Position numbers and translations under genes: made by a program | Notes under the pieces: generated by a model | The model's database searches: none | Told to the model about the DNA's origin: nothing | Seen by the model: the letters and a program-made list of their open reading frames with translations, nothing else | Shown: in pieces, positions 1 to 64,000 of the stretch | How positions within the stretch are numbered: position 1 is the stretch's first letter | How the letters are laid out: each line of letters starts with the position of its first letter | Assembly (NCBI RefSeq): GCF_037971845.1 | Contig: NZ_CP150227.1 | Location: forward strand, 1,798,001-1,862,000 | Direction: 5' to 3' | DNA from: Paenibacillus sp. FSL R5-0766 | GTDB taxonomy: Bacteria > Bacillota > Bacilli > Paenibacillales > Paenibacillaceae | Length of the DNA: 64,000 nucleotides

Positions 1-702
1 CGAAGTGTGGAACTCTTGTCGTCCAAGATCGAGAATCGGGACCAATATCCTTTTGACATCCCCTCGATCCGGTCCTTGGAACGGTTGGAGCTCACGAATA
101 ACGTTACTTTTTTTGTAGGTGAAAATGGTTCAGGGAAATCTACGCTGCTGGAAGGCATTGCTCATCAATGTGGATTCAATACCGCAGGGGGCGGCAGGAA
201 TAATACCTATGAGACACATGCTTCGGAATCCTCGCTCGGGAATTATCTCAGGCTGGCATGGTTGCCCAAAATAACAAATGGTTTCTTCATGCGCTCTGAA
301 TCCTTCTATCAATTCGCATCGCATGTCGATGAGATGCCGGCGTCGCTTCCATATTATGGCGGACGTTCATTGCATGAACAATCACATGGGGAGTCTTTTC
401 TCAGTCTGTTCGTCAATCGCTTCAGTTCTAGAGGCATCTATCTGCTTGACGAGCCCGAAGCCGCTTTATCTCCAGCTAGGCAGCTCTCCTTATTGCGTAT
501 CCTTCATGATCTGTCAGGCACTTCACAATTCATTATTGCGACGCATTCACCGATTTTGCTGGGATATCCGGGGGCAGAGATTTTAAGTTTTGACGATAGC
601 CATATTCAAGAGGTAACCTATGAGGAGACCGATCACTATCAGATTACCCGCAGCTTTCTGGAGAACCGTGACCGGATGCTGAATGAATTGTTTAAAGACT
701 AA
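1..702 (+). CDS. AAA family ATPase (SMC/RecF-like P-loop, 5' end cut by window)
   Basis: A soluble ATPase of the AAA_15/AAA_21 (ABC-ATPase-like) group. The Walker A GENGSGKST is near residue 39, an ABC-signature-like SHGES near 125, the Walker B YLLDEPEAAL near 145, and a switch histidine in IATHSP near 178. The reading frame is open to base 1. A GTG at base 7 could serve as a start, but the first codons read R-S-V-E-L-L, which fits the inside of the usual first beta strand, so the true start probably lies upstream of the window. It has no membrane segment. Its partner and substrate are unknown; small stand-alone members are often DNA-repair or defence ATPases, and that link is family knowledge only. 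It is followed at 757 by an isochorismatase-like gene. Confidence 0.85.
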   Translation, partial: RSVELLSSKIENRDQYPFDIPSIRSLERLELTNNVTFFVGENGSGKSTLLEGIAHQCGFNTAGGGRNNTYETHASESSLGNYLRLAWLPKITNGFFMRSESFYQFASHVDEMPASLPYYGGRSLHEQSHGESFLSLFVNRFSSRGIYLLDEPEAALSPARQLSLLRILHDLSGTSQFIIATHSPILLGYPGAEILSFDDSHIQEVTYEETDHYQITRSFLENRDRMLNELFKD

Positions 703-756
703 ATTGAATTTTGTGATACCAAGATTAAAACTACATTTTGTATGAGGAGAGATTGG

Positions 757-1245
757 ATGAAAGTAGGATTCATAATCATTGATATGCAAGAGAGTATTGT
801 GCGAAAAAAGATGGATCAGAGCTCGATAGGCCATGCTTGCGAGTACATTAACCATGTAGCTAACGTGCTGCGCTCGAATGATCATGTGGTCGTTCACGTG
901 CAGGATGTGGAGGGCATGGAGGAGACACCACCGGAAGAATATCGTATTATTCCCGAGGTAGATGTGAATGAGAAGGATATCACAGTTACCAAAGAAGCTT
1001 CCAATGCTTTCTGGCAAACTGATCTGGAGCAGGTGTTGAAGAGTCACGGAATTGAATTGGTGATTATCGCCGGTTTTGCTGCAGAGGAATGTGTTCTATT
1101 CACCTACAACGGAGCAATGGAGCGAGGATTCCGGCCGGTGATGTTGCAAAACGGAATTCTTAGCACCCATCATGAAGCGGTGACTTCAACGTACAGAGAT
1201 CGCAATGTGATCTCATATCCTGTGGTTAATTATCTAATCCATTAA
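757..1245 (+). CDS. Isochorismatase-like cysteine hydrolase
   Basis: A cysteine hydrolase of the isochorismatase/nicotinamidase superfamily. The catalytic triad is visible: Asp in the N-terminal IIIDMQ, Lys in TKEASNAF, and Cys in AAEECV. At about 162 residues it is typical of the small single-domain members. The ATG at 757 is preferred over the in-frame ATG at 742 because the latter overlaps the GAGGAGAG ribosome binding site at 744-750. The substrate cannot be read from the sequence; members hydrolyse amide, vinyl-ether or carbamoyl bonds. A small membrane protein follows after a short gap, probably on the same transcript. Confidence 0.85.
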   Translation: MKVGFIIIDMQESIVRKKMDQSSIGHACEYINHVANVLRSNDHVVVHVQDVEGMEETPPEEYRIIPEVDVNEKDITVTKEASNAFWQTDLEQVLKSHGIELVIIAGFAAEECVLFTYNGAMERGFRPVMLQNGILSTHHEAVTSTYRDRNVISYPVVNYLIH

Positions 1246-1278
1246 GTGTCGGTTATATCCAAAATGGAGGTGATGGTG

Positions 1279-1515
1279 ATGAACGTGCTTCACATTGCTT
1301 TTGTCCTTGTGATCTCATTGGCAGGCGTTGCCTTCGGCGTTCAGGGATTGAAGAAAAAATCTCCAGTCATGATGTATATCAGTGTAATATTTATTTTCGT
1401 TCCTATACTTCTTTTCATGGATTGGTTGACATTCTTACCTTTTATCGCTCCCGCAGCGCTTGCCAGTGGATACTTGGTGAAAAATAAAGACAAGACCAAT
1501 AATCGGACTCTGTAG
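1279..1515 (+). CDS. Small hydrophobic membrane protein
   Basis: A 78-residue, very hydrophobic protein with two or three membrane helices (about residues 4-20, 30-46 and 49-64), a short basic loop GLKKK and a charged C-terminal tail. I do not recognise the family. The ATG at 1279 is chosen because GGAGGTGAT at 1266-1274 gives ideal spacing; the earlier in-frame GTG at 1246 and ATGs at 1264 and 1273 lie before or inside that site. The stop codon sits inside the loop of the downstream terminator hairpin. Confidence 0.7.
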   Translation: MNVLHIAFVLVISLAGVAFGVQGLKKKSPVMMYISVIFIFVPILLFMDWLTFLPFIAPAALASGYLVKNKDKTNNRTL

Positions 1516-1530
1516 GGAGTCTTTTTTTTT
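1505..1530 (+). terminator. Rho-independent terminator overlapping a stop codon
   Basis: A five-base-pair stem GACTC/GAGTC at 1506-1510 and 1517-1521, extended by one G-U pair, is followed by nine T. The TAG stop of the preceding gene (1513-1515) lies in the loop, so translating ribosomes would reach the hairpin itself. Confidence 0.8.
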
Positions 1531-1709
1531 GCACAAATGTACACTTCCACTACGAAAGTTAAGGTTACTCCATGGTTTAAACCAAACTTTGCCTATATCT
1601 GCTGTGGTTGAAAGGATATATTGAGAACAGGGCACAGCAAACTCGTTGTGGACATCGGTAATGTCATGTATGGACCACTAACCAACTCATTAACTAAGGG
1701 AGATGTGCA

Positions 1710-2231
1710 ATGAAGATGAATGTGCAAATTACGAGTATTTTGGCAGAACAAAAGGAATTGTTTCTCAACCTGTACAACTTGTATTTATATGATCTGTCTG
1801 AATTTTCTGGTGAGGATCTACTTGAAGAGGGGAAATATGATCCAACGAACACCTATCTATATCTGGAACGCGATGAATTACATCCGTTTTTGATTCAGTA
1901 TGAAGGAAAGGTTATTGGATTCGTACTGGTGTGCTCACCTCCATATGTGCCGGAAGGTGTGGATTATACCGTGCAAGAGCTGTTCCTGGTTAAAAAGTAT
2001 CGCGGACAGGGGCTAGCAGCACAAGCGGTTGACTTGGTTTTTGCTCAATTTGAGGGTACATTCAACGTAGAACAGCTCGCTAATAATGCGGCAGCAGTTT
2101 CATTCTGGAAAAAATATTATGAGCAGCATCAGATTGAACATACTGAGTCTGAATATAACATTGAGATTGACAACATCGCTGGCACCCACCGGATTTTGTC
2201 CCAGACTTTTGTGCGTGGAAGAGAGAAATAA
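1710..2231 (+). CDS. GNAT family N-acetyltransferase
   Basis: A 173-residue acetyl-CoA-dependent acyltransferase. The central beta strand VQELFLV is followed by the pyrophosphate-binding loop in motif A, KYRGQGLAAQA, near residue 100. A conserved Asn-Asn pair and the FWKKYY helix near 130-140 give motif B. The substrate is unknown. Start: ATG at 1710 behind AAGGGAGAT. The gene is flanked by a terminator upstream and a closely spaced hypothetical gene downstream. Confidence 0.85.
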   Translation: MKMNVQITSILAEQKELFLNLYNLYLYDLSEFSGEDLLEEGKYDPTNTYLYLERDELHPFLIQYEGKVIGFVLVCSPPYVPEGVDYTVQELFLVKKYRGQGLAAQAVDLVFAQFEGTFNVEQLANNAAAVSFWKKYYEQHQIEHTESEYNIEIDNIAGTHRILSQTFVRGREK

Positions 2232-2255
2232 TATTTAAATTAGAAGGTGATTAGT

Positions 2256-2666
2256 TTGATTATTATCGTAGCAACCAAAGGGAGTTTGAAGTGGGTCTCA
2301 GGAGTATTTCAGGCAGAAGATGTAGCTAGACAGTACATGGATCTCATACCTGATGAGCTTAAGGGATACCAGCAATTCATTCAAATAGAAAACCTCACAT
2401 ATCCATTTTATATTATAGAGCGTCAGGATTATCCATTTAGGTATCTTGGTAAAGATGAGATGATTTCACTTTTTGATAAAACAGATGTGTCAGAGGATGA
2501 AGATGAGGTGCACTTCAATATCTTCACGATTGATTCAGATTATAGACCAAAGAACCCTGGAACAGATTATATGGGAACACTGAGACATGATCATGTGACC
2601 AATGAATCTATAGAGATGTACCGAGAAGAAGGAACAGCGTTTCTGAGTAGACGAAGGATTTTATGA
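2256..2666 (+). CDS. Hypothetical protein
   Basis: A soluble, acidic protein of about 136 residues that begins MIIIVATKGSLKWVSGVF; I recognise no domain. A TTG at 2256 is the likely start, eight bases behind AGAAGGTGAT. The upstream in-frame GTG at 2247 lies inside that Shine-Dalgarno sequence. There is no signal peptide or membrane segment. It ends just before a strong terminator, so it closes the unit started by the GNAT gene at 1710. Confidence 0.65.
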   Translation: MIIIVATKGSLKWVSGVFQAEDVARQYMDLIPDELKGYQQFIQIENLTYPFYIIERQDYPFRYLGKDEMISLFDKTDVSEDEDEVHFNIFTIDSDYRPKNPGTDYMGTLRHDHVTNESIEMYREEGTAFLSRRRIL

Positions 2667-2687
2667 ATGTAAGGAAGTTTTTATCAC

Positions 2688-2734
2688 GGTCCTATTTTAC
2701 TTCTCCTGATTTGGGAGGTAGATAGGATCTTTTT
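2688..2734 (+). terminator. Rho-independent terminator
   Basis: GGTCCTAT (2688-2695 region) pairs with ATAGGATC ending at 2729, with a second inner stem CTTCTCC/GGGAGG and a five-T tail. It terminates the unit ending at 2666. Confidence 0.85.
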
Positions 2735-2815
2735 CAATTTCCATTTACCAATACATGGGTTATGATGAATTAAGAGGGTCTATGGGAGTGACGTGTAAGG
2801 GGGAAGTACGCAGGA

Positions 2816-3298
2816 ATGCCAAAGCATCATTTTGTTATCGAAAACAAAGAGCGAGTAAACGGGAATATTCATACTTCCTACTCATGGGATTCAAAAGGGA
2901 GAATACATGGAAGTGGGTTAACCACAGAGAATCATGCGACCTTGGAAGACGAATTCATTGCTTACATCTATGATTCCCTTTGCTGGTTGGATACATGGAA
3001 TCCATCTACCTGTATGAGATGTAGTGGACTGAACAACTATGGAATAACCGTTATTGAAGAGCAGAATGTTTTGTTGAAATTTCATCAACTGATTCGGGCT
3101 TGGATTGATCTATTCAGCCATGCGGTGGATCCGATTGTGCTGACAGGGAATTACTGTGTTGATGGAGGAGAACGGAAGGGCGACTACGAGAAACTAGTAT
3201 ACAACAAAGTTGAATTAATCAACGAATTACATAAGCTTGCGAACATGGCAAAGTACGCTGAGGTAAATGGGAAATGCATTGTGCATTTTGGGATATGA
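2816..3298 (+). CDS. Hypothetical protein
   Basis: A soluble protein of 160 residues that I do not recognise. Visible features are a cysteine pair around MRCSG (near residue 68), a Trp-rich DSLCWLDTWNP segment and two further cysteines in the C-terminal half. No signal peptide or membrane helix is present. The ATG at 2816 has a purine-rich AAGGGGGAAG about 12 bases upstream. An overlapping 72-codon frame at 2755 is a shadow. A NUDIX gene follows. Confidence 0.6.
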   Translation: MPKHHFVIENKERVNGNIHTSYSWDSKGRIHGSGLTTENHATLEDEFIAYIYDSLCWLDTWNPSTCMRCSGLNNYGITVIEEQNVLLKFHQLIRAWIDLFSHAVDPIVLTGNYCVDGGERKGDYEKLVYNKVELINELHKLANMAKYAEVNGKCIVHFGI

Positions 3299-3353
3299 AT
3301 CAATAGAAAACGTAAGCTGTTGAGAAGCAACCCAACAGAGAGGAGAAAGAGTA

Positions 3354-3818
3354 ATGACTAGTCGTATTGTAGTTACGGGTGGAGCTATTATTCGAGATCA
3401 TATGGGGAGGGTTCTGCTACAAAAGAGATCAGATTATGGAGATTGGGGGTTACCCGGTGGAGGTATGGAGCCAGGTGAACGTATTGAAGAAACCATGATT
3501 AGAGAAGTGAAAGAGGAAACAGGGCTTGAGGTGAGTTCTTATAAATTGGCCTCCATATACACGGGCGAGAGGATGCACTATACGTATCCGGATGGAAATG
3601 AAGTAGTATTTGTAATGTTTTTATTTGACGTTATTGCGGAGTTGGAAGGAAAACTCTGTGATGATCAGGTTACTCTTGTATTTGAAGATGAACAAAAGGA
3701 GTCATTACAGCTTGTTTTTAAAAGTCTGGATGAGATTGATTTTTCGACAATTAACAGTGTGCAGAAGCCTATATTTGTAGACTTGAAGCAAGGAGAGTCT
3801 AAATTGCTACGTGAGTGA
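3354..3818 (+). CDS. NUDIX hydrolase
   Basis: A nucleoside-diphosphate-linked pyrophosphohydrolase of 154 residues. The complete NUDIX box GX5EX7REUXEEXGU is seen as GGMEPGE...REVKEETGL near residues 36-58, which binds the catalytic metals. The region after the box (a Tyr-Pro-Asp-Gly-Asn-Glu-Val stretch) is shared with the NUDIX gene at 16947, so the two are paralogues. The substrate is unknown; the N-terminal LLQKR resembles MutT-like housecleaning enzymes. Start: ATG 3354 behind GAGAGGAGAAAG. Confidence 0.9.
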   Translation: MTSRIVVTGGAIIRDHMGRVLLQKRSDYGDWGLPGGGMEPGERIEETMIREVKEETGLEVSSYKLASIYTGERMHYTYPDGNEVVFVMFLFDVIAELEGKLCDDQVTLVFEDEQKESLQLVFKSLDEIDFSTINSVQKPIFVDLKQGESKLLRE

Positions 3819-3859
3819 CAGCGTCAATAGAATAACTCAAAATGAATAGAGGTTAGATC

Positions 3860-4240
3860 ATGATGAAAAACATGGAATTAATTCAACCTTTTATTCCAGC
3901 ATTTTCTGTTCAAAATTTGGAGTGGGTTGCCGGGTTGAATCTGTATATAAAACAAGACAAATATTATGAAAATATTTCGATAGCAGATATTACATTTTTA
4001 ATGAAATTCTCCAATCTTACATATGAATTACTTTTTAGATTCACTAATATTGAAAATTTTCATTATAAGCCTCATGGTGTTCTAGTTCAGATAAGTGGGT
4101 TTAATATTAAAGATCTGAAAGACCACGGATATCATCCGATGAAATATTACGTTGAAGACTATGAGGACGGAATATTAGGATTTTATTGTGAGGATATTGA
4201 ATTGATACATGTACAAGAGAGTGAGCACTTAGCTTTGTAG
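3860..4240 (+). CDS. Hypothetical protein, possibly immunity-like
   Basis: A small acidic, aromatic-rich soluble protein of 126 residues. The C-terminal half, with GFNIKDLKDHGY, YYVEDYEDG and FYCEDIEL, is reminiscent of the Imm50/YxiG-like immunity proteins, but the match is from memory of pattern only and is weak. Codon use is more AT-rich than its neighbours, which would fit recent arrival. No toxin gene is adjacent. ATG 3860 or 3863 behind GAGGTT. Confidence 0.5.
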   Translation: MMKNMELIQPFIPAFSVQNLEWVAGLNLYIKQDKYYENISIADITFLMKFSNLTYELLFRFTNIENFHYKPHGVLVQISGFNIKDLKDHGYHPMKYYVEDYEDGILGFYCEDIELIHVQESEHLAL

Positions 4241-4280
4241 TTCATAGAACATCAATTTTAATAAAGAGGGAGTTTTTATA

Positions 4281-4955
4281 TTGCCTTGGCCGATGGTTCA
4301 TTTTGCAATTGCATCCGAATTGATATCCAAGCCATCCCCTGAATTGTTATTGGGAAGTCTCGCTCCAGATTCCATTCACGTAAGAACTAATCTTCGTACC
4401 GAGAAGGCAAAAACCCATCTCATGCCAGAGGCAGGAAGATTCGCAACAGACGAAGAACTTAAAGAATTTTTTGAAACCCAAAAGAAGTTAGCCTATAGTG
4501 ATCCCAAATTCCTGCAATATCTGTGCGGTTACATCGCCCATATCTATACGGATCGTGTGTGGACATTCGATATCTATCCTGCATATGAAGTCCATCCTAA
4601 CGGAAGAAGCGTATATACACAGGATGTCACAAAGCTAGAATTTATGATTTTACGGAATTGGAACAGGGCCAACGATTGGTTAAATGAGCTGAATGTGGGG
4701 AGAGCATTTGATTTAGGTGGATTGCTGGAATCTGAGGTGTACCAGTATAGAGGAGAGAAACTTGAGTTGTTAGTTAACCCTGACAACGAACCTTTGGGTG
4801 ATTTAAATATTTTATCCATGGAAGCTATGGAAGAGTTCATACATAAAACGGCGTTAGCGCTAAAACAATTGTATACAAAATGGAATGTTTATGAAGATTT
4901 ACGCAACGATGAAGGCACTGAACAAATTCGTTCACAAGCTGCATTCGGAGATTAA
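4281..4955 (+). CDS. Zinc-dependent phospholipase C-like protein
   Basis: A 224-residue soluble protein beginning MPWPMVHFAIA, with LGSLAPDSIH near residue 25 and HIYTDRVW near 88. These spaced His and Asp residues are the hallmark of the zinc-dependent phospholipase C-like (Zn_dep_PLPC) family, and the second copy in this window (18756) conserves MPxPMVH, APDSIH and H-x2-TD. There is no signal peptide, so secretion is unlikely and phospholipase activity is unproven. TTG start at 4281 behind AAAGAGGGAG. A GNAT fragment overlaps its 3' end in another frame. Confidence 0.7.
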   Translation: MPWPMVHFAIASELISKPSPELLLGSLAPDSIHVRTNLRTEKAKTHLMPEAGRFATDEELKEFFETQKKLAYSDPKFLQYLCGYIAHIYTDRVWTFDIYPAYEVHPNGRSVYTQDVTKLEFMILRNWNRANDWLNELNVGRAFDLGGLLESEVYQYRGEKLELLVNPDNEPLGDLNILSMEAMEEFIHKTALALKQLYTKWNVYEDLRNDEGTEQIRSQAAFGD

Positions 4956-5052
4956 TGAGATTATTTTAGCTGTAATTGAAGGAAATATTTCGGCACTACG
5001 GTTATATCCGAAAGTGGGTTTCCAGTTAATCTTGCATCATAGAATCACATAA
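4909..5052 (+). pseudogene. GNAT C-terminal remnant
   Basis: A reading frame offset by one from the gene ending at 4955 encodes LAVIEGNISALRLYPKVGFQ followed by about nine residues and a TAA at 5050-5052. This is the motif B segment (beta strand, Asn, then the A-x2-LY-x2-x-GF helix) that ends most GNAT acetyltransferases. No acetyl-CoA-binding motif A precedes it, and the frame is closed by a stop at 4861-4863. The likeliest reading is the tail of a decayed acetyltransferase gene whose 5' part was replaced by the neighbouring gene. Confidence 0.6.
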
Positions 5053-5064
5053 AGGAGGATGACT

Positions 5065-5517
5065 ATGGACATCGTTATGACGCTTGAACCGCACGGATGG
5101 CTGGATATCCTGGTTAAATCTAATCAAGGAGAACAGATAGAGATTCCGGTTTCTTTTTTGTCGGATGCAGTTGATGAGATGGCACGTCAATTCGTTGCAT
5201 TGCACAAGGGAGCCGCAGAGGTAACCATGACCATGCAGACCGAACCTGGGGAATATCGATTCTGGATCAAGAAACGTTCACAGGTAATCGTTCAATTTAT
5301 GGTGTATGAGATGAGTGATAACTTTAGCACGGAAGCCGTTACAGAGGGCCGTTTACTTATGTCCGAGGAGTTAACCTTGGTCAAGTTGACTAAGCTGTTC
5401 TACAGAGAGCTAAGCAAATTGAAGGAAATGGGACTGGAGGAATATCACAAACGGTGGAGTTTTGATTTTCCTCTGGATGCCTATGAGCGGATAGGAAGGG
5501 TTGTCCAGATCCGATGA
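5065..5517 (+). CDS. Hypothetical protein
   Basis: A soluble protein of about 150 residues that I do not recognise. It begins MDIVMTLEPHGWLDI, is rich in beta-strand-like stretches in the first half and ends with an amphipathic LFYRELSKLKEMGLEEYHKRW helix region. ATG 5065 is chosen because the in-frame ATG at 5059 overlaps the AAAGGAGGAT ribosome binding site. It starts a three-gene run (5065, 5551, 6079) with short gaps that closes at the terminator at 6648. Confidence 0.65.
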   Translation: MDIVMTLEPHGWLDILVKSNQGEQIEIPVSFLSDAVDEMARQFVALHKGAAEVTMTMQTEPGEYRFWIKKRSQVIVQFMVYEMSDNFSTEAVTEGRLLMSEELTLVKLTKLFYRELSKLKEMGLEEYHKRWSFDFPLDAYERIGRVVQIR

Positions 5518-5550
5518 AATCGATTGTTTTTGTCGAGAAGGAGGGGTGAT

Positions 5551-6054
5551 GTGGCAAACATATATAAGGGAAGATATTCAGCTCAAATTGAGGGAGAATT
5601 TGTTGTGTTTATCATCGGAATGAGGGTCAATCGTTTGTGGGCTATACACAAATGGCTGCCTGTCTTTAAGTCCATGGGCCCGATGATTAAAGAACTGTAT
5701 ACGAATCCGGAGACCGGATTTCTGAGTACAGAGTATTTTATAAGCTGGCGCGGGGTGACGTTACTACAATACTGGCGCTCTTACGATGAATTGGAGAAAT
5801 ACGCACGAGGTGGACTGCACTTGGAGGCTTGGAAAAGATTCAACCGCTCCATTGGTTCCGATGGAACTGTGGGGATCTACCATGAGACATACAAAGCTCA
5901 GTCAGGTTCCTTCGAGACCATATATGCCAATATGCCAAAGTTCGGATTAGCTAAAGCGTCTGAACATGTGCCAGCGACAGGCAGGATGGAAACATCCAGA
6001 CGCAGAATGGGCGGAGAGAATGACCCGGCAGTGGAAGCACCAGAGAATCCTTAA
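5551..6054 (+). CDS. DUF4188 domain protein
   Basis: Residues 1-130 match the DUF4188 pattern (a ferredoxin-like, monooxygenase/haem-protein-related fold): FVVFIIGMRVNRLW, KWLPVFKSMGPMIKELY, GFLSTE and QYWRSYDELEKYA. The function is not known. The C-terminal 40 residues are low-complexity and probably disordered. The GTG at 5551 sits eight bases after GAAGGAGGGG; the earlier TTG at 5524 in the same frame would translate through the ribosome binding site. Confidence 0.75.
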   Translation: MANIYKGRYSAQIEGEFVVFIIGMRVNRLWAIHKWLPVFKSMGPMIKELYTNPETGFLSTEYFISWRGVTLLQYWRSYDELEKYARGGLHLEAWKRFNRSIGSDGTVGIYHETYKAQSGSFETIYANMPKFGLAKASEHVPATGRMETSRRRMGGENDPAVEAPENP

Positions 6055-6078
6055 ACGTTGAACAGAGAGGAGAATGTT

Positions 6079-6579
6079 ATGAAGGCTAGAGTGCAAGCAG
6101 AAGATGTACATTCAAAGCAACTTAGCTGGTTGTGTATTCAACCGATGCTTGTTTCGGTACGGGGCAGAGATATGGCCGCCAAAACAGAGATATACCGACA
6201 GTTACACGAAGGGCAACAAGCCTTATTTCTGTTCTATTCCTATCACAATCACACGAAAAGTCTGGCAGAATTTTATTGGTTTTCGGCGTATAACATCATC
6301 GAGATCAAGAGTTGGAATGGGATCAAAAAAGGGATGCACTTTTTTCATTTAGATGAGATGGTAACTGTACTGGACCAGATAGAAATTCTCATTACGGACA
6401 AAAATAAGGTGGATGATGAGTGGCGTGAGGTGCTGCCAACGGATCTGGAGAAGGACCCAATCCTGCTCCAGAGAACAGAGGCATTATATGCTGCATATCA
6501 GATCGTGGCAGAAGCAGCTATAACACACATGAACAAGATGATTCTGCAAAATCAGGAGATGTATCTGGAGGTCGAGTAG
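6079..6579 (+). CDS. Hypothetical protein
   Basis: A soluble protein of about 166 residues with no family I recognise. A predicted beta-rich N-terminal half (ALFLFYSYHNHTKSLAEFYW) is followed by an acidic helical C-terminal half. The ATG at 6079 follows AGAGAGGAG; the TTG at 6058 in frame is upstream of that site. It is the last gene before the terminator at 6648-6671. Confidence 0.6.
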   Translation: MKARVQAEDVHSKQLSWLCIQPMLVSVRGRDMAAKTEIYRQLHEGQQALFLFYSYHNHTKSLAEFYWFSAYNIIEIKSWNGIKKGMHFFHLDEMVTVLDQIEILITDKNKVDDEWREVLPTDLEKDPILLQRTEALYAAYQIVAEAAITHMNKMILQNQEMYLEVE

Positions 6580-6647
6580 GTTAAGGCAGCACCTTGATAA
6601 AAAAGAATAGCTCATGCCTTTAATACCCTGGATGAGTACATAGAAGA

Positions 6648-6671
6648 ACTGCTCCTATGGAGTGGTTTTTT
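6648..6671 (+). terminator. Rho-independent terminator
   Basis: ACTGCTCC (6648-6655) pairs with GGAGTGGT (6659-6666), including two G-U pairs, around a three-base loop. A run of T follows. Confidence 0.75.
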
Positions 6672-6690
6672 TATTGTCTACGTAGTGCCG

Positions 6691-6727
6691 ATGCAACAAA
6701 CCTGCAAAATCATGCAACAAAACGCAA
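6691..6727 (+). promoter_or_regulatory. Probable LytTR-type binding region (phased direct repeats)
   Basis: ATGCAACAAA occurs exactly twice, at 6691-6700 and 6712-6721, a spacing of 21 bases or two helical turns. GCAA itself recurs at 6693, 6704, 6714 and 6724, about one turn apart. Pairs of short direct repeats two turns apart are the known binding architecture of LytTR-domain regulators such as AgrA and ComE. The site lies 64-94 bases upstream of the LytTR gene start at 6785, so autoregulation is the likely role; this is an inference. Confidence 0.6.
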
Positions 6728-6784
6728 TACAGTGGGATAGTCATAACTATGCTTGTAATATGAGTTGTGAGAGGAGGGCAACAC

Positions 6785-7231
6785 GTGAAAGTCATTTTTG
6801 AAGAGAACACAGCAATTGAAAAAAGGGTGGTCAAAGTCGTTACTCATCCTGAGGAGAGGTCGAAGTGGGATCGTATTCAGAAGGCGATCTGCGAATCGGA
6901 AACCCAACTAACGGTCATCCATGCCAAGAATAATCGTAATATTCAGATCCAATTGAGCTCGGTGGTTGCCTTTGAATCAGAGGACCGGATGTGTTGTGTT
7001 CGGGTTATCTCAGGTGAGAGGTACTTGCTTCATAAACGTCTGAAATTTGTAGAAGAGGATCTGGATGACGTTCATTTTGTAAAAATCAATAATCAAACGA
7101 TCATCAACACACGGTATATCATCGCATTCTCTGCAACAGAGCATGCCCGGATTAAAGTAGACCTGAGCGATAGCTCCAGTTACTTTGTCAGTCGATTTTA
7201 TATTAAAAACTTTAGGGGGAAATTATCATGA
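6785..7231 (+). CDS. Stand-alone LytTR-family DNA-binding regulator
   Basis: A transcription regulator of about 149 residues with no receiver domain. The C-terminal 100 residues form the LytTR DNA-binding domain: IQLSSVVAFESEDRMCCV, YLLHKRLKFVEEDL, VKINNQTIINTRYI and the terminal strand pair. The N-terminal 40 residues are charged. GTG 6785 follows GAGAGGAGGG; the in-frame GTG at 6767 is before that site. Its stop overlaps the ATG of the membrane protein gene at 7228 in an ATGA, so the two are translationally coupled. Such regulator plus small membrane protein pairs are known as LytTR regulatory systems, in which the membrane protein restrains the regulator (HdrRM, BrsRM in Streptococcus). 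Confidence 0.85.
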   Translation: MKVIFEENTAIEKRVVKVVTHPEERSKWDRIQKAICESETQLTVIHAKNNRNIQIQLSSVVAFESEDRMCCVRVISGERYLLHKRLKFVEEDLDDVHFVKINNQTIINTRYIIAFSATEHARIKVDLSDSSSYFVSRFYIKNFRGKLS

Positions 7232-7638
7232 TGATTCAACTTAGACATTCTTTTTTTCAAGTATTCACTATAATGACGCTATGGATCACGCTCTTGGCAA
7301 CAATATTCTTTGGTGATCTGCCCATTCAGATGTCCTATTTATGGAACATAGTGGGTATTGCTTTCATTGTTGCTGTGTTGTTTGGAATGATGTATAACAT
7401 GCTGTGGAACTATTTTACGTTAAAACCGGTATGGAATATCGTCATTTCTTCCACATTCAATATTGCAGGAAGTATGGCGATGGTATGGTTATTCTCGGTA
7501 GACATGTTCCAATTCATCGCTCCCTGGTTCCCCGGCATGTGGTTATTATCTATCGTGCTGCACGTCATCGCTTTTTATTTTTATGCTAGAATAGATAGCA
7601 GGAAAAAAGCGGAAGAGTTAAATAACATTCTCAAGTAG
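7228..7638 (+). CDS. DUF3021-like four-helix membrane protein
   Basis: A 136-residue integral membrane protein with four predicted helices (about residues 11-29, 37-56, 69-90 and 98-118) and a positively charged tail (RIDSRKKAEE). Its length, four-helix layout and coupling to a LytTR gene match DUF3021 proteins, which accompany LytTR regulators in Bacillota. By analogy with HdrM and BrsM it may act as an antagonist or sensor for the regulator at 6785, but no data in the sequence prove that. Confidence 0.75.
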   Translation: MMIQLRHSFFQVFTIMTLWITLLATIFFGDLPIQMSYLWNIVGIAFIVAVLFGMMYNMLWNYFTLKPVWNIVISSTFNIAGSMAMVWLFSVDMFQFIAPWFPGMWLLSIVLHVIAFYFYARIDSRKKAEELNNILK

Positions 7639-7653
7639 GTAGGGAGTACACGT

Positions 7654-8052
7654 ATGAACGAGGAAGAATTGTTGCAGTTGTACGGGGTGGAACCTGATGA
7701 GGTACACCGGGAGGCCATCCGACAGCTGCTTCAGCAAGAGATTGAGAACCGAAAGTCAGAGGATAACGAGGTTCTAAGACTATTGTGCATCATGTTATTC
7801 TGTATTGGAAATGTGGAGGACACCACGCTGATCTGGCAAGCCAAACGAAAGAATCAGGATACGGGCAGTTATATTGATGTGCAGTTATTATGTGGTGCAG
7901 GGTATGAGGAGACATTGTTTTACCTGGAAAATATGGACGGGGAACAGGCGCACAAGGAGTTGCTTTACCTTAGACAGTGCGAGCCGTATGACTTTGTTGA
8001 TTTTTCCAACGTGGAATGGGTCTCACACTATAAACAATGTTATGGTGCTTAA
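7654..8052 (+). CDS. Hypothetical protein
   Basis: A soluble acidic protein of 132 residues, mostly helical. A striking DVQLLCGAGYEETLFYLE segment near residue 75 and a C-terminal HYKQCYGA are the most recognisable parts. I cannot name a family. ATG 7654 behind TAGGTAGGGAG. It sits 15 bases after the LytTR/DUF3021 pair and could be read on the same transcript. Confidence 0.6.
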   Translation: MNEEELLQLYGVEPDEVHREAIRQLLQQEIENRKSEDNEVLRLLCIMLFCIGNVEDTTLIWQAKRKNQDTGSYIDVQLLCGAGYEETLFYLENMDGEQAHKELLYLRQCEPYDFVDFSNVEWVSHYKQCYGA

Positions 8053-8085
8053 TTCGGATTTATAAGGTATGGAAGGAGGGGGACT

Positions 8086-8478
8086 ATGCCAAGTTTGCAT
8101 GACAACATCATATTAAGTTACGAAGTTGATTTAGAGAACAAAAGAATTAGGATGCGTACTCGTTCAAGTCATGATGTGCCGAAAAATATGGATGTCTTAT
8201 TCTCTGGTGTAATGGCCCATGCGTTTGATACACCGCTGAATGGCAGCATTATTTTGGATCTGGATGAGTGGGAAATAGAGCATTTTATCCCTTATAATCG
8301 AGAGTTGTTAGAATCGGGGATGGGTCAGGGGTGGCCTGCCAGTTATGATTCCTATGACGAATTGCAAACTCGGCTGATAGAAGAGAAATACAAGTATATG
8401 GTGATCTCATCCTCGTATGGATTGAGTGGTTGGGTTTTGGCAAAGAACGTAGAGATTTCTGTTCAAGAAATGGGGTGA
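8086..8478 (+). CDS. Hypothetical protein
   Basis: A soluble 130-residue protein, beta-rich, with FSGVMAHAFDTPL and an acidic SIILDLDEWEIEHF segment near residues 40-70. The pattern is vaguely like bacterial immunity proteins, but I cannot assign it. ATG 8086 follows a strong GGAAGGAGGGGG. The next gene starts five bases after its stop. Confidence 0.6.
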   Translation: MPSLHDNIILSYEVDLENKRIRMRTRSSHDVPKNMDVLFSGVMAHAFDTPLNGSIILDLDEWEIEHFIPYNRELLESGMGQGWPASYDSYDELQTRLIEEKYKYMVISSSYGLSGWVLAKNVEISVQEMG

Positions 8479-8483
8479 ACGGA

Positions 8484-8831
8484 ATGGAGCGTGAAAACAC
8501 GCAGCATGGTAGCAAGAGGGGCGCGGGACTAAGAGCGGGCATTGTTGTGCTAGTTGTTCTGTTTGTTATTCTTGTAATGACCAATCCAAACGAAGAAGAT
8601 TTTGTCGCATGGCTCGCAAGTGAACATAACATCTATTCTTCGTATAATGTGATTGAAGACAGGACGTTTGTGCAGAAAATCGATGGTGAGGGAAGAAATC
8701 TTCATGTTAAAGGTGGACATATACGGCATATGGGAATCTTTTCAACATATAGTTACCTTTTCTCGGATAATGAAGAAAAAGAGATCCAGATTGAAGCGAT
8801 CGGCATAATGAATATGCTATTTAACAGATAG
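8484..8831 (+). CDS. DUF4359-like single-pass membrane protein
   Basis: About 115 residues: a short polar N-terminus, one membrane helix (about residues 16-32) and then VMTNPNEEDFVAWLASEH, which resembles the conserved motif of DUF4359 proteins just after their membrane anchor. The C-terminal 60 residues would be extracytoplasmic. ATG 8484 follows TGGGGTGAACGGA. A longer frame starting at 8430 overlaps the previous gene and is not needed. A terminator follows at 8880. Confidence 0.65.
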   Translation: MERENTQHGSKRGAGLRAGIVVLVVLFVILVMTNPNEEDFVAWLASEHNIYSSYNVIEDRTFVQKIDGEGRNLHVKGGHIRHMGIFSTYSYLFSDNEEKEIQIEAIGIMNMLFNR

Positions 8832-8879
8832 GTAGATTGTGGACAGTTACAAAAGTTGAGTGAAAGTTCTGCTGATAAC

Positions 8880-8925
8880 CACGCGCTTTGCATGATGTAT
8901 CTCGTGCAGAGAAGCGTGTTTTTTT
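8880..8925 (+). terminator. Rho-independent terminator
   Basis: CACGC at 8880 pairs with GCGTG ending at 8918, with an inner stem CTTTGCAT/GTGCAGAG, followed by seven or more T. The rest of the 8832-9103 gap holds no gene I can see. Confidence 0.75.
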
Positions 8926-9103
8926 GCGCGAAATACGATAGAAACAGAGATGGTTAACTTCGTTTATTCGCAAATTCCACATTATGGGTTATGATGTACC
9001 TTGAGAGAAAATTTTACATACATAGGAAGTCTCTATTTTAAATAAAAGTCATTTAAGGTCTTTACCAGGGGAGTGTTATCCATGACTAAATGGAGGGCTG
9101 ATT

Positions 9104-9556
9104 ATGAAAAAGTTAACCGTAGTTTCATTATTATTTCTACTTCTAGTGGCCTGTCAGAACCAGGAAAACACTGAAGATGCACAACAATCATCGACATCCC
9201 AAGAGAAGGAAGACATCCCACCAGAGTATCTCGATGAAACAAACTATACAGGGGACAAATTGGAAATCGTCAAACTTATGAATGCTCGTATGCGTTATTT
9301 ATACGAAGAGGATGAAAAGCGATATATGAATCTTTTTGATCCAAAATCTCCTATATCAAGTATGGGAAGATACAAAGTTCTCAAGGTTACTCCCATGAGC
9401 GACATAACTATACAGGAGCAAAGGAAGCTCTTTCAGGCAGTGGTGACGGTTAACGAGTTAAAAGAGAACAATGAAGAGTATAACAATACGATGGTGTTTT
9501 GGAAAAAGAAAGAAGATGGCGATAAGGCGCAATGGGTTATTGCAGATATTGATTAA
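9104..9556 (+). CDS. Small secreted lipoprotein, unknown function
   Basis: 150 residues with a lipoprotein signal peptide: MKK, a hydrophobic stretch, then the lipobox LLVAC with the lipid-modified Cys at residue 17. A Gln/Ser/Glu-rich linker follows, then a compact domain of about 100 residues resembling small NTF2-like or uncharacterised lipoprotein domains, not firmly assigned. It should be anchored on the outer face of the membrane. ATG 9104 follows AAATGGAGGGC. Confidence 0.75.
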   Translation: MKKLTVVSLLFLLLVACQNQENTEDAQQSSTSQEKEDIPPEYLDETNYTGDKLEIVKLMNARMRYLYEEDEKRYMNLFDPKSPISSMGRYKVLKVTPMSDITIQEQRKLFQAVVTVNELKENNEEYNNTMVFWKKKEDGDKAQWVIADID

Positions 9557-9615
9557 TAACATAGTGTCTGACACATGGAAGATCCATATCTTCACACAAA
9601 ATAAAGGGTGATGTA

Positions 9616-10459
9616 ATGATGGCAAGGCGTTTAATACTGATTGAAGGATTACCGGGTTCAGGCAAGTCAAACGGTTGCCAAAATGGTATCCGAAATTTTG
9701 ATAGAACAAGGCAAGGAGGTACAACTATTTCAAGAAGGGAACCTGGATCACCCTGCTGATTACGAGGGCGTATCTTTTTATTATGCTGGAGACTTCGAGG
9801 CTTTATTGAAAACACATGAAGAATACAGAGAGATTCTGGAAAGCAATGCGACTGCTCATGATCAAGGTTTCCTGATTCCATACCGTAAGATGAAAGAGCA
9901 ATGGGGAATAGAGCTTCCCGATCACATTGTACAGGATATTTTCAGACGAGATATTTACGAAATTCCTTTTGAGCAAAATGTGAAGCTGATCACCGGGAAG
10001 TGGCAAGATTTCACCCAAAACGTGTTAAGCACGAATGATGACTGCATCACGATATTTGAGTGTTGTTTCATCCAGAATCTACTGACTATGGGTCTTGTAA
10101 AATGCAATCAATCCAAAGAGCAGAACGTACAGTATGTATTGGAACTGGAGCGTATCATTCATGCTCTGAACCCGCTTCTCATCTATATCGACCAGAAAGA
10201 TATATCCTATACATTTGATAAGGCGGTTAGTGAAAGACCAAAAGAATGGTCAGAGGGATTCATTAATTATTATACGAACCAGGGTTTGGGGCAGGCACAG
10301 GGTTATCAGGGTGTTGAGGGTACGGTACAGGTTTTGCAGGAAAGAAAGAAGCTGGAGTCCGAAATCTATGGGTTACTACAAATGGATAAGGTATGGCTGG
10401 ATAATTCGGATTATGACCGCAAGGCTTGTAGGCACAAGCTAGAAAAGATTCTGCAGTAA
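9616..10459 (+). pseudogene. P-loop ATPase gene with a frameshift in Walker A
   Basis: From ATG 9616 (behind AAAGGGTGA) the frame reads MMARRLILIEGLPGSGKS and should continue T-V-A-K-M-V-S-E-I-L, but one extra A in the AAA at 9669-9671 shifts it. The original frame then ends after 47 codons, while the remaining 260 codons stay open in the next frame to 10459. The protein is a P-loop NTPase of about 275 residues (AAA_33/kinase-like); the body after the P-loop is not recognised. As read, the product is split exactly inside its nucleotide-binding loop. This is either a true mutation or a one-base sequence error. Confidence 0.8.
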
Positions 10460-10497
10460 CCTTAATGAAATACGAATACATACCGGAGGTCAGTTTT

Positions 10498-10683
10498 ATG
10501 ACATTTTATGGATTAGCCTTAATTGCAACAACCGCAATCTTAATTATTATAGGTGTTCGAAGCAAACGGAAAGTAATTCTTAGATGGGGCATAGCCAGTT
10601 TAATTTTATTGCTCGTACTCATCATTCCCTCATTCATCATGGGATTCATGGACGGATTTGCTGATGGGTGGTCAGCGAGATGA
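10498..10683 (+). CDS. Small two-helix membrane protein
   Basis: 61 residues with two membrane helices (about 4-20 and 29-47) separated by a basic RSKRKVILR loop, ending GFMDGFADGWSAR. I do not recognise the family. ATG 10498 has GGAGGT at 10485-10490; the ATG at 10465 would place the ribosome binding site inside the gene. Its TGA overlaps the ATG of the NUDIX gene at 10680. Confidence 0.7.
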   Translation: MTFYGLALIATTAILIIIGVRSKRKVILRWGIASLILLLVLIIPSFIMGFMDGFADGWSAR

Positions 10684-11171
10684 CCACTGCAGATAACAAT
10701 AATGTATCGTATAAACAAAATAACAACAAATTCAACTTTCGTGTGGCAGGTATTGTGATGGATGCGGGAAGAGTTCTTTTGCATACGACTGAACAGGATG
10801 ATTTCTGGAATCTGCCCGGAGGGAGGGTAGAATTGAACGAGACAACTGAAGCGGCTATTGTGCGAGAGATGATGGAGGAACTGGGTGTTCATGTAGAAGC
10901 GCACAGGCTCGCATATGTTAGTGAAGATTTCTTTGAATATGATGGCCTGAAGTATCATGAAGTTGGTTTTTATTATGTCATCACATTGCCGGAAGCCCAT
11001 AAGCTTTATAGTGAAATAGAATTCAAAGGTCTAGAGGATAACGGTAAGTTAACTTTCCAATGGTTTTCCTTAGACGAACTGGAGCGGATGGAAGTATATC
11101 CTGTGTTTTTGAAAAAGGAACTGAGTAACCTTCTTGATGCAAAAGGCATCAAACACTTCATTCAGATATAG
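10680..11171 (+). CDS. NUDIX hydrolase
   Basis: A pyrophosphohydrolase of about 163 residues. The NUDIX box is complete: GGRVELNE...REMMEELGV near residues 44-66. A polar Asn-rich N-terminal extension of about 20 residues precedes the fold. ATG 10680 overlaps the preceding stop in ATGA and is preferred to the GTG at 10668. The substrate is unknown. It is closely followed by the histidine phosphatase gene. Confidence 0.88.
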   Translation: MTTADNNNVSYKQNNNKFNFRVAGIVMDAGRVLLHTTEQDDFWNLPGGRVELNETTEAAIVREMMEELGVHVEAHRLAYVSEDFFEYDGLKYHEVGFYYVITLPEAHKLYSEIEFKGLEDNGKLTFQWFSLDELERMEVYPVFLKKELSNLLDAKGIKHFIQI

Positions 11172-11185
11172 AGGAATAGGTGCCT

Positions 11186-11755
11186 ATGGACATTACATTT
11201 ATTCGTCATGGTCATGGCGAACACTTGGTAGATTACCCTAATCAATTAAATTGCCTGCACCCTGGCCTCACTGAATTGGGAAAAAGTCAGGTTATAGCGT
11301 TGCGTAAACAAGTGGTTTTTGCTCCTGAAGACGTCATTTTGGTTAGTCCAACGAAACGTACTATTGAAACAGCACAACTCCTAATCCCTAACAAAAATCT
11401 TGCGTTCTTCAGCCCACTGGTTGGCCCAAGAATGTTTCCTCAGAATCCAGAGTTTGTTCCTTTCGTCTGTGATCAGATCTATTCCAAAGAAGAGCTCAGT
11501 CATCAGTATACTGACATAAGATTGGTTGAGCTGGGGTTGGATTATTGGGAAGAAAGTATTAATCAGATGGATGCACATCGGTTCCAGATATTAGTTGAAA
11601 AGCTTCTTGAATGGTGCAGTCAACAGAGCGGCAATACGTTTATCATTTCCCATGACGGTACGATATCGAACTACAGGATGTTACTCGGAGAAGAAGGGTT
11701 AACCAAAAGTGATTATCTTGGTGAAGCAGGGCAGTACACGATCAGGAACTTTTAA
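11186..11755 (+). CDS. Histidine phosphatase family protein
   Basis: A branch 1 histidine acid phosphatase/phosphoglycerate mutase-like enzyme of about 189 residues. The phosphorylated His is in FIRHGHGE near residue 8. SPTKRTIETAQLL carries the second phosphate-binding Arg, and ISHDGTI near residue 155 the second catalytic His. The substrate is unknown. ATG 11186 gives MDITFIRHG and has GAGGAATAGG upstream; an in-frame GTG at 11180 is less likely. Confidence 0.85.
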   Translation: MDITFIRHGHGEHLVDYPNQLNCLHPGLTELGKSQVIALRKQVVFAPEDVILVSPTKRTIETAQLLIPNKNLAFFSPLVGPRMFPQNPEFVPFVCDQIYSKEELSHQYTDIRLVELGLDYWEESINQMDAHRFQILVEKLLEWCSQQSGNTFIISHDGTISNYRMLLGEEGLTKSDYLGEAGQYTIRNF

Positions 11756-11849
11756 CGATCTAAGGAGATTCCATCAATCTCTTCTACTACACATTACACA
11801 AGGCGTCTGTTTTGTAAGTGGTCTATAACTGTACTAAGGGGGACTTTCA

Positions 11850-12365
11850 ATGAAGTTATCGGATTATGAATATTTAACTTTAGCTCTGGAAGAAGCAGAA
11901 CAATCACTTAATGAAGGAACGTATCCGATTGGTGCGATAATCGTTGATGTGGATGGGAATGTCGTGAGTAAAGGCAGGAACCGAGTCTTCTCGGATTGCG
12001 ACCCCACCGCACATGCTGAAGTGGATGCCATTCGTCGGGCAGGAAGACATTTGCTGGATGTAGACAAGAAGAGATTCACGAAGAAGAAAGAACTGACGCT
12101 CTATACTACCTGTGAACCTTGTCCTATGTGTTCTTGTACCATATTAATGTCGGGTATTAAAAAGATTGTATGGGCCGCAGATGATGAAGAATATGGCGGG
12201 CTTCGACGTTTCAAGGAAGGGCCTCATTTTATCCATATGTTTGACACGTTATCCTGTGTTGCAGTACCATACCTTGATCTGGAAAACAAACAGAGAGCTT
12301 TGCTTGCCAAATGGAACATTGGTAGAGGTTTGTTTGATACAGAGTGGGAGATTCCTAAACAATGA
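11850..12365 (+). CDS. Nucleoside/cytidine-type deaminase
   Basis: A zinc-dependent deaminase of the CMP/dCMP deaminase superfamily, 171 residues. The zinc and proton-shuttle motif is TAHAEVDAI near residue 54 and the second zinc motif is CEPCPMCSC near residue 88. The layout is closest to guanine/tRNA-adenosine/nucleoside deaminases (TadA/GuaD-like), and the exact base is uncertain. Start ATG 11850 behind AAGGGGGAC. Its TGA overlaps the ATG of the next gene (12362). Confidence 0.85.
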   Translation: MKLSDYEYLTLALEEAEQSLNEGTYPIGAIIVDVDGNVVSKGRNRVFSDCDPTAHAEVDAIRRAGRHLLDVDKKRFTKKKELTLYTTCEPCPMCSCTILMSGIKKIVWAADDEEYGGLRRFKEGPHFIHMFDTLSCVAVPYLDLENKQRALLAKWNIGRGLFDTEWEIPKQ

Positions 12366-12736
12366 AATCTATTCCGTTCTCTATACTCTTGGCCAGTGTC
12401 ATTTTAGGTATCTCGTTTATTATTGGCTGTATATTGCTAACGACTCAGGAGAGAAATAGTGAACTGACTCAGGCAGCAGAGCAAAAAGTATCTAATGACA
12501 AAGTATTAATGACGATTCAAGAAACTGCCGGGTATCTGAGTATGACTGAAGAACAGGTGATGAGTATTATTAAGGCTGAGCAAGGGAGTGTTACGGTGTC
12601 AGGTTTCTTTGATGGGAGAATGTTTCCGTTCATTAAGGTTCAGGATAATTTTTTTGTTAGTAGAGTGGAGTTGGATTTGTGGGTTCAGGAAGCATCTGCA
12701 AGTCACAGAAGGTATATTAATGGGCAAATGCAGTAG
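12362..12736 (+). CDS. Membrane-anchored helix-turn-helix (excisionase-like) protein
   Basis: 124 residues. An N-terminal membrane helix (about 6-26) is followed by a segment TIQETAGYLSMTEEQVMSI and FIKVQDNFFVSRVELDLWV that looks like the winged-helix fold of excisionase/MerR-type DNA-binding domains. If the helix is a signal anchor with the usual topology the domain would be outside, so it may be a repurposed fold rather than a DNA binder. ATGA overlap with the deaminase gene suggests coupling. Confidence 0.65.
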   Translation: MKSIPFSILLASVILGISFIIGCILLTTQERNSELTQAAEQKVSNDKVLMTIQETAGYLSMTEEQVMSIIKAEQGSVTVSGFFDGRMFPFIKVQDNFFVSRVELDLWVQEASASHRRYINGQMQ

Positions 12737-12777
12737 TCTATGGGAACGATGGCATAATCCAAAGGAGATGAATCCAC

Positions 12778-13320
12778 ATGGAATTCGTGGGAGAGAGGGT
12801 AAGAGTAACATCCGTCACAGAGCAGGACCTCGACTTCATATGTCAACTTGAATGTGACACAAACATATGGAGCTTTGAGGAAACTGTTGAAACGGATGAG
12901 GAAAAGGTCCGTGAGAAATATCGCAACCATTTTGCTGTCACAGATGAGAAACCGTATGCCTATGATTTCGTTATACGTCGCTTGAATGATCCGGAGGACA
13001 CACCCATCGGTATCGTTCAAATGTGGAGTTATGTGGATTACCGCAAAAGCTGGGAACTTGGATTCGCAGTACTTTCGGAATGTTCAAGTAGAGGATACGG
13101 GAGTGAAGCTACCCGACTTTTGCTACAATTTGCATTTCAAGAGTTACAAGCTCATAAGGTCGTCGGCATGTGCAATTCACAAAACGTCCGCTCAGCCGCA
13201 CTGATGCAGCATGTGGGTATGACACGGGAGGCCGTCTTCCAGGAAGAACTATGGTGGAACAATCAGTGGACAGACCAGTATTTTTTCTCGATTTTGGATA
13301 GAGAGTTTAAGTCAGTCTAA
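12778..13320 (+). CDS. GNAT N-acetyltransferase (RimJ/RimL-like)
   Basis: A 180-residue acetyltransferase of the RimJ/RimL/SpeG branch: VRVTSVTEQDLDFICQLE at the N-terminus, ELGFAVLSECSSRGYGSEATRL with the acetyl-CoA-binding loop near residue 105, and NVRSAALMQHVGMTREA (motif B) near 145. The acceptor is unknown; members acetylate ribosomal protein N-termini or small amines. ATG 12778 behind AAAGGAGATG. Confidence 0.88.
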   Translation: MEFVGERVRVTSVTEQDLDFICQLECDTNIWSFEETVETDEEKVREKYRNHFAVTDEKPYAYDFVIRRLNDPEDTPIGIVQMWSYVDYRKSWELGFAVLSECSSRGYGSEATRLLLQFAFQELQAHKVVGMCNSQNVRSAALMQHVGMTREAVFQEELWWNNQWTDQYFFSILDREFKSV

Positions 13321-13340
13321 TAGGTACGGGAGGAAATCTG

Positions 13341-14006
13341 ATGAATACATTGGTTCTGCTAAGTGATTTGGTATTCAAATCTAACGATAAATTGGATCAG
13401 AGAATACTACGCTTATTTAACAGTGAACAGCCTTCCATCGGATATATCCCTTCGTGCTCCGACCTGGAGCGGAAATATTTTGAACACACTAAACGTTACT
13501 ATAATCTAGTAGGAATCGATAACATTCAATATTATGATCTTGATCTGGAGTATGAGGAAAGCACATTTGGCTCTATTTTCGAATGTGATGCGATTCATCT
13601 ATCCGGTGGAAATACGTTTTATTTTCTAAGTTTATTACAGAAGAGAAATGTGCTTGGTCTGCTGCGTTCCTATGTGAAGAGTGGCGGCATTCTGATTGGG
13701 GTCAGCGCAGGCAGTATTCTGACTACACCTACGATAGAGATCGCTGGGTTTGGGGAAGATGCAGATGAGAACAATGTGGGTTTGAATGATATAAAAGCGC
13801 TGGGGCTCGTTGATTTTGAGATTGCACCGCACTGGGATGGTTCGGAAGACACCCTGAATTCATTAAGAGAGTATACCCGTGTTAATCGTACGGCTGTTTA
13901 TGTGTGCCAAGATGGTGGCGGGCTTGTAATGGATGGTGAAAGCATAGAGTTGTATGGACATGTGCGTTTCTTAGATTACAGAGAGAGTGGGTCTGGTCAT
14001 GAGTAA
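13341..14006 (+). CDS. Peptidase E family (S51) serine peptidase
   Basis: A cytoplasmic class I glutamine-amidotransferase-fold peptidase of 221 residues. The nucleophile Ser is in the elbow GVSAGSI near residue 124, preceded by DAIHLSGGNTFYFL. A candidate catalytic His lies in IAPHWDGSED. Members cleave Asp-Xaa dipeptides. The stop overlaps the start of the PhzF gene (13999) by eight bases, so the two are likely co-translated. ATG 13341 follows ACGGGAGGA. Confidence 0.82.
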   Translation: MNTLVLLSDLVFKSNDKLDQRILRLFNSEQPSIGYIPSCSDLERKYFEHTKRYYNLVGIDNIQYYDLDLEYEESTFGSIFECDAIHLSGGNTFYFLSLLQKRNVLGLLRSYVKSGGILIGVSAGSILTTPTIEIAGFGEDADENNVGLNDIKALGLVDFEIAPHWDGSEDTLNSLREYTRVNRTAVYVCQDGGGLVMDGESIELYGHVRFLDYRESGSGHE

Positions 14007-14892
14007 TATTACGGTCTATCATTATGATGCTTTCTCTACCGTTCCCGGTCAAGGTAACCCGGCAGGAGTGGTTTTTGATGCTGATCATTTCAGTGAGACG
14101 GAGATGCAGCAGATCGCTTATAAGGTTGGTTTTAATGAGACGGTATTTGTGTTGAACTCTGAAGTAGCTGACGTCAGACTACGTTATTTTACACCGGGGC
14201 ATGAGATTAATCTGTGTGGTCATGCCACAATGGCATCACTGTATGGTTTGAAGACGCGTGGGATGTTAAGTGACAAAGAGTTGATCACAATTGAAACCAA
14301 TGTAGGTACATTACCCATACGATTTGAGCGCAATGCCGACACCATTTACATGGAAATGAAACAGGATCAGCCGCAGTTTATACCATTCCAGGGGGATATC
14401 GAGAAGCTGGTAAGCGCCATCAATCTCACTCTGGATGAGGTTGACCTTTCTACGCCAATTGTTTATGGAAGTACGGGAACCTGGACGGTATTAATCCCGA
14501 TTCGTGAACTGAACTCTTTTATGAAGATGAAACCGGATTCTTCCCTGTTCCCAGGAATTTTAATTGATAATCCCAAAGCTTCCCTGCATCCCTTTTGTTT
14601 CGAAACCCGTGATTTCGATGCGATGATGCATGCCAGACATTTTTCATCACCTTACTCTGGTACGACTGAAGATCCAGTGACTGGAACAGCCTCCGGGGTG
14701 ATGGGTGCTTATTATTTAACCTATGTGAAACCGGAGATTGATGAGGTACAGTTTGTGATAGAGCAAGGGCATGAGATTGGAAGAGATGGAAAGGTTCAAG
14801 TGAGTGTGATTCGGGATGGTGAGGATATGGATGTCAGAATGAAGGGGACAGCTGTATTTGTGCGTGAACTAAACGTTGAATTGGACACCTGA
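13999..14892 (+). CDS. PhzF family isomerase/epimerase-like protein
   Basis: About 297 residues with the PhzF signature: DAFSTVPGQGNPAGVV at the N-terminus, the catalytic Glu in GFNETVFV near residue 46, LCGHATMAS near 76 and GTASGVMGAY near 233. The fold is a duplicated diaminopimelate-epimerase-like domain. Most members outside phenazine clusters have unknown substrates, and no phenazine genes are nearby. ATG 13999 gives MSNITVYHYD; the ATG at 13987 is a less likely start. Confidence 0.88.
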   Translation: MSNITVYHYDAFSTVPGQGNPAGVVFDADHFSETEMQQIAYKVGFNETVFVLNSEVADVRLRYFTPGHEINLCGHATMASLYGLKTRGMLSDKELITIETNVGTLPIRFERNADTIYMEMKQDQPQFIPFQGDIEKLVSAINLTLDEVDLSTPIVYGSTGTWTVLIPIRELNSFMKMKPDSSLFPGILIDNPKASLHPFCFETRDFDAMMHARHFSSPYSGTTEDPVTGTASGVMGAYYLTYVKPEIDEVQFVIEQGHEIGRDGKVQVSVIRDGEDMDVRMKGTAVFVRELNVELDT

Positions 14893-14931
14893 TCCTATAC
14901 GAAAGCAAAAAGCGTGGAGGAGATTAACATT

Positions 14932-15384
14932 TTGCATATTTTTGATATTCGGCAGAAGCCGGACGTGCTGCAAGAAGCAGTACAGTATTTCTGGAAACAA
15001 TGGGGCTCAGAATCAAGCTTCCATTTTTATCGAGATTGTATAGAGCGTTCTGTGGAAACAGATAGTGATGTACCAAGATTTTATGTGATGCTGGACGGAG
15101 ACCAGATTATTGGTGGGTATGCTTTGTTACGAAGCGATCTGAATAGTAGGCAGGATCTCTTTCCATGGTTTGCGTGTCTTCATATTGATCCAGAATATCG
15201 GGGCCAGAACCTGGGTGGACAACTTCAGACCCATGCATTAAATGAGGTGAAAGCAAAAGGGTATGACAAGCTGTATTTATGTACTGATCTGACTGATTAT
15301 TATGAAAAAAATAACTGGGCCTATATCGGTAAAGGATATCTGCTTGATGATGAAGAGACGAGAATCTATGAATATCAGATTTAA
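14932..15384 (+). CDS. GNAT family N-acetyltransferase
   Basis: About 150 residues. Motif A, CLHIDPEYRGQNLGGQLQTHAL, has the conserved R/Q-x2-G-x-G-type loop, and the C-terminal CTDLTDYYEKNNW replaces the usual motif B Tyr. TTG 14932 is the probable start, 11 bases after GGAGG at 14916-14920; the GTG at 14914 overlaps that site. The substrate is unknown. Confidence 0.82.
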   Translation: MHIFDIRQKPDVLQEAVQYFWKQWGSESSFHFYRDCIERSVETDSDVPRFYVMLDGDQIIGGYALLRSDLNSRQDLFPWFACLHIDPEYRGQNLGGQLQTHALNEVKAKGYDKLYLCTDLTDYYEKNNWAYIGKGYLLDDEETRIYEYQI

Positions 15385-15437
15385 TAGAGGTTGCACACGT
15401 TTTAGGGCTTTGTTTTGAATTCGGGAGGAATGAACCT

Positions 15438-16277
15438 ATGATTACCGAGATTAATAAACATGATTTCCACAAAGTAAAACATCTCACGGACTCGTGTCCG
15501 AATATTGAAGTCAAGGGGGTGGCGTATGGCTTGAACCCGGGACGGATATATGTAGATGATGCAGAGAATATCACAGCAGCTCTAATTTGGATACATGGAC
15601 AATCTGGTTTTCAGTTGATCGGAGATTCTCGAAGTGAACCCTTTCTGAATGAATTGAAAGAGTACATGCGGGAACGTATTGAACCTGAATTATTGAACTT
15701 ACATATTCATGCTGTTGAAATTGGTGTGGTGGATGAAACTTGGGAAGATGTTCTTCAGCATATCTCTGGGAAAAGAGATATCTCCAGTGATTTTCAGCAT
15801 GTATACAAACTGAATCCAAATCCGATAAGTCAGCAAGTACCTCTCGACATATGTGCTTCACAGGACGAGAAAGTCAAAATTCTGAGGATAGATGAAGTAC
15901 TATTAGGAGAGAAAAGATATAACAATTCTCCATGTCTGAAAAATAAAATCTCTCACTTCTGGACGACAATAGATGATTTTTTACAACATGGCTTTGGCTA
16001 TATTGCAGTGCATAACGATGATATCGCGAGTGTTTGCCTTTCGGCATTTATCGCAGATCAGACACATGCGGTTGATATTGAAACGGTTGAAGTCTACAGA
16101 AGAAGGAATTATGGTGCGATGGTGGCAAAAGCTTTTGTAGAAGAATGCGGTCGTGTAGGCATACATCCGTATTGGGATTGTTCACCGGATAATGCGGGCT
16201 CAATTCGTCTGGCGCAGGGTGTGGGCATGTCACTGAATTTTAACTATAAAGTCTACTGGTATGACCTCTCTATATAG
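15438..16277 (+). CDS. GNAT acetyltransferase (GNAT_acetyltran-like)
   Basis: 279 residues, about twice the size of a single GNAT domain. The N-terminal half (GVAYGLNPGRIYVDD) and C-terminal half (ASVCLSAF, ETVEVYRRRNYGAMVAKAFVEECGRVG, WDCSPDNAGSIRLAQGVGM) match the two-part acetyltransferases of the GNAT_acetyltran family. The acetyl-CoA loop RRRNYG is near residue 217. The substrate is unknown. ATG 15438 behind CGGGAGGAA. Confidence 0.8.
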   Translation: MITEINKHDFHKVKHLTDSCPNIEVKGVAYGLNPGRIYVDDAENITAALIWIHGQSGFQLIGDSRSEPFLNELKEYMRERIEPELLNLHIHAVEIGVVDETWEDVLQHISGKRDISSDFQHVYKLNPNPISQQVPLDICASQDEKVKILRIDEVLLGEKRYNNSPCLKNKISHFWTTIDDFLQHGFGYIAVHNDDIASVCLSAFIADQTHAVDIETVEVYRRRNYGAMVAKAFVEECGRVGIHPYWDCSPDNAGSIRLAQGVGMSLNFNYKVYWYDLSI

Positions 16278-16310
16278 ATTGTGAATCGGAAAAATGAAGG
16301 AGGATGTGCT

Positions 16311-16901
16311 GTGAGCGAATCATTACAGGATCAGATTCAATTTCTCATTGAGATTGATAAACTCAAAACGATTGAACGAAAGACGAGAATTATGCATGGT
16401 GAGAGACTTGAAAATGATGCGGAGCATTCCTGGCATCTGGCGATGATGGCCTTGGTTTTGCAGAGTCATGCCAACAAGGATGTGGATATCCTCAAAGTCA
16501 TTAAGATGCTTCTCGTTCATGATCTGGTCGAGATTGATGCCGGAGATACGTTCGCTTATGATACGGTGGGACACACGGATAAATATGATCGTGAACTCAA
16601 AGCAGCTCATCGGCTGTTTGGTATATTGCCTAAGGAACAGGCTGAAGAATTACTCCATTTATGGTTAGAGTTTGAAGCAAAACAGACCCCTGAAGCGCAA
16701 TTTGCTTCATCTCTCGATCGGTTGCAGCCTCTGATCCATAATCATCAGAATGAGGGAGATACGTGGCAGAAATATAACATTACCAGTGATCAGGTATTAA
16801 ACAGAAACCGTGAGATTGCAAACGGTTCCGAAACATTGTGGGAGTATGCGCAGCAACTTATTCAGAAATCCGTGGATCAGGGAATCTTGACCAAATCATA
16901 A
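16311..16901 (+). CDS. HD domain phosphohydrolase (YfbR/HDDC2-like)
   Basis: About 196 residues. The metal-binding HD residues are visible: RLENDAEHSWHLAMMA near residue 32, then VHDLVEIDAGD near 67. The arrangement is that of 5'-deoxynucleotidase YfbR and HDDC2-type enzymes, which remove phosphate from deoxynucleoside monophosphates. GTG 16311 is chosen because AAGGAGG lies at 16297-16303; the GTG at 16281 lies upstream of it. Its neighbours (NUDIX, deaminase) would fit nucleotide-pool cleaning. Confidence 0.83.
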   Translation: MSESLQDQIQFLIEIDKLKTIERKTRIMHGERLENDAEHSWHLAMMALVLQSHANKDVDILKVIKMLLVHDLVEIDAGDTFAYDTVGHTDKYDRELKAAHRLFGILPKEQAEELLHLWLEFEAKQTPEAQFASSLDRLQPLIHNHQNEGDTWQKYNITSDQVLNRNREIANGSETLWEYAQQLIQKSVDQGILTKS

Positions 16902-16946
16902 GGATACGTTTTGACGTATGCACTTGAAGATGGGGGAGAAGCATGA

Positions 16947-17402
16947 ATGGGGTATATCATGGAGCTAAGAAAACTGGTGGGCCCGCGTCCCCTAATTATG
17001 GCGGGCTCATGTGTACTCGTGTTCAATGAGGAAGGTCACCTGTTGCTGCAAAAACGTACAGATAGCTTGGATTGGGGCACACTTGGGGGATCCATGGAAC
17101 CCGGGGAGTCTTTGGAGGAAGCAGCTGCGCGGGAATTATATGAAGAAGCCGGACTGAGAGCGGAATCGTACAAACTCATTAGCATTTTTTCAGGTGAGGA
17201 CATGTACTATCAGTACCCACATGGTGATGAAGTTTACAACGTCATGGCTGTTTATGAAGCTTCAGGTATCAAGGGTAGCCCAACCATTATGGATGATGAA
17301 GGGCTGGAACTCCGATATTTTGATCTGAATCAGCCGATCCCTGAGATCAATCCGTTTACGGAATATGTGTTGAAGAAGGCAGGATATATCAGAACTAACT
17401 AG
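16947..17402 (+). CDS. NUDIX hydrolase
   Basis: 151 residues with the complete box GGSMEPGE...RELYEEAGL near residues 49-71. Similar in its whole length to the NUDIX protein at 3354 (LLQKR, DWG, MEPGE and the Tyr-Pro-x-Gly-x-Glu-Val segment), so the two arose by duplication or parallel acquisition. The substrate is unknown. ATG 16947 behind TGGGGGAG. A terminator follows. Confidence 0.9.
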   Translation: MGYIMELRKLVGPRPLIMAGSCVLVFNEEGHLLLQKRTDSLDWGTLGGSMEPGESLEEAAARELYEEAGLRAESYKLISIFSGEDMYYQYPHGDEVYNVMAVYEASGIKGSPTIMDDEGLELRYFDLNQPIPEINPFTEYVLKKAGYIRTN

Positions 17403-17421
17403 CTGTATCCGGATTATAAAT

Positions 17422-17458
17422 CTTCCACCTTCTCGCACGGGTATGGAAGGTTTTTTTT
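17422..17458 (+). terminator. Rho-independent terminator
   Basis: CTTCCA (17422-17427) pairs with TGGAAG (17444-17449), followed by eight T at 17451-17458. Confidence 0.75.
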
Positions 17459-17569
17459 ATTTTTAACTGATAAGCACGCTAAATGCCCCTTACATCTACC
17501 AGAAAAGTTGCTGAGGAAAAATATGCTAGAATAGGGAGTGATAATTTAATAGACTAATTAGGGGGAATA

Positions 17570-17731
17570 ATGCTGATGTTTGGTTCTATCATTACAATAT
17601 TAGCAATGTTGATTAATGTGTTGTTATATGGACTGGGCGTGTATGCGCTGATCCTGTTTATTAAGCTAGCCCGACGTGGGATTCAGGCACTGGATATCTA
17701 CCTGTATGAGAAACGAGGAGAGCGTTTCTAA
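17570..17731 (+). CDS. 53-residue membrane protein
   Basis: A short gene below usual length cut-offs. The product begins MLMFGSIITILAMLINVLLY, has one long or two short membrane helices (residues 5-32) and ends with a charged tail (KLARRG...YEKRGERF). The ribosome binding site TTAGGGGGA is well placed for ATG 17570. Upstream, TGCTAGAAT at 17524-17532 is an extended -10 promoter element. Function unknown; it looks like a stress or leaderless small membrane protein. Confidence 0.7.
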   Translation: MLMFGSIITILAMLINVLLYGLGVYALILFIKLARRGIQALDIYLYEKRGERF

Positions 17732-17839
17732 CGTTCACCATCTCATACTCGAACAGAATTATCATTTTTCTCTCAGTGTTTTATCTTTCCTATTCTAGTA
17801 TGATTAACGCATCAATCCAGTAAAGAGAGGGTTAATGAT

Positions 17840-18619
17840 ATGGATGCTTTTTTAGAGCAAATTAACGAGTTAAACGAGCTTCAGAAAGACTTGGTCAGCC
17901 TACATCCTTTGTTTGCAGAACATTATCCAGTGGTTGTAGCCTATGAAGCTTTATTATATATCTATGATTATTCGTCCAAAACGCAGCAATATGAGTGGGT
18001 GAAGACGGTTCCGGACGATTTATATATTCCAGATGAATGCCTTGCTGCGATGCCGGTGCACCATATGGACGGACGAATGTGTGCGATTGTAACGGATACA
18101 GCGTTCAAAGATCTGGAGCAGAAAGTTTATCTGTTCCACGAATATGTTCATTGTTATGTATATGAGAAATATGATGAACGGATCGTCAACCGTCTTCAGA
18201 TTAAGCATAAAATGGACCAACTGAAGCGTGTAACATGGGAACTGGATTATGAGTTTCCGTATGAAGACGAAATCGTTGTAGAGCGGATTAACTCATTATT
18301 GTCTGCTTTGAAGAGTAAAGACCTGACACAAGTACAGACAGCTAGAAAGGCGCTGTTCCGTTCATTAAATGAAGAACAAGCCGAGTATTGGAGCTGGTTG
18401 GAGTGGAACGAGGGTTACGCTCGTTATATTGAGAATCTGATTCGGGCAAAATTTGGGCAGGAAAGCAATCATTTTGGAGATACAGCTCCGTTTAATCGTC
18501 TAGTATTCTATGAGTGTGGGTCGGAATATATTAGTCTGCTTGTGAAGGAGCATCCAGAGTACCATACGGATCTGGAGCAGCTGTTTGACCGCATGCAAGT
18601 GGAGAGAACTCAGGGTTAA
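17840..18619 (+). CDS. Putative zinc metallopeptidase (HExxH)
   Basis: A soluble protein of 259 residues with HEYVHCYVYEKYDE near residue 101, a zinc HExxH motif, and EWNEGYARYIE near 190 that supplies a plausible third ligand (a gluzincin-like arrangement). No signal peptide, so it would act inside the cell. I cannot name the family and peptidase activity is inferred from the motif only. ATG 17840 behind AAAGAGAGGG. Confidence 0.65.
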   Translation: MDAFLEQINELNELQKDLVSLHPLFAEHYPVVVAYEALLYIYDYSSKTQQYEWVKTVPDDLYIPDECLAAMPVHHMDGRMCAIVTDTAFKDLEQKVYLFHEYVHCYVYEKYDERIVNRLQIKHKMDQLKRVTWELDYEFPYEDEIVVERINSLLSALKSKDLTQVQTARKALFRSLNEEQAEYWSWLEWNEGYARYIENLIRAKFGQESNHFGDTAPFNRLVFYECGSEYISLLVKEHPEYHTDLEQLFDRMQVERTQG

Positions 18620-18755
18620 TCACGCATCTACGGTGAAAAAAAGGTGGAACCTAGCGAAGTCTCACTATTCCAGTGATCTGCGTTGCACCAGTAGGTTATA
18701 TCGTTTCTTTTTCTAAGTATAGTAGAATACTTCCCAATAAAAGGAGATTAACTCT

Positions 18756-19436
18756 ATGCCGTTACCTATGGTTCATCTCAATATTGCTAATCTGATTGCA
18801 GACTCGCTGCAAATTCAGACTGATCGAGGTTCATTCTATCTGGGGAATATCGCCCCAGATTCCATACATATGCGCGAAGGTACAACCAGAGATGATAAGG
18901 AATACACCCATTTTAACCCGAAAGATAATGGAGATTACGTTGGTGAACTGAAGGATCTCTACTCAAGCTATATGCAACAACTTACCGATGAAGGATGGAA
19001 GTGGTTTGTGCGAGGATACTTTATGCATGTGCTGACAGACTATTACTGGTTCCGGAGTGTGCATCCCGAATTCGTCGAACGGGTCAACAAGGTAGATCAA
19101 CATACAGGCAATAGCAGATTGAAGGATGAACTAGCGCGTTTATATTATCAGGAGACGGACCAGATCGACTTCAATCTCTATCAAGGTTCAAGTTGGAGCG
19201 AAGAAGTGTGGCAGGTGCTTAACGGTTCATCAGGATATGACATGGCGGATCGTTTAACTGCTGATGAGATTGTACGCTGGCGGGACCACACGTTTTCTTT
19301 TCTTAATGGGGAAGAACCGGGAATTACTCCTGAGTTCATTACGGGTGAGAGAGTTCAGGTATTTGTGGAAGAGACCGTAGAGCGACTGATAGCTTTGTTG
19401 TCTTCATGGGACCCGGAGTTACGTAACTTGATATGA
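18756..19436 (+). CDS. Zinc-dependent phospholipase C-like protein (paralogue)
   Basis: 226 residues beginning MPLPMVHLNIANLIADS, with LGNIAPDSIHMRE near 28 and YFMHVLTDYYWF near 88. It shares the MPxPMVH start, APDSIH and the H-x2-TD motif with the gene at 4281, and both lack signal peptides. It is a second copy of the same putative metal-binding protein. Enzymatic activity is unproven. ATG 18756 behind AAAAGGAGATT; a -10-like TATAGT lies 33 bases upstream. Confidence 0.72.
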   Translation: MPLPMVHLNIANLIADSLQIQTDRGSFYLGNIAPDSIHMREGTTRDDKEYTHFNPKDNGDYVGELKDLYSSYMQQLTDEGWKWFVRGYFMHVLTDYYWFRSVHPEFVERVNKVDQHTGNSRLKDELARLYYQETDQIDFNLYQGSSWSEEVWQVLNGSSGYDMADRLTADEIVRWRDHTFSFLNGEEPGITPEFITGERVQVFVEETVERLIALLSSWDPELRNLI

Positions 19437-19534
19437 ATATAGATAGTTAGTGCAGTTGAGTCATTATATACTGGATTTATTACTTCTCTACTCATTACTA
19501 GTTTATTTAATACTAAGTCAGGGAGGCGTGCAGT

Positions 19535-19955
19535 ATGGTGAAATATGTAGGAGTGTTGCTCGTATGTGTCATTGCCACGTTCATTGCAGGGTGCGGCAAA
19601 CCGAATGAATCGAACGCGGAAGAAGGGCTTCCTGTGCTGATCACCTTAACCTGTAATCCAAATCTCACTTTGGAACCATGCCAAAATGTTGAGTTTGATC
19701 GATCTGACGAGATTCGGATCATGATGGAGGCCATACATAAGGCCGAGCGTTTGCCCGGCATTCTTGATTATGGTACACAGTACGATTTGAGTATAACAAA
19801 TGCGGACAGCTCGATAACACGATATGATTTTTCATTAGGAATGGATCCCAAGATGCAAGGCGTTAGTAAATCATGAAGACACGCACACTGGATATAGCAT
19901 TCCTCTTGAGGATTCGAATCAACTAAGAAGACTGATTCAGCGACGTACAGATTAA
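19535..19955 (+). pseudogene. Lipoprotein gene with a late frameshift
   Basis: A lipoprotein with signal peptide and lipobox FIAGC (Cys at residue 20). The frame as read stops at 19876 after VSKS. In the next frame the coding sense continues at once: NHEDTHTGYSIPLEDSNQ then LRRLIQRRTD, stopping at 19955. An extra base near 19862-19865 (GTT in place of GTA-type reading) explains it. The original product was about 139 residues; the present one has lost the last 30 or so. ATG 19535 behind AGGGAGGCG. Function unknown. Confidence 0.7.
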
Positions 19956-19982
19956 GAAGATATATGGAACGGAGAAGAACCT

Positions 19983-20561
19983 GTGGATGACAAAATTACC
20001 ATTGAACCTTTGACGCGATCGGATGCAGATGGAGTGTATCAGGTCTTCGAGACAACCATTCCCGCAGCATTTGATCAGGAGGGAATAGGCTCGCTTCTGG
20101 ATGATATTCAGGATGAAATAACACAGAAAAAAGCGATGATTCACAAGGCATTGCAAGCAAAGGACAACATCAAAGCAAGTGTATTTTTCCTCGTCGCCAA
20201 AATGGGAGATGTTATTGTTGGCACAATCTCGTATGGACCGTGTGGTAAGGAGATTCGAGAATGTACAGAGGGCCGGCTGAACGATATCGGAGAACTGGGT
20301 AGCCTGTATGTGTTGCCCGAGGTTCAAGGGCAGGGGGTTGGTTCGGCGCTCATTCTCGCACTGGTTACTGAACTGCAACGGCTGGGAATTCAGCAATTCT
20401 GTCTGGATAGCGGTTACCAGATTGCACAGAAGAAGTGGCAACGCAAATTCGGTGAACCCTATGTGGTGGCGAACAACTATTGGGGCGAAGGAACAGATCA
20501 TATGGTTTGGCTGTGTGAAGTACAGGATTTTATAGAGGTTGTTCAAAAAGCCCGCTTTTGA
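19983..20561 (+). CDS. GNAT family N-acetyltransferase
   Basis: 192 residues. Motif A is LGSLYVLPEVQGQGVGSALILAL near residue 103, with the Q-x-x-G-x-G acetyl-CoA loop intact. GTG 19983 follows ACGGAGAAG. The last eight or so codons (reading VVQKARF) lie inside the 180-bp repeat that starts at 20536, so the present C-terminus was probably created by insertion of that element. Confidence 0.82.
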   Translation: MDDKITIEPLTRSDADGVYQVFETTIPAAFDQEGIGSLLDDIQDEITQKKAMIHKALQAKDNIKASVFFLVAKMGDVIVGTISYGPCGKEIRECTEGRLNDIGELGSLYVLPEVQGQGVGSALILALVTELQRLGIQQFCLDSGYQIAQKKWQRKFGEPYVVANNYWGEGTDHMVWLCEVQDFIEVVQKARF

Positions 20562-20714
20562 TTACGAAGGATGCATAGTGGCATCATCAGCATCGAATAT
20601 GGAATTCAGCCGAAATGTCCGTTGCTCACGTAGTTTTGCCTACGCTCCGCTACTCCATTTCTAGCTTCATCCCATCTTCTCGGTACTGAAAACCAGTATT
20701 TTTGAACATGCACT
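20536..20714 (+). repeat. Dispersed MITE-like repeat, copy A
   Basis: About 179 bases that recur in reverse complement at 31403-31583 with roughly nine bases in ten identical. The ends carry imperfect inverted repeats built on GTTCAAAAA and TTTTTGAAC. The element has no coding capacity of its own, and its left edge supplies the last codons and the stop of the GNAT gene at 19983. It has the size and the ends of a non-autonomous miniature element. Confidence 0.75.
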
Positions 20715-20733
20715 AAAGTAAAATGAAATGAAC

Positions 20734-20780
20734 AAAAGAGATGACGACCTGTATTGTATAGGGGTCATCTCTTTATCTTT
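20734..20780. terminator. Strong hairpin terminator
   Basis: AAAGAGATGAC at about 20735-20745 pairs with GTCATCTCTTT at 20763-20773 and is followed by a T-rich stretch. The symmetric A and T flanks could let it work on either strand. Confidence 0.75.
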
Positions 20781-20857
20781 TTGCATCGATCGTGGACGAT
20801 TGTTCGTACAGTGTACCATGTGTGTTTTTATGTACCCGAGGAAAAAGGAGTGAACAT

Positions 20858-21355
20858 ATGTCAATACAGTGGAATACACCCGAGCAACGGCTGTCCCCTC
20901 ATGCGGTAAACTTGTGGAGAATTAGCGCCATCATATGGAATGTAATAGGCTTTCTGATCCTTGCCGTACTGTTAATACTCGACTCCATTTATGGATGGAA
21001 AACGTGGATTGGGTGGATTTTGTGGGGCGTTACGGCCATATCGGTGGTCTATGCGGTGTGGGATATCTTCATCCATCCTTCATGGTTATACAAGCATTGG
21101 TACTATGATGTGAATGAGGAGTTCTTGCAACTGAAGCGCGGGGCGCTAACCAAGGTACATCAGATCATCCCCATGGCGAAAGTGCAATCGGTTACAACAA
21201 ATCAGGGACCTTTAATGCGAAAATATGGACTCTATTCCGTATCGGTTGGCACGATGGGTTCATCGCATGAAATCCCGGCCTTGCCAGAGGAAGTCGCACT
21301 TGCACTCCGTCATCAGATTGCGTCCTATGCGCGGATTAATGAGGTGGATGAATGA
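20858..21355 (+). CDS. ydbS: PH domain membrane protein (YdbS-like)
   Basis: About 165 residues: two membrane helices (about 21-43 and 49-68), then a bacterial PH (bPH_2) domain from about residue 85 (WYYDVNEEFLQLKRGAL, HQIIPMAKVQSVTTNQGP). This is the layout of Bacillus YdbS, which with YdbT affects tolerance to some peptides. ATG 20858 follows AAAAAGGAG; the ATG at 20792 is too far upstream. Its stop overlaps the next gene in ATGA, so the pair is an operon. Confidence 0.82.
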   Translation: MSIQWNTPEQRLSPHAVNLWRISAIIWNVIGFLILAVLLILDSIYGWKTWIGWILWGVTAISVVYAVWDIFIHPSWLYKHWYYDVNEEFLQLKRGALTKVHQIIPMAKVQSVTTNQGPLMRKYGLYSVSVGTMGSSHEIPALPEEVALALRHQIASYARINEVDE

Positions 21356-22914
21356 TCGATCTGAAGCGACATCATCCATTAACCATGCTGTGGAGCTTGT
21401 GGAAACTGGTGAAAAATTCGTTTGCAATCATCCTGTTTTTGTTTATTTTCCGTCAGGGCTCAGAGTCCCAATGGGTTTTCTATGGAAGAATCACCTTTTA
21501 CATCGGGATATCCATCAGTATTATTTCAATTATCTTGAAGTGGTTCACCTCGCGTTATGCAGCAGACGATACGACCTTTCATATCTATAGTGGTGTGTTT
21601 AACCGTACCCGAAGAACGATTCCTTATACGAAGGTCCAGAATGTGAATCGTCATACAACGCTATTTCATCGTTTGTTCAGGGTGACGTCAATTCGATTCG
21701 AGACCGGAATTAAGGGAGAAGATGCTACCTTTCAGTTACACGTTGTTTCACTTTCCGAAGCGGAACAGCTGGAGAAAATTGTAGCAGGTCATATGGCTGA
21801 AGAAGCAGAAACAGCAGGAGCAACAGAGGAACATGATACGTTGGATGTAGTTCAGGTTATGGAAGAAGGAGAGGTGCAATCCGAACCTGTTATAACGGAT
21901 GAAGTCACGTCTCTACCTGCAAAAGAAAAACAGGAACGGGTTGTTCATTATCATTCCACCCGCAAGGACATATTCAAAGCATCCTTTACCTCGCTTAGTT
22001 TTCTCGTACTGATTCCGGTCTTGGCTACGCTCTATTCCTGGGTGAAGGACTTCTTCCCTGATGAAGAAGTAACGGAAAGTTTGTTATTAACCTGGCTTGA
22101 TTCCTGGTGGATTGCCGGTTTGATGATTTTAGTTTTATTGATCATCTCTATTGCTTTGGGCATAGTCAGAACCTTCGTAAAATATGGCAATTTCCAGATC
22201 ACCTCGGATGCCAAGCGCATCTATATCTCGAAGGGCATGATGGAGCAAACCTCATTTTCAATCCTGAAAGAACGAGTCCAGGCCGTGAAAATTACACAGT
22301 CTCCGATGAAAAGGCTGCTTGGACTAGCGGAAGTAGAACTAACCACTGCGGGTAGTCTGGGGGAATCCGAGCAGGAGGTGAACTCGCTCTATCCCTTCTT
22401 GCCTGTGAAGCAAGCCTACACCCTGATTGAGGAGATCCTGCCATCCTATCGGGTTACGCAGGAGATGGAAAAACTTCCACGAATATCACTATGGCTGCGC
22501 CTGCTCAAACCAAGCTGGGGATGGATCATGATTACGGGTTTATTGTGGTATTTCAAACCATTGGTGTTTGGGCAGAAACATGCTTGGTGGATGATTTCCG
22601 CGATTCTGCTCGTGTGGATTGCAACATGCAGAGTGATGGACTTTTTCCATACCCGATACATTCTGCATCAGAATTTCATTCAACTTCGAACCGGGGCGCT
22701 CACGTCAACACTCTTCATCTCCAAACGTGAGAAAGTCATCGAAGTGCAGATCACCCGTAATGTGTTACAGCGTTGGTTCGGTGTGGCTTCCATTCATACG
22801 GTAAACCGCGCCAAACCAGTACTGCATCATCGGGCACATGACATTTCCCTGGATACGGCGAAATCATTTCAATTATGGTACATGGAACGTACCCAAGATG
22901 TTCAGACCCGTTAA
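21352..22914 (+). CDS. ydbT: PH domain membrane protein (YdbT-like)
   Basis: 520 residues with three repeated bPH_2 domains, each after a pair of membrane helices: about residues 70-145, 285-360 and 425-510. Motifs such as YSGVFNRTRRTIPYTKVQNV, YISKGMMEQTSFSILKERVQ and RTGALTSTLFISKREKVIEV repeat the same pattern. The region 150-200 is an acidic linker. It matches Bacillus YdbT and overlaps ydbS by four bases. A strong terminator follows at 22919. Confidence 0.85.
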   Translation: MIDLKRHHPLTMLWSLWKLVKNSFAIILFLFIFRQGSESQWVFYGRITFYIGISISIISIILKWFTSRYAADDTTFHIYSGVFNRTRRTIPYTKVQNVNRHTTLFHRLFRVTSIRFETGIKGEDATFQLHVVSLSEAEQLEKIVAGHMAEEAETAGATEEHDTLDVVQVMEEGEVQSEPVITDEVTSLPAKEKQERVVHYHSTRKDIFKASFTSLSFLVLIPVLATLYSWVKDFFPDEEVTESLLLTWLDSWWIAGLMILVLLIISIALGIVRTFVKYGNFQITSDAKRIYISKGMMEQTSFSILKERVQAVKITQSPMKRLLGLAEVELTTAGSLGESEQEVNSLYPFLPVKQAYTLIEEILPSYRVTQEMEKLPRISLWLRLLKPSWGWIMITGLLWYFKPLVFGQKHAWWMISAILLVWIATCRVMDFFHTRYILHQNFIQLRTGALTSTLFISKREKVIEVQITRNVLQRWFGVASIHTVNRAKPVLHHRAHDISLDTAKSFQLWYMERTQDVQTR

Positions 22915-22918
22915 TTGC

Positions 22919-22969
22919 AAGAGCAAGTGCAGGAAGACCAAACAAGGTTATTCTGTACTTGCTCTTTTT
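22919..22969 (+). terminator. Rho-independent terminator
   Basis: AAGAGCAAGT (22919-22928) pairs perfectly with ACTTGCTCTT (22957-22966), followed by T. Confidence 0.88.
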
Positions 22970-22997
22970 AAATTGAAGACAGAGGAGGAAGAACATT

Positions 22998-23774
22998 TTG
23001 ATTAGAGCTGTATTCTTTGATGTGGACGGTACATTGCTGAGCGAAATAGATCGGAGTTTATCTCCGAGTACAACTGAGTCAATCAGGGAATTGATTCGTA
23101 AAGGCGTTCAAGTCGTACTCGTCACAGGCAGGCCCTATAATTTATGCGAAGAATTCAGAAATCTCGGAATCGATACGATCATTTCGGCTAACGGAGCATT
23201 GATCAAAGCAGGTGATGAAGTGATACATAAGTCTGTACTTTCAGCACAGATGGTTAGAACATTTAGTGAGTTTGCCGAGTTGCAGGGGCACAGTATTTCA
23301 TATTTTACAGAGTCATTGGATACGAACGGGTTGTGTACAGCAGATGGTCGTGTTACTGACGCCTTAAGAGATACGCTTGGACTCATGGATGCGCCGCAGA
23401 AAATCGGTACGTTGGAACAGGACGTATATTGCATTTGTTTATATGCGGATGAAGCGGAGACGGAGAAATTCCAGTCCAGATTTCCTTCCTTACGATTCGT
23501 GAGATTCCATCCGTATGTAGTGAATGTGCTGGAAGCGAGCGAAGTTAGCAAATCTATAGCCGCAGAGAATGTTCTCGACTACCTGAAGATATCCAGGGAA
23601 GATACGATAGCCTTTGGCGATGGGGAGAATGACGTGGATCTGCTAGTGTATGCGGGAATCGGAATTGCGATGGGAAATGGCGGAGAACGGATTAAACAAA
23701 GCGCCGATTATGTCACCCTGCGGGCAAGTGAAGATGGAGTCACCCATGCATTGAAGCAATTTAAGATTTTATGA
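22998..23774 (+). CDS. HAD family hydrolase (Cof type)
   Basis: 258 residues, HAD superfamily type IIB. The nucleophile motif is FFDVDGTLL at residue 6, motif II VLVTGRP near 42, and motifs III/IV the Lys in EVSKSIAAE with FGDGENDVDLL near 209. The cap region lies between. These enzymes dephosphorylate sugar phosphates or cofactors. TTG 22998 follows GAGGAGGAAG and no ATG is available upstream. Confidence 0.88.
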   Translation: MIRAVFFDVDGTLLSEIDRSLSPSTTESIRELIRKGVQVVLVTGRPYNLCEEFRNLGIDTIISANGALIKAGDEVIHKSVLSAQMVRTFSEFAELQGHSISYFTESLDTNGLCTADGRVTDALRDTLGLMDAPQKIGTLEQDVYCICLYADEAETEKFQSRFPSLRFVRFHPYVVNVLEASEVSKSIAAENVLDYLKISREDTIAFGDGENDVDLLVYAGIGIAMGNGGERIKQSADYVTLRASEDGVTHALKQFKIL

Positions 23775-23883
23775 GAATGAACCGGCTAAAAAGATGAAGG
23801 ATATCCAAATTGTGGATTTTCATGTAGAATGATATAGCATGTATTAAGCCCTAAAGCATAGGGTGTTTATTGAAGGGTGACTT

Positions 23884-24054
23884 ATGAAAAAGGTTGTTAT
23901 CGTAATCCTGTCTCTTGTCGTACTTGTTGGTGTATCCTCGTCCGCTTATGCTCATCCAGGCAGACTGGATAAGAATGGTGGACATAATTGTTCAGCCAAA
24001 TCCAAACAAAAGGGTCTGTGCACGGGTTATCACTATCACAAAAAGAAAAAATGA
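23884..24054 (+). CDS. Secreted 56-residue YHYH-type protein
   Basis: Below usual length cut-offs but convincing. A signal peptide (MKK, hydrophobic core, cleavage after SAYA near residue 23) leads to HPGRLDKNGGHNCSAKSK and LCTGYHYHKKKK. This is the short Gly-Gly-His...Tyr-His-Tyr-His module also found beside nucleases and cell-wall proteins, with two cysteines able to pair. ATG 23884 follows GAAGGGTGA. The longer frame at 23915 in the same region is a shadow. Confidence 0.8.
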   Translation: MKKVVIVILSLVVLVGVSSSAYAHPGRLDKNGGHNCSAKSKQKGLCTGYHYHKKKK

Positions 24055-24147
24055 GAATGAGCTTTACAAGATAAACCCGGCCACGTTCAATGTATGGTTG
24101 GGTTTGTATGTGTACCATTGATTTAAAATGATGGAGGCGGTTACACC

Positions 24148-24609
24148 ATGCGGATACAGGAGATATCGGTGTGGAATCATGACGATTTAGTGGCGATGCT
24201 GGTCGAAAGCTCCAGTGAGGGGTTCAGACATATCGAGCGATTAATCCATGAATATGAGACAGGAATCAATACATTCGAGCAAGAAGATGAAGCGCTTTTT
24301 GAATGCAGAATGCACGATAAGGTTGTTGGGATCTGCGGTTTGAACAGAGATCCTTATTCTGAAGTGACTGATACCGGAAGAATTCGCAGGCTTTATGTGA
24401 TGAGGGAATTTCGAAGACATGGGGTTGGGCGCAGGCTGATGGATGCGGTTATTCAAAAAGCGGGAAATCATTACGCTCGACTGGTTCTGTACACGGATCA
24501 ACCGGTTGCTGGATCTTTTTATCGCGACTTGGGATTTAGAGAAGTGACGAGTACGGAGAAGATAACGCATGTACTGGAATTGGGGGAGAAGGAAGATGGA
24601 GCATATTAA
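24148..24609 (+). CDS. GNAT family N-acetyltransferase
   Basis: 153 residues. Motif A: IRRLYVMREFRRHGVGRRLMDAVI near residue 78; motif B: AGSFYRDLGFREV near 123. The substrate is unknown. ATG 24148 behind TGGAGGCGG. Its 3' end overlaps the start of the HAD gene (24596) by 14 bases, so the two are coupled. Confidence 0.87.
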   Translation: MRIQEISVWNHDDLVAMLVESSSEGFRHIERLIHEYETGINTFEQEDEALFECRMHDKVVGICGLNRDPYSEVTDTGRIRRLYVMREFRRHGVGRRLMDAVIQKAGNHYARLVLYTDQPVAGSFYRDLGFREVTSTEKITHVLELGEKEDGAY

Positions 24610-25258
24610 AGCGGTTATTTTTGATTTGGATAATACGATTCTGAACAGAACGATGACCTTTGGCGGCTTCACGCAGCGTTTAATCAAGACCTATTTTGGT
24701 CACCTGGAGTCAACCGAAGATATAAGCAAGCGAATTATTGAACTCGACCAGGATGGTTATAAAGACAAACCCCTTCTGTTCAACGAGTTGTTGAATGAAC
24801 TGCCTTGGGCAGAGTATCCGCCACATGCAGAACTGATGGAGTTTTATGGCAGAGAGTATGTGCGAAGTTCAGTTCTGATGGAACAGGCGCGAGAAGTCGT
24901 TCAGCATCTTCGGGGGAAATATCAAACCGGGTTAATTACCAATGGGCAGACCGATATTCAGTATGGAAAAATCGATCAACTCGGTATCCGGGAGGATTAC
25001 GACCATATTATTGTTTCAGAAGAGGCTGGAGTCAAAAAGCCCGATCCACGCATATTTCAGCTTGCGCTCGATCATTTCGGTCTAAGACCAGAGCAATGCA
25101 TTTACATTGGCGATCATCCGGTGAACGATATTGAAGGAGCAGCAAGCGTAGGCATGAGCACCATCTGGATGAAGGTCAACCAACCGTGGCAGGATCGCAT
25201 TACGTCGGGGCCTTTACATACGATTAAACATCTAAGTGAGCTAAAGGAATTGCTGTAG
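24596..25258 (+). CDS. HAD family hydrolase (type IA)
   Basis: About 220 residues. Nucleophile motif VIFDLDNTIL at residue 7, motif II LITNGQT near 110, motif III VKKPDPRIF near 140 and motif IV IGDHPVNDIEGA near 163. The helical cap between motifs I and II is the YjjG/HAD-IA type, active on small phosphate esters. ATG 24596 has GGGGGAGAAGGA upstream, inside the GNAT gene; the TTG at 24569 is not favoured. Confidence 0.87.
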   Translation: MEHIKAVIFDLDNTILNRTMTFGGFTQRLIKTYFGHLESTEDISKRIIELDQDGYKDKPLLFNELLNELPWAEYPPHAELMEFYGREYVRSSVLMEQAREVVQHLRGKYQTGLITNGQTDIQYGKIDQLGIREDYDHIIVSEEAGVKKPDPRIFQLALDHFGLRPEQCIYIGDHPVNDIEGAASVGMSTIWMKVNQPWQDRITSGPLHTIKHLSELKELL

Positions 25259-25276
25259 AAGACGGTTATATAAATT

Positions 25277-25439
25277 GAATATAACATTTACACAAAACGG
25301 AGAGGACAGAAATAACCTAAGGAAGCGAAGCGTTCGCCTTTATCCCCGGATTTTTCCCCTTAGGAAAGGAATCAAAAAATCTGGGGATAACAGCGATCGG
25401 AAGGTTGTTCTGTCATCGGAGTGACTAGTGTAAATATTC
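25277..25439. repeat. Long imperfect palindrome, MITE- or RNA-like element
   Basis: Outer arms TTTACAC (25287-25293) and GTGTAAA (25428-25434) with flanking GAATAT/ATATTC enclose nested stems: ACAGAA-AACCT against AGGTT-TTCTGT, a small GCGAA/TTCGC hairpin at 25325-25337 and a 16-base stem, TTATCCCC... at 25340-25355 against ...GGGGATAA at 25374-25390. The whole 160 bases can fold on either strand. It contains no gene and lies between two plus-strand genes. It looks like a mobile palindromic unit or a structured RNA. Confidence 0.65.
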
Positions 25440-25471
25440 TTTAGTTCAGTTTATATAAACAAGTAGATTAC

Positions 25472-25477
25472 TATAAT
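25472..25477 (+). promoter_or_regulatory. Putative -10 element for NUDIX gene
   Basis: A perfect TATAAT lies 25 bases before the start at 25502. No convincing -35 is seen, so the assignment is moderate. Confidence 0.4.
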
Positions 25478-25501
25478 CATAGTCTGGAAAGCGAGGAACA
25501 T

Positions 25502-26029
25502 ATGGAGATTAGACAGATGGCAACAGCGTTTTTGAGCAATGGCTCAGACATGCTGATGATGAAGAAGGCGGGTAGCAGATTGTTTGATTTTGAATTCTGG
25601 GGTGGTATCGGCGGGCATCTGGAACAAGGGGAACTGAACGTACCCATGAGCGCCAGCTATCGGGAGATTGAAGAAGAGACCGGGTTCAAGCAAGAGAATG
25701 TCAAACACTTTCGGCTTCGATATATTCTGTTGGAGGTTAACGGTGGTGAGATTTGGCAGCAGTTTGTATATTTCGGAGAGACCACGCATCGACATTTTGT
25801 ACCCTCGGATGAAGGCGAGTTATTCTGGATACCGCTGGATGAGGTGTTGGACTTACATTCGTCTATTCTGATCAAAGCAACGCTTCGGCACTATTTACAA
25901 CATCCGGGAGCAGAAGACATCTGGATTGGCAACGTTCAGAGCGGAACAGACCTAAAGGGCACTCCACAGGTAATATGGAACAGAATGCAAGAAACGATAT
26001 CATTTGAGCCAAAGGGGGTTAATCGATAA
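25502..26029 (+). CDS. NUDIX hydrolase
   Basis: 175 residues. The NUDIX helix is present as GGHLEQGE, a nine-residue spacer, then REIEEETGF near residues 38-62. The spacer is two residues longer than the classic seven, as in one NUDIX subfamily. The N-terminus begins MEIRQMATAFL. The substrate is unknown. Start ATG 25502 behind AAGCGAGGAA. It overlaps the next gene (TAATG). Confidence 0.82.
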   Translation: MEIRQMATAFLSNGSDMLMMKKAGSRLFDFEFWGGIGGHLEQGELNVPMSASYREIEEETGFKQENVKHFRLRYILLEVNGGEIWQQFVYFGETTHRHFVPSDEGELFWIPLDEVLDLHSSILIKATLRHYLQHPGAEDIWIGNVQSGTDLKGTPQVIWNRMQETISFEPKGVNR

Positions 26030-26700
26030 TGTTGAAATATAGAACTGAAAGAAAAAAATTGAGATGGATCAATTACCTGTTGATCACTGTACTGATTGCT
26101 ATCATTCTTCCGAGTAGTCATGTAGAGGCAGGCAGCACGATTACAGTGAAAACGAAGGTCCAATATTACAAAGGACAGCCATACATACATCTAACAGGTG
26201 GAAATAAATCTGTGACGGATAAGCTGAACAAGACATTTAAACTCCACGCAGTGAAAGCAGCTCGCCTGGATAAAGAAGAAAAGAAATCAAACAAAAATTA
26301 TTTCTACATTACCATGGCCAGTGTAAAATACAATGCAAAAGAAAAGTTATCTGTGGTATATGAAGATCATGTGTACACTGGAGGAGCACATGGAATGGAT
26401 GCGACAAAATCATATAACTATGACATAAGAACGGGGAAAGAATTGAAGCTAAGCGAGTATGTTAAAGACGATACTCAGATGGAGAAGGTAGAGAAATCAA
26501 TCTCCAACAGTCTATTAGCCATGTACAATGCAGGAGTTTCTATTTTTGAAGAAAATATTTATGATTTTCAGCTTGATCAAACATCTGAATTCTTTTTATA
26601 TGATAAAGGGATCGTCATCCGATTCTACCCTTATGAGGTTGCCCCTTACGCTAAAGGGTTTGTAGATATCAAAGTCCCGTACAGTAAATTCAACCAATAG
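26029..26700 (+). CDS. DUF3298 (RsiV/PdaC-like) exported protein
   Basis: 223 residues with an N-terminal membrane or signal segment (about 13-32, ending near HVEAG). The hallmark YTGGAHGMD of DUF3298 is near residue 118, followed by YDIRTGKELKLSEYV. DUF4163/DUF3298 domains occur in RsiV (lysozyme-binding anti-sigma factor) and PdaC, but no sigma factor or deacetylase domain is present here. It starts at the stop of the NUDIX gene (TAATG). Confidence 0.78.
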   Translation: MLKYRTERKKLRWINYLLITVLIAIILPSSHVEAGSTITVKTKVQYYKGQPYIHLTGGNKSVTDKLNKTFKLHAVKAARLDKEEKKSNKNYFYITMASVKYNAKEKLSVVYEDHVYTGGAHGMDATKSYNYDIRTGKELKLSEYVKDDTQMEKVEKSISNSLLAMYNAGVSIFEENIYDFQLDQTSEFFLYDKGIVIRFYPYEVAPYAKGFVDIKVPYSKFNQ

Positions 26701-26716
26701 AGCGTATGCAATAATA

Positions 26717-26750
26717 GGCATGATCCAGTTCAATGAGATCATGTCTTTTT
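26717..26750 (+). terminator. Rho-independent terminator
   Basis: CATGATC (26719-26725) pairs with GATCATG (26737-26743), extended by G-U and G-C pairs, then five T. Confidence 0.75.
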
Positions 26751-26880
26751 CTATATATACAATTTTCAAAATACTCTAAATAATTTCAATAACTTCGGCT
26801 TCTATGTTTCTACATACCGTGTAAATGGCTCAACCCATTACAAGATGCAGGTTTTGTTATGAAGTGCATTGGAAACATGT

Positions 26881-26928
26881 TTCAGGCCGACTGTAGCAGC
26901 GTGCACATGCTACTACGGTCGGCCTGAA
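26881..26928. other. Very stable hairpin without a T-tract
   Basis: TTCAGGCCGAC... at 26881-26900 pairs with ...GTCGGCCTGAA at 26909-26928, 20 bases per arm with one G-U pair and one mismatch, around an eight-base loop. Neither strand has a T run after it. It lies in the gap between convergent genes (26701-27003); nothing else is seen there besides the terminator at 26717. Confidence 0.65.
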
Positions 26929-27003
26929 CGGGCGAACCAGTTTAACTTTGCATAGGGCAGAGGCGATTGTTATGGGTTGTTGGAAGAAACTCATTTCGTC
27001 AAA

Positions 27004-28161
27004 TTATGCTGTAATAATTCGATCTTTTGTTTGTCTGTTCCGATGTTCTATAGCCTCCTCATAATCCCTGATTAGTGTATCAAAAATATGCTCCCACGAC
27101 CGCTGCTCAGCCAGCTTTCTGCCTTCCAGTCCCATTATCCTCAATTGGTTCACGTGATTTCCCCAGAGACATATCTCCCGAATCAGTGCATCAGCCTGAC
27201 CTGGCTCGAATAACACACCATTGCGGTGAGGGGATATCAGATCCTTTACACCTCCAGCATTGGCCGCCACCACAGGGAGTCCTGAAGCCATCGCTTCCAG
27301 TACCACATTGCCAAATGTCTCCGTAGAGGAAGGAAACACAAACAGATCTGCCGAAGCATACATAACAGCAAGTTCTTCGCCATGCATATAACCTGTAAAG
27401 GTGACATTGGGTGGGGATTGCAGACGCATTTTCGGGAGAGAGGGGCCGTCGCCAACGATGATCCAGTGTACACGGGACTGCATTTCCTGGGGCAACTGCT
27501 GCATGGTAGTCGTGAGTGTAGCGATATCTTTTTCCGGGGCAATGCGTCCAACGTAGAGTAAAATAAGGGGAGCGGTGATGTGGTATCGTTCACGGATATC
27601 CGTGCTGCGTTTATGAGGGGAGTACAGGTTGCAATCAATCCCTCGGGACCAGAGCTTCAGACGCTGAATGCCCTGGGCTTGCAGGGTGTTTAATGTTTCC
27701 TGCGATGGAGTTAGGGTTGCATCACAGGCGCGGTGGAACCATTGGATATATTTCCAGTAGAGCGGAATCATACTTTTTAACCGATAGTATTCGAGATAAC
27801 GATCGAAGTGGGTATGGTAGGAGACAACATGCGGAAGATGGTGTTTGAGTGCATACCTCAGACCAAGCAATCCCATATTAAAAGGTGTAGCGATATGCAG
27901 CAGATCGGGCTGAAAGGCTTGTAGCTGTTTGTGTGTGTTTGCTCTGTTGGGTAGAGCAATGCGGCATTCGGGATACAGAAAAAAAGGGATGTTGGCAACC
28001 GATCGGACTTGAGTCTCATGGCTTCCTTCAATGACGGAGTTCGGAGTAAACAGCAGATGTTCAATTCTTCTGCGGTTCAGATGGTTACTCAAGCGGTGGA
28101 GCGTGCCAGCAACACCATTGGTTTCCGGAAGATAGGTGTCTGTGAACAAGGCCAGGCGCAT
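27004..28161 (-). CDS. Glycosyltransferase family 4 (MgtA/GtfA-like)
   Basis: About 385 residues, GT-B fold. It begins MRLALFTDTYLPETNGVAGT, typical of the diacylglycerol/phosphatidylinositol-type alpha-glycosyltransferases (MgtA family). The nucleotide-sugar site is YVGRIAPEKD near residue 205 and the EX7E motif SSTETFGNVVLEAMASGLPVV near 280. It is the only gene on the minus strand in this region. GGGAGGGG lies before ATGATG at 28164-28161; the ATG at 28230 is upstream of that site. The acceptor is unknown. Confidence 0.85.
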   Translation of the reverse strand: MRLALFTDTYLPETNGVAGTLHRLSNHLNRRRIEHLLFTPNSVIEGSHETQVRSVANIPFFLYPECRIALPNRANTHKQLQAFQPDLLHIATPFNMGLLGLRYALKHHLPHVVSYHTHFDRYLEYYRLKSMIPLYWKYIQWFHRACDATLTPSQETLNTLQAQGIQRLKLWSRGIDCNLYSPHKRSTDIRERYHITAPLILLYVGRIAPEKDIATLTTTMQQLPQEMQSRVHWIIVGDGPSLPKMRLQSPPNVTFTGYMHGEELAVMYASADLFVFPSSTETFGNVVLEAMASGLPVVAANAGGVKDLISPHRNGVLFEPGQADALIREICLWGNHVNQLRIMGLEGRKLAEQRSWEHIFDTLIRDYEEAIEHRNRQTKDRIITA

Positions 28162-28291
28162 CATTACCCCTCCCAAGACTCGTGATGCCAAGATCATAAC
28201 AGCGGAACATTTTCCAGAGGTCAAGTGCACGTTAACTTGACGATATTCCCTGTAAATTTGATAAAGGATATACTATACCAACTTCCATAAG

Positions 28292-28321
28292 TTCAACTTA
28301 TATAGCGTATTCTGCTATGAT
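28292..28321 (+). promoter_or_regulatory. Putative extended -10 promoter
   Basis: TGCTATGAT (28313-28321) is an extended -10 element, with a weak -35 TTCAAC at 28292-28297 eighteen bases upstream. It sits 50 bases before the DMP19-like gene at 28373. Confidence 0.45.
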
Positions 28322-28372
28322 GTAATAACGTGTCGGCGTATATATAGATAGAGATACAGGAGGCAGAGAAAG

Positions 28373-28942
28373 ATGAACAAGTTACAAGAGGAATTGCAGG
28401 AGTTGTTACCACTTGATCAGCTTGAAGAGATGTCAGGTGAAGAAGTGGTGGGGAGTGTTGCCATGGACCTTTATCGGGCTGAATTTTCGACGATTCGAGA
28501 AAGTGGGCCGGAACTTCCACAAGTATTGCGAGATATCATTCTAATCATTGATCTGGATACCGAGCTGTCCATGAACGGGATGACCGGTTTCCTTGAAAAT
28601 GCCAGCGGACAGTATCTGGGTGAGACGATAACAGCTATGGAGCGGATCGGCAATGATGCAGATGCCGTGATCCTGAAGAAGATCGAGCAGATGTTGTCCG
28701 AAAGCGGTGTAACGCACGGGCAATTACGAGATAATGTGAATGGCCTGTCCGAAGATGACATCACGACAAGCCTGCAAACACACGGGGAACAGATTCATGA
28801 GGTATTACAGCAGATTGAACTGGAAGCCGCGAATTTGAGCATGCAATCGGATAACGAAGAAAGCTTTGACCTGCTGTATCAATATGTGGACGAAAATAAA
28901 GATCGTTTGAAACAGGAGATGCAACACGTTTTGTCTAATTGA
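28373..28942 (+). CDS. DMP19/DUF4375 family protein
   Basis: A soluble, very acidic 189-residue protein. LSMNGMTGFLENASGQYLGETITAMERIG near residue 65 fits the conserved core of DMP19 (DUF4375), whose founding Neisseria member mimics DNA; that function is not implied here. ATG 28373 follows ACAGGAGGCAG. A small membrane protein gene follows after 18 bases. Confidence 0.75.
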   Translation: MNKLQEELQELLPLDQLEEMSGEEVVGSVAMDLYRAEFSTIRESGPELPQVLRDIILIIDLDTELSMNGMTGFLENASGQYLGETITAMERIGNDADAVILKKIEQMLSESGVTHGQLRDNVNGLSEDDITTSLQTHGEQIHEVLQQIELEAANLSMQSDNEESFDLLYQYVDENKDRLKQEMQHVLSN

Positions 28943-28960
28943 GTGGGAAGAGGGGGCAAA

Positions 28961-29254
28961 ATGACAAGCATGAACAAACGATTAGCGATGGAATCCTTTT
29001 TGGTTACCTTGTTATTCATCATCGGTTTTGTAGCTTGGAATATCGTTCAAGGCATGATCATGACCATGAATTACGTACCTGATCTCATGAACACCGCTTC
29101 TTCGGGTACCCCACTGCAATCCAAGGTTGCTTTTGGAACTATTGTTCGGTGGGATACAACATCCATGATCATGGCTGTTGCCGGATTTGTTTTGCTCGCC
29201 GCAGCATATTACGGTCTTCGATCAGGAATGCAGCGTTGGACACAGCATTCCTGA
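28961..29254 (+). CDS. Small two-helix membrane protein
   Basis: About 97 residues with helices near residues 12-34 and 66-85 and a loop of about 30 residues between. No family recognised. ATG 28961 has AAGAGGGGG upstream; the GTG at 28943 directly after the previous stop is less likely. A terminator follows at 29329. Confidence 0.65.
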   Translation: MTSMNKRLAMESFLVTLLFIIGFVAWNIVQGMIMTMNYVPDLMNTASSGTPLQSKVAFGTIVRWDTTSMIMAVAGFVLLAAAYYGLRSGMQRWTQHS

Positions 29255-29328
29255 TGTTTTATCCGGCCATGTCTGTACTTACTTACGCTGCCTTTGCAGC
29301 ATACCAATTGAAACTCATTTACAACTGC

Positions 29329-29355
29329 CCTGAGTCCACTCGACTCAGGTTTTTT
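29329..29355 (+). terminator. Rho-independent terminator
   Basis: CCTGAGTC (29329-29336) pairs perfectly with GACTCAGG (29342-29349), then six T. Confidence 0.88.
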
Positions 29356-29432
29356 GCTATGGCTAATGTTTTTCCGCTTCGAAGGGGAAATTTTCTAGAT
29401 CCAAGGTCAAGGAATAATCCGTTACAATGATG

Positions 29433-29447
29433 TTGTAAGCGCTTATC
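29433..29447 (+). promoter_or_regulatory. cre site (CcpA operator)
   Basis: TGTAAGCGCTTAT at 29434-29446 matches the catabolite-responsive element core (TGWAARCGYTWWCA) except for the last two bases. It lies just after a -10-like TACAAT (29423-29428) and 35 bases before the EIIA gene, a position expected for CcpA repression. Confidence 0.65.
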
Positions 29448-29481
29448 GTTTTGGATAGAGAGAGGAGGAGAGACAGAGATC

Positions 29482-29937
29482 ATGATTACAACCAATCAGA
29501 TTTATCTCGATCAGACATTGCATAGTAAAGAGGATGTATTTGATTTTATATCTGCGGAGGCAGAGCGTTACAGCATCACTACAAACCGTGCGCAACTTGC
29601 GGCTGATCTGTGGGAACGCGAACGTGTCTACTCCACCGGGCTTCAGGATCACTTTGCGATTCCCCATACCCAGAGTGAAGTTGTAACACGTCCGGCAGTG
29701 ATGGTCATTCGGTTGCGGGAGCCCATTGATTGGGAATCTCATGACGGCAAGCCGGTGAAATATATTTTTGCCATCCTTGTGCCTAAAGGTCATGTAGACG
29801 TATCCCATCTGCAAATCATCTCTTCACTTGCCACCTTATTGCTGGAAGATTCATTCAAAGAGGCCATCGCAGAAGCGGTGCAGCCGGAAGATGTATATAC
29901 GTTGCTTCATCAATATACGGAAGGACTGGTGTCATAA
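29482..29937 (+). CDS. PTS EIIA component, fructose/mannitol family
   Basis: 151 residues. The phosphorylated His is in FAIPHTQSE near residue 62, in the standard PTS EIIA type 2 fold. It passes phosphate from HPr to EIIB at 29937. It is the first gene of a locus with EIIB, EIIC, an alpha-mannosidase and a PRD regulator. ATG 29482 behind GAGAGGAGGAG. Its stop overlaps the EIIB start (TAATG). Confidence 0.88.
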   Translation: MITTNQIYLDQTLHSKEDVFDFISAEAERYSITTNRAQLAADLWERERVYSTGLQDHFAIPHTQSEVVTRPAVMVIRLREPIDWESHDGKPVKYIFAILVPKGHVDVSHLQIISSLATLLLEDSFKEAIAEAVQPEDVYTLLHQYTEGLVS

Positions 29938-30254
29938 TGAAAATCGTAGGTGTAACGTCATGTATCGCAGGTCTCGCCCATACCCCGATGGCCGCCAAAG
30001 CACTGGAGAAAGCAGCTCAGCAACTGGGATATGAGATCAAAGTGGAACAGCAGGGAGCTATGGGACAAGTCAATAAGCTGACGGAAGAAGATATTGCTGC
30101 AGCGAATTTTGTACTGATTGCAGCGGATCAAACGGTGAAGGACATGGATCGGTTTGGCGATAAAAAAGTCGTACGTGTCAAAATCGGTCATGCCGTAAGT
30201 CAGGCAGAAGCGGTATTAACCAAAGCCGTCGAGGCTGTGAACGCACAAGCTTAA
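29937..30254 (+). CDS. PTS EIIB component, fructose family
   Basis: 105 residues. The phosphocysteine is Cys9 in VTSCIAGLAHTPMAA, the typical fructose-type EIIB start. The body (AAANFVLIAADQTVKDMDRF) matches FruA/MngA IIB domains. It stands alone rather than fused to EIIC as in Escherichia MngA. Confidence 0.9.
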   Translation: MKIVGVTSCIAGLAHTPMAAKALEKAAQQLGYEIKVEQQGAMGQVNKLTEEDIAAANFVLIAADQTVKDMDRFGDKKVVRVKIGHAVSQAEAVLTKAVEAVNAQA

Positions 30255-30283
30255 CCCCACCTTCCACATGAGGAGAGAGTACG

Positions 30284-31402
30284 ATGAGAAAATGGTTTGG
30301 TGAAGCAAAAACACATCTAATGACAGGTATCTCCTATCTGCTGCCGGTCATTATCGCGGGTTCCCTGGTCGTTGCCATCTGCAAAATTATCGCACTATCA
30401 ATGGGCATTACTGATCTTGATCCATACAAAGATGGAAGCGGATTCTTGCATATTTTATATCTCGTGCAAAATGTAGGATGGAGCGGCATCGGATTATTAA
30501 CGATTGTCCTGTCCGGTTATATTGCCTACTCGATTGCTGACAAACCTGCGCTGGCCGCAGGTCTGATCGGAGGGGTGCTGGCACAGCAGACCAACGCCGG
30601 TTTCCTGGGCGCGTTGATCTCAGGCTTCTTTGCCGGATACATCACCTTGTGGGTCAAAAACAAAGTTAAGATTACAGGTCCGGCTGCTGGCTCGGTACCG
30701 TTAATTATTTTACCGCTGATTACCGTTGGTTTAACCGGATTTCTGATGGCGGTCATTCTGGGTGGCCCGCTGGGCGCGCTGAATGAGTATCTGATTGCTT
30801 GGGTTCAAAACATGAGCCAGAGCGGAACGAATACCGTTCTACTTGCTATTATTCTGGGAGGGATGATCGGATTTGATCTCGGCGGACCTGTCAACAAAGC
30901 GGCATGGATGGCAGGCAATGCCCTGTTCCTGTCCGGTGTCTATCTGCCGAATATTTTCATCAATATTGCCATCTGCATTCCACCGCTTGGTTATGGCTTG
31001 GCGACATTGCTGATGAAGAAACGTTTTTCCAAAACCTATCAGGAAGCGGGAAAAGGTGCAGTGATTATGGGTGTGATCGGTATCACGGAAGGTGCAATTC
31101 CGTTCACACTGCGTAACCCTGCCAAAATGATTCTGGTCAACATGTTTGCCTGTGCAACGGGCGCTGCCTTGACTGCACTGCTGGGAGCACATATCATCAT
31201 GCCACCAATTGGCGGCTTATATGGAGCTGTGTCAGTAGGTACCCCAATCGCGTACCTTGCCGGAGGCATTGTCGGCGCACTGATCGTAGCGGGGGGCACC
31301 ATGCTGGTGAACTTCCGTGATGAAGAAGAGAAACAACCTGCCAAGACTCAGGAAGCTTCAGTGAAGAAAAACGGGGAAGAAATCGAACTCGTTTTTGACT
31401 AA
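30284..31402 (+). CDS. PTS EIIC component, fructose family
   Basis: A 372-residue permease with about nine or ten membrane helices. It starts with the EIIC signature LMTGISYLLPVIIAGSLV. The conserved GFDLGGPVNKAAW is near residue 192 and ITEGAIPFTLRNP near 266, which form the sugar site. The polar C-terminal tail ends just before repeat copy B. Together with EIIA, EIIB and the alpha-mannosidase it fits import of 2-O-alpha-mannosylglycerate or another alpha-mannoside; the sugar is inferred. Confidence 0.88.
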   Translation: MRKWFGEAKTHLMTGISYLLPVIIAGSLVVAICKIIALSMGITDLDPYKDGSGFLHILYLVQNVGWSGIGLLTIVLSGYIAYSIADKPALAAGLIGGVLAQQTNAGFLGALISGFFAGYITLWVKNKVKITGPAAGSVPLIILPLITVGLTGFLMAVILGGPLGALNEYLIAWVQNMSQSGTNTVLLAIILGGMIGFDLGGPVNKAAWMAGNALFLSGVYLPNIFINIAICIPPLGYGLATLLMKKRFSKTYQEAGKGAVIMGVIGITEGAIPFTLRNPAKMILVNMFACATGAALTALLGAHIIMPPIGGLYGAVSVGTPIAYLAGGIVGALIVAGGTMLVNFRDEEEKQPAKTQEASVKKNGEEIELVFD

Positions 31403-31583
31403 AAGTACATGTTCAAAAAGATCGGTTTTCAGTATCGAGAAGATGGGATGAAGGTAGAAATGGAGTAGCGGAGCGTAGGGGAAACTACGTGAGCAACGGA
31501 CATTTCGGCTGAATTTCATATTCGATGCTGATGATGCCAACAGGCATCCCTCGTAATCAAAAGCGGACTTTTTTGAACAACCT
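31403..31583 (-). repeat. Dispersed MITE-like repeat, copy B
   Basis: Reverse-complement counterpart of 20536-20714, starting directly at the EIIC stop and ending 30 bases before the mannosidase start. It carries the same TTCAAAAA/TTTTTGAA ends, and a perfect GATGCC-AACA-GGCATC hairpin inside. It lies in the middle of an apparent operon, so it may affect readthrough or message stability. Confidence 0.75.
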
Positions 31584-31612
31584 TTAAAAAGAATCTGGAG
31601 GGATATAGAGAT

Positions 31613-34291
31613 ATGAGTGAGAGAAACCGTACCAAAGTACATGTTATTCCACATACGCACTGGGACCGGGAATGGTATTTTACAACCTCCCGTTCCAAAG
31701 TGTATCTTGTCAAACACGTCAAGGAAGTATTGGATGCACTGGAGAATATCGATGGATTCCATTATTACCTGCTGGATGCACAGGGCTCGCTGCTGGATGA
31801 TTACATCCGCTGGTGTCCCGAAGATGAGGAACGGATCCGTCAACTGGTTACAGCCAAACGACTGATGACTGGACCTTGGTATACACAGACGGATCAATTG
31901 GTTATTTCCAGTGAATCCATGGTCCGAAACCTGTATTATGGTATGAAAACAGCACAAAAGTACGGACATGCGATGAAGGTTGGTTATGTCCCGGATGCAT
32001 TTGGACAATCAGCACAGATGCCGCAGATCTATCGCGAGTTCGGCATTGAACGTTTCCTGTTCTGGCGTGGTGTCTCGGATAATACGAATCCACATACCGA
32101 GTTTACGTGGGAAGGATCGGATGGCAGTCGTGTATTTGCTGTACAGATGCCATTCGGATATTACTACGGCGGTAACATTCCGGAGAATGAAGAAGATCTG
32201 ATCCCTTATTTGGAGAAACAGATTGGTGCGCTGGAACGCAAAGCCTCCACCAAACATATCTATTTCCCTAATGGATTTGATCAGGCGCCTGTGCGATTGA
32301 ATCTGCCGGAGTTGATTAAACGGTTCAATGCGATGGATACAAAACGCGAATATGTGATGAATGAACCGGAACGTTTTCTGGCGGAGATCGAAGCGGATAG
32401 TCAGGACCTGCCTGTACTTCGGGGTGAATTAATGGAAGCCAAGCACATGCGGATTCACAAGTCCATTTTTTCCACCCGTGCAGATCTCAAGCAACAGAAT
32501 AACCGGATTGAGAATCTGATCGCCAATACGCTAGAACCTGTACTTGCCATTAGTCATTCTCTCGGGCATGATTACCCGCATCGCATTGTTGAGGACATCT
32601 GGAAGTTGTTGTTTGAGAATGCGGCACATGACAGCATCGGTGGTTGTAACAGTGATACAACCAATCAGGACGTTGCGTTTCGTTACAAACAGGCCTATGA
32701 TATCGCACTCAATCTGCTCGACCTGCATATGCGGATGATTGCTTCAACGATACAGCAGGAGGAGACATTTGCGTTCACCCTGTTCAACACGCTACCGTAT
32801 GTGCGAGGCGGGGTTACTGAGATTGAAGCTTATATTCCGGAAGAATCCTTTGTCATTCGGGATACGAAGGGACGCGAGCTGGATTACACCATTGTAGAAA
32901 AAGCAGATCAGACCGATTATGTGCTTGGACAACACATTGACCTGAATCCAAGTCGCAAAGTGCATCTGCCAGAACGCGTATATCGCGCCAAATTGCTGGT
33001 GGAACTGCAAGAGGTCCCGGCGATGGGTTACACCCAGATTGTTTTTGATTTCAGTCAGGGCGCTGCACCTGTTATTGAGCGGCGTAACGGAGACACGATT
33101 GAAAATGAACATTTCAGCATTGCGCTACAAGCAAACGGCACCTTGCAAATTACGGACAAGCGATCTGGCCAAGTGTATGCGGATCAAATGGTCTTCGAAG
33201 ATAACGGGGATGACGGAGATTCCTACAATTATTCTCCTCCCGAGCGGGATCTGATTGTTTCTTCGGCAGGTAGCCAGATGAGTGCAACGACCACCCAAAC
33301 GTCTGTATCTCAGACACTATCCCTGCGTTTCACGCTGGATGTCCCCTACGATCTGGAAGAGCGCGCCGCAGGCATCACGTCGGGAGCATTGCCAATGCAA
33401 GTGGAGATATCTCTTCGCAAAGGAGAGAATCTGATCCGTTTCCAGGTTCAGGTGCAGAATGAGGTGTTTAGCCACCGTCTGCGTGTCCTTTTTGATACAG
33501 GAATTGCTTCCGCTCTATCCATTGCAGATCAACCGTTTGGAGTCATTGCTCGTCCAACCTCATTGCCAGAAGTGGACGTATGGGAGCGCGAACAATGGCA
33601 GGAGAAACCGATCACCATTGAAGCGATGCAGAGTTATGCCGGGTTGAACAATGGTTCGCATGGTATGGCTGTGATGACGGAAGGTGTACGTGAGTACGAG
33701 ATTATTGGTGAGCAAATGGATACCATTGCCCTGACCTTGTTCCGCACATTCGGTTTCATGGGTCAGGAAAACCTGTTGTATCGTCCTGGCCGGGCTTCCG
33801 GTGAGAAAATTGTAGCAACACCAGACGCGCAATTACTTGGCGAGCTCTCCTTTACCTTTGGCTTGCATATCCAGACTTCCGGGTTCGACGAAGCGAATGT
33901 GGCCCGTGCTGCACGTGAATATTTGACACCGATCAGCAGTTATCAGCTATGCGACTTTTTGAATGGACGTCTGATCTTTGCTTTCCGCGATGAGGAACGT
34001 GTTCTTGATACAGACTACAGCCTGATGTCGTTCAGCGACGATTCCAACGTGGTGTTAAGCAGCTTCAAGAAAGCAGAGCAGAGTGAGGGTTACATTATAC
34101 GTGTGTTCAATCCGTATTTGTCACAGTCTGCTAACGTGAACATACACTTTAATCAACCTGTACATGCAGAGCGTGTATCTCTTGGTGAACAACCACTGGG
34201 GCCTCAGCAGAGGTTAACCGAGGGAGAAGAGGTTGTTCGTTTGCCGGAACTCGCACATTGTAAATTGATGACGGTACTTGTATCGATATAA
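31613..34291 (+). CDS. mngB: GH38 alpha-mannosidase (MngB-like)
   Basis: 892 residues, full length for bacterial GH38. HTHWDREWYFT near residue 14 holds the zinc-binding His and Asp. The nucleophile Asp is in GYVPDAFGQSAQM near 124, and an active-site AAHDSIGGCNSD is near 342. C-terminal beta domains follow. The enzyme removes alpha-mannosyl units; next to a PTS of the fructose family it most likely acts on imported, phosphorylated mannosylglycerate (as MngB does), releasing mannose 6-phosphate and glycerate. No signal peptide, so cytoplasmic. The PRD regulator follows. Confidence 0.85.
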   Translation: MSERNRTKVHVIPHTHWDREWYFTTSRSKVYLVKHVKEVLDALENIDGFHYYLLDAQGSLLDDYIRWCPEDEERIRQLVTAKRLMTGPWYTQTDQLVISSESMVRNLYYGMKTAQKYGHAMKVGYVPDAFGQSAQMPQIYREFGIERFLFWRGVSDNTNPHTEFTWEGSDGSRVFAVQMPFGYYYGGNIPENEEDLIPYLEKQIGALERKASTKHIYFPNGFDQAPVRLNLPELIKRFNAMDTKREYVMNEPERFLAEIEADSQDLPVLRGELMEAKHMRIHKSIFSTRADLKQQNNRIENLIANTLEPVLAISHSLGHDYPHRIVEDIWKLLFENAAHDSIGGCNSDTTNQDVAFRYKQAYDIALNLLDLHMRMIASTIQQEETFAFTLFNTLPYVRGGVTEIEAYIPEESFVIRDTKGRELDYTIVEKADQTDYVLGQHIDLNPSRKVHLPERVYRAKLLVELQEVPAMGYTQIVFDFSQGAAPVIERRNGDTIENEHFSIALQANGTLQITDKRSGQVYADQMVFEDNGDDGDSYNYSPPERDLIVSSAGSQMSATTTQTSVSQTLSLRFTLDVPYDLEERAAGITSGALPMQVEISLRKGENLIRFQVQVQNEVFSHRLRVLFDTGIASALSIADQPFGVIARPTSLPEVDVWEREQWQEKPITIEAMQSYAGLNNGSHGMAVMTEGVREYEIIGEQMDTIALTLFRTFGFMGQENLLYRPGRASGEKIVATPDAQLLGELSFTFGLHIQTSGFDEANVARAAREYLTPISSYQLCDFLNGRLIFAFRDEERVLDTDYSLMSFSDDSNVVLSSFKKAEQSEGYIIRVFNPYLSQSANVNIHFNQPVHAERVSLGEQPLGPQQRLTEGEEVVRLPELAHCKLMTVLVSI

Positions 34292-34343
34292 GGTGAGCTT
34301 TAGTTTGACACAATCCTGATCAGAAGGGAGGTCGGATATCGGT

Positions 34344-36311
34344 ATGATTTTTCCAACTAAACGGTTGAAAAAGCTTTTCCACCTCATTCATGCTGAAGGA
34401 CAGGAACAGGCTTGGACGAGCCAAGCACTTGCAGACAGGCTGGAGGTTACGGTGCGTACCATTCGGGATGATCTGAAAAAGTTGGATCACATCCTTGCAG
34501 GGTATGGCGGGAGCCTGGAGTCCAAGCGTGGGCGGGGTTATTCCATTCGTGTGCATGATGCGAAGCGGTATAATGAGCTGTTGGAGGAACGGAAGGATGA
34601 TGGGCAAAAAGGTGCTCCAGTACCTGGTTCGCCTGATGAGCGTATCCGTTATGAATTGTTCAAGCTGCTTGGTGAACCGGGTCATATCAAGATGGAAGAC
34701 CTCGCTGATCAGCTGTTTATAAGCCGTGCAACAATGAACAATGATCTGAAAATCATTCGTCAGATTTTGGAGAACTACCAGCTTCAGCTTCAGATCAAGC
34801 CAGGACATGGTGTGAAGGTCGTCGGAGACGAGCAAAGGTTTCGCTATTGCCTTGCCGAGTACGCCGATGCGCGAGATGAAGAACTGGGCCCCGAAGGAAT
34901 GACCGTTGCACAGGAACGTTTGTTGTATCCAATCGAACCCGCACACATCCGCGAGATCGTCATTCGCCATGTAGGCAAACAGAATGTTCGTATTGCAGAT
35001 GTGGCACTGAAAGATCTGATTACGCATCTGGCTGTTATGGTATTACGTATTAAGCAGGGGCATGAACTAGAGCGATTCGAGAAAGTGGAGGCGAATGTTC
35101 AGGATCAGCAACTTGCACAGCAGATTATTCAGGATCTGGAGTTGTTATATTCCATTCACTGTCCAGTTGGAGAGCGAGATTATCTGCTGCTGCACATTGT
35201 TAGCAAAAAAATGACCGCTACCGATTGGAATGGACTTCGAAGTGACCCGTTATATCTTGCTGTACAGCAAATGTTGGGTCATATCTATGATCGGTACACC
35301 TATGATCTGCGTGATGATGAACGATTGCCGAATGATCTGTATGCCCATCTGAAGCCCATGATTACTCGCCTGGAACATGGCATGAATATGCGGAATCCAT
35401 TGCTTGGACATATACGTAAATATTATCCGCTGGCCTATGAGATTACGATCAGTGCAGTGAAACAGCTGCAGACATACGTACCTCATGAGATCAATGACAG
35501 TGAGATAGGTTACCTGGCTCTTCATATTGGTGCAGCATTGGAGCGTAAATATCAGATTCCTCATCGCAAACGGAAATCCGTGCTGCTGGTCTGTGGATCA
35601 GGATACGGCACAGCCCGAATTCTTGAATCCAGATTGCGTTCGTTATTTGCCGAGCTGGAAGTATCTCGAGTGGTTTCACTACGGGAGTACGAGGAGATGG
35701 GGAGTGTGCCTGAAGATATGGTCATTTCCACGATCCGGTTACGGGAGTCCAAAGGCAAGCCGTCGGCTGTCATTGCTGCGATTCCATCGGAACGCGACAT
35801 GGCAACGATCACTCATTTGGTGCGAACCAGTGATGAGCAGGAGGAAATGACGCTGCTACGTTACTTTGATCCAGCGTTGTTCATGTTTCGGTCCGATCAG
35901 CCTGACAAAATGACACTTATGGCCGAGATGAGCGGAGCACTGTTGGAGAAGGGAATCGTGACGGAGCAGTTCTGGCCCGCTGTGCAGGAACGGGAAAAGA
36001 TGGCTTCAACGGCGCTTGGACGAGGTGTGGCGATTCCGCATCCCATGGAGCTGAGCTCAACCCGTACAACCGTATCGGTATGTCTGCTTGAGAAGCCGAT
36101 TCCGTGGGATGAGGAGAATGAAGTACATGCGGTATTTATGTTATCCATCTGCAAAGAGGATTACGAACAGGCGATGGGGATCTATGATCTGTTTGTAGAA
36201 TTGATCCGGCAGGAGGAGAAGTTGGAAAGCCTGAGATCCTGCAGCAGCTTCGATGCCTTTGCCCAACTTGTATGTGAAACGTTGAGTCTGAAAAGTACCG
36301 AAGTGTATTAA
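34344..36311 (+). CDS. PRD-containing transcription regulator with EIIB and EIIA domains
   Basis: 655 residues, ManR/MtlR type. An N-terminal helix-turn-helix (QALADRLEVTVRTIRDDLKK) and a second Mga-like helix-turn-helix (LADQLFISRATMNNDLKII) are followed by two PTS regulation domains (about 195-415). A GatB-like EIIB domain has Cys in LLVCGSGYGTARIL near 413, and a C-terminal EIIA domain has His in GVAIPHPMEL near 565. Phosphorylation by PTS proteins would switch it, making it the likely activator of the PTS-mannosidase locus. ATG 34344 behind AAGGGAGG. A terminator closes the locus. Confidence 0.87.
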   Translation: MIFPTKRLKKLFHLIHAEGQEQAWTSQALADRLEVTVRTIRDDLKKLDHILAGYGGSLESKRGRGYSIRVHDAKRYNELLEERKDDGQKGAPVPGSPDERIRYELFKLLGEPGHIKMEDLADQLFISRATMNNDLKIIRQILENYQLQLQIKPGHGVKVVGDEQRFRYCLAEYADARDEELGPEGMTVAQERLLYPIEPAHIREIVIRHVGKQNVRIADVALKDLITHLAVMVLRIKQGHELERFEKVEANVQDQQLAQQIIQDLELLYSIHCPVGERDYLLLHIVSKKMTATDWNGLRSDPLYLAVQQMLGHIYDRYTYDLRDDERLPNDLYAHLKPMITRLEHGMNMRNPLLGHIRKYYPLAYEITISAVKQLQTYVPHEINDSEIGYLALHIGAALERKYQIPHRKRKSVLLVCGSGYGTARILESRLRSLFAELEVSRVVSLREYEEMGSVPEDMVISTIRLRESKGKPSAVIAAIPSERDMATITHLVRTSDEQEEMTLLRYFDPALFMFRSDQPDKMTLMAEMSGALLEKGIVTEQFWPAVQEREKMASTALGRGVAIPHPMELSSTRTTVSVCLLEKPIPWDEENEVHAVFMLSICKEDYEQAMGIYDLFVELIRQEEKLESLRSCSSFDAFAQLVCETLSLKSTEVY

Positions 36312-36417
36312 TATATAAGTTCACTAAGGATAATTCCACTGACACTTTGAGTACAGAACAACTTTACGATTGTTTTTATCCCCCATTTTTTCAAATTCCC
36401 TTTTGGAAAATGGAAGA

Positions 36418-36458
36418 ACCGTCCTTCGTCAGATTCGTCTGATAGAGGACGGTTTTTA
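36418..36458 (+). terminator. Rho-independent terminator with TTCG tetraloop
   Basis: AACCGTCCT pairs with AGGACGGTT, enclosing a second hairpin TCAGA-TTCG-TCTGA, and is followed by T. It lies between convergent genes. Confidence 0.9.
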
Positions 36459-36479
36459 TTCGTTTACACAAACTATAGA

Positions 36480-37253
36480 TTAGATATGTTTGGATATGAC
36501 TTCTTCCAGACCCTGAGCGACAGAATGTGCACCCCGCGCCAGATGTTTTTCATACAGATGCAGGCGGACAAAACTTTCATCCGTGCCCATGGCTTCGGAG
36601 AACATTCCACTGAGCCCACGAGCGCGGCGGTCGATCTGTAATAACAGCTCCAGCGAATCGCCCATCGGATAGAACAGGACTTCCAACTCATCCAGATGCC
36701 CACGGAATTTGTTTGTTGGTACAAATTCAAATTCCTGCACAAATGGCAGATTACCGCCCAGCTTTGGTGCGTAGTCATTGGTCACTTCACGTAGCTTGAA
36801 ACCAAGGATATCAATTGCATCGAGCACGGTGTTCATGTCTTTGGTAGGAACAACATGCAGTCTGTCCCGGTCTGAGGGGTCTACAGCACTTGAAATATCA
36901 AGGCCTGTTTCTACCCACACCTCTGCACGATGTAGTGTAATTGGCAGGTTTTCTGGCAGGTCAAATGAGAAGTCTTTCTCCAATTTGGCACCAGGCTGTA
37001 AGGTGAATCCTTCGGTGAGCAAATATTTGGCTATAACGGCTGTTTCTTTTACTTTGCGATCATCGCGCTCCCGTATGTAATGGGTTTTGATTGAAAGATA
37101 GATTCGATCTACATTCTGTTCCACATCTCCACCTTCAATGTACACAACCCCCGAGATGATTCCTCCAGGCGTGACCTCTGGTGTATGCAATTCCGTATTT
37201 ACTTTGGCTGCTCCAACACCTACACTGGCTAACATTTTCTTGAAAAATGACAT
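36480..37253 (-). CDS. spo0M: Spo0M-like sporulation control protein
   Basis: About 257 residues with an arrestin-like fold. It begins MSFFKKMLASVGVGAAKVNTEL, continues GGIISGVVYIEGGDVEQNVDRIYLS and ends with the GMFSEAMGTDES region typical of Spo0M. In Bacillus it tunes sporulation and is made under SigH. ATG at 37253 follows GGAGG on the minus strand; the longer frame to 37340 lacks a ribosome binding site. It supports an endospore-forming host. Confidence 0.87.
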   Translation of the reverse strand: MSFFKKMLASVGVGAAKVNTELHTPEVTPGGIISGVVYIEGGDVEQNVDRIYLSIKTHYIRERDDRKVKETAVIAKYLLTEGFTLQPGAKLEKDFSFDLPENLPITLHRAEVWVETGLDISSAVDPSDRDRLHVVPTKDMNTVLDAIDILGFKLREVTNDYAPKLGGNLPFVQEFEFVPTNKFRGHLDELEVLFYPMGDSLELLLQIDRRARGLSGMFSEAMGTDESFVRLHLYEKHLARGAHSVAQGLEEVISKHI

Positions 37254-37437
37254 GCGCTCAACCTCCAGATCAGATGGTTTATTATATGGGATACATACGG
37301 CTTCGACCTTAATACGGAAGCTGGAAGAGAAGCGTTTCATATTTTAGCAAAGATATATCGCATATCCAAACAGGAGAATCGACTTACCTATGTCGAATGT
37401 TTAAATAAAGGGATTTTTTGACAGGAGGTGAAGCCGA

Positions 37438-37878
37438 TTGAACACAGAATTTTCGGAACAGAAATATGGTGAAACGGGTGTCAAAACCAGCTTCGAGCAG
37501 ATGGCGAACGGGGAACAAAAATATAAAATGATAGCAGAAGATGGCAGTTATTATTGCAGAACTGTTGCCTCTCCCCACGGAGCATGGCAAAACAGTCATG
37601 TACATATCAACTTAACGGAGTTTTATGTGGTGCAAACCGGATGGATTGCGTATGCCAGTTATGGAGACGATCAGATGTTTTCGATTCGAGTGATGCGTAC
37701 AGGAGAGCACATCATTGTCCAACCTGGAATCCACCATAATATATACATGTCTGCACATAGCTCGATACATACCATCAAGCATGGATTGAACACCTCCAGT
37801 GATTGGACGGCATCACCTGAGTTGGATAGGTTAACTCAATCTTTAACAGAGAAGGAGCTACTCCAGAAGTATGATTAA
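37438..37878 (+). CDS. Cupin-like protein
   Basis: 146 residues. A single cupin barrel is suggested by HVHINLTEFYVVQTG (His-x-His...Glu) near residue 58 and GEHIIVQPGIHHNIYM near 93, which would supply metal-binding histidines. No helix-turn-helix is present. The ligand is unknown. TTG 37438 follows an excellent AGGAGGTGA. Confidence 0.75.
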   Translation: MNTEFSEQKYGETGVKTSFEQMANGEQKYKMIAEDGSYYCRTVASPHGAWQNSHVHINLTEFYVVQTGWIAYASYGDDQMFSIRVMRTGEHIIVQPGIHHNIYMSAHSSIHTIKHGLNTSSDWTASPELDRLTQSLTEKELLQKYD

Positions 37879-37899
37879 CCAGACGGGAGGATCAGACAG

Positions 37900-38439
37900 A
37901 TGCGTAAAAGTACAATATTTTGGATTACGGGAATAACGATAATCCTCTTGGTGACTCTGCTCATATACAGCTATGTTATTCCAAGTGTGAGTGCACAGGA
38001 TGTTGTGATGACAGGCACAATCAGGCAGATTGATACGGACGCAGTTGAGGTAGAGTTAGAGATAACGCGAAAAAGAGAAGACAAGGATCGACATATGGTG
38101 TATCCTGTTGTCCCTGGATGGGAAGGGGTCACATTCACTGAAGAACAAGATGATGCGTGGTACATGCCTTCGTCCGTTGGCAGCTCCTATCTTGATCAAG
38201 TCATTCTGGAAAAGTATCTGAAGGCGCAGGGGAAAACCATGAAATCAGCTGATAATCTGATAGGATTTGCGATACCTGATGAGATAGGGAGCTACAAGTT
38301 GCGGTTAACGCTCAGATCTTTGGATGGAACGACTCAACCGCTTGAGAATCCCATGGTGTATTATGTTCACAACGAGCATTTGTTAGGGAAGGATCTGAGT
38401 TGGGTTACGGGTGAGAATCTGGAGATCAATAAGGAGTAA
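37900..38439 (+). CDS. Membrane-anchored hypothetical protein
   Basis: 179 residues. One N-terminal membrane helix (about 7-27) is followed by an extracytoplasmic domain with alternating strands (VVMTGTIRQIDTDAVEVELE). I do not recognise it. ATG 37900 behind GGGAGGATC, 21 bases after the cupin gene and six bases before the acetyltransferase pseudogene, so the three may share a transcript. Confidence 0.65.
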   Translation: MRKSTIFWITGITIILLVTLLIYSYVIPSVSAQDVVMTGTIRQIDTDAVEVELEITRKREDKDRHMVYPVVPGWEGVTFTEEQDDAWYMPSSVGSSYLDQVILEKYLKAQGKTMKSADNLIGFAIPDEIGSYKLRLTLRSLDGTTQPLENPMVYYVHNEHLLGKDLSWVTGENLEINKE

Positions 38440-38444
38440 TCAGA

Positions 38445-38987
38445 ATGATGAATGTATATGAATCGAATGAAATCACTGTACGTTTCTTGGACACAGAAGA
38501 TGAACAACATCTGGTGAAGTGGCTGTCAGACCCGGAAGTTCTTCAATACTATGAAGGGCGTGATCGGCCGCATGATCTGGAACAGGTGAGAGAGCATTTT
38601 TACAATCAGAAAGATGGTGCTACTCGTTGTATCGTTGAGTATGGAGGACATCCGATTGGATACATTCAGTTCTATAAGCTTGAGGAAGAAGAACGAACGG
38701 AGTATGGTTATGGAGACACGGATGAGATCATCTATGGAACGGATCAGTTTATTGGTGAGACAGACTACTGGAATAAAGGCATTGGTACGCAGTTGATGTA
38801 ATCCATGCTGGCTTATCTGATTAATGAAAAACAAGCCCGTAAAGTGGTTATGGACCCTCAATCCTGGAACTTGCGAGCGATATCCTGTTACGAGAAATGT
38901 GGTTTCCAAAAGATTAAGCTGTTGGAGAAACATGAGCAGCACGAAGGACAGATGCGAGACTGTTGGCTTATGGAATATGCCCTGTAG
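38445..38987 (+). pseudogene. AAC(6')-like acetyltransferase interrupted by a stop codon
   Basis: The frame reads an AAC(6')-type GNAT: LDTEDEQHLVKWLSDPEVL, IVEYGGHPIGYIQFY, IIYGTDQFIGETDYWNKGIGTQLM. It then meets TAA at 38799-38801 and continues in the same frame with SMLAYLINEKQARKVVMDPQ, SWNLRAISCYEKCGF and an ordinary C-terminus to 38987. The stop falls in the helix after the acetyl-CoA loop, where related enzymes have K-S-M or similar; one base change (for example AAA to TAA) would explain it. The 118-residue product should be inactive. ATG 38805 could restart but has no ribosome binding site. Confidence 0.82.
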
Positions 38988-39034
38988 ATCCTGTTTAAAG
39001 TTATTTGAATCATATAAACAAGGAGGAATAATGG

Positions 39035-39559
39035 ATGGATGAAAGATATCCGCTAGGACCATTTGTACATACGGGCGAAGTTACGCCCGCGCAGAGAGAG
39101 CAGTGGATTCGGGACATTGCTGAGTTGCCTGAACGCGCACGAGAAGCGGTAAAGGGACTGAGTGAAGAGCAATTAAGTCTGCCGTATCGACAAGGTGGAT
39201 GGATGCTCAAACAGGTCATTCACCACATGGCAGACAGCCATATGAACAGTATGATTCGTTTCAAGTTGGCCCTGACAGAGGATACACCAACGATTCGGCC
39301 TTATTATGAAGAGCGCTGGGCTGAATTGAGTGATTCAAGAGACCTGGATGTGGAATTCTCGCTTCAGATTCTGGATGCCCTCCATCGTCGTTGGGTGTTT
39401 CTGTTAAACGCGTTGACAGATGCAGATTATGCCAAACAATTTTATCATCCCTCATCGGAAGAAACGACAAGACTGGATTACAATCTGGGCATGTATGCTT
39501 GGCATGGCAAACACCATGTTGCTCACATCACATCGCTTCGGGATCGACTGGGAATATAG
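39035..39559 (+). CDS. bstA: DinB-fold thiol transferase (YfiT/BstA-like)
   Basis: 174 residues. It starts MDERYPLGPF, and the three metal ligands are seen in VIHHMADSHMNS near residue 64 and AWHGKHHVAHI near 159. This is the YfiT/BstA branch of DinB-like enzymes, which in bacilli conjugate bacillithiol to electrophiles. Whether the host makes bacillithiol cannot be seen here. ATG 39035 behind CAAGGAGGAATA. Confidence 0.83.
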   Translation: MDERYPLGPFVHTGEVTPAQREQWIRDIAELPERAREAVKGLSEEQLSLPYRQGGWMLKQVIHHMADSHMNSMIRFKLALTEDTPTIRPYYEERWAELSDSRDLDVEFSLQILDALHRRWVFLLNALTDADYAKQFYHPSSEETTRLDYNLGMYAWHGKHHVAHITSLRDRLGI

Positions 39560-39593
39560 CTAGAAAAAATATCTTGTTGAGGAGAAATTATCA

Positions 39594-40109
39594 ATGAGTG
39601 TACATATCAGACTATTAAATGAGAGCGATCCTGTAATCATATCAAAGGCGTTTCAGGAGCAGGGTTGGGGGAGATTCGCTGAGCAGTATACTCATTACTT
39701 GGATGAACAACAGAATGGGGAACGCGTAACCTTGGTAGCCGAGTTGAATGGAGAATTTGCCGGATACGTGAATGTATTGTGGAATTCCAGCTACCCGTCT
39801 TTCAGGGAACAAGGCATTCCCGAAATTAACGATTTTAATGTACTAATGAAGTTCCAGCGCCAAGGTATTGGTTCACGGTTGATGGACCGAGCAGAGGAAG
39901 TTATTCTGGAACGAACGGATGTAGCAGGCATTGGTGTAGGCGTATTTTCCGATTATGGCAAAGCGCAAGTTCTATATGCTCATCGCGGGTACATACCAGA
40001 CGGTCACGGTGTACACAAACATGATCATTACATTCAGCCGGGTGAAGAAACGATTATGGACGACGATGTTGTACTTTATCTTACGAAGAAGTTAAAAGCC
40101 ACGCAATAA
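39594..40109 (+). CDS. GNAT family N-acetyltransferase
   Basis: 171 residues. Motif A: EINDFNVLMKFQRQGIGSRLMDRAE near residue 80 with an intact Q-R-Q-G-I-G loop; motif B: DYGKAQVLYAHRGYIPDG near 121. The substrate is unknown. ATG 39594 behind TTGAGGAGA. Confidence 0.87.
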   Translation: MSVHIRLLNESDPVIISKAFQEQGWGRFAEQYTHYLDEQQNGERVTLVAELNGEFAGYVNVLWNSSYPSFREQGIPEINDFNVLMKFQRQGIGSRLMDRAEEVILERTDVAGIGVGVFSDYGKAQVLYAHRGYIPDGHGVHKHDHYIQPGEETIMDDDVVLYLTKKLKATQ

Positions 40110-40163
40110 GTCTAATGTGTAGTTAGTACTTGCAAAGAAAGATGATAAAAAACCTGTCCTGCA

Positions 40164-40172
40164 TGTTATACT
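40164..40172 (+). promoter_or_regulatory. Extended -10 promoter
   Basis: TGTTATACT is an extended -10 element 68 bases before the VOC gene at 40240. The -35 region is weak, as is common for extended -10 promoters. Confidence 0.5.
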
Positions 40173-40239
40173 CTATTGGAATTTGAAGAATGATAAGCAG
40201 GATGTTGAGAGATTAGATGATCAGAGGAGTGATTGATCC

Positions 40240-40623
40240 ATGTTTAGCAAAGTCGGTCAGGTTATGTTGTATGTCAATAATCAAGATGAATCACTGGCTT
40301 TTTGGACCGAAGTCGCAGGATTCCACATTGTGGATGAAGTAAACCTTGACGAGGGCATGAGATGGATTGAGATTGCGCCTACCCCAGACTCGCAGACAAG
40401 CATTATACTCCATGACAAAGAGTTCGTTGAACGGATGTCGGCGGGTGTAAATCTGGGCACACCTTCGTTAATGTTCTTCACCGAAAATCTGGATCAGTTA
40501 TATGCCGACTTGGCTGGTAAACATGTAACGGTCGGAGAGATTGTCGAGATGCCAACGGGGCGTGTTTTCAACTTTGCTGATAACGAAGGAAATTACTTTG
40601 CAGTTTTGGAACGGGCGAAGTAA
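40240..40623 (+). CDS. VOC superfamily protein (glyoxalase/bleomycin-resistance-like)
   Basis: 127 residues with two beta-alpha-beta-beta-beta halves: VGQVMLYVNNQDESLAFWTEVAGF at the start and TGRVFNFADNEGNYFAVLE at the end, where Glu near residue 122 is the usual metal ligand. The N-terminal His of true glyoxalase I is replaced by Gln, so the activity is uncertain. ATG 40240 behind AGAGGAGTG. Flanked by its own promoter and terminator. Confidence 0.85.
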   Translation: MFSKVGQVMLYVNNQDESLAFWTEVAGFHIVDEVNLDEGMRWIEIAPTPDSQTSIILHDKEFVERMSAGVNLGTPSLMFFTENLDQLYADLAGKHVTVGEIVEMPTGRVFNFADNEGNYFAVLERAK

Positions 40624-40653
40624 GTTACAATTCAAAACCGCTATGCCTGTAAG

Positions 40654-40682
40654 CGATCGACATTCATGTCGGTCGTTTTTTT
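40654..40682 (+). terminator. Rho-independent terminator
   Basis: CGATCGACA pairs with TGTCGGTCG around a four-base TTCA loop, followed by seven T. Confidence 0.9.
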
Positions 40683-40748
40683 CTTGGGAAAAAGCTTATG
40701 TTTTGGAGTAGAAAAACACAAGAAAAATAGAGAACTACTGGGTAAAAA

Positions 40749-40757
40749 TGTTATAAT
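40749..40757 (+). promoter_or_regulatory. Extended -10 promoter
   Basis: TGTTATAAT is a perfect extended -10 element 87 bases before the methyltransferase start at 40844. No good -35 is seen. Confidence 0.55.
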
Positions 40758-40843
40758 AGAGTGTGGCTGATTTATTGAAAATGACGAGGAATGAATAGTC
40801 TGAAATGAAGGTTTGGATGGAGAATTTAAGGAGGAATGTGGTT

Positions 40844-41563
40844 GTGGAAAAGACGATTAAAAGTGTACAGGATCTATATGATATGCTCGATGCGGATTTC
40901 AGATCTGCCAAGCAGTTTTGGGAACCTTTCTATGAGGATCGGAACAGACCAATCCCCTTTTTCCCAAACAAACCGGATGAGAATCTGGTAGCGCATGTGA
41001 ACGAAGGTGTGCTAAGCGGCGGCAAGGCACTGGAACTGGGGTGTGGCCCCGGCAGAAATGCGTTGTATTTAACCCGCCAAGGATATCAGGTAGATGCTTA
41101 TGATCTTTCGGAGACAGCTATTGCTTGGGCTAAAGAGAGGGCGGCAGAGGAGCAACTGGACGTGCATTTTGAATGTCGATCTGTGTTCGAACTGTCCCCA
41201 GAGCAAGAATATGATCTTGTCTACGACTCGGGTTGTCTGCATCATCTGTTGCCACATCAGCGCATTCCCTACATAGAGATGATTCACAATGCACTCCGGC
41301 CTGGAGGATACTTTGGAATGACTTGTTTTGCTCCTGGTTTTGGCGATATTGGTGGGCCTGAGATCGTTATGAATGATTGGCAGGTGTATCAAGAGAAGTC
41401 GATGCGCGGTGGTCTTGCGTTCACGGAGGAGAAGCTTCGCTACATGCTGGAAGATGGCTTTGAATGTGTGGAGTTCCGTGCAATGAAGACGATGGAGCAG
41501 CATGAACCATGTTTTGGTGTACCTTTTCTATGGGCCACGTTGTGGAGAAAGAAAAACTCGTAA
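40844..41563 (+). CDS. Class I SAM-dependent methyltransferase
   Basis: About 239 residues. Motif I is ALELGCGPGRNALYLTRQG near residue 60, the post-I acidic residue is in VDAYDLSE, motif II is YDLVYDSGCLHHLLPH and motif III ALRPGGYFGMTCF. The acceptor is not evident. GTG 40844 is the best start because AGGAGG lies at 40829-40834, inside the longer frame that begins at 40805. Confidence 0.85.
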   Translation: MEKTIKSVQDLYDMLDADFRSAKQFWEPFYEDRNRPIPFFPNKPDENLVAHVNEGVLSGGKALELGCGPGRNALYLTRQGYQVDAYDLSETAIAWAKERAAEEQLDVHFECRSVFELSPEQEYDLVYDSGCLHHLLPHQRIPYIEMIHNALRPGGYFGMTCFAPGFGDIGGPEIVMNDWQVYQEKSMRGGLAFTEEKLRYMLEDGFECVEFRAMKTMEQHEPCFGVPFLWATLWRKKNS

Positions 41564-41611
41564 GAGTAGGGGAATTACATTCATTGAAAATAGAAGAGGA
41601 GTGGTATCGGA

Positions 41612-42388
41612 ATGGGAACAAAAACAGGAACAGGAACAGGAAGAAGACACTTTATCATTACAGGCACATCCAAAGGGATCGGTTTACAACTTGCAGAGTT
41701 ATTATTGGCTAAGGGGGATCACGTTTACGGTATTTCACGCGGGGGTTCGCATCTGTTGGAATCAGGCGAGGAATGGAGCGGGCGTTACCGCCATGTTCAG
41801 TACGATCTTGCCGACCTGAATGGGATCGATGATTTGATTACACGCATATTGGACCAAATACCTTCTCAAGAAGCTGAATTCATTGGACTTATTAATAATG
41901 CAGCGATGCTGGAGCCACTAAGACCTATCGATCAGTGTAGCGCGGCAGAGATAAGTCAGAGTCTTAATATCAGTCTCGCAGCGCCAATGATATTGAGTTC
42001 ATCTTTTATTCAACAAACAAATCACCTGTCCGCCAGACGTAAAATTGTTAATCTTTCATCGGGTTCGGGAAGTTATCCCGCGCCTTCAATGGCAGTGTAC
42101 TGTACATCCAAGGCAGGCATGAACATGTTCACCCAATGCGTATCTCTGGAGCAAACGGGCCAACAGAACCCTGTTGAGATTATTGCTTTTGATCCGGGGA
42201 TGGTTGATACGGAATTGCAGGCTGTTGCACGAGGCAAAAGTGCAGAGGAGTTCGCCCTTGTGGGTATGTTCAATCAAGTATATGAAGCAGGACAATTAAG
42301 ATCGCCACAAGATGTAGCGAAGCAGTTGATCGAGCGGATCGATGAACACACTGATGCAAGCCATGTTATACAATCCACCGAGAGTTAA
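41612..42388 (+). CDS. Short-chain dehydrogenase/reductase (YueD/benzil reductase-like)
   Basis: 258 residues. The NAD(P) loop is TGTSKGIG near residue 18, NNAA near 94, and the catalytic Ser/Tyr/Lys are in NLSSGSG and YCTSK near 165. The C-terminus resembles (S)-benzoin-forming benzil reductase YueD. The first ten residues are encoded by a tandem ACAGGA repeat (MGTKTGTGTG) not seen in typical relatives. ATG 41612 follows AGAAGAGGAG. Confidence 0.82.
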   Translation: MGTKTGTGTGRRHFIITGTSKGIGLQLAELLLAKGDHVYGISRGGSHLLESGEEWSGRYRHVQYDLADLNGIDDLITRILDQIPSQEAEFIGLINNAAMLEPLRPIDQCSAAEISQSLNISLAAPMILSSSFIQQTNHLSARRKIVNLSSGSGSYPAPSMAVYCTSKAGMNMFTQCVSLEQTGQQNPVEIIAFDPGMVDTELQAVARGKSAEEFALVGMFNQVYEAGQLRSPQDVAKQLIERIDEHTDASHVIQSTES

Positions 42389-42578
42389 TATCGTATACTT
42401 CGTTTTGCCTGTTTTCTTGTGAAGTAATAAGTATGGATACCTTTTGAAATAAGTCCAACTTCCCTGTACACTGGAATCAGCGATCGGAAGAACGATTCGT
42501 AACGGTAAAGGTGATCCTGCAACAATGGAGTCTGATTACCTTATTCAACCTTAGAAGATCAGAAACGTGGTGAATCTC

Positions 42579-43268
42579 TTGTTTAAAATTATGCTCATTG
42601 AAGACGACGAGTCGTTATTCAGTGAAATCAAGGAACGTTTGTCCCAATGGTCGTATGACGTGTATGGTGTGCAGGATTTTGGCAAGGTATTGCAGGAGTA
42701 CAGCGTAATTCAGCCGCAACTGGTCATTATTGATATTCAGTTACCCCAATATGACGGGTTTCATTGGTGCCGGATCATTCGTTCGCACTCCAATGTGCCG
42801 ATTATCTTTTTGTCCTCACGGGATCATCCTGCGGATATGGTCATGTCCATGCGTTTGGGTGCAGACGATTTTATCCAGAAGCCTTTTCACTTCGATGTAT
42901 TGATTGCCAAGATCCAAGCGACATTGCGGAGGGTGTATAACTATAATACAGAGCATACTGAACTCCGAACCTGGCGCGGTGCTGCTATTGAATATGTGAA
43001 AAATACACTGACCTGCGGGGATGAATCTGTTCTGTTAACCAAAAATGAGATGTTCATCCTTAAAGTGCTGGTCGAGCACAAAAATCAGATTGTTTCCCGT
43101 GAGGACCTCATCCGGAGCTTGTGGGATCACGAGCATTTCGTGAGTGACAATACGCTGACGGTTAACGTTAATCGGTTACGGAAGAAACTTGAACCCATCG
43201 GCTTGGAGCGGTACATTGAAACCAAAGTAGGGCAGGGATACATGGCAACGGAAGAGGCAGAAGCATGA
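42579..43268 (+). CDS. bceR: BceR-like OmpR-family response regulator
   Basis: About 229 residues. Receiver domain with the phospho-acceptor Asp in LVIIDIQLPQYDG near residue 51, acidic pair IEDDE, Lys in FIQKPF near 101, then an OmpR winged helix (SVLLTKNEMFILKVLVEH, LTVNVNRLRKKLE). The BceR branch is indicated by MFKIMLIEDDE and by its neighbours. A TTG at 42579 is favoured; GTGs at 42567 and 42570 in frame are possible. It overlaps the kinase gene in ATGA. Confidence 0.85.
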   Translation: MFKIMLIEDDESLFSEIKERLSQWSYDVYGVQDFGKVLQEYSVIQPQLVIIDIQLPQYDGFHWCRIIRSHSNVPIIFLSSRDHPADMVMSMRLGADDFIQKPFHFDVLIAKIQATLRRVYNYNTEHTELRTWRGAAIEYVKNTLTCGDESVLLTKNEMFILKVLVEHKNQIVSREDLIRSLWDHEHFVSDNTLTVNVNRLRKKLEPIGLERYIETKVGQGYMATEEAEA

Positions 43269-44269
43269 TCGGAAAGTACATACGAGAAAGGGTTAGTTGG
43301 TTATGGCTACTGGTAAGCATGCAACTTATTATTTTATTGGTGGCCTACCTGGACTCGTCCATTCCATTCCAATCTGTGATGTATATCGTAGGACTGAATG
43401 TGGTGGTATGTCTTGTTTTTATCTGGGCGAGATACCTGAAAGAGACCCGTTTCTATAGAAAATTGAGCATCTGGGATCATACCTATGATCTGAGAGAACT
43501 CGATATCGCCGAAAGTCCATATGAGCAGATTGTACATGAGGCGGTCAGTTCCCAGACACAGCGGTATCGTAAGGAGACGTCACACCATTTTATCGCTCTG
43601 GAACAGGAGAAGGACGAGATGTTATCCTGGATTCATGAGGTGAAGACCCCACTGACAGCGTTGCAACTGATGATCGAGCGCTTGCCAGATGACAAGTTAC
43701 AGAGCCAAATGACATATGAATGGTTACGAATCCATCAGTTGCTGGATCAGCAGCTTCATCAGAAGCGTATTCCATTCATGCATAATGATCTGTTCATCGA
43801 AGAGACGGAACTTGAACCGATATTGAATAGCGAGATACGAGCGTTGAAATCGTGGTGCATTTCCAAGGGTATTGGCTTTGATGTGTCTTTAATGGTATCG
43901 CGCGTGCTCACAGACAGCAAATGGTTAGGCTTCATCCTCCGGCAGTTGCTGAGCAATGCGGTGAAGTATAGTGATTCATCGGACATCCTCATTGAAAGTC
44001 GGGAACAGGATGGACACATCATACTCATGATTCAAGATCACGGGCGAGGGATTGAGACTCAAGATCTGCCACGTATATTTGATAAAGGATTTACGTCCAC
44101 CCGAGGCAGAATGGATGGGGCGGCTACCGGGATGGGGCTATATTTGGTTCGTCAGGTGGTCCAGACGCTTCATATGAACATTCATGTAGAATCTTCTCTT
44201 GGCGAGGGCACAACCGTCACACTTACTTTTCCGCGAAAAAACGACATGGTGCATCTTGCAGGCGTGTGA
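43265..44269 (+). CDS. bceS: BceS-like intramembrane-sensing histidine kinase
   Basis: 334 residues: two membrane helices (about 13-31 and 36-55) with almost no loop between them, so there is no external sensor domain. The kinase core follows: phospho-His in MLSWIHEVKTPLTALQ near residue 125, N-box QLLSNAVKYS near 225, G-boxes DHGRGIE and GMGLYLV. This is the intramembrane-sensing type that reads the flux state of the BceAB transporter. Its stop lies in the operator at 44265. Confidence 0.87.
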   Translation: MIGKYIRERVSWLWLLVSMQLIILLVAYLDSSIPFQSVMYIVGLNVVVCLVFIWARYLKETRFYRKLSIWDHTYDLRELDIAESPYEQIVHEAVSSQTQRYRKETSHHFIALEQEKDEMLSWIHEVKTPLTALQLMIERLPDDKLQSQMTYEWLRIHQLLDQQLHQKRIPFMHNDLFIEETELEPILNSEIRALKSWCISKGIGFDVSLMVSRVLTDSKWLGFILRQLLSNAVKYSDSSDILIESREQDGHIILMIQDHGRGIETQDLPRIFDKGFTSTRGRMDGAATGMGLYLVRQVVQTLHMNIHVESSLGEGTTVTLTFPRKNDMVHLAGV

Positions 44270-44282
44270 CAACAATGTCACA
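44265..44282 (+). promoter_or_regulatory. BceR-type operator
   Basis: TGTGAC-AACAAT-GTCACA is an 18-base near-perfect palindrome that contains TGACA-N4-TGTCA, close to the published BceR-type consensus TnACA-N4-TGTAA. It overlaps the bceS stop and lies 104-121 bases before bceA, upstream of a -10-like TATGAT near 44334. Confidence 0.7.
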
Positions 44283-44385
44283 TGCTTTTTGGTTTTGTTC
44301 GGTGAATCACACGATAACACTGCACATCCCGATTATGATATAGACATGAGCATTTTGCAGAAGATTTAAGAGGAGTGAGTGGGAT

Positions 44386-45141
44386 ATGTGGATACTGGAA
44401 GCCAAAAAAATTCATAAAGTCTATGGTAATAAACTGAATAAACAGGAAGTGCTGAAGGGGATTGATCTTGGAGTAAGCAAGGGAGAGTTTGTTGGTATTA
44501 TGGGGCCTTCGGGTTCGGGTAAAACAACGCTGCTTAATGTACTTTCCTCCATCGATCGGGTGAGCCAGGGCACGATCGATATTGAGGGCAAGGAATTCAC
44601 CGGAATGAAGGAGAAACAGCTGGCTGAGTTCCGCAAACATCATCTGGGCTTTATTTTTCAGGAATATAATCTTCTGGATACCCTTACGGTGAAGGAAAAT
44701 GTATTATTACCGCTCTCGATCACCAGCATTCCAAAGCAGGAGGCACACCGGAAGTTTGAACAGATTGCCCGTGAACTGGGAATCTACGAGTTGAAAGACA
44801 AGTATCCATCTGAGATTTCAGGGGGTCAGAAGCAGCGGACTTCGGCAGCACGGGCATTTGTCCACGAACCGAGTATCATTTTTGCGGATGAGCCGACAGG
44901 AGCACTGGATTCCAAGTCCGCTTCGGATCTGCTCGGCAAGTTAAGTGAGATGAACAGCGCACGAAAAGCGACTATTATTATGGTTACCCATGATCCGGTT
45001 GCCGCAAGTTATTGCAGCAGAGTGATCTTTATTCGAGACGGTCAGATCTACACCCAGTTGAATAAAGGAGACGAGTCACGGCAATCGTTCTTCAACGATA
45101 TTATCAAAACCCAGGGCGTATTGGGTGGTGTACAGCAATGA
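44386..45141 (+). CDS. bceA: BceA-like ABC transporter ATPase
   Basis: 251 residues, full length. Walker A GPSGSGKT near residue 40, Q-loop FQEYNLLD near 90, signature SGGQKQR ([15 protein letters not shown]) near 146, Walker [16 protein letters not shown] near 165 and His in VTHDP. With the 641-residue permease it forms a BceAB-type peptide-antibiotic detoxification and sensing complex. ATG 44386 behind AAGAGGAGTG. Expression is probably driven from the promoter under the operator at 44265. Confidence 0.9.
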
Positions 45142-47063
45142 GCTTGAATTATATTATCTTCCGCAATCTCAGAAAAAATCTGAAGAATTATTATCTCTAT
45201 GTATTTGCGCTTGTGTTCAGTGTGGCCTTGTATTTTTCCTTTGTGACGTTACAGTATGATCCTTCCATGGATGAGGTGGCTGCTTCAACAAAAGGTGCGG
45301 CGGCTATAGGCGCATCTTCGGTACTGTTAGTCGTCATTGTCGGCATCTTTTTGCTCTTTGCCAATACGATCTTTATCAAGCGGCGTAGCAAAGAAATTGG
45401 ATTATTTCAATTGATCGGACTGACGAAAGGCAGAATTTTTGGTATTTTGAGTGCGGAGAACAGTATTCTTTATTTTGGCTCCATGGCCATTGGTGTGTTA
45501 GTTGGGTTTCTTGCGTCCAAGCTGGTATTGATGATATTGTTCAAAATTCTCGGTGTGGATACGATTACGAAATTGTACTTCTCTCCGATGGCACTGATGC
45601 AAACGGTGATTGTCTTTACGATAATGTATTTGCTCATCATGCTGATGAACTACACTTTTATCAAGAGACAGAGCATTCTCTCGCTCTTTCGGGTGTCGGC
45701 CACTTCGGAGCAGCAGGTGCAGAAGATGTCTGTCGGACAGATGATTGTTGGCGTCTTGGGTATTGCTCTGATTGTGTATGGATACATCATGTCTGCACGG
45801 CTGTTCAGCGGTGAGGCAATGGATATGCAGCAATTGATGTATACGATGATCCTGATTCTCTTCTCGGTCATACTGGGGACATACCTGTTCTATAAGGGTT
45901 CGGTAAGTTTTATTTTTAATCTGATTCGCAAAAGTAAAAACGGATACCTTACCATTCATGAGGTGTTGTCTTTATCTTCAATCATGTTCCGCATGAAATC
46001 TAATGCATTGCTGCTCACGATTATTACAACCGTATCGGCGCTCGCTATTGGCATGCTGTCACTCAGTTACATTTCGTATTATTCGGCAGAGGCTCAGGCG
46101 AAGGAAAGCTTGCCGGAGGATTTCTCTTTTGCTCAGGCGGAGGTGAAAAATCGCTTTGTAACGGAGTTGGAACACAAACAGATTCCATATGAAGAGAAGC
46201 ATAGACAGCCCATTTACATTGAAATTGATGCACAAGCAGTGATGGATGAGTCCATGACGGAACAATACCTGTTCAGTAGTGTAGTCAGTGACAAAATGGT
46301 AGATAACATCGATCTGCAACCAGGTGAAGTGGTCTTCATGGGATATGGAAATGCCATTCAGCAGTTGATTTCCATTCAGGAGACAGGTCCAATCGTCTTG
46401 CATGGGTTGAAGCGAACGCTAGAGCAACAACTGATCGGAACCACCAAACAGGGAGTGCTTCCTTCGTACTACACTGGGGGGACGCCAGTTGCGGTAGTGG
46501 ATGAAACGGTATATCAGCAGCTGCGACAGGATATCGATCCCGAGCTGCAGAAACCCGAGCGGATTGACTACTATGGTGTGCGTATTCTAAACGAGGGGCA
46601 GGCTGAAGAGGCATATGCCGTATATAAGGAGCTACAGTTGGAAGCACCGAGCTTCTCCCAGATTGAGTTCAGAAATAACCAACGTAACAATATGGGCTTA
46701 ATTATGTTCATTGTTGGTTTCCTTGGTTTGACGTTCTTAATCACATCGGGATGTATCCTGTACTTTAAACAAATGAACGAGAGTGAAGAGGAGAAGGGCA
46801 ATTATACCATTCTTCGTAAACTTGGATTTACACAAAGCAATCTGTTGAGGGGAATTCAGATCAAGCAGTTGTTTAACTTCGGTATTCCGCTTGTGGTGGG
46901 ATTGAGTCATAGTTACTTTGCCGTGAAATCAGGTTGGTTTTTCTTTGGTACGGAGCTGGCGACACCAACGGTCATTGTCATGATAGTCTATACATTGTTA
47001 TATTCGATTTTTGGTCTGTTGTCTGTGTGGTACTATAAACGGGTGATTAAGGAAGCTTTATAG
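45138..47063 (+). CDS. bceB: BceB-like FtsX-family permease
   Basis: 641 residues with ten predicted membrane helices: one near 18-38, a group at 55-75, 105-135, 150-175, 195-215, 225-245 and 285-305, a large extracellular domain (about 320-520) between helices 7 and 8, and three C-terminal helices. This is the standard BceB layout; the large domain is where peptide antibiotics such as bacitracin are sensed through their lipid-carrier targets. ATGA overlap with bceA. The specific peptide cannot be read from sequence. Confidence 0.88.
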
Positions 47064-47110
47064 AATTGGCATCAGGAGTATGCTGATTTATCAAAAATAG
47101 ATTGAGTAAA

Positions 47111-47144
47111 GGGCAGTTGTATTGTTTACAGACTGCTCTTTTTT
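47111..47144 (+). terminator. Rho-independent terminator
   Basis: GGGCAGT (47111-47117) pairs with ACTGCTC (47132-47138), then a T run. It ends the bce module. Confidence 0.75.
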
Positions 47145-47262
47145 CTTTTTCTAAGTATAATGCCTCATGAAAAAAAAGGATGATTATGGAATTGAGTCGA
47201 AATGACGATAGAGTCCATGCTTCTGATTCATGTATAACGGTGAAACGAGGGAGTGAAGTAGC

Positions 47263-47808
47263 GTGCCTGGAATTCTATATGCCTCGAAGAAAGAATTAAG
47301 TGAGACGATTCGACGCACCTATGTATTGTTTGAGGGTGAATTCAATGACATCCATAACAGTGACAAAGATAAGTGGGTTGAAGGTGTAGATAAGACGCCT
47401 GCCCAGATGATCTCCTACCAGTTAGGATGGATGAACCTGGTGATGGATTGGGAGCGAAATGAACAGTTGGGACATGAATGTCATATGCCTGCACCAGGGT
47501 ATAAATGGAACCAACTGGGGCAATTAAATGAATCATTTTACGAAAAGTATTCAGGCTATACGCTGGAGGAGTTACGCTCTTTGTTTCGGGAGACAGAACA
47601 ACAATGGCAGAACTGGATTGACTCGCTGAGCGAAGAGGAATTATTTGTACAAGGGATGAGACAGTGGACGGGTACCAAGCCTGGATGGGCCATGGTGAAG
47701 TGGATCCAGATTAATTCGGTAGCTCCTTTTAAATCCTTTCGGACCCGATTACGTAAATGGAAAAGAGGTCACTTAGCCAACATGGATGAGAGGAGAATAG
47801 ATGTCTAA
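47263..47808 (+). CDS. ClbS/DfsB-like four-helix protein
   Basis: 181 residues. YASKKELSETIRRTYVLFEGEF at the start, KTPAQMISYQLGWMNLVMDWERNE near 45 and PAPGYKWNQLGQLNESFY near 75 are typical of the ClbS/DfsB (DUF1706) family, DinB-like helical bundles that in ClbS hydrolyse colibactin cyclopropanes. Activity here is unknown. GTG 47263 behind GAGGGAGTG. It overlaps pgsA (TAATG). Confidence 0.82.
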   Translation: MPGILYASKKELSETIRRTYVLFEGEFNDIHNSDKDKWVEGVDKTPAQMISYQLGWMNLVMDWERNEQLGHECHMPAPGYKWNQLGQLNESFYEKYSGYTLEELRSLFRETEQQWQNWIDSLSEEELFVQGMRQWTGTKPGWAMVKWIQINSVAPFKSFRTRLRKWKRGHLANMDERRIDV

Positions 47809-48338
47809 TGAATCTGGCAAATAAAATCACGTTGGCTAGAATCGCGTTGATTCCATTGTTTATGATCTGTTTTCTCAATCAGCAAAGCGTGATGATTGCA
47901 CTAATTATATTTGCAGTAGCAGCAGGTACGGATAAATTGGATGGATATGTGGCGAGGAAATATAATCAGATCACGAATCTGGGAAAGTTGCTTGATCCGC
48001 TGGCGGATAAACTGTTGATTGCGGTAGCGCTGGTCATGATGGTTCAGGAGAATATGATCAGTTCATGGATTGCTGTAATCATTATAGGACGTGAAATTGT
48101 CATTACTGCATTGCGAATGGTAGCCACAGAACAGGGTATTGCTCTTGCAGCTGATCGTTATGGAAAAATCAAAATGGTGCTTCAGGTGGCAGCCATCATT
48201 GCCATTTTGTTGAATAATGTTCCGTTTAGTTTGCTGACTGATATCAGAGTGGATGTGGCATTGCTATGGGTTGCAACAGGCGTTACTCTCTTATCCGGAA
48301 TGAATTACATTATCGTAAATTATAAACTGTTGAGATAA
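47808..48338 (+). CDS. pgsA: CDP-alcohol phosphatidyltransferase (PgsA-like)
   Basis: 176 residues with about five or six membrane helices. The CDP-alcohol motif D-x2-DG-x2-AR-x8-G-x3-D-x3-D is complete in TDKLDGYVARKYNQIT and LGKLLDPLADK near residues 45-72. It makes phosphatidylglycerol phosphate from CDP-diacylglycerol and glycerol 3-phosphate. The location beside accessory genes rather than with the usual mbl/cinA-recA neighbours suggests a second copy. Confidence 0.85.
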   Translation: MNLANKITLARIALIPLFMICFLNQQSVMIALIIFAVAAGTDKLDGYVARKYNQITNLGKLLDPLADKLLIAVALVMMVQENMISSWIAVIIIGREIVITALRMVATEQGIALAADRYGKIKMVLQVAAIIAILLNNVPFSLLTDIRVDVALLWVATGVTLLSGMNYIIVNYKLLR

Positions 48339-48354
48339 AAGGAGTGTTTAGGAG

Positions 48355-48780
48355 ATGTCCCAAATAAATATTAATCCAAGTACTTCAGAGGATTCAGAGT
48401 ATGTTCGCGAGCAACTTATCGCATATAATGCGACCCATGTGAGCGAGGAATTAAGGCATCGGAACGAAGAACTGAATTTAAATATCAAAAGTGAGACTGG
48501 CGAGATTGTTGCAGGTGTGCTTAGCACACTTTGCTGGAACTGGCTGGAGGTTGATATTCTTTGGGTGGATTCTGAACAACGGCATCGGGGATATGGTTCA
48601 CAGTTGTTGCTTGAAGTTGAGCGAATTGCGCGCGAGAAATCTTGTGATTTTGTCATGTTGAACACCTTCTCCTATCAAGCACCGGAATTTTACAAGAAAC
48701 ATGGCTACCAATTGATCACAACGATCGAGAATGCACCGACCGGACACAGTCATTATTATTTTAAAAAGGACCTCATGTAA
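48355..48780 (+). CDS. GNAT family N-acetyltransferase
   Basis: 141 residues. Motif A: DILWVDSEQRHRGYGSQLLLEVERIA near residue 68; motif B: YQAPEFYKKHGYQLI near 108. The family resembles streptothricin- or phosphinothricin-type GNATs, with no firm substrate. ATG 48355 behind AAAAGGAGTG. Confidence 0.87.
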   Translation: MSQININPSTSEDSEYVREQLIAYNATHVSEELRHRNEELNLNIKSETGEIVAGVLSTLCWNWLEVDILWVDSEQRHRGYGSQLLLEVERIAREKSCDFVMLNTFSYQAPEFYKKHGYQLITTIENAPTGHSHYYFKKDLM

Positions 48781-48819
48781 GACAAAGCGTGCGAAATAGG
48801 AAAAATCAGGAGGGTTATC

Positions 48820-49254
48820 ATGGTTACCATTAAAGGAATCGAACTTGAAGATTTACCGGCACTAAGCCAGCTATACAATGAGTTGGTGGGAATGCCTACC
48901 AATGAACAGCAGATGAAAAAGATGTTCCATTACATACAGCAGAATGGCCATTATCATGTGCTTGGGGCATTTTACAATGGCAAACTGGTTGGGTCCGTTA
49001 TGGGGGTTGAGTGTATGGATCTGGTGGGGCCATGCAAACCGTTCATGGTTGTGGAGAATGTGATTGTATCGGATCAGGTACGCAGGCAGGGCATTGGGCA
49101 GAGGTTAATGCTCCAGATTGAGCGGATTGCCAAAGATATGGGTTGTGGTTACATGATTCTGGTGTCTGGCGATCAGCGTAAGGAAGCACATATATTTTAT
49201 GAGAAGTTAGGTTTCAAGGATGAGAAAGTTCAGGGTTACCGGAAGCATCTTTAA
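48820..49254 (+). CDS. GNAT family N-acetyltransferase
   Basis: 144 residues. Motif A: VENVIVSDQVRRQGIGQRLMLQIERIA near residue 85; motif B: KEAHIFYEKLGFKDE near 126. The substrate is unknown. ATG 48820 behind AGGAGGGTT. It lies directly after another GNAT gene but is not closely similar to it. Confidence 0.87.
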   Translation: MVTIKGIELEDLPALSQLYNELVGMPTNEQQMKKMFHYIQQNGHYHVLGAFYNGKLVGSVMGVECMDLVGPCKPFMVVENVIVSDQVRRQGIGQRLMLQIERIAKDMGCGYMILVSGDQRKEAHIFYEKLGFKDEKVQGYRKHL

Positions 49255-49362
49255 CACGCACTTCATGAGAAAAGTTCTTACACAAGTGGAAGGATTACTT
49301 AAGGAACATGGCGAATAAGGCATAGTCTGAACAAAAGAATTGAATAAGAGGGAGGCACTCTC

Positions 49363-49785
49363 GTGTTCAAAAAATGGGCTAATGTTTTCGTGGTTCTGAG
49401 CCTGGTATTCGCCGTATGTTCCCCAACCTCCTATGCTGCCGCCAAAACGGTCAAGGTAACCGTTACGCTGGTGAGCGCAGAACTTGTCGAGAATAACTCT
49501 GTCGGTAATGAGTGGGCCATCGGAGCAAGTGTGAACGGCAAAGATCTGGAAGAGGGTTCGTCAGTCACCTTAAACCTGAAATCCACGGGTACGTTGAAAC
49601 TGGAGGCCATCGCCGAAGAACAGGACAAAATTCCTGATTACGGGGATAAAAGCACCAACGTCAAACTATCTTCGTTCTCCAAATCAACCAACAAGACACT
49701 TTCCGTGGTGGTGACGGAGAACAGAGGTCGATATTCTGGTAACACAGCGACTTGGGCGTTCAAGTTTAAGATTAGCAAGAAGTGA
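49363..49785 (+). CDS. Secreted hypothetical protein
   Basis: 140 residues with a signal peptide (hydrophobic 8-22, cleavage after TSYAAA near 27). The mature part is rich in Ser, Thr and Lys with alternating strands (KVTVTLVSAELVENNSVGNEW), consistent with a small beta-sandwich, possibly calcium-dependent or cell-wall associated. Family not recognised. GTG 49363 behind AGAGGGAGG. Confidence 0.72.
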   Translation: MFKKWANVFVVLSLVFAVCSPTSYAAAKTVKVTVTLVSAELVENNSVGNEWAIGASVNGKDLEEGSSVTLNLKSTGTLKLEAIAEEQDKIPDYGDKSTNVKLSSFSKSTNKTLSVVVTENRGRYSGNTATWAFKFKISKK

Positions 49786-49806
49786 ATAGGAACCAACCGT
49801 GAGAAA

Positions 49807-49829
49807 AGGGAGCCGAGCTCTCTTTTTTT
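49807..49829 (+). terminator. Rho-independent terminator
   Basis: AGGGAGC (49807-49813) pairs with GCTCTCT (49817-49823) around a three-base loop, then T. Confidence 0.8.
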
Positions 49830-49961
49830 ATGCGCAGATAATGGTGAACTGAAGGAAGACGACGTTTCGAGCAACGCTGATCTTTGTTAAACTAATGAGA
49901 ACAACAGTATAGAAATAAAAGATGTATTTTCAAAAAAAGTACATAGGAGGTTAACACAATC

Positions 49962-51182
49962 ATGCGGATCGTAGATAACATTAAAGTCTGGGGGGAGCCG
50001 CTGGAGAACGCCGTAAGTCAGGCGGTGACTTGTTCGCAATATGGAGATGTATTGGGTGTGGCTCTGATGGCCGACCATCACAAAGGTTACTCGCAACCCA
50101 TCGGTGGTGTTGTCGCTTATCGGAATATGATCAGTCCGTCAGGGGTCGGATATGATATTGCTTGTGGCAACAAGGCTGTGCGCACCAATCTGATGTGGGA
50201 AGATATTCGGGATCAGATTGTAACGATCATGGATGACATCAATTCGACCATATCTTTCGGCGTGGGTCGTAACAATCCAACACGCGTGGATCATGAACTG
50301 TTCGATGACGCGAGCTGGAAGCTGTTTGATACCATTGAACCGGGATTACAACATAAGCTGAAGACACTTGCACGCAACCAACTTGGAACCGTAGGCAGTG
50401 GTAATCATTTCGTGGATATTTTTGTGGAAGAAGCAACGGGGAAGGTGTGGATTGCAAATCATTTTGGCAGCCGCGGGTTCGGTCATAAAGTGGCGAGTGG
50501 GTTCCTTAACCTTGCCGCAGGGCGTCAGTTCAGTGGCAAAGCGCCGGGCGAATCGATGGATCAACCGCCTACGTTGTTTGACCTGAACAGCGAAATGGGT
50601 GATATGTATTGGGATGGAATGACTTTGGCGGGCCGATACGCCTATGCAGGACGCGACTATGTTATTGAACAGGTGCTCGGAATTCTGGGGGCAAGTGCTG
50701 AATACGCCGTACATAACCATCACAACTTTGCCTGGAAGGAACAACACATGGGTGAAGAGGTAGTTGTGGTCCGCAAAGGTGCAACGCCACTGGCACCCGG
50801 GCAACTCGGTTTTGTTGGAGGCAGTATGGGTGATATCTCGGTAATTGTGGAAGGGATCCACAGCGAGGAGAATACCGAGTCATTCCGTAGCACTGTTCAT
50901 GGGGCAGGGCGCACGATGAGCCGAACCCAGGCGGCTGGCAAAATGAATTACAAGCTGCGCACACGCATGGGTGGCGAGATTAGCGAAGCACAGATGCATG
51001 AGGCGATTCGTGCCTATGGTGTCGAACTGCGGGGAGCGGGCACAGACGAAAGTCCGTTTGTGTATAAGAAACTGCAAGACGTGCTGAACGCACATGCGAA
51101 TACGCTGAAAATCAACCATGTGCTGCGCCCAGTAGGCGTCGCCATGGCCGGAGGTAATGAATTCGATCCGTATAAGGATTAG
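49962..51182 (+). CDS. rtcB: RtcB-family RNA ligase
   Basis: 406 residues. Manganese-binding Cys in SPSGVGYDIACG near residue 68, histidines in TVGSGNHFVDI near 147 and ANHFGSRG near 167, VHNHHNFA near 248, and the guanylylated His in TVHGAGRTMSRTQA near 308. RtcB joins 2',3'-cyclic phosphate or 3'-phosphate RNA ends to 5'-OH ends using GTP. No rtcA or rtcR is nearby. ATG 49962 behind ATAGGAGG. Confidence 0.9.
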   Translation: MRIVDNIKVWGEPLENAVSQAVTCSQYGDVLGVALMADHHKGYSQPIGGVVAYRNMISPSGVGYDIACGNKAVRTNLMWEDIRDQIVTIMDDINSTISFGVGRNNPTRVDHELFDDASWKLFDTIEPGLQHKLKTLARNQLGTVGSGNHFVDIFVEEATGKVWIANHFGSRGFGHKVASGFLNLAAGRQFSGKAPGESMDQPPTLFDLNSEMGDMYWDGMTLAGRYAYAGRDYVIEQVLGILGASAEYAVHNHHNFAWKEQHMGEEVVVVRKGATPLAPGQLGFVGGSMGDISVIVEGIHSEENTESFRSTVHGAGRTMSRTQAAGKMNYKLRTRMGGEISEAQMHEAIRAYGVELRGAGTDESPFVYKKLQDVLNAHANTLKINHVLRPVGVAMAGGNEFDPYKD

Positions 51183-51203
51183 TCAGAAAAGAGGGTGAAC
51201 TTA

Positions 51204-52410
51204 ATGAGAAATTGTGCGATATATAGCTCTCAGTTTGACCTGGATCAGCTGTTTGAAGTAATTCAATCCATTTATCCTGAGGGGACGATTAAACGCCGGG
51301 AAGACAAGACTCATATTCAAGTGATTCAGAAAAAATGGCTCAGTAAAAAAACCAAAGGCTTTAATATCATGACCAGCCAGACACATCCTGAGGAATTTAC
51401 GACAATGATTCAGGGGATGCTTGGATTTTTGAGTCAGATTGAGGGACGCAATGCTTCGCTCCAGGAAAAGGTATTGATCAAATGTTCCACACTGAATATG
51501 GTGGTTGGTATTGAGACGGAAGAGGATATATCGGAAGAATTCTTCGGCGAATTGTTGCAATTGGCTGATGCTCTGGATGCTGTTATCTTCTGGGGAGGTG
51601 GATCTCTGCTGAATGCACAAGGCCAGCTATTGCTGGATGTGAATGGAGAATCTGAGGTGGAGGATTACACGGTGACAGCGCACAGCAGTTTCCTTGACGG
51701 TGACAGCGCACAGCAGTTTCCTTGACGGTGACAGCCCCCAGTCGGAGTCTGGCATTCAACGTAAAGCGCGTTCAGAGCAACTGTTGACTGAACAAGGCAT
51801 TCCGTATAATGCGAACTTGCCTGCAAGGGCCGGAGACGAACACACCACGATTCGGAGTAAAGAGAAAGTCGCGCGTCGTGCGGTTGCCCTATGTCTTGCC
51901 GCGCTTAAGGGAGAGTGTCTGGGAGCAGGCGAAAGTGCAGACGATACCGCAGCTCTTGTTCAGGAAGTGATCGACAAGTATGAGGCCGAATCCTTTTTCT
52001 CACCCGTAGAGAAGAGGTTTATCGACCAGCACGGAGCAGAGCAGCAGGAGATCATCTCCTTCTCTTGGGGATATGAAGCGTACCACGTGATGTTGTGGGC
52101 GCTTGGTTATGTGAAGGAACTGGGTGCACCAACGGAGTTATGTAACGTAGGGAAGGATGTCGGTTATTTGCAACAGAAGGATAGCTTTACCGACTTTCTC
52201 TCCGATGCATCTCTGCGTAACAAGAGAGAGATTCTGGATGAAGCAGATCTAATCTACCGTTATAACTGGGTGTGTGTCGATAGTCGTGTGAATGAAAAAA
52301 TACCTCCCTTAGGGTTGAATGGTGGAGTGGCTTATGAACGTCATCGTGCATTGAACTGGCTGATCTGTTATCTGGATCAGGACTGGGATGATGTGCGTAC
52401 AGATACGTAG
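51204..52410 (+). pseudogene. DUF4272 protein gene split by a 28-bp tandem duplication
   Basis: The first part (51204-51725) encodes about 173 residues and stops soon after DGDSAQQFP. The second part, open in the next frame to 52410, encodes the DUF4272 core (RSEQLLTEQGIPYNANLPA, RALCLAALKG-like RAVALCLAALKG, EIISFSWGYEAYHVMLWALGY). Removing one copy of the 28-base unit joins the two into one frame of 392 residues, the normal size for this family. ATG 51204 follows AGAGGGTGA. DUF4272 function is unknown. Confidence 0.85.
51671..51735 (+). repeat. 28-bp perfect tandem duplication plus partial third unit
   Basis: The unit starting GGTGACAGCGCACAGC occurs exactly at 51671-51698 and 51699-51726, and its first nine bases begin a third time at 51727-51735. 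Twenty-eight is not a multiple of three, so each gain or loss of a unit shifts the frame of the DUF4272 gene. Confidence 0.95.
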
Positions 52411-52430
52411 AACACAACATACAACAATGC

Positions 52431-52472
52431 AAATACCCCTATAGCCGCACGAATACGGTTAAAGGGGTGTTT
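52431..52472. terminator. Bidirectional terminator
   Basis: AAATACCCCT (52431-52440) pairs with AGGGGTGTTT (52463-52472), with an inner CCG/CGG. It lies between convergent genes and has A/T flanks suited to both strands. Confidence 0.75.
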
Positions 52473-52486
52473 GATATTCTGCCATA

Positions 52487-53527
52487 TTACCCACTATGCC
52501 TGCCGAACTGTTCACGAATAATGACGTCAGCAAGAATTAATTTTTTCTCGACGTTGCTTTCTGGATTCGCAATGCGCCATAACATCTGATCCACTGCACG
52601 CGCACCGAGCAACTCCTTGTTCACGTTAACTGTGGCAAGTAATGGGATATTGTCGTATAGATTATCAAATCCCGTGACAACACACTGATCGGGTACACGA
52701 ATACCCATACTCTCAAGGGCTTCAATGGTGTATAGCCCATAGAAATCATTCGCACATACAAACACTTCAGGCAGGTTATCCTCACTGATCACCGAAGTGA
52801 ACGTCTGGCGGAAATCATCCAATGCCTGATTACTCAACTCGGGAATCTGATGTATTTCCATTCCATGACCCATAAGCACAGAAGTATACGCAATCCAGCG
52901 TTCATAGAAGCTATGAGCATCCGCGATATTGCCAACGAACTGGAATGTTTTGAAACCCTTGCGGAGCAAATAGAGCATGATCTCTCGCATGGATGCGAAG
53001 TTATCGGTGAATATGCTGTCACTGTGAAAAACAGGGTCCAGATGATCCACCATCACAACCGGAATACTGAGACGTTTGATTTCAAGCAGAATCGGGGTCG
53101 AGATAGAGCCAACGGTAATGATTCCTCGAATGGCATCCGGGTTGAGCAGGGTAAATAGCTGGTCTGCTGAGGGTTCCGTTAAGGTCAGAATATTAATACC
53201 TTTTTGGTTCAGCTTGGAAGAGATCCCGTTAAAGACGGGTCCCCAGTATACGGAGTCTTGATTTTGGTACCGAACATTGGGAAACAAAATCAAGATCGTC
53301 CCGGTTGAACGTGTGTTCTTCGGTTCCTGAGATTCATGGCTGTTATACAGTTCACCAGACAACATGCTGTTATCTTTGAAATATCCAAGTTTGCCAGCGG
53401 CCTTGAGAATGACATCCCTCGTTTGATCGCTAACTCCCGATTTTCCAGACAAAGCTCGTGACACCGCGAATTTCGACAAACCCGTAAAATGTGCAATCTC
53501 CTGAATTGTTACCTTTGTCTTCATCAT
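52487..53527 (-). CDS. LacI-family transcription regulator
   Basis: 346 residues. N-terminal LacI helix-turn-helix TIQEIAHFTGLSKFAVSRALSGKSGVSDQTRD, followed by a periplasmic-binding-protein-like sensor domain (GTILILFPNVRY, VVMVDHLDPVF, VFVCANDFYGLYTIEALESMGIRVPDQ). It is divergent from the carbohydrate ABC locus at 54053 and is the likely local regulator, binding an operator in the shared 525-base gap. ATG at 53527 or 53524 behind AAGGATGG on the minus strand. Confidence 0.88.
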   Translation of the reverse strand: MMKTKVTIQEIAHFTGLSKFAVSRALSGKSGVSDQTRDVILKAAGKLGYFKDNSMLSGELYNSHESQEPKNTRSTGTILILFPNVRYQNQDSVYWGPVFNGISSKLNQKGINILTLTEPSADQLFTLLNPDAIRGIITVGSISTPILLEIKRLSIPVVMVDHLDPVFHSDSIFTDNFASMREIMLYLLRKGFKTFQFVGNIADAHSFYERWIAYTSVLMGHGMEIHQIPELSNQALDDFRQTFTSVISEDNLPEVFVCANDFYGLYTIEALESMGIRVPDQCVVTGFDNLYDNIPLLATVNVNKELLGARAVDQMLWRIANPESNVEKKLILADVIIREQFGRHSG

Positions 53528-53729
53528 ACCATCCTTACACTCGTAGTTCTGCCGTATTCCTTATTTGGAGCGATATCCAACGATTCTAGTATAGCATGAT
53601 GTATTTCTCTTAATCTAATAACGGACAGAGAATTCAATATGTTAGTGATGCACAGTATTTTAGGATGAACGTTCAACGTGACGGTAAGCATATTTTCAGA
53701 TAGTATGACGAATTTTGTCTACAAAATTA

Positions 53730-53762
53730 TTATTTTGTTATTTTATAATAATAACAAAATAA
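53730..53762. promoter_or_regulatory. 12-base-arm AT-rich palindrome
   Basis: TTATTTTGTTAT (53730-53741) and ATAACAAAATAA (53751-53762) are exact inverted repeats around a nine-base AT-only centre, in the gap between the divergent LacI and transporter genes. It may be an operator or a cruciform-prone site. Confidence 0.5.
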
Positions 53763-53889
53763 ACAGAGTTATAGTCATGCTTTTAATAAGTGTGTACACA
53801 GGATCGAGGGTATTGAATAAGCTGTAACACAGCTGAAATATATCTTTATCAGCATTTTATCAGAATAATTAGAAAATGTTAACAACAAA

Positions 53890-53943
53890 AATGTTGACGC
53901 TTACATTTCGCTGTGTTAAATTTTGTTTGTCAAAAACAAACAA
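53890..53943 (+). promoter_or_regulatory. Promoter with LacI/CcpA-type operator
   Basis: AATGTTGACGCTTACATT (53890-53907) is a pseudo-palindrome with a central CG, like LacI-family and cre operators. It contains TTGACG (53894-53899) as -35, followed after 16 bases by TTAAAT (53916-53921). A second inverted repeat, TTGTTTGT/ACAAACAA, spans 53923-53943 at the expected transcription start. Together they look like the repressed promoter of the transporter operon, about 120 bases before its first gene. Confidence 0.6.
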
Positions 53944-54052
53944 GAAAATAACAAATGGTGGTGGTTCTTTATTTTCGATTGGTTGATGAATGGGGTTAAC
54001 GATTTGGGGTGAACCATGATTGGTATACACATTCGGGGAGGTTGTTAAAATC

Positions 54053-55435
54053 ATGATGAGAAGATGGAATGTTCTACCTCTGATGTTATTGGCTGTGATG
54101 CTTTTTGTATCCGCTTGCAGTGGTGGGGGGACAGCGCAGACGGGGACCGAAGCAGAGGGAACAACGAACTCAGGTAACAGCACCGAGGTCGCTGAGACAG
54201 AGAAAGAGGGCGAAGCGGAAGAAGCTGTGGTTAATGTGCCTGATCTGGGTGGGCGTGTCATCAAGGTCGCGGCCTGGTGGGACTTGAAACCGGCGGGAGA
54301 GACGGCCTCCGATAAGGCCAGACTTGATAAAATTGCAGAGGTCGAGAAGAAATACAACGTAAAACTGGAGTTTGTTAACGTACCTTTTGAAGAATACATG
54401 AACAAATTCACAACGTCTGCACTGGCTGGCGAACCGTTCGCCGACATCGTTCAGATGGAGTACAAATCCGCATTACCCGCCATCCTCAAAGGGCAACTAT
54501 TGCCCATCTCCGAATTCACTACACCTGAGAATAACATCAACCAAGAGGCTAACCTGATTGCAAAATTTCCTGCCATTGCAGGCAACGAATATGCCTTCGA
54601 ATCTCCAACCAGCATTGGTCTGGGACTTCACTATAACCGTGACTTGTTCAAAAAATTATCTTTGCCTGATCCTCAAGAATTGTATAACCAAGGCAAATGG
54701 GATTGGGATAAATTCTTGGAGCTTGCCAAACAGGCAACCAAAGATACGGATAATGACGGCAAAACAGATGTATACGGATTTTCTGGCTGGGCCCTTGATG
54801 TCGTTCGTCATTTTACTGCAGCCAACGGTGGAACCATCGTGGATGATACCAATAGCAAAGAAGGATTATCCGATCCGAAAACGATTGAAGCTGCCGAATT
54901 CGTCAAACGCCTGTATAACGTGGAAAATGTCGTGAAGGTCAAAACCGGCGACAAAACCAACTGGGAGGAAAGCAATACGTTCAAAGATGGAGATGTAGCT
55001 CTGTTCACCGCTGCTGAATGGCAGTTGGGCGATCTCACCTTTGCTGTCGGCGTTGTACCAATTCCGAACGGGCCACAGGGGAGCAAAGAGGTAACGTATG
55101 CAAACAACGCGGCATCGGCGAAGTTCATTCCAAAAGGTGTGGAAGATCCAAAAATCGTCTACCAAATCTATGAAGAGACCTTCGACATCCCGCAGATTGA
55201 AGAGTATCCAGGTCAAGATTATCTGGAGAGTCGTTATACCGACGAGAAGGATATTGCGATCATTCGCGAGCACATCGCTGGAACCGGCCGCATCTTGCTG
55301 GATGATGCCTACACAGGATACCCTTTCGGGGATTATGTGAACGATATCATCAAAAACAATGCTTCCGTGACAGCAACAGCCGAGAAATACAAAGCACAGG
55401 CACAAGCTGCAATTGATAAACTCGGCAAACAATAA
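54053..55435 (+). CDS. Extracellular carbohydrate-binding lipoprotein (ABC transporter)
   Basis: About 460 residues. Lipoprotein signal peptide with lipobox FVSAC (Cys near residue 22), a low-complexity Gly/Thr/Glu linker, then a cluster-B/MalE-type solute-binding fold (VIKVAAWWDLKP, KYNVKLEFVNVPFEEYMNKFTTSALAGEPFADIV, YGFSGWALDVVRHFTAANGG). ATG 54053 behind GGGGAGG. It is the first gene of the operon, and a strong hairpin after it (55461) probably sets the usual high binding-protein to permease ratio. Confidence 0.88.
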   Translation: MMRRWNVLPLMLLAVMLFVSACSGGGTAQTGTEAEGTTNSGNSTEVAETEKEGEAEEAVVNVPDLGGRVIKVAAWWDLKPAGETASDKARLDKIAEVEKKYNVKLEFVNVPFEEYMNKFTTSALAGEPFADIVQMEYKSALPAILKGQLLPISEFTTPENNINQEANLIAKFPAIAGNEYAFESPTSIGLGLHYNRDLFKKLSLPDPQELYNQGKWDWDKFLELAKQATKDTDNDGKTDVYGFSGWALDVVRHFTAANGGTIVDDTNSKEGLSDPKTIEAAEFVKRLYNVENVVKVKTGDKTNWEESNTFKDGDVALFTAAEWQLGDLTFAVGVVPIPNGPQGSKEVTYANNAASAKFIPKGVEDPKIVYQIYEETFDIPQIEEYPGQDYLESRYTDEKDIAIIREHIAGTGRILLDDAYTGYPFGDYVNDIIKNNASVTATAEKYKAQAQAAIDKLGKQ

Positions 55436-55460
55436 CAACACTTATCACCAGCAAACGATT

Positions 55461-55507
55461 CAGGCAGGGGCTCGTGTCGGCAATGTTGCACGGAGTCCCT
55501 TTTCCTG
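55461..55507 (+). terminator. Intercistronic hairpin/attenuator
   Basis: CAGGCAGGGGCTC pairs with GGAGTCCCTTTTCCTG-like sequence to give a long imperfect stem between the first and second genes of the operon. There is no long T-tract, so partial termination or 3' end protection of the binding-protein message is more likely than full termination. Confidence 0.6.
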
Positions 55508-55559
55508 AACCACCAAATCGGCATTGCTGGCATCAGCCTTGATGAGGAGGACTCGTAGG

Positions 55560-58487
55560 ATGGCTGGAATTCTACAACGTAAGACATGGATATTGTCCAC
55601 AGTAATCATCGTGGCGGCAGCCTGCATCATTCTATATGTAACTTCGGGAGCTGATGGAAAGAGTGCAGACGTTCCGCCTGGCAGTCTGCCTGCCATTGAA
55701 GTGGATGCAGTCTTGCAGCAGACCCGGCAGAAAAAGGGGTACGAACAATATCGATCCGGAACCGATCAGGCTACACAGCCGAATGTGGACATCACCATTG
55801 AAGCAGCAGATTACATAAAAGCCGAAGGTGAAGACGTCCGCAAACTGACTAATTATGAGGGAATGGATGGTGTATCTCTCCATACCGGAGAGACCGGACA
55901 AGTCGATTGGACGATTAATGTGCCGGAGACCGGGCTGTATAACCTGTCCGCCATCTATTATCCCGTTGAAGGCAAGAGTTCGGCCATTGAGCGTGCGTTG
56001 TACATTGATGGTGAACTTCCTTTTGCGGAAGCCGCCTATTTGCAGTTTGACCGGGTGTGGGCGAATGAGAAAGATGTCGTGGAGCAGGACAATCAAGGTA
56101 ATGACCTACGCCCGAGACAAGTGGAGCAACCACACTGGATGGAAGAAACGTTTCAGGACTCCGACGGGTACGAACAGGCTCCATTCAAGTTTTATTTGGA
56201 AAAAGGGGAACACACGCTAACGCTAAAATCATCGCGTGAACCCATGGTGATTCGGTCCATTCGTCTTTTCAATGAGAAGACAGCCGTTCCTTACACAGAG
56301 ACTGCAGGGGCACAACAGTCGGATACTTCCGGGCAGCCGAAGGATGTACTTATTCGCATTGAAGGAGAAGCCGCAATTGCCAAATCTTCACCTACGTTAT
56401 ACCCGACAAGCGAAAGATCAAGTTCTGCTGTATCTCCCTATAGCGCTTCCCAGGTACGCATCAATACGATTGGCGGCTTTAACTGGCGTCTGCCAGGGCA
56501 GTGGATCGAATGGGAAGTGGATGTGCCGGAGGGTGGACTGTATCATATCGGTTTTACCGCACAGCAGAATTTTGTCAAAGGCATCTATTCTACACGCAAG
56601 CTCACCATTGATGGTGAAGTTCCGTTTGCAGAGATGGCGAAAGTACCTTTCCGTTATCAAAGTGACTATCGTATTGACGTGATGGGCGGCAAGGAAGCAT
56701 ACAAGTTTCAATTGGACAAAGGAAAACATGTGCTACGGCTGGAGAACAGCCTTGGTGACTTTGCACCGCTTATCCGCAATGTGGAGGACAGTCTGTACAA
56801 CTTGAACTCCATGTACCGACGCATTCTGATGATTACAGGTACCAAGCCTGATGAATTCCGGGATTACCGGGTGGAGAAACAGATTCCGAACCTGCTGGAA
56901 GTATTCAGCGGAGAAAGTAAACGTCTCAAGGACGTGGCTGCACAGCTTCGTCTTCTGTCAGGACAGTCCAGCGATCAGGAAGCGCTGATCAAGACGATGG
57001 CTCTGCAACTGGACGAGATGATTGACAAGCCGGATACCATTCCAAGACGGCTTGCGGCTTACAAAACCAACACGGGCGGTCTCGGCACATGGGTGCAGCA
57101 GGCACGAGAGCAACCTCTTGAGATTGACGCACTGTACGTCACTTCGATTGGCCAAGATATTCCCGGAACAGGTATGGGGCCACTCGCCAAGCTTGGTCAT
57201 GAAGCAAAGATATTCTATCATTCGTTCTTCATTGATTATAACCAGATCGGCAATGTAGCGACATCGGAAGATCAGCGCACGGTAACGGTCTGGATTGGTA
57301 GCGGACGTGATCAGGCGAATACGATGAAAGCGATGATTGACAAGACCTTCACACCAGACAGTGGTATCAATGTCAATCTGAAGCTGGTGAATATGGGAAC
57401 CTTGCTGCCAGCGACGTTGTCCGGTGAAGGTCCGGATGTAGCGATGCAGATCGGCAATGATCTGCCGGTGAACTTTGCGATGCGGAACTCGGCTGTAGAT
57501 CTGACGCAATTCAGTGATTATAGCACCGTGGAACAGGAGTTCAGGGAAAGTGCAATCGTGCCTTATGCCTATGATTCAGGCGTATATGCCCTGCCGGAAA
57601 CGCAAACTTTTAACATGCTGTTTTATCGTAAAGACGTGCTCAAAGAACTCGGACTTGAAGTGCCTCAGAACTGGGAGGATGTCGAAGCTCTGCTCGCGAT
57701 TCTGAGCAAAAATCATATGGAATTTGGTATGCCGATCGTGACTCAGGCGAATATGCAGGGTGTTAATATTCCGCCGAACTCGCAGTATGCCACGATGCTG
57801 CTCCAGAACGGCGGCGCCTTCTATCGTAACGATGACAAAGAGTCGGATCTGGATTCCCGGATTGGGATCGAGACGTTCAAGCAGTGGACGGAGTTCTATA
57901 CCGATTACAAGCTGGAGCGGGAATATGATTTTGCCAACCGTTTCCGGACAGGACAGATGCCTATTGGACTAACGGATTACACGATGTACAACCAGTTGTC
58001 CGTATTTGCACCGGAGATTCGGGGACTGTGGGGATTCGTTCCTGTCCCGGGAACCGTTCAAGCAGATGGAACCTTGAATCGGGACGTACCGGGTGGAGGC
58101 AGCGCAGTCATGATGCTGGAGGGTGCCAAGGATCAGGACGCGGCGTGGGAGTTCATGAAGTGGTGGACCAGTACACCGATTCAGGCTGAATTCGGACGGG
58201 AGATGGAAGGACTGATGGGTGCAGCTGCCCGTTATCCAACGGCCAACATCAAGGCACTGGATTCCCTGCCGTGGCCTGCGGAGGATTACGCCAATCTCAA
58301 GGCACAATTCGAAACGGTGAAGGGCGTTCCTGAAGTACCCGGTGGTTATTTTACAGGCCGCCATCTGTTCAATGCATTTTACAAAACCGTTGTTGGCCAA
58401 GTGGAAGCCAGGGAATCCATTATGGATTATACCCAATATATTCAGGACGAGATTCGCGTCAAACGTAATGAATTTGGTCTTCCGTAA
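55560..58487 (+). CDS. Membrane-anchored solute-binding protein with two carbohydrate-binding-like domains
   Basis: About 975 residues. One N-terminal membrane helix (about 9-27) has no lipobox. Two repeated beta-sandwich segments follow (about 77-235 and 255-400), each with an IEGE/IEAADYIKAEGE-type strand, a V-x-W-x-V-P-E-x-G-x-Y motif, an IDGE(L/V)PFAE motif and KGxHxLxL, the pattern of CBM6/35-like galactose-binding domains. A helical linker leads to a full solute-binding domain (about 570-940: GPDVAMQIGNDLPVNFAMR, YALPETQTFNMLFYRKDVL, WEFMKWWTS). Such a fusion is unusual; it may hold a polymer while feeding the permease. ATG 55560 behind GAGGAGG. Confidence 0.82.
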   Translation: MAGILQRKTWILSTVIIVAAACIILYVTSGADGKSADVPPGSLPAIEVDAVLQQTRQKKGYEQYRSGTDQATQPNVDITIEAADYIKAEGEDVRKLTNYEGMDGVSLHTGETGQVDWTINVPETGLYNLSAIYYPVEGKSSAIERALYIDGELPFAEAAYLQFDRVWANEKDVVEQDNQGNDLRPRQVEQPHWMEETFQDSDGYEQAPFKFYLEKGEHTLTLKSSREPMVIRSIRLFNEKTAVPYTETAGAQQSDTSGQPKDVLIRIEGEAAIAKSSPTLYPTSERSSSAVSPYSASQVRINTIGGFNWRLPGQWIEWEVDVPEGGLYHIGFTAQQNFVKGIYSTRKLTIDGEVPFAEMAKVPFRYQSDYRIDVMGGKEAYKFQLDKGKHVLRLENSLGDFAPLIRNVEDSLYNLNSMYRRILMITGTKPDEFRDYRVEKQIPNLLEVFSGESKRLKDVAAQLRLLSGQSSDQEALIKTMALQLDEMIDKPDTIPRRLAAYKTNTGGLGTWVQQAREQPLEIDALYVTSIGQDIPGTGMGPLAKLGHEAKIFYHSFFIDYNQIGNVATSEDQRTVTVWIGSGRDQANTMKAMIDKTFTPDSGINVNLKLVNMGTLLPATLSGEGPDVAMQIGNDLPVNFAMRNSAVDLTQFSDYSTVEQEFRESAIVPYAYDSGVYALPETQTFNMLFYRKDVLKELGLEVPQNWEDVEALLAILSKNHMEFGMPIVTQANMQGVNIPPNSQYATMLLQNGGAFYRNDDKESDLDSRIGIETFKQWTEFYTDYKLEREYDFANRFRTGQMPIGLTDYTMYNQLSVFAPEIRGLWGFVPVPGTVQADGTLNRDVPGGGSAVMMLEGAKDQDAAWEFMKWWTSTPIQAEFGREMEGLMGAAARYPTANIKALDSLPWPAEDYANLKAQFETVKGVPEVPGGYFTGRHLFNAFYKTVVGQVEARESIMDYTQYIQDEIRVKRNEFGLP

Positions 58488-58505
58488 GCAGAGGGAGGGT
58501 TAATC

Positions 58506-59474
58506 GTGCCACAAATATCACTCCGAGACGGACAAAACAGTCCTCCTGAGAAAGCGTCAAGGATGGGCATGAAATCGTGGTGGAGCTGGAAGCTCCAGGA
58601 AATGAAGGCCAGCAAACATTCTTATGTTCTGCTTGCACCTTATATGCTCCTGTTCCTCATGTTTACCGTGATTCCGGTTGTCATCTCGATCATACTCAGC
58701 TTCACCTACTTTAACATGCTGGAATTCCCGCGTTTTATTGGCTGGCAGAACTATACTCGCCTGTTTCTGGAGGATGATGTATTCCTGATTGCAATCAAGA
58801 ATACGTTGTTGTTCGCCATCATTACCGGACCGATCAGTTATATTGCCTGTTTTGTCTTCGCGTGGATCATTAATGAGTTAACACCGAAATGGAGAGCGTT
58901 CATGACGCTGATCTTCTACGCGCCCTCCATTTCGGGCAATGTGTATTTTATCTGGCTGATGATCTTCTCGGGAGATCGTTATGGTATTGCCAATGGCCTG
59001 TTGATCAAATGGGGTTTTCTGCTGGAGCCAATCCAGTGGCTGAAGACGGAAGCCTACATTATGCCTATTCTCATTCTCGTGCAGCTATGGCTGAGTCTCG
59101 GAACCGGATTTCTTGCGTTTATCGCTGGTTTGCAGACGGTGGACCGGACATTGTACGAAGCGGGAGCGGTGGATGGGATCAAGAATCGCTGGCAGGAACT
59201 ATGGTACATTACCCTGCCTTCGATGCGTCCACAGTTGATGTTCGGCGCAGTCATTCAGCTGACAACCTCGTTTGCCGTGGCCGATGTGTCGATCGCGCTG
59301 GCCGGGTTCCCAAGTGTGAACTATGCAGCAGAGACTGTGGTGACCCATTTGATCGACTTTGGTACTACGCGGTTTGAGATGGGGTATGCATCAGCAATTG
59401 CCACCGTGCTGTTCATGATTATGGTGGGCACCAACTTGCTGGTCCAGAAACTGCTTCGAAGGGTGGGAGAATAG
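58506..59474 (+). CDS. Carbohydrate ABC transporter permease (MalF/LplB type)
   Basis: 322 residues with six membrane helices and a polar N-terminus of about 40 residues. The EAA loop (LYEAGAVDGIKNRWQELWYITLPSMRP, residues about 220-245) contacts the ATPase. GTG 58506 behind GAGGGAGGG. Pairs with the permease at 59477. Confidence 0.9.
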   Translation: MPQISLRDGQNSPPEKASRMGMKSWWSWKLQEMKASKHSYVLLAPYMLLFLMFTVIPVVISIILSFTYFNMLEFPRFIGWQNYTRLFLEDDVFLIAIKNTLLFAIITGPISYIACFVFAWIINELTPKWRAFMTLIFYAPSISGNVYFIWLMIFSGDRYGIANGLLIKWGFLLEPIQWLKTEAYIMPILILVQLWLSLGTGFLAFIAGLQTVDRTLYEAGAVDGIKNRWQELWYITLPSMRPQLMFGAVIQLTTSFAVADVSIALAGFPSVNYAAETVVTHLIDFGTTRFEMGYASAIATVLFMIMVGTNLLVQKLLRRVGE

Positions 59475-59476
59475 CT

Positions 59477-60340
59477 ATGGCTGCAATTGCGACAGGCAAA
59501 AAGCGGGTGAATCGCTCGCTATCGGGAAGCCTCTCCCTGTTTGCCCTTCTGCTCGTATTTGGTGCCTTTATGGTGCTGCCGCTGATCTATGCAATCAACA
59601 ATGCATTCAAACCATTGGATGAGATTTTCACCTTTCCACCAACGCTGTTTGTCAAAAATCCGACGTTCAGCAACTTTACAGATCTGCTGAATCTGCTGAG
59701 TGACTCGTGGGTGCCGTTCTCACGTTATATATTCAACACGGTGTTTATTACAGGCATCGGTATCGTAGGCCATGTGCTACTGGCTTCCGCAGCGGCGTAC
59801 CCACTTGCCAAACACAAGTTTCCGGGCAAAGTATTCATGTTCCAAGTGGTCGTACTGTCACTGATGTTCACACCTGCGGTAACGGCAATTCCAAACTATA
59901 TGATCATGTCATGGCTCGGATGGATCGACACGTACTGGGCTGTTATTATTCCGGCATTTGCCTATTCACTCGGGTTGTATCTGATGAAACAGTTCATGGA
60001 GCAGATCCCGGATGCGCTGCTGGAAGCAGCCAAGATTGACGGTGCCAGTGAATACCGGATCTTCTGGTCCATTGTCATGCCCAATGTGAAACCAGCCTGG
60101 CTTACATTGATCATTCTGCTGTTTCAGATGTTATGGGGCAGTGATGGCAATGGGTACATCTACAGCGAGCAGCTCAAGACCCTGCATTATGCAGCAGGTC
60201 AGATTATTCAGGGCGGAATATCCCGGGCAGGAGCGGGTGCTGCGGTAGCACTGATTTTGATGAGTGTGCCGATCACGCTATTTATTTTCTCTCAGAGCCG
60301 AATCATTGAGACGATGGCGAGTTCGGGCATGAAGGATTAA
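59477..60340 (+). CDS. Carbohydrate ABC transporter permease (MalG/LplC type)
   Basis: 287 residues, six membrane helices. EAA loop LLEAAKIDGASEYRIFWSIVMPNVKP near residue 180. The C-terminus SRIIETMASSGMKD is typical of LplC/YtcP-like permeases. It starts two bases after the stop of the previous permease. No ATPase gene lies in the locus. Confidence 0.9.
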   Translation: MAAIATGKKRVNRSLSGSLSLFALLLVFGAFMVLPLIYAINNAFKPLDEIFTFPPTLFVKNPTFSNFTDLLNLLSDSWVPFSRYIFNTVFITGIGIVGHVLLASAAAYPLAKHKFPGKVFMFQVVVLSLMFTPAVTAIPNYMIMSWLGWIDTYWAVIIPAFAYSLGLYLMKQFMEQIPDALLEAAKIDGASEYRIFWSIVMPNVKPAWLTLIILLFQMLWGSDGNGYIYSEQLKTLHYAAGQIIQGGISRAGAGAAVALILMSVPITLFIFSQSRIIETMASSGMKD

Positions 60341-60351
60341 GGGGGAACGAT

Positions 60352-61818
60352 ATGGCACGCACAGTGAAAAGATGGTTTGTTCTCCTGGCGGCAGTATCTC
60401 TGTTGCTGGTGAATGCCATGCCTGCGGCAGCCTCCCCGGCGCCGTATGAGAGTTACAACTACAACTATTGGAAAGAGGCTGTTCCCTCACCGGATGCCTA
60501 CCTGCCCGAGCGTACCCTATCAGGTCGTGACCTCGGCATTAGTGAGTTCAAAGACCCCGGTGATATGAACGTTTCTCCCTCCGGGTTGATCTACATTTTG
60601 GATAGCGGCAACAGCCGAATTGTTGTATTGGCCCCAGACTTTAAGCTGCTGCGCGTCATTGATGGATTCATGATGGATGGTAGCAAGGAGACCTTTAACC
60701 TTCCGGGCGGATTATTCGTGGATGAGCAAGAACGCATATACGTCGCCGATACGGGCAACGGTCGTGTGGTTGTCCTGGATGGAGAGGGGACGCTGATTCA
60801 AACCATCACGAAGCCCGAGTCGGATATCCTATCGACCCAATTCCAGTTTCAGCCCTTGAAGCTGACGGTTGATCATGTAGGCCGAGTGTACGTTGTGGCG
60901 CAGGGGGTCTACGAAGGGATTATGCAGTTTGACGAGAGTGGGAAATTCATCGGATATGTCGGTACCAACAAAGTGGAGCGGGACTACGGCGAATATATCT
61001 GGCGCATGTTATCAACCAAAGCCCAGCGCGCACAGATGGTTCTCTTTGTTCCAACGGAGTTCTCCAATGCGGATATTGACCACAAAGGATTTGTGTATGC
61101 AACGAATATTGATCCCGGCTCAAATGAACCGATCAAACGGCTGAATCCGTCTGGTGAAGATGTACTGAAGCGGTTTGGTTATTACGATGTCAAAGGTGAT
61201 ATCCGGTTCCGCAACAATCCGGGTCCATCCAAACTGATCGATGTGAAAGTGCTGGGCGACGGCATGTACAGTGTATTGGATGCGACACAGAACCGGGTGT
61301 TCACGTACGACGATGAAGGTCATCTGCTCTACATATACGGTGGCAAAGGAAATCAGGTGGGCACGCTCAAAACACCTGTCGCGATTGAACAATCAGGTGA
61401 GCATCACTTGGTTCTGGATCGGGGCAAGAACAACCTTGTCGTCTATGAGCCAACCCGTTTTGGTGCCCGTGTGAATGAAGCGGTGGCACTCCACTATCGG
61501 GGCGAGGACACGGAGGCCGTAAATATATGGAGAGAAGTGCTGAAGCTGAATGCCAACTATGACATCGCTTATATCGGTATCGGCAAGTCCTTATTAATGG
61601 AGAAGAAAAACGAGGAAGCGCTAAGTTACTTCGAACTTGGAATGGACCGCAAGAGTTATTCTGTGGCGTTCAAGAGGCATCGGCGGGAGATGATGAAGGA
61701 ACATTTTGGTACATTCCTGACCGCTGCGATTGCGCTGATTGTCATTCTGATCCTGACCCGGGTGACGGTTAAATGGAGACGGAGGAGGCAGGTTGATCGT
61801 GAAGCAGGATTTCATTAA
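60352..61818 (+). CDS. Exported, membrane-tethered NHL-repeat protein
   Basis: 488 residues. Signal peptide (cleavage near AAAS, residue 27) or N-terminal anchor, then repeated NHL/beta-propeller units (GLIYILDSGNSRIVVL, ERIYVADTGNGRVVVLDG, GRVYVVAQGVYEGIMQF and later copies), a TPR-like helical segment (VNIWREVLKLNANYDIAYIG, about 385-440) and one C-terminal membrane helix (about 453-472) with a basic tail. It would sit on the outer face and may bind sugar or organise the transport complex. ATG 60352 behind AAGGGGGAA. It overlaps the YIP1 gene. Confidence 0.82.
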   Translation: MARTVKRWFVLLAAVSLLLVNAMPAAASPAPYESYNYNYWKEAVPSPDAYLPERTLSGRDLGISEFKDPGDMNVSPSGLIYILDSGNSRIVVLAPDFKLLRVIDGFMMDGSKETFNLPGGLFVDEQERIYVADTGNGRVVVLDGEGTLIQTITKPESDILSTQFQFQPLKLTVDHVGRVYVVAQGVYEGIMQFDESGKFIGYVGTNKVERDYGEYIWRMLSTKAQRAQMVLFVPTEFSNADIDHKGFVYATNIDPGSNEPIKRLNPSGEDVLKRFGYYDVKGDIRFRNNPGPSKLIDVKVLGDGMYSVLDATQNRVFTYDDEGHLLYIYGGKGNQVGTLKTPVAIEQSGEHHLVLDRGKNNLVVYEPTRFGARVNEAVALHYRGEDTEAVNIWREVLKLNANYDIAYIGIGKSLLMEKKNEEALSYFELGMDRKSYSVAFKRHRREMMKEHFGTFLTAAIALIVILILTRVTVKWRRRRQVDREAGFH

Positions 61819-62419
61819 GTTTCCGCTGCATCTCATTTTTCACCCCATTGATGCATTCTGGGACCTCAAGTCAGATAACCGGGGACGGCTGTTTGTTGCT
61901 TTTGCAGCATTGGCGCTTACCATTGTTATGATGATTTTGCAAAAGCAGTACGCAGGATTTCTCGTTAATTACATCGATCCTCGTACGATTAACAGCATCA
62001 TCGAAATCGCCACGGTTGCAGTACCTTTCTTTCTATGGTGCATGGCCAACTGGGCGGTAACAACTTTGATGGAAGGGGAAGGCAAGTTCAAGGAAATCGT
62101 TCTGGCGACAGGTTACTCGCTCATTCCGGTTATTCTGATCTATGCCCCAATGATCGTGATCAGCCGTTTTATGGTGCAGGAGGAGACTGCTTTTTATTAT
62201 CTGTTCAATAGTATTGCGTTCTTCTGGTTTGTACTGCTTCTGTTCATTGGCATGATGACGGTACACCAGTACACGGTGATTAGAACAATCATTACGATGG
62301 TGCTGACACTCATTGTGATGGGCATTATTGTATTCCTTGGCGCACTGGTCTTCAGCATGCTGCAACAGCTGTACGAATTCGGTTATAACATTTACCGTGA
62401 GTTGATTTTTCGGACCTAA
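61799..62419 (+). CDS. YIP1 family membrane protein
   Basis: About 206 residues with five predicted membrane helices (about 28-48, 62-82, 100-120, 135-155 and 165-190). FHPIDAFWDLKSDNRG at the N-terminus followed by the five-helix bundle is the YIP1 pattern. GTG 61799 is ten bases after GGAGGAGG (61781-61788); a TTG at 61793 is also possible. Role in the sugar locus unknown. Confidence 0.8.
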   Translation: MKQDFIKFPLHLIFHPIDAFWDLKSDNRGRLFVAFAALALTIVMMILQKQYAGFLVNYIDPRTINSIIEIATVAVPFFLWCMANWAVTTLMEGEGKFKEIVLATGYSLIPVILIYAPMIVISRFMVQEETAFYYLFNSIAFFWFVLLLFIGMMTVHQYTVIRTIITMVLTLIVMGIIVFLGALVFSMLQQLYEFGYNIYRELIFRT

Positions 62420-62433
62420 AGGAGGCGGCATCC

Positions 62434-64000
62434 GTGAACAAAAGGCAACGATTATATACGGTGCTGGCTGGTGGTGCAGCTGTAATCATGATTGCAGCCG
62501 GGCTGCTGTATATAAACAACAGGGGGGTTCCTGCCGTGGAAGCCGCGGCTTATCTGGATACAACAACCCAAGCCATGCCCGTCACGGAGGAACCGTTGCA
62601 GTTCCTTGGCGACTCTTCGCAGGGGGTACCTGGTATGCAACTGGTCGCTGAAGATCAGGGATTGGCCCTGTACTACAACGAGGAGACAACAGAAATTGCA
62701 GTACGTGACGGAAAAAGTGGAGAGATTTGGTATAGCAACCCGAAAGAACGGGATGGGGACAGTCTCGCTTCCGCATATGAAAAAGAAGTGCTGTCCTCCC
62801 AGCTGAACGTGTCTTTCCGGGATGCGATGGGCACACTGGAGAACTTCCTGAATTTCAGTTCCAGCATCAGCAACAAGCAATTCACTGTGGGGCAGATCGA
62901 TCAGGGCATTCGAGTGAACTATACGCTTGGTGATACGTCGCTTGGCATTGACGCGCTGCCCAAACTGATCAGCAAGCAGCGCCTGGAGGAGAAAGTGCTT
63001 TCCAAACTGGACGCTACTGTCGCAAGATACACATCTGCCCGTTATTATCCAACCAAGAACAATCCGGATATTCTGGAACGGCTGGATGGACAGATCTCGA
63101 AGCAGCTTGTGCTGAACAAGATGCTGGGTGCCTTTGAGACGGCGGGTTACACGGCGGACGATCTGGCTTTTGACAATCAGGAGAATGGAGTCGAAGGCGG
63201 AGGCGTATCGGATAAGCCCAGCTTCGTCATTTCTGTGGAATATCGACTTGAGCAGGGGGCACTCGTTGTGACTGTACCCCTGAGCCAAATAGAAGAAAGT
63301 GGGCAATACCGCATTCGGAACATTGATTTGCTCGCTTATTTTGGTGCTGCGGATACAAAGGGCGAGGGTTATATGCTCGTGCCTGACGGTTCCGGCAGCC
63401 TGATCCACCTGAACAACGGGAAAACCCAGGAAGAGCAGTATGTACAGCGCGTGTACGGCGCAGACCCAAATGATAACTCGCTCAGTCGTCCTCAGGTTAG
63501 TGAATCCGCGTATATGCCTGTGTTTGGTCTGAAGAACGGGGAGAATGCCTGGTTTGCAGTCATTGAAAAAGGGGACGGCATTGCCAGTATCTCTGCGGAT
63601 ATTGGAGGCAGGCAGAACAGTTACAACCACGTGCATGCGACCTTCTCCCTGCGCGGGGAGGATGAGCTGGAGATGTACACCTCGCAGAAAATGCAGGAGA
63701 TCCAGCTGCTTAGCGAAGAGCCTTACCGTGGAGATATTCAGGTCCGTTATCATTTCCTTCATGGAGAAGATGCCAGTTACTCGGGTATGGCCCGCCTGTA
63801 TCAGCAGCAGTTGATCGAACAGGATGTATTGAAGCCGCTCCCGGAACAGACGGAGTTGCCGTTCTATCTGGATGTACTTGGTGCAGTGGACAAAAAGGCT
63901 TCGTTCCTGAGTGTGCCCTATCGAACCACCTTAGCCATGACGACGTACGAACAGGCCACCGAAATGGCGGCGAAGTTGCAGCAGGAAGGTGTAAACCGCG
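62434..64000 (+). CDS. DUF5696 domain protein (3' end beyond window)
   Basis: 522 codons are visible and open to the window end. One N-terminal membrane helix or signal segment (about 8-26), then a large extracytoplasmic region: MQLVAEDQGLALYYNEETTEIAVRDGKSGEIWYSNP, LLAYFGAADTKGEGYMLVPDGSG and a segment leading to PFYLDVLGAVDKKASFL. The pattern is that of DUF5696, a large Paenibacillus protein with a possible glycoside-hydrolase-like C-terminal barrel; that activity is a guess. GTG 62434 is eight bases after AAAGGAGG. Being in the transporter operon, it probably acts on the same glycan. Confidence 0.78.
   Translation, partial: MNKRQRLYTVLAGGAAVIMIAAGLLYINNRGVPAVEAAAYLDTTTQAMPVTEEPLQFLGDSSQGVPGMQLVAEDQGLALYYNEETTEIAVRDGKSGEIWYSNPKERDGDSLASAYEKEVLSSQLNVSFRDAMGTLENFLNFSSSISNKQFTVGQIDQGIRVNYTLGDTSLGIDALPKLISKQRLEEKVLSKLDATVARYTSARYYPTKNNPDILERLDGQISKQLVLNKMLGAFETAGYTADDLAFDNQENGVEGGGVSDKPSFVISVEYRLEQGALVVTVPLSQIEESGQYRIRNIDLLAYFGAADTKGEGYMLVPDGSGSLIHLNNGKTQEEQYVQRVYGADPNDNSLSRPQVSESAYMPVFGLKNGENAWFAVIEKGDGIASISADIGGRQNSYNHVHATFSLRGEDELEMYTSQKMQEIQLLSEEPYRGDIQVRYHFLHGEDASYSGMARLYQQQLIEQDVLKPLPEQTELPFYLDVLGAVDKKASFLSVPYRTTLAMTTYEQATEMAAKLQQEGVNR

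Follow-up and report, generated by a model that had tools for sequence, protein, structure and literature searches.

In Paenibacillus sp. FSL R5-0766, a gene encoding a DUF4272 protein has very probably been split by a recent slippage event between two 11-bp direct repeats, an event that left a 28-bp tandem duplication inside the gene, whose loss appears to be tolerable and whose array could in principle collapse again; the mechanism, the functional loss and the revertibility are the parts of this reading that we infer. The features involved, which lie in the window (i.e., the whole stretch of 64,000 nucleotides that was analysed), are the following:

49962..51182, + strand: RtcB-family gene, the conserved upstream neighbour
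51204..51725, + strand: 5' piece of the split DUF4272 gene, predicted N-terminal domain, 173 aa, without Pfam match, with its stop inside the array
51669..51735, + strand: perfect tandem array with a period of 28 bp, comprising two complete copies followed by 11 bp of a third (Tandem Repeats Finder)
51669..51679, + strand: 11-bp direct repeat, copy 1, bounding the duplication (microhomology); also present in five one-unit genomes, 28 bp apart
51697..51707, + strand: 11-bp direct repeat, copy 2, the start of the duplicate unit
51725..51735, + strand: 11-bp direct repeat, copy 3, the partial third unit
51676..52410, + strand: 3' piece, in another frame, with the whole DUF4272 domain and without a clear ribosome-binding site at its first possible starts
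52487..53527, - strand: LacI-type regulator, the convergent downstream neighbour

The analysis of positions 51669-51735 with Tandem Repeats Finder gave a period of 28, 2.39 copies (reported as 2.4) and 100% matches, in full agreement with the perfect 28-bp tandem duplication described in an earlier note on this DNA. The start given there, 51671, denotes the same array in another register, and the partial copy, which the earlier note had counted as nine bases, comprises 11 bases when counted from 51669. When the window is compared with itself at a lag of 28, a run of 39 bases is obtained; at lags of 10-300, this array is the only source of a self-matching run of at least 16 bases in the window, and the longest runs in 20 first-order Markov resamples of the window over the same lags ranged from 11 to 18. 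The array is thus far beyond chance. It has perfect 28-bp copies and a bounding 11-bp direct repeat, that is, the structure by which microhomology-mediated short tandem duplications are recognized. The sole other array reported by Tandem Repeats Finder in the window is a short, imperfect 14-bp tandem repeat at 12485-12513.

The reading frame starting from the ATG at 51204 reaches a stop codon (51723-51725) within the array, and the frame of the 3' piece is open from 51676 up to the stop at 52408-52410, so that the two frames overlap at 51676-51725. As 28 is not divisible by three, a ribosome that begins at the normal start, the ATG at 51204, terminates within the array without having translated the DUF4272 domain. 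The 3' piece matches the Pfam family DUF4272 (PF14094) with an E-value of 1.1e-72 over positions 1-208 of the 208 of the profile, its 244 bits (against a curated cut-off of 27) assigning it to the family over the whole profile. Both these ORF positions and the unbroken frames of the relatives confirm that a one-base frame shift splits an otherwise intact DUF4272 gene, as had been proposed, and the proposed intact length of 392 codons agrees with that of the relatives (392 in most of them, 393 in L014-L016). The genome, a single contig of 7,001,614 bases assigned to the genus Paenibacillus, gave a single match to the 3' piece; no other copy of the gene was found in it. Over the 62 loci compared (16 of which repeat a genome), the RtcB-family gene lies upstream in at least 58 and the LacI-type gene downstream in at least 53, both counts being lower bounds because some flanks are short. 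In the more distant copies L014-L017, no RtcB-family match lies alongside within 1.5 kb of flank.

In order to compare the repeat site among relatives, its DNA was read by means of a protein anchor in 61 of the 62 loci (L014 could not be anchored). The 60 rows other than that of FSL R5-0766 include 16 in which the same genome had been fetched twice; the removal of these repeat loci and of the FSL R5-0766 locus leaves 44 distinct other genomes, 43 belonging to the genus and one outside it. All 44 have one unit, a call meaning that no second stretch of 28 bp agrees with the first at 20 or more positions. None of the relatives compared therefore carries the two-unit allele, and a search for the exact two-unit pattern in 102 loci retrieved one, that of FSL R5-0766 itself. 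The suggestion that the duplication is strain-specific is likely to be correct, in that it is private among the 44 other genomes read, in a comparison that runs between species only, with one genome each. In seven carriers of the genus beyond those read at the repeat site, the open frame spans 399 to 414 codons, and in L014 it spans 400. In five of the 44 genomes (PAMC 26794, DSM 21292, G086, G066 and OVF10; loci L003 = L037, L018 = L036, L019, L020 and L058), the exact 11-bp repeat is present twice, 28 bp apart, around one unit, so that these five are one-unit relatives with the same short repeats, as looked for in a microhomology-mediated event; the remaining 39 match the 11-bp repeat at 2 to 10 of its 11 positions.

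According to the mechanism proposed here, two 11-bp direct repeats, 28 bp apart, would have been present in the gene before the duplication, and either replication slippage or unequal sister-strand exchange between them would have copied the 28-bp interval; the same slippage could, in principle, collapse the array to one unit. Slippage between short repeats may well explain the duplication, since five one-unit genomes already hold the exact repeat at this spacing; moreover, the duplicated interval corresponds exactly to the distance between the repeats and would thus be the expected product of slippage or unequal exchange. Both copies in FSL R5-0766 contain an AGC codon, and none of the 60 other rows has AGC at that place. 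Since this private codon is common to both copies, the codon change is probably the older of the two events, barring a later homogenisation of the copies. In the gene tree, the FSL R5-0766 copy is grouped with OVF10, L004, L006, L007 and L023 (support 0.96), its branch joins the last four at a support of only 0.28, and the genomes with 11 of 11 matches do not form a single group. Among these tree neighbours, OVF10 matches the repeat at 11 of 11 positions and L004, L006, L007 and L023 at 6-8 of 11; given this loosely supported branching order and these partial matches, the state of the direct ancestor is one that we infer, and recombination among these species could blur it. Hairpin-driven slippage was discarded, the single strand folding no better than shuffled sequences (z 0.98; 165 of 200 shuffles folded at least as well). 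Nothing beyond the level of shuffled sequences emerged from scans for promoters and terminators.

As for the age of the event, the comparison with 16 relatives assigns to the FSL R5-0766 copy 13 private codons, five of which have a private amino acid; among the relatives, the private amino acids and private codons range from 0 of 9 (L025) to 8 of 11 (L022), with 2 of 2 in L019. A comparison with nine relatives gives 17 private codons, six of which change the amino acid, and three of these changes cluster near the 3' end, a weak hint that might reflect relaxed constraint or recombination. An old pseudogene is hence not supported by the private codon changes with respect to the 16 relatives, the 3' cluster of the nine-relative comparison being a weak counter-hint. 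Since no clear sign of a long decay is seen, the break appears to be recent relative to species divergence; that the event looked recent had already been remarked, and this still holds, the gene being otherwise without clear decay and the duplication being private among the other genomes read. The most likely reading is that a dispensable gene has recently been frameshifted in this lineage alone, by a change that could theoretically revert.

The distribution of the gene is in line with its being dispensable. It is present in 52 of 75 Paenibacillus genomes (FSL R5-0766 included) and absent from the other 23, and the absence from many genomes of the genus suggests that its loss is tolerable. The nearest relatives by name include P. 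xylanexedens and P. amylolyticus. In 49 of the 51 other carriers, the gene is one open frame of at least 394 codons, and two carry one-base breaks elsewhere in the gene. One of them is Paenibacillus sp. OVF10 (L058 = G075; L058:5536-6714), whose break falls at a short base run and is likely a sequencing error, as the genome is only 89% complete; the other is G064 (L030; L030:1000-1260), where one base differs at a base run close to the start and the usual start is thereby placed out of frame. Both breaks are perhaps sequencing errors. In the phylum sample, DUF4272 is rare: PF14094 was found in 2 of 199 genomes (FSL R5-0766 included, with a match at 51760-52395, i.e., G000:C1:1849760-1850395) and in none of the 14 control genomes.

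A fold model of the intact L037 protein (26 rows, mean pLDDT 66.5, pTM 0.56, hence of modest confidence) has a predicted N-terminal alpha/beta part at about residues 1-130 and a helical part, covering DUF4272, from 172 onwards; between them, the stretch 131-166 has a pLDDT below 50. The array starts after codon 155, so that the break is predicted to sit in a linker between two domains. No NCBIfam family was retrieved for either piece; PADLOC gave no match for the 3' piece, and its match to the 5' piece, with an E-value of 0.005, was taken as chance. A search of the PDB by sequence with the 3' piece returned no match at E up to 1, and a search by fold with the L037 model returned none at E 0.001 or better, the best fold rows being either large proteins that superpose poorly or small ferredoxin-like proteins, of which many are designed. 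In the library of papers searched, none contains "DUF4272".

It might be supposed that the split is functional, with the two pieces translated as separate working domains, or with a ribosomal -1 shift in the overlap yielding a long protein. The location of the break in the low-confidence stretch between the two predicted domains and the overlap of the two frames would fit such an arrangement, which is nonetheless very improbable: judged by eye, the 3' piece has no Shine-Dalgarno-like sequence before its earliest potential start codons, no XXXYYYZ heptamer occurs in any frame of the 51676-51725 overlap, and the split is shared by none of the 44 other genomes read. As neither an evident ribosome-binding site nor such a heptamer is present, the product of the DUF4272 domain is likely to be lost. 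Equally slight is the chance that the second unit is an assembly or sequencing artefact and that the real allele has one unit. The single-base breaks at short base runs that two other genomes have in this gene, resembling sequencing errors, speak for it; however, a homopolymer error would not produce a perfect 28-bp unit whose two copies share a private codon, and the genome is a single contig rated 100% complete. Furthermore, when 45 ORFs of at least 120 aa from the 12.7-kb neighbourhoods of three relatives were compared with the window, 43 matched at more than 80% identity, and no sense-strand gene body other than that of the DUF4272 gene is split, the exceptions being minus-strand ORFs overlapping genes, one split and one matched in part. 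A further exception is a one-base length difference with respect to two relatives at 47249-47252, shortly before the GTG with which a 181-aa gene starts and probably outside the coding region.

A selected contingency switch would have the same origin as the slippage event proposed here, with the addition of selection for switching, so that the gene would flip often between one and two units. The anatomy of the site permits this (long perfect direct repeats, an out-of-frame unit and 11-bp repeats in five relatives), and pneumococcal capsule genes have been reported to switch by short duplications (Waite et al. 2001, 2003, as related in passages of PMC4022640 and PMC3541774). Such a switch is nevertheless unlikely, since two units occur in none of the 44 other genomes read (one genome per species), the exact 11-bp repeat is present in just five of them, and the DUF4272 gene has no known function that would gain from switching. 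An unstable repeat tract kept across the lineage, by which contingency loci are recognized, is not seen in the 44 relatives, where no array is present. A survey of perfect arrays with periods of 10-300 in 864 kb of the same genome (the window and 40 stretches) disclosed six arrays; of the four whose gene context was examined, the 28-bp array alone breaks a gene. A 54-bp array (L085:17139-17248) keeps the frame of the collagen-like minus-strand gene that contains it, a 256-bp array of 2.3 copies (L067:8032-8626, about G000:C1 788032-788626) overlaps only ORFs of up to 143 aa, a 10-bp array is inside an unbroken 321-aa frame, and the two further arrays have 12-bp, frame-keeping periods. Genome-wide hypermutability was set aside, as none of the three other arrays checked for genes in the 864 kb breaks one. 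Of what the earlier note had proposed, the phase-variable switch is therefore unsupported, no other genome read having two units and no other gene-breaking array having been found in the 864 kb, and the reversibility by slippage or recombination is retained as a possibility arising from the anatomy of the array. It is similarly doubtful that the inherited 11-bp repeats of the linker turn the gene on and off reversibly and at low frequency in this Paenibacillus group, FSL R5-0766 having been caught in the off state.

Returning to slippage between inherited repeats, the event can be set beside known systems. Simple-sequence-repeat contingency loci undergo phase variation through homopolymers or short motifs. 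The DUF4272 array resembles them in that the repeat number sets the frame, but differs from them in having two full copies of a long unit and no multi-copy tract, with one unit in 44 of 44 relatives. Passages of PMC4022640 citing Waite et al. (2001, 2003) report the loss of the pneumococcal capsule in culture via tandem duplication and an expectation that insertions of up to nine bases revert at a low rate, and both loss and regain of the pneumococcal capsule in culture are mentioned as cited in PMC3541774. As far as these excerpts describe them, the capsule duplications (type 3 locus, cap8E and tts; Waite et al. 2001, 2003) are alike in that a short tandem duplication within an ORF silences the gene, with reversion possible through loss of one copy; unlike those treated in PMC3541774, the DUF4272 array is known here from the sequence of one genome. 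Reversible microhomology-mediated tandem duplications (MTDs) have also been described in fungi (Dan et al. 2021, as cited in part of PMC13207564); those of the fission yeast gene ssp1, as presented there, share the short bounding direct repeats, the premature stop and an inherent revertibility, whereas the DUF4272 case concerns a bacterium, has a microhomology of 11 bp and is known from one genome. PMC13410964, whose relevant portion concerns a homopolymer, was set aside as a precedent. In the library searched, no paper combines Paenibacillus, phase variation, frameshift and tandem repeat.

The mechanism is thus already known, and the DUF4272 case, although new, is an ordinary one. It illustrates clearly how a short direct repeat within a gene can open the way to a duplication that breaks it; close relatives hold this repeat while their gene is unbroken. 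For annotation it is a warning: the gene may be called as missing from such a genome, or as a pair of short proteins. Should the allele prove unstable, it would serve as an easy reporter of slippage in Paenibacillus.
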